In this document: one piece after another, positions 1 to 8,220 of the stretch
Numbering within the stretch: the first letter of the stretch is position 1
Layout: each line of letters opens with the position of its first letter
Assembly (NCBI GenBank): GCA_026692885.1
Contig: JAPLNJ010000544.1
Coordinates: forward strand, 1-8,220
Direction of reading: 5' to 3'
DNA: 8,220 bases
DNA from: Planctomycetota bacterium
Lineage (GTDB): Bacteria; Planctomycetota; Planctomycetia; Pirellulales; Pirellulaceae
The notes under the pieces: model-generated
What the model was told of the DNA's origin: nothing
The model's input: only the letters and a program-made list of their open reading frames with translations
The model's database searches: none
Made by a program: the position numbers and the translations under genes

Positions 1-3000
1 GGTCCGCGTTGCGGCTCCAGAGTCAGGTCGGTATTGCCTCGATCGTTGACGGTGATCGTCAACTGGTCCGGGACGACCAGGTCGTCCAGGTCGCCCGAGT
101 TGTAATCCCGGTCTCCGCGATAGACCAAGCCTTGCAGGGCCGCGTTCAACTCGGCGAACGTGCCTTCGAACGTCATCGTCCGGTCGTTAGCCCCACTGCC
201 CACGTCGATCTTGAAGGTGGCACTGACCGGCCGGTTCGTCAACGTCAGACTTCCCTGGACCACGCTCACGGTCACCAGTCCCAGCCAGTCGGGATCGTAC
301 GGTTGATCGATGTCGGCGATCGCCAGCTGCGGCAGACCGTCCGGGATGGTCGTCACGGCGGCCGTTGTACCGCCGGCGCCGTTGGCGTTCAGCGTGCCTG
401 CCAGACCGCTCTTGAACACGACCGTAAACGGACCGCCTAGGATGCCCAACGCAGTCGCGCTGCCGGCGCCCAGCAAGGCATCCAGACTGGCCTGGACCTT
501 GGCTTGCGTGTACGGGAAGGTCAGCGTCTGGGGGGCGCCCCCGGTATCCAAATTCACGCTGCCGGCCGCACCGGTCAGCCACAGGGTACGCACCGCGTGC
601 CCCGCACCGTCCTGCAGCGTCGTCGGCCTCACCGTGCCGCCTGCCAAGGAACTCGTGACGGTCGGTTGCGGTTGATTGCCCAGCAGCCCATTGAACGTGA
701 CCGAGAACAGCCGGTCCGAGCGGAACGCCACCAGCGCGTTGCCCGTCCCAAACAGACCGTCGAGGGCGTTCTGGATATTGGCGGCCATCAGGTTCGGCGC
801 GCCATTCCAGGCGATCGCTCCCGTGGTCAGATTGCTGCCGTAGGTCAGCGTGAACGAACCGCCGCTGACCGTGGAGTCGAACGTCAACAGCTGCGTTTCG
901 TTGGTGCCGCCGTCGACATAGGTTTGCACCTGCGCCAAGCCTGGGGTCGCCGTCGCCCCGAGCGTCGGGACGTCCACATTAGCCCGCCCCGTGTGGAACA
1001 CGACCATGAAGAATCCGGTGTTGGCGCCCCAGACCGAGACGTTGTTCGGCTGGAGGGCTGCGATCGTCCGCAGATAGGTTTGCACTTGCAACGCCGTCAA
1101 ACTGGTGGCCGGGCCGTTGAGCGATCCCGTCGCGGGCGCTCCGTTATAGGAGAGATTGAACGTGCTTCCCGCCGGGCCGACCAGAATCACAAACTGGACC
1201 TCGTTCCCGGCCCCGTCCTGCAGCGTCAGAGGCGTGATTGTGCCAGCACCGCTGGGGGGGCTCGTGACGGTCGCCGTCACCTGCGGGACATTCGCGTCGG
1301 CCAACTCACCGCGCAGGGTGACCGTGTACTGCCGCACCGTCCCCGTCCACGAACGCAGCGCCACCACGACGTTGACTACGCCGTTCGTATCGAGCAGCGC
1401 ACTCAACGCGGTCTGGATCTTCGTCGCCAGCACGCTGGGATCCGCATCCCAATCGACCGTCGCCGTCACCCCGCCGCCGTAGCTGAGCGTGAACGTCGTG
1501 ATCGCGCCGCCGCTGGTGTCGAGGGTTAACTGCTGCACCTCGCTGTACCGGCCGGCCAGCGTGAGGTTGATATCCTCGTTGACACTAACCGCATCCGGAC
1601 CTTGTACCGCCGGGGCGTCTTGCACCGGGTTCACCGTGATCGCGATCACGCGCGTCGCGGTCAAGGCCGCTAGTGGATCCGTCGGCGTACCGACGTTGCC
1701 CAAGTCGCTGATCGTCACCGTCAACGGATCCGGCGTGACCCCATCGTCGGGATCGCCCGAGTTGTAGTTCGGATCCGGCCGATACACCAAGCCTTGCAGC
1801 GCCGTGTTCAACTCGACCAGCAAGCCATGAAACACCAGTGCCCGATCCTGCAACAATTCAATCGCGAACGTGGCGCTGACGGGCGGAGAAGTCAGGCTGA
1901 GCGAGCCGTGCACCACAGTCAACGTCACCTGTCCCAGCCAATCGGGATCGTAGGGCTGATCCGGATCGGCGACGGTGATGACCGGGAGGCCCGGGCTGGA
2001 CGAGGCGACGGTCGCCGTCGTCAAACCGATACCCGCCGCGACCAGCGGCGTGACCGTGGTCCCGGCCAAGAAGTGATTGAACACGATGGTGAACGGGCCA
2101 CCCTGCGGGCCCAAGACGGTCACGTACGGCTGGCTGTTGACGTTATCCCAGAGGGCCGGTATCAACTGCAGCGCGGTCTGAAGCGCCGCCAGCGAGTACG
2201 GCGACGCGAACGTGGTCACCTGGTTGCCGTACGACAACGTGACGGTTCCGCCTAGCGTGCCGCCCAACGTCAGCGTTTGGACTGCATTCCCGCTGCCCTG
2301 CTGAGCCGTCGCGGCCACGGGCGCACTTCCGTCGAGCGTGGAATTGACCACCGTCAACTGCGGGAGGTCGCTGTTGGCCAGGGTGCCCGTGAACGTGATC
2401 GTGTACGTGTTGGGGGCCAGCAGCGACTGGGCCACGAGGGCATTGCCCGCGCCGAACATCGTGGGCGCCGTCAACGCGGCCTGGATGTTGGCGGCCAGCG
2501 TGGCGGGAGTCGCGCTCCAGGTGATGTTGGCCGTTGTCCAGGTCGTGCTGCCGAACTGCAGTTGGAAGACACCCGCGGTGGTGGCGCCGTCAAACGTCAA
2601 CGCCTGCACCTCGTCCAAACCGCCGCCGTCCGTGACCAGGCCCACGATTGCCGTGGCCCCGCCCGTGAAACCGGTGCTGAGCGGCCGGATGTTCTTGTTG
2701 CCCAAGGTGCTTCCGAACACGATTGTGAAGGGTCCGCCCGTGGCGCCCAGCACGGCCACCTTGCCGCTCAGCGGCGCAGGCAGCCCGGCGACCACCTTCG
2801 CGACCGTCAGCGGTGCCGCGCTGGAGAAAGACTGCGCGGCACCAGACGTCACGGTACCAAGCGGCAGTACAGTACTGCCGTCGCCGTCATCGTAGGACAG
2901 TGTCAGCGTGCCGTCGGCCGTGCCGGCCAGGGTCAGCGTCTGCACCTCATTCCCGGTGCCGTTCAGCACGGTGGACGGAATCACCGTGGGCGCGGCGCCC

Positions 3001-6000
3001 GTCAGCAACGCACTGCTGGCCGTCAACTGCGGCAGATTCGCATTCGCCAATGCGTTCTGGAAGGCGATCGTGTAGACATTGCTCGACGGCGACGCCACCA
3101 GCGTATTAGTCGCTCCGAAGATCGCGTCGAGGGCGGCCTGGATGTTGGTGATGAGCGTACTCGCCGTGCCGCTCCAGGTGATGTCGCCCGTGGTCAGGTT
3201 GCTGCCGAAGGTCAGCGTGAACGTGCCGCCGGTGATCACGCCGCCCAAGGTCAACTGCTGAACTTCGCTACGGGCGCCGCCGTCGAACACAGGGGTGACC
3301 GTGGCCGAAGTGGCGCCGCTCACGCCGACCCCCAGCAGCGACACATTCGTGCCGGCCAGAGGAACGCCGTTGAACACGATGCTGTAGGGGCCGCCGTTGG
3401 CCCCGATGACAGTCACCTTGCCGTTCAGAGCGGGGATCGTATTCAGATTGTTCTCTACCGAACCCGTGGCCCCAGTCCCGCCCGACGCGAGCAGGCTTGC
3501 GTACGAACCGGTAATCACGGGGATCGCGGAGCTGGCGTTCGCTCCGCTGTACGACAGGCGGAAACTCCCGCTGGTGCCGCTGACCGCAAGCAGCTGCACC
3601 TCGTTGCCGGTGCCTTCGGTCACGGTGTCCACCGTCATTGCCCCGCCCGCGAGCCCGGCGATGTTCGCCGTCAACTGCGTCAGGTTCGCGCTGCCCAAGC
3701 CGTTCTGGAACGTGATCGTGTACACCGTAGGCGAAGACGAGGCCACCAGCGTGTTGCCCGCCCCGAAAACCGTATTGAGGGCGTTCTGGATACTGGTAAC
3801 CAGCGTGGCGGGCGTGATGTTCCAAGGGATACTTACGGTGGTCAGATTGCCGCCGTAGGTCAGCGTAAATCCACCGCCGTTGACCGTGGGAGCGAAGGTC
3901 AACCGCTGCACCTCGTTCAGGCCCCCACCATCGACGCTGGTGGCCACGGTCGCCGTCGGTGCGTTGGACGCAGTGGCGCCCACGAGCGGCACGTAGCTGC
4001 CGGTCAAGGCGTTCCCGAACACGAGGGTGAACGGGCCGCCGATCGGGCCGACCACATCCACGTTGCCGTTCAAGGCCGCGATGGAGTTCAGGTGCGCCAG
4101 CACCTGTTCGGCGGTCGGCGCAATCCCCGTGACATAGGTCGACAGCACGGGCGCCGCGGTGTACGTCAGGGCCGTGGCGGCCGAGCCGCTTACGCCCTGG
4201 TACGACAGCGTGATCGTGCCGCCATTTGTCCCGCCCAAGGTCAGCGTTTGGACGGCGTTTCCTCGGCCCTCCGCGAGTGTCGACGTGGCGACGCTGGGCG
4301 CGGCTCCGGTCAACGGCTTGGTCGTCGAACTGGACGCCGTCAACTGCGGGAGATTGGCGTCCGTCAGCGTGCCTTGGAACGTGATCGTATAGACAGTGCT
4401 GGACTGCGAAGCCACCAGTGTATTCCCGGCGCCGAAAATGCCATCCAGGCCCGTCTGTAGGTTGGCGACCAGCGTGAGCACGTTCGGCGTGACATCCCAG
4501 ACGATGTTCGCCGTCGTCAGGTTGCCGCCGTAGGTCAACGTGAACGCACCCCCATCGACCGAGGGGTCAAACGTGACCGTTTGCACCTCGTTGCGGCGGC
4601 CGGCAAACGCCAGGATCGAGTCCTCATTGACATTGGCGCCCGCCGAAGCCGGCACGGTCAAGGTCGGCGGATCCTGCTTGGGATTCACCGTGATCGGGAT
4701 TGTGGCCCGCGCGATGAAGACCGGCGTGCCGAACACGATATCGGTGTAGCTCAGGTCGTCGACATGGACGGTCAGCAAGTCCGGCCGGACGGGATCCAGT
4801 GGATCGCCCGTGTCTTGATCCCCGGAGTTGTAGTGTGGCTTGCCTTGGTATCGGATGCCGTTCAAGGCGGCGTTCAGAGAGTCCAGACTACCTTGGAAGA
4901 CCACCGTATCGGTCCCATCACCGCTGACCGACGTCAGGTTCGCCAAGGCCGTGCTGGGCAGCGTGATCGTCCCATACTCGGCCGCCAAGGTCACCTCACC
5001 CAGCCAGTTCGGGTCGTAGACCAGCAAGCCGATGCCGGTCCCCAGCATGCTCCGCGCGTCCACGTCGAAAATCTGGATCTGCGGCAGCGTCACCGTCGGC
5101 GCCGGCCCCGTGCCCCGGTTCTCGTCCAACGACAGGGCCCCCGGCACGGTGACGATGGCCGGGACGTCGTTCTTGGGATTCACCGTGATCGTGACCGTGG
5201 CGTCGGCGTTCGAGAGCAGCCCCGCCACCAGCGGCCGGTAGCTGAACATGTCCGTGCCGTTGAAGTCCGGGTCGGGCTGGTACGTGAACAAGCCGTTCGA
5301 CTTGAACGTCAGCTTCCCGTGCAGCGGCGGGACGGTGGGCGTAAGCTTCGCCTCTCTGGGCAGGCCGGGGGTATCGTTGTCCAGAACGCTCTTCCACGTC
5401 GTCCCGTCCACCGTCAGTAACGTGTCCTCGTCCACCGAATACGCGTCGGGCAAGCCATCCACGCTGTTCGGCGTTGGCGGCGTGCCGACGATGATCTGCC
5501 ATGGATAGTCTTCCACCTCGCCCCCGATCATGATCCCATCCACCGGGGAGTTCCCGGCGGGGCTGATGCGGAAGCGGGCGTACGTGTTAATATTCGCCGG
5601 CCCGGTCGCCCAGCCGGTCGTCAGGGCGCCCAAGTTGATGTCGATGACGTTCGCGCCCGGCAGCAGATAGTAACTCTTCAGGATCTGCTCGCTGGTGTCG
5701 AACACGTTGTTATGGTTGAAGTCGACCCAGGCATCCAACAAGCCCAAGTCCGACGCCGTGACCGTGATCCAGGTGTGGGTGGTCCCCGAATTGAAGACCG
5801 TGGGGAGCACCCAGGGCGTCCCGGCCGAGTCCTGTCCCAAGTCGTACCAGAAGGCCACGCCGTCCTCGTCGCTGTCCGCAGCGGGCGGCACCAGGCCATT
5901 GTTTTCCCCAACCACCGAAGTGCCCAGATAGGCAGCGCCGGGCAGAATCTCGTGGCGCGCGCCGTTGCTGGCCAGCAGCGTTTGATAGGTGTCCGGGGCG

Positions 6001-8220
6001 TCGCCGAAATCCATGGCGACCGTGCCCAGAATGATCGTGAACTGCGTCAGGCCGCTGGCCTGGTTCGGCTGCAACTTGTTGCCGGCCCGGTCCAGGATGG
6101 CGTAGGTCCCGCTATTGGCCAACGTGATCTGGTACAGGCTGTTGGGCTCCCAGACGCCAGACAGAGGCGTCAGCACCAGGATGTTGTTGGTGCTGCTGTA
6201 GCCCCAGGTGTAGTCCACGCCCGACTTCAGGAGCGTGCCATCCTGCGTGAGCTGGATCGACTTGTCGAGCACCGTGTTCCCGTCCACGCCCGTCCCTTCG
6301 TTCGGGAGCGGGCTGCCGGGGCCGTCGGCCAGCAGCAGCGTAAAGCTGTCGAACAAGCCCGTCGGCTCGTGGATCACCGTCAGGTTGGGATCGGTATCCA
6401 GACCTTGTGCGTCGTTGTCGAGGGGGTTCAGCATCTGCAGGTAGGGCCCCAGCGTGTCGACCCGGTCCACCGCACCGAGGTCCTTGCTGGTGTTCGCCCC
6501 ACCGCCGCTGCTGGAACCGGACGAGTTCCGACGCAGTTGACCGTACACGTCCCGGTCGGGCGCAAAGATTTGCGAGGGGCCCATGTCCAGTTGCGTGCGG
6601 AAGCCGCCCCAGTCGAAGGCGTCGCTGGGATTGGAGGCCCGTTCGGACAACATGTCCAGCGCACTGTCCACCGCCTCCGAGCCGGGCTGCAAGTAATAGT
6701 TGCCCAAGGGCGTAGCGCCCGGGTTTACAAACAACGTATTGGCCGACACAACATCGCTCGCGGCCTGACCCGCACCGGTCACATTGTTGATGTTGGCCTG
6801 GAACAGATTCCAGCCTTCGACGGGCCAGACGTCGGCGCCAAAGCTGATCCCCGTCTGCGTATAGCCGATGATGTTGTTCAGGATCGAGGGACTGGCGTTG
6901 TTGCTCACCGCCACCCCCGTGCCCTGGCCGCCGAAGGCGTAGAAGTTGGCAAACCCCAGACCGGTAAAGGCCGTTCCGGCACGGAGCCGAATCGTCTTGA
7001 TCAGGGCTGCCGCGAAGCTGAAGCTCCAGGTGGCAGCTTTTCCGTTTCCCGCGCCGGTTGACGCGGGAGTCAGTATCTTCGTCCCAATCACGGCGCCGGT
7101 CGCGTCCAGGGCCTCGATCGTCCAGCTTTCGCTGCCGTCGATATCGAGGATCTGCGCGGACGCCGCTGCTGTCGCTACGGTATAAGTGATCAGCAGATCC
7201 GGATTGTTCGCCGCCGTGCCGTAGCCGGGCGTATTGTCCGTCAAGAAGAACTGGCCAATGCTCGGCTGGCCCGCATTCAGCGAGTCGTTTCCCGAAACTC
7301 CGGAGTTATTGTAGAACGCAAACGCATCCACTACGGGAGGGCTGCCCCAAGCCTGATCACCCACCTCGGCCAGCAGCGGGAACGTGCCGTCGGAGTAGCT
7401 GAAAGAGACCCCATTGATCGCGGCAAACTGGTTGGAAATCGGCAACCCTTCGACTGCCGTCCCCCCAGGAATTGAGCTGAAGTTCACGAAGCTCTGGAAG
7501 GCCGCGTTCGCGCCGATAATCGTGTTGTTCACGACGCGTACGAAGGGCACGTCGCCCAACGGTTTATTGTTGGGGTACGCCAGATTATTGGTATTATCTC
7601 CGGCGATATTGATCGCCGTCTGCTTGAAGTTGGTGATGATGTTGTTCACGATCACCGCACCGGGAGCCAGCCGGTCCGTGTTCAGTGTGGGGAACGCGAT
7701 CGGCGGTGCCGGGTGCGGCAGATTCGTCACCAGAGTCGGAGTCCCCGGCAGGCTCATGCCGCCCATCATGACGTTCCGATCCCCCGGACTCACGTTGACC
7801 CCGGTCAGGGATGCGTAGGTGATCGTGTTCGAATCGATAATCGTCTCGCCCTGGTCCCGGAACCGGTTGAGATCGCCGCTGCGGTTGTACATCTCGATGG
7901 GGTCGCCCTTGACCACCACCGAGCCGGTAACGCTGGCTCCCTGCGTCGCGGTGATGGTCACCAAAGCGTCGTAGGGCAAGTAATTCGCCACCGGCGTGAT
8001 GTTGAACGTCGCCGAGTAGGACCCCCTCTTGATCGTTACCGACGCAGATACCGTGGCCTGGGTGGTGTCCGAACTGCTGAGCGTGACCACCGTGTCTACA
8101 GCAGCCACTGCCGACAGACTGACGGTGCCGACCACCACGTTGGCTGTGCCGTTGCGGTACACGGTCGCGGGGGCGCCAATGGTCAGGCTCAGGGCGGCGG
8201 CGGCCGGCGGCGGCTCCGCC
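1..8220 (-). CDS. Giant multidomain secreted/surface protein, internal fragment (both ends missing)
   Basis: One minus-strand frame (complete codons 8219 to 3) stays open through 2739 codons, and recognisable protein domains follow one another in that same frame throughout, so this is the real gene. Order: Ig-like domain, interrupted beta-helix, Ig-like domain, GEVED domain, cadherin-like domain, then three cadherin/VCBS-like modules separating two arrays of alternating EVQ-type repeats. The protein is rich in Thr, Gly, Ala, Asn, Asp and Val, poor in Lys, and I read no cysteine, as expected of a large extracellular beta protein. Start codon, signal peptide, anchor or sorting signal and stop all lie outside the window; in-frame ATGs occur but none sits at a domain start with a gene boundary. 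Such proteins are usually thought to act in adhesion, cell envelope or biofilm matrix; that role is inferred. No catalytic motif was recognised. The planctomycete-like style is an inference from domain combination. Confidence 0.93.
3..335 (-). other. Cadherin/VCBS-like module C3 (cut by the window edge)
   Basis: Residues 2629-2739. PQLAIADIDQPYDPDWLGL, VTVSVVQGSLTLTNRPVSAT, a FKIDVGSGANDRTMTFEGTF stretch, AELNAALQGLVYRGDRDYNS, GDLDDLVVPDQLTITVNDRG and then the window edge. It matches C2 almost position for position, with a short GSGAND addition where C2 has LLQD. The ITVNP closing strand expected from C1 and C2 should lie just beyond position 1, probably followed by another VNED linker and EVQ array. 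Confidence 0.78.
336..1544 (-). repeat. Repeat array 2: two alternating A-B pairs of EVQ-type repeats
   Basis: Residues 2226-2628. Units: A5 1206-1544 (SEVQQLTLDTSG), B5 903-1205 (NEVQFVILVGPAG), A6 600-902 (NETQLLTFDSTVSGG), B6 336-599 (HAVRTLWLTGAAG). A6 keeps the full A consensus (FTLTYGSNLTT, NIQNALDGLFGTGNALVA). A5 is diverged: the 'FGxGNTLVA' phrase is replaced by a longer stretch with NGVVNVVVALRSW. B5 keeps the TFNLSY strand and has WGANTGFFMVVF where other B units have GGPFTIVF. B6 is the shortest unit, about 88 residues, with a degraded opening (HAVRTL) but an intact LGGPFTVVFKSGLAG. All B units here lack the long loop found in B1-B3. The array ends by running directly into C3. Confidence 0.82.
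1545..1616 (-). other. Linker with VNED motif leading into repeat array 2
   Basis: Residues 2202-2225: APAVQGPDAVSVNEDINLTL then AGRY before SEVQ. It mirrors the linker after C1 (VNEDSILAF, AGRR, NEVQ), confirming that the join between a C module and the first A unit is itself conserved. Confidence 0.6.
1617..1991 (-). other. Cadherin/VCBS-like module C2
   Basis: Residues 2077-2201. LPVITVADPDQPYDPDWLGQ opens the module, followed by VTLTVVHGSLSLTSPPVSAT, LVFHGLLVELNTALQGLVYR, PDPNYNSGDPDDG, LTVTISDLGN and a closing ITVNPVQDAP. This is the standard 'hGsLsl....f.G.l.elN.aLqgl.Y.Pd.nyn' core of bacterial cadherin/VCBS-like domains. It stands directly after the last B unit of array 1, with no linker, and is followed by a VNED linker and array 2. 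Very close to C3 in both protein and DNA. Confidence 0.8.
1992..4592 (-). repeat. Repeat array 1: four alternating A-B pairs of EVQ-type repeats
   Basis: Residues 1210-2076. Units on the plus-strand scale: A1 4260-4592, B1 3918-4259, A2 3606-3917, B2 3270-3605, A3 2952-3269, B3 2616-2951, A4 2289-2615, B4 1992-2288. Each opens with (N/S/D)(E/A)VQ. A units (about 104-111 residues) read GGxFTLTYGxNLTTxxIxW, then NIQxALxxxFGxGNTLVA, YTITFQxxL, ANLPQLTA. B units (99-114 residues) read NEVQTLTLxGTxxGTxTLSY, a variable loop, a helix-like xVxxxLxxIPALxGKV, then GGPFTIVFxxxLAG. The two types share the same plan (EVQ strand, strand pair, amphipathic stretch, GN/GK-V strand, TIxF strand), so A and B probably descend from one unit. 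Similar EVQ/GGPYTVTF repeats are known in planctomycete giant proteins and some phage structural proteins. Probable role: rigid stalk. A4 is aberrant (FQLQFGSTTWTTANITW and an extra APTM before FGAGN). Confidence 0.85.
4593..4670 (-). other. Linker with VNED motif leading into repeat array 1
   Basis: Residues 1184-1209: a PPTLTVP strand then AGANVNEDSILAFAGRR, which runs straight into the first NEVQ repeat. The same construction (VNEDINLTLAGRY before SEVQ) stands before array 2, showing that 'C module, VNED linker, EVQ array' is a repeated unit. The acidic NED is the usual calcium-linker motif of cadherin-like tandem domains. Confidence 0.6.
4671..5165 (-). other. Cadherin/VCBS-like module C1
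   Basis: Residues 1019-1183. Opens with a VPGALSLDENRG strand, then FDVDARSM, VYDPNWLGEVTLAAEYGTIT, GDGTDTVVFQGSLDSLNAAL, NGIRYQGKPHYNSGDQD, LTVHVDD and ITVNPKQD. The sequence 'v.fqGsl..lNaaL.gi.Y....nYNsGd....ltv.v.D' matches VCBS/cadherin-like domains of bacterial surface proteins. It is the most divergent of the three C modules in the window: it has YDPNWLG in place of the DQPYDPDWLG of C2 and C3 and is about 40 residues longer than C2. It immediately precedes the four-pair repeat array. Confidence 0.75.
5166..5468 (-). other. Cadherin-like / Big_9-type Ig domain
   Basis: Residues 918-1018. It opens with NSVDGLPDAYSVDEDTLLTV, carries VLDNDTPG, HGKLTF, GLFTYQPDPDFNGTD, MFSYRP, and closes with ATVTITVNPKND. 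The 'vdEDt...vLdND....hG.l.....G.f.Y.P...fnGtD.F.Y......a.vtitV.pvND' pattern is the classic tandem cadherin-like repeat of bacterial giant adhesins (VCBS/Big_9/tandem-95 type). The VDED, DND and NPKND motifs are the residues expected to hold calcium between successive domains. It joins the GEVED domain to the C1 module with almost no linker. Confidence 0.85.
5484..6011 (-). other. GEVED domain
   Basis: Residues 737-912. The domain begins with the typical DFGDAPDTYQTLLASNGARH, continues with DSDEDGVAFWYDLG, and ends with the defining GEVEDYPWQIIVG (GEVEDY at 5505-5522). Between them lies LDAWVDFNHNNVFD, an Asp/Asn-rich loop (DFNHNNVFD, 5697-5723) of the kind that usually binds calcium in this family, then YARFRISP. 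Length, about 176 residues, fits the family. GEVED domains occur in large secreted bacterial proteins next to adhesion or cadherin-like domains; their exact biochemical role is not settled. All canonical landmarks are present, so I regard it as intact. Confidence 0.88.
6024..6428 (-). other. Bacterial Ig-like domain (Big_5/SbsA-like)
   Basis: Residues 598-732. After a DNDAQGLDTDPN lead, the domain shows VIHEPTGLFDSFTLLLADG, then GVDGNTVLDKSIQLTQDGTL, GVDYTWGYSSTNNILVLTPL, PNSLYQITLANSGTYAILD, RAGNKLQPN and a final FTIILG strand. The order 'sV.l..dG..l..g.dYt..y....n.l.LTP...w....Y.ItL....i.D.aGN.L' is the hallmark of SbsA/Big_5 Ig-like domains, which act as spacers or substrate-presenting modules in secreted proteins. 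It directly precedes the GEVED domain with only a few residues between. Confidence 0.65.
6429..6527 (-). other. Ser/Gly-rich linker after the beta-helix
   Basis: Residues 565-597. A flexible NSSGSSSGGGANTSKD stretch is followed by LGAVDRVDTLGPYLQML. The 'kDlGAvdRvD' phrase commonly follows beta-helix regions in planctomycete giant proteins, so this is probably the conserved end of that region, not an independent domain. Confidence 0.5.
6528..7907 (-). other. Right-handed parallel beta-helix-like region (split by an insertion)
   Basis: Residues 105-564. Asn-rich rungs recur: ETIIDSNTITYASLTGVNV, APGAVIVNNIITNFKQTAI, VRVVNNTIIGANAAF and, after the insertion, NASPSILNNIIGYTQTGISF. The pattern of 'NN(T/I)I...' followed by a short strand is typical of PbH1-type beta-helix proteins. 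The region ends with NYYLQPGSEAVDSALDM, which matches the 'LxPGSPAIDAG' tail seen in proteins with a choice-of-anchor Q type ending, then DRDVYGQLRR, a closing phrase also common in planctomycete beta-helix proteins. Beta-helices of this kind often bind or cleave polysaccharides; no lyase or hydrolase active site is evident, so binding or structure is more likely. Residues 269-431 do not fit the helix pattern and are listed separately. Confidence 0.7.
6927..7415 (-). other. Probable beta-sandwich domain inserted within the beta-helix
   Basis: Residues 269-431. It starts near NGVSFSYSDGTFPLLAEVGD, loses the Asn-ladder pattern of the flanking helix, and runs through alternating strands including PDLLITYTVAT, AQILDIDGSESWTIEALD, a KAATWSFSF strand and IKTIRLRAGTAFTGLGFANF. 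It ends at YAFGGQG, immediately after which beta-helix rungs resume. The closing FANFYAF-type strand and the 'I(D)GSESWTIEA(L)D..G' core resemble jelly-roll or lectin-like domains of secreted bacterial proteins, but I cannot name a family. A carbohydrate-binding role is a guess from fold style and from its position protruding from a helix. Confidence 0.5.
7908..8219 (-). other. Pro/Ala-rich linker plus Ig-like beta-sandwich domain
   Basis: Residues 1-104 of the visible protein. The first nine residues (AEPPPAAAA) form a Pro/Ala linker encoded by a very GC-rich stretch. The rest alternates short hydrophobic strands and Ser/Thr/Asp turns: LSLTIGAPATVYRNGTANV near the start, a VTLSSSD strand-turn in the middle, an ATVSASVTI strand, FNITPVAN, and a closing VTGSVVVKGDP. 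This layout resembles bacterial Ig-like or CalX-beta-like domains that precede a beta-helix in large surface proteins. The exact family is not certain; the domain may begin further upstream, outside the window. Confidence 0.55.

Follow-up and report, generated by a model that had tools for sequence, protein, structure and literature searches.

The growth of giant bacterial surface proteins is generally attributed to tandem duplication of whole domains. Does this account for a planctomycete protein in which arrays of two alternating small domains occur among larger repeats? The stretch of DNA in question, 8,220 nucleotides long and hereafter called the window, is a single minus-strand frame of 2739 aa that is open at both ends (Table 1). 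Ahead of the repeats it encodes a GEVED domain and a Big_9 module, and the NCBIfam model tand_rpt_95 matched residues 928-1023 with E 1.2e-9 and 38 bits, below its cut-off of 90. The window probably encodes a portion of a planctomycete-type giant protein that is extracellular and has a cadherin-like stalk with nested arrays of A and B units.

Table 1 Features of the window, listed from the N-terminal end of the frame
Feature	Residues	Positions	Strand	Basis or remark
Open frame holding all features		3..8219	-	cut by both window ends
GEVED domain	829-906	5502..5735	-	Pfam PF20009, E 3e-6, 28.4 bits, cut-off 24.4
Big_9 / tandem-95-type Ig-like module	925-995	5235..5447	-	Pfam PF17963, E 1.7e-7, 32.5 bits, cut-off 23.6
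C1, uninterrupted C module	1015-1183	4671..5177	-	aligns near end-to-end with PLA7 C modules
C2 first strand, ...VNEDSILAFAG	1184-1208	4596..4670	-	aligns with uninterrupted C module starts
A1	1209-1319	4263..4595	-	unit comparison; HMM
B1	1320-1433	3921..4262	-	unit comparison
A2	1434-1537	3609..3920	-	unit comparison; AlphaFold A2-B2
B2	1538-1649	3273..3608	-	unit comparison; AlphaFold A2-B2
A3	1650-1755	2955..3272	-	unit comparison
B3	1756-1867	2619..2954	-	unit comparison
A4	1868-1976	2292..2618	-	unit comparison
B4	1977-2076	1992..2291	-	unit comparison
C2 remainder after array 1, GLPVITVADPDQPYDPDWLG...	2077-2201	1617..1991	-	C-module alignments
C3 first strand, ...VNEDINLTLAG	2202-2224	1548..1616	-	aligns with uninterrupted C module starts
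A5	2225-2337	1209..1547	-	unit comparison
B5	2338-2438	906..1208	-	unit comparison
A6	2439-2539	603..905	-	
B6	2540-2628	336..602	-	
C3 remainder after array 2, cut by window end	2629-2739	3..335	-	C-module alignments

The sequence-only reading had proposed six A and six B units, with four A-B pairs in array 1, two in array 2 and C modules between, and the unit comparison bore this out. Mean identity among the 12 units is 48% for A-A, 40% for B-B and 27% for A-B; the closest A-B combination reaches 33%, and the lowest values are 37% for A-A and 33% for B-B. Among the 924 possible 6+6 splits, the observed one alone (counted twice, with the labels swapped) was as good. In a tree of 92 units, 38 B units from nine proteins formed one branch with support of 99/97. 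As had been anticipated, A and B thus separate, forming two branches of a single domain family. The pairs measure 225, 216, 218, 209, 214 and 190 residues, in line with the suggested range of about 190-225, and AlphaFold modeled A2-B2 with a pLDDT of 91.8 and a pTM of 0.81.

The arrays had been described as following a C module and a VNED linker. This was a mis-parse: C modules that are not interrupted by any array start with the alleged linker stretch (e.g. VDEDTELALPAFEVFDVDA), which hence seems to be strand 1 of the following C module. These modules of about 150 aa each occur in PLA7 (G001) as head-to-tail copies that begin with E-D and contain a D-D motif, in tandem in a 10429-aa frame and with 11 confident copies in a 7480-aa frame. 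C1 aligned with the tandem PLA7 modules at best with 47% identity (E 2.2e-26). When the arrays were removed, C2 and C3 of the window also aligned with uninterrupted PLA7 modules across the junction (40%, E 8.6e-35, and 44%, E 7.6e-37). Judged from these alignments, each array appears to be nested inside a C module, between strand 1 (VNED...) and strand 2 (..V.D.DQPYDPDWLG), and by sequence both window arrays sit at the same place in C. The three C modules proposed earlier are real, but two of them had been delimited without their first strand (4596-4670 and 1548-1616). An AlphaFold model covering C3 together with the ABAB of array 2 (545 aa, 22 rows) reached a pLDDT of 76 and a pTM of 0.38 and did not place the VNED strand, with residues 1-32 scoring under 50, so that structural confirmation of the nested fold was not obtained from it. 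Against curated models, neither C1 nor the joined C2 gave a relevant match, and Cadherin_4 (cut-off 25.1 bits) scored 18.3 on the joined C3 and 24.4 on a joined C module of the relative P0015, both below the cut-off.

If C modules, linkers and A-B arrays were independent elements in a row, with higher-order copying of the C-linker-array block, plain tandem duplication would yield the C-array-C-array order of the window and of P0015. The higher-level repetition itself, as claimed before, is indeed real and common to the window and this one relative. We nevertheless regard plain tandem duplication as quite unlikely, given that uninterrupted C modules start with the supposed linker and align across both junctions, and that in P0009 the A-B block sits at a different place inside the C module, after DVDA. 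As the arrays lie inside cadherin-like repeats, growth of the protein seems to have involved in-frame insertion besides simple tandem repetition.

What, then, are the inserted domains? The A and B units do have a named relative, matching decoration-type domains of phages. The A/B domain has the fold of such domains on tailed-phage structural proteins; the closest is the decoration-type (CTE-like) domain of the mycobacteriophage Bxb1 tail tip cage protein gp23 (PDB 9d93), a known structure that our A-B profile matched with E 2.8e-22 and whose fold A/B shares. The same domain type is present at the Bxb1 capsid C-terminus (9d9x, 9d9w) and portal/connector assembly (9d94), and in Patience (8giu). 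PMC13252515 mentions a protein with 'three additional CTE-like domains'; this is presumably Bxb1 gp23, with CTE-like as the name of the fold. Unlike in Bxb1, the window domains reside in a giant cellular-type protein as ordered A-B pairs nested inside C, and B forms a separate lineage. PHROG 1260, a minor tail protein, matched 11 of 15 A-B pairs (best E 2.1e-6) and the window protein (E 1.9e-15), the best stretch being confined to positions 49-115 out of 320 in the profile. A single A-B pair retrieved four phage records from two phages, all minor tail proteins, at E 1e-3 to 1e-4; tblastn of array 1 against phage records returned none at E 1e-5, and none of the 15 A-B pairs had a Pfam match that we consider relevant. 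Five loci on viral contigs were examined with the A and B profiles only. We also considered whether the window protein is itself a phage tail protein and rejected this, as it is not found among phage structural genes; the window shows no phage genes and is a single 8.2-kb frame encoding GEVED and Big_9 as well as C modules.

The order of the units was then compared among relatives, using the 17 of 54 collected proteins that had a confidently called B unit. Strict alternation did not hold: among 65 direct neighbours, 37 were AB, 15 BA, 12 BB and one AA, and P0015, the two-tier relative, has ABB in both its complete arrays. Within nine of the 17 proteins, hand-picked as the clearest for a shuffle test, 46 of 51 neighbour pairs alternated, against a mean of 25.7 after shuffling (none of 20000 shuffles as high). 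Among the 23 multi-unit blocks there, A stood first in 20 and B last in 21. A-B alternation is a strong habit and not a rule. The idea that the pair is the unit of duplication survives in part: the pair is the usual form, and whole pairs make the difference between P0006 and P0007 (see below), but ABB, lone and B-only blocks occur among relatives, so a pair is not required. Over 31 pairs, distances among A units correlate with those among B units (r 0.62, 0 of 5000 permutations), as they do within proteins (r 0.82, 39 of 5000); inside the window alone, co-duplication of A and B gave no signal (r 0.04, 308 of 720).

Both occupied and empty sites can be seen among relatives. The orthologues P0006 and P0007 (74% identical) show presence and absence of A-B at two sites, with one private A-B pair in each protein and the matching site empty in the other. 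Without the private pairs the host stretches are 71% identical (204/289); shared pairs are 67-76% alike and the two private ones 47%. A weaker case is P0002, which has A-B where P0004 has none (81/150 identical across the join). In P0021, an fn3 domain is split by B units; its joined flanks matched fn3 with E 2.5e-4 and 21.6 bits, below the cut-off of 25, and neither the right half alone nor the whole protein gave an fn3 match at this site. For the window protein, the matches of three protein searches included no empty orthologue. Two further hosts were discarded, since joined flanks had no PPC match (a P0004 block) and no Pfam match (a peptidase-like host in P0021).

We further tested junctions of 21 hand-chosen blocks from ten proteins or frames, 20 with B units and one a lone unit (P0004 1385-1486). 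A loose empty-site rule was dropped: it passed 15 of 21 blocks, yet also 282 of 570 random blocks, as the repetitive hosts often 'close' by chance. A strict clean-junction rule, picked from eight settings after this outcome was known, passed 11 of 21 blocks compared to 54 of 570 random blocks in the same hosts; ten blocks failed, including the lone unit. The observed fraction exceeded the random one in all eight settings, from 15/21 versus 49% (loosest) to 11/21 versus 9% (strictest). The random blocks comprised 30 for each of 19 blocks; for the two P0015 blocks, no random position was available. Excluded from the 21 were P0002 1572-2684 (long), P0004 1564-2187, the third P0005 block 2177-2372 (cut), the third P0015 array (cut), P0003, P0016, P0017, P0020-P0022, P0029, P0033, P0047, L002 and further loci other than the 9734-aa frame of G399.

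The private pairs of P0006 and P0007 occupy different sites, and that of P0006 is nearest to pair a, both that of P0007 (60%) and that in its own gene (55%), the pattern expected of copy-and-insert. Such observations would fit a mobile coding cassette, a DNA element lacking a transposase, that a recombination or transposition activity would copy, in frame, into the loops of surface proteins unrelated to each other. The diverse hosts would fit it as well, namely cadherin-like C modules, an fn3 domain and two stretches that we take to be helix-like repeats and a Calx-beta-like stretch. We hold this to be unlikely: in neither window array do the left and right junctions share an 8-mer, hence there is no simple sign of target duplication, the window, a single frame, has no transposase, and occurrence is patchy: of 392 planctomycete genomes sampled, 26 had A-B profile matches (E 1e-3), most of these being generic units. 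Similarly doubtful is the extended form, in which A-B, having come from tailed-phage decoration domains or being shared with them, would spread in frame as a DNA cassette into loops of giant surface proteins of planctomycete-group bacteria that are otherwise unrelated; it would move as a pair since A and B would pack into a single body with ends near enough for a loop.

Vice versa, the arrays may be ancestral and the 'empty' sites deletions of whole pairs. Generic units are nearly constant in nine orthologous planctomycete proteins, with seven in eight of them and two fewer, five, in one, so such arrays can stay stable for long, and the 92-unit tree cannot separate gain from loss. Blocks whose position within one type of host module varies (window and P0015 versus P0009) and PLA7 C modules free of A or B units, its ABAB block being elsewhere in the 10429-aa frame, would require many clean losses, and ancestry appears improbable to us.

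According to the insertion reading, arrays of small alpha/beta domains would have entered two C modules in frame; after one insertion, the C-plus-array unit may have been duplicated, and the arrays would have grown or shrunk mostly by whole pairs. Each array might form a side lobe off the stalk, with both ends anchored in one C module. Both protein termini lie outside the window. We suggest that such lobes may serve surface contact or adhesion, enlarging the contact surface and perhaps weakly binding glycans or neighbouring cells. Such a role was proposed for other exposed mycobacteriophage baseplate domains, Ig-like and carbohydrate-binding (PMC13252515).

The tandem-95 / cadherin-like giants of planctomycetes, e.g. 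the Stieleria giant proteins (table in PMC7717043; for a survey of huge proteins see PMC11573180), likewise have repeated cadherin-like modules, and Big_9 and GEVED are nearby in the window; the window C modules differ in scoring below curated cut-offs and carrying nested arrays. The available passages of both sources do not mention nested arrays. Among open-licence literature, judged by title or abstract start, we found no description of an A-B-in-C arrangement. Promiscuous Ig-like domains on phage structural proteins, reportedly described by Fraser in 2006, are alike in being small surface domains added to many unrelated carriers; the A/B fold differs, and A/B is inserted into other domains of bacterial-type proteins. 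Rickettsia palindromic elements, short palindromic DNA elements, also insert in frame into existing coding genes, whereas A-B encodes two folded domains, and one simple check found no sign of target duplication at the window junctions.

Our findings suggest that growth has here occurred at least partly via mid-domain insertion, often with the same two-domain cassette. With this, unannotated stretches of such proteins gain a fold, that of a tailed-phage capsid/tail domain, which links two surface systems rarely discussed together. Near relatives with occupied and with empty sites provide a concrete test set for in-frame domain mobility in bacteria. If the cassette reading were true, A-B would represent mobile DNA able to add folded domains without disabling the host gene.

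The whole window is one minus-strand open frame of 2739 aa, open at both ends, whose parts are listed in the table. Among the window units, mean identity was 48% for A-A, 40% for B-B and 27% for A-B, and the observed A/B division was the best among all 924 possible splits; the sequence-only reading was therefore right in its count, order and coordinates of the units. The N-terminal region contains asparagine-rich stretches (VVNNTIIG, SILNNIIGYTQ) and gives the impression of a right-handed parallel beta-helix. A 727-aa antisense frame on the plus strand (window 2277-4460) overlaps array 1; it is expected because third positions of coding-strand codons are 85% G+C, and it is no evidence of a gene.

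Parts of the window protein in N- to C-terminal order
Feature	Residues	Window (nt)	Strand	Basis
Stretch without listed Pfam match	~830 N-terminal	5736-8219	-	
GEVED domain	829-906			Pfam match
Big_9/tandem-95-type module	925-995			Pfam match; NCBIfam match below cut-off
C1, uninterrupted C module	1015-1183			
Array 1 (A-B x4)				
C module				
Array 2 (A-B x2)				
C module, cut				

The uninterrupted form of the C module, a cadherin-like stalk repeat, is found in the Pirellulaceae genome PLA7, where a 10429-aa frame carries tandem modules of ~150 aa each and an adjoining 7480-aa frame carries 11 confident ones. Those closest to the window's modules begin like VDEDTELALPAFEVFDVDA; others are more changed, yet keep the E-D and D-D motifs. 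Array 1 is preceded by VNEDSILAFAG and followed by GLPVITVADPDQPYDPDWLG, a pattern that recurs at array 2 and at both complete arrays of the related protein P0015. With the arrays taken out, the flanks align over the junction with uninterrupted PLA7 modules at 40% (E 8.6e-35) and 44% (E 7.6e-37) identity. By this alignment, the VNED stretch, previously taken as a linker, is where the C module has its first strand, and the same module resumes after the array. In an AlphaFold model of C3 together with ABAB, the VNED strand was left unplaced. The related protein P0009 carries an A-B pair at a different C-module point, after DVDA. One PLA7 C module bears a different domain in another loop than the A-B arrays (locus L075, frame residues about 7521-7697), presumably an F5/8-type-C-like or LamG-like sandwich, and C modules thus accept insertions besides A-B. 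Stretches similar to this domain come after C-module starts in P0009, also in another loop than the arrays.

Confident B units occurred in 17 of 54 proteins, in which direct neighbours were AB 37, BA 15, BB 12 and AA 1 times; in the nine clearest of the 17, 46 of 51 neighbours alternated. A and B distances correlated over 31 pairs (r 0.62; 0.82 within proteins), with no such correlation inside the window alone (r 0.04). The neighbour counts and distance correlation thus make the A-B pair the usual unit of duplication, with exceptions: ABB in P0005 and P0015, ABBB in genome G399, lone units in P0004 and B-only blocks in P0021. Strict alternation holds in the window but is relaxed in the homologues, as the BB and AA neighbours show.

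A tree was built for 92 units, taken from 12 proteins (those below 80% of the profile left out, P0010 restricted to five), on few columns and with a bootstrap not fully settled. In it, 38 B units from 9 proteins formed one branch with support 99/97. A units of B-bearing proteins also clustered (33 of 37, support 87/91, not starred), together with one generic A-type unit; the four outside, of which P0004 contributes three and P0009 one, were lone units. Around both groups lay the generic units. As the labels derived from profiles grown from the window's own units, the tree is only a partial check; together with the best-split result, it agrees with A and B being separate lineages.

Pairs differ between close relatives. 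P0006 and P0007 are 74% identical and hold five A-B pairs each, of which four occupy shared sites (67-76% alike) and one is private, its site being empty in the other protein; with the private pairs removed, the host stretch is 71% identical (204/289). A pair present in P0002 is absent at that site in P0004 (54% across the join), and a lone P0004 unit sits at a site seemingly empty in P0002, where the alignment is rough at the join. In P0021, B units interrupt an fn3 domain: the joined flanks give Pfam fn3 at E 2.5e-4, below the cut-off, whereas neither the right half alone nor this position in a scan of the full protein gave an fn3 match. Under a strict rule, 11 of 21 blocks had clean junctions, compared with 54 of 570 random blocks from the same hosts (binomial 8e-7, ignoring kinship among some blocks); a looser rule discriminated poorly (15/21 versus 282/570). 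Among nine orthologous planctomycete proteins (5647-5848 aa), eight carry seven generic units and the ninth has five, a stability that counts against rapid movement.

A-B profiles matched at least 26 of 392 sampled planctomycete genomes at E 1e-3 and, at E 1e-10, at least 52 of the 241 genomes in the family to which PLA7 belongs. The separate A and B scan covered loci from L001-L053; matching loci mostly held generic A-type units. A-B pairs were found in L001, L002, further loci of the same two genomes, and G399. The label 'planctomycete type' is based on P0004, P0005 and P0015, by their source names, and on PLA7. P0011 (2767 aa) has 25 A-type matches, many half-length, beside PF07974 and PF25024, which we take to be EGF-type domains; its source is possibly a eukaryote. 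In P0008 (4658 aa), whose source MAG is named Moraxellaceae, 20 A-type units fall into several clusters and no B unit occurs. Loci L003 and L004 lie on a MAG contig named Akkermansia muciniphila, a name that may reflect a binning error, with one or two frames above 6400 aa and A-type units far apart. In genome G027, matches at C1:217513-217776 and 253682-253945, 36 kb apart in 905-aa frames, score equally, which suggests a recent gene duplication. Four long G399 frames (L114-L117) agree in the spacing of their three A-type units, the first and second being 446-447 aa apart, and are likely a paralogous family.

The domain fold is already known from phages and this kind of stalk from planctomycetes. 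In the open-licence literature searched, no paper turned up whose title or opening abstract lines describe the nested, paired arrangement within cadherin-like modules. Nested by sequence, paired, and of phage decoration-type fold, an array fixed at both ends within one C module would jut out to the side of the stalk. The modelled A2-B2 pair has a high pTM, suggesting a single packed body formed by A and B; such packing would account for pairs being the usual insert and for blocks mostly starting with A and ending with B. Giant Stieleria proteins with cadherin-like and tandem-95 repeats are interpreted, by their domains, as adhesion or glycosyl-hydrolase proteins (PMC7717043), and Planctomycetota are the largest contributor of huge proteins with Big_9, Cadherin_4/5 and Dockerin_1 (PMC11573180). 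By analogy with these proteins, an adhesive or matrix role would be the likeliest for the window protein.
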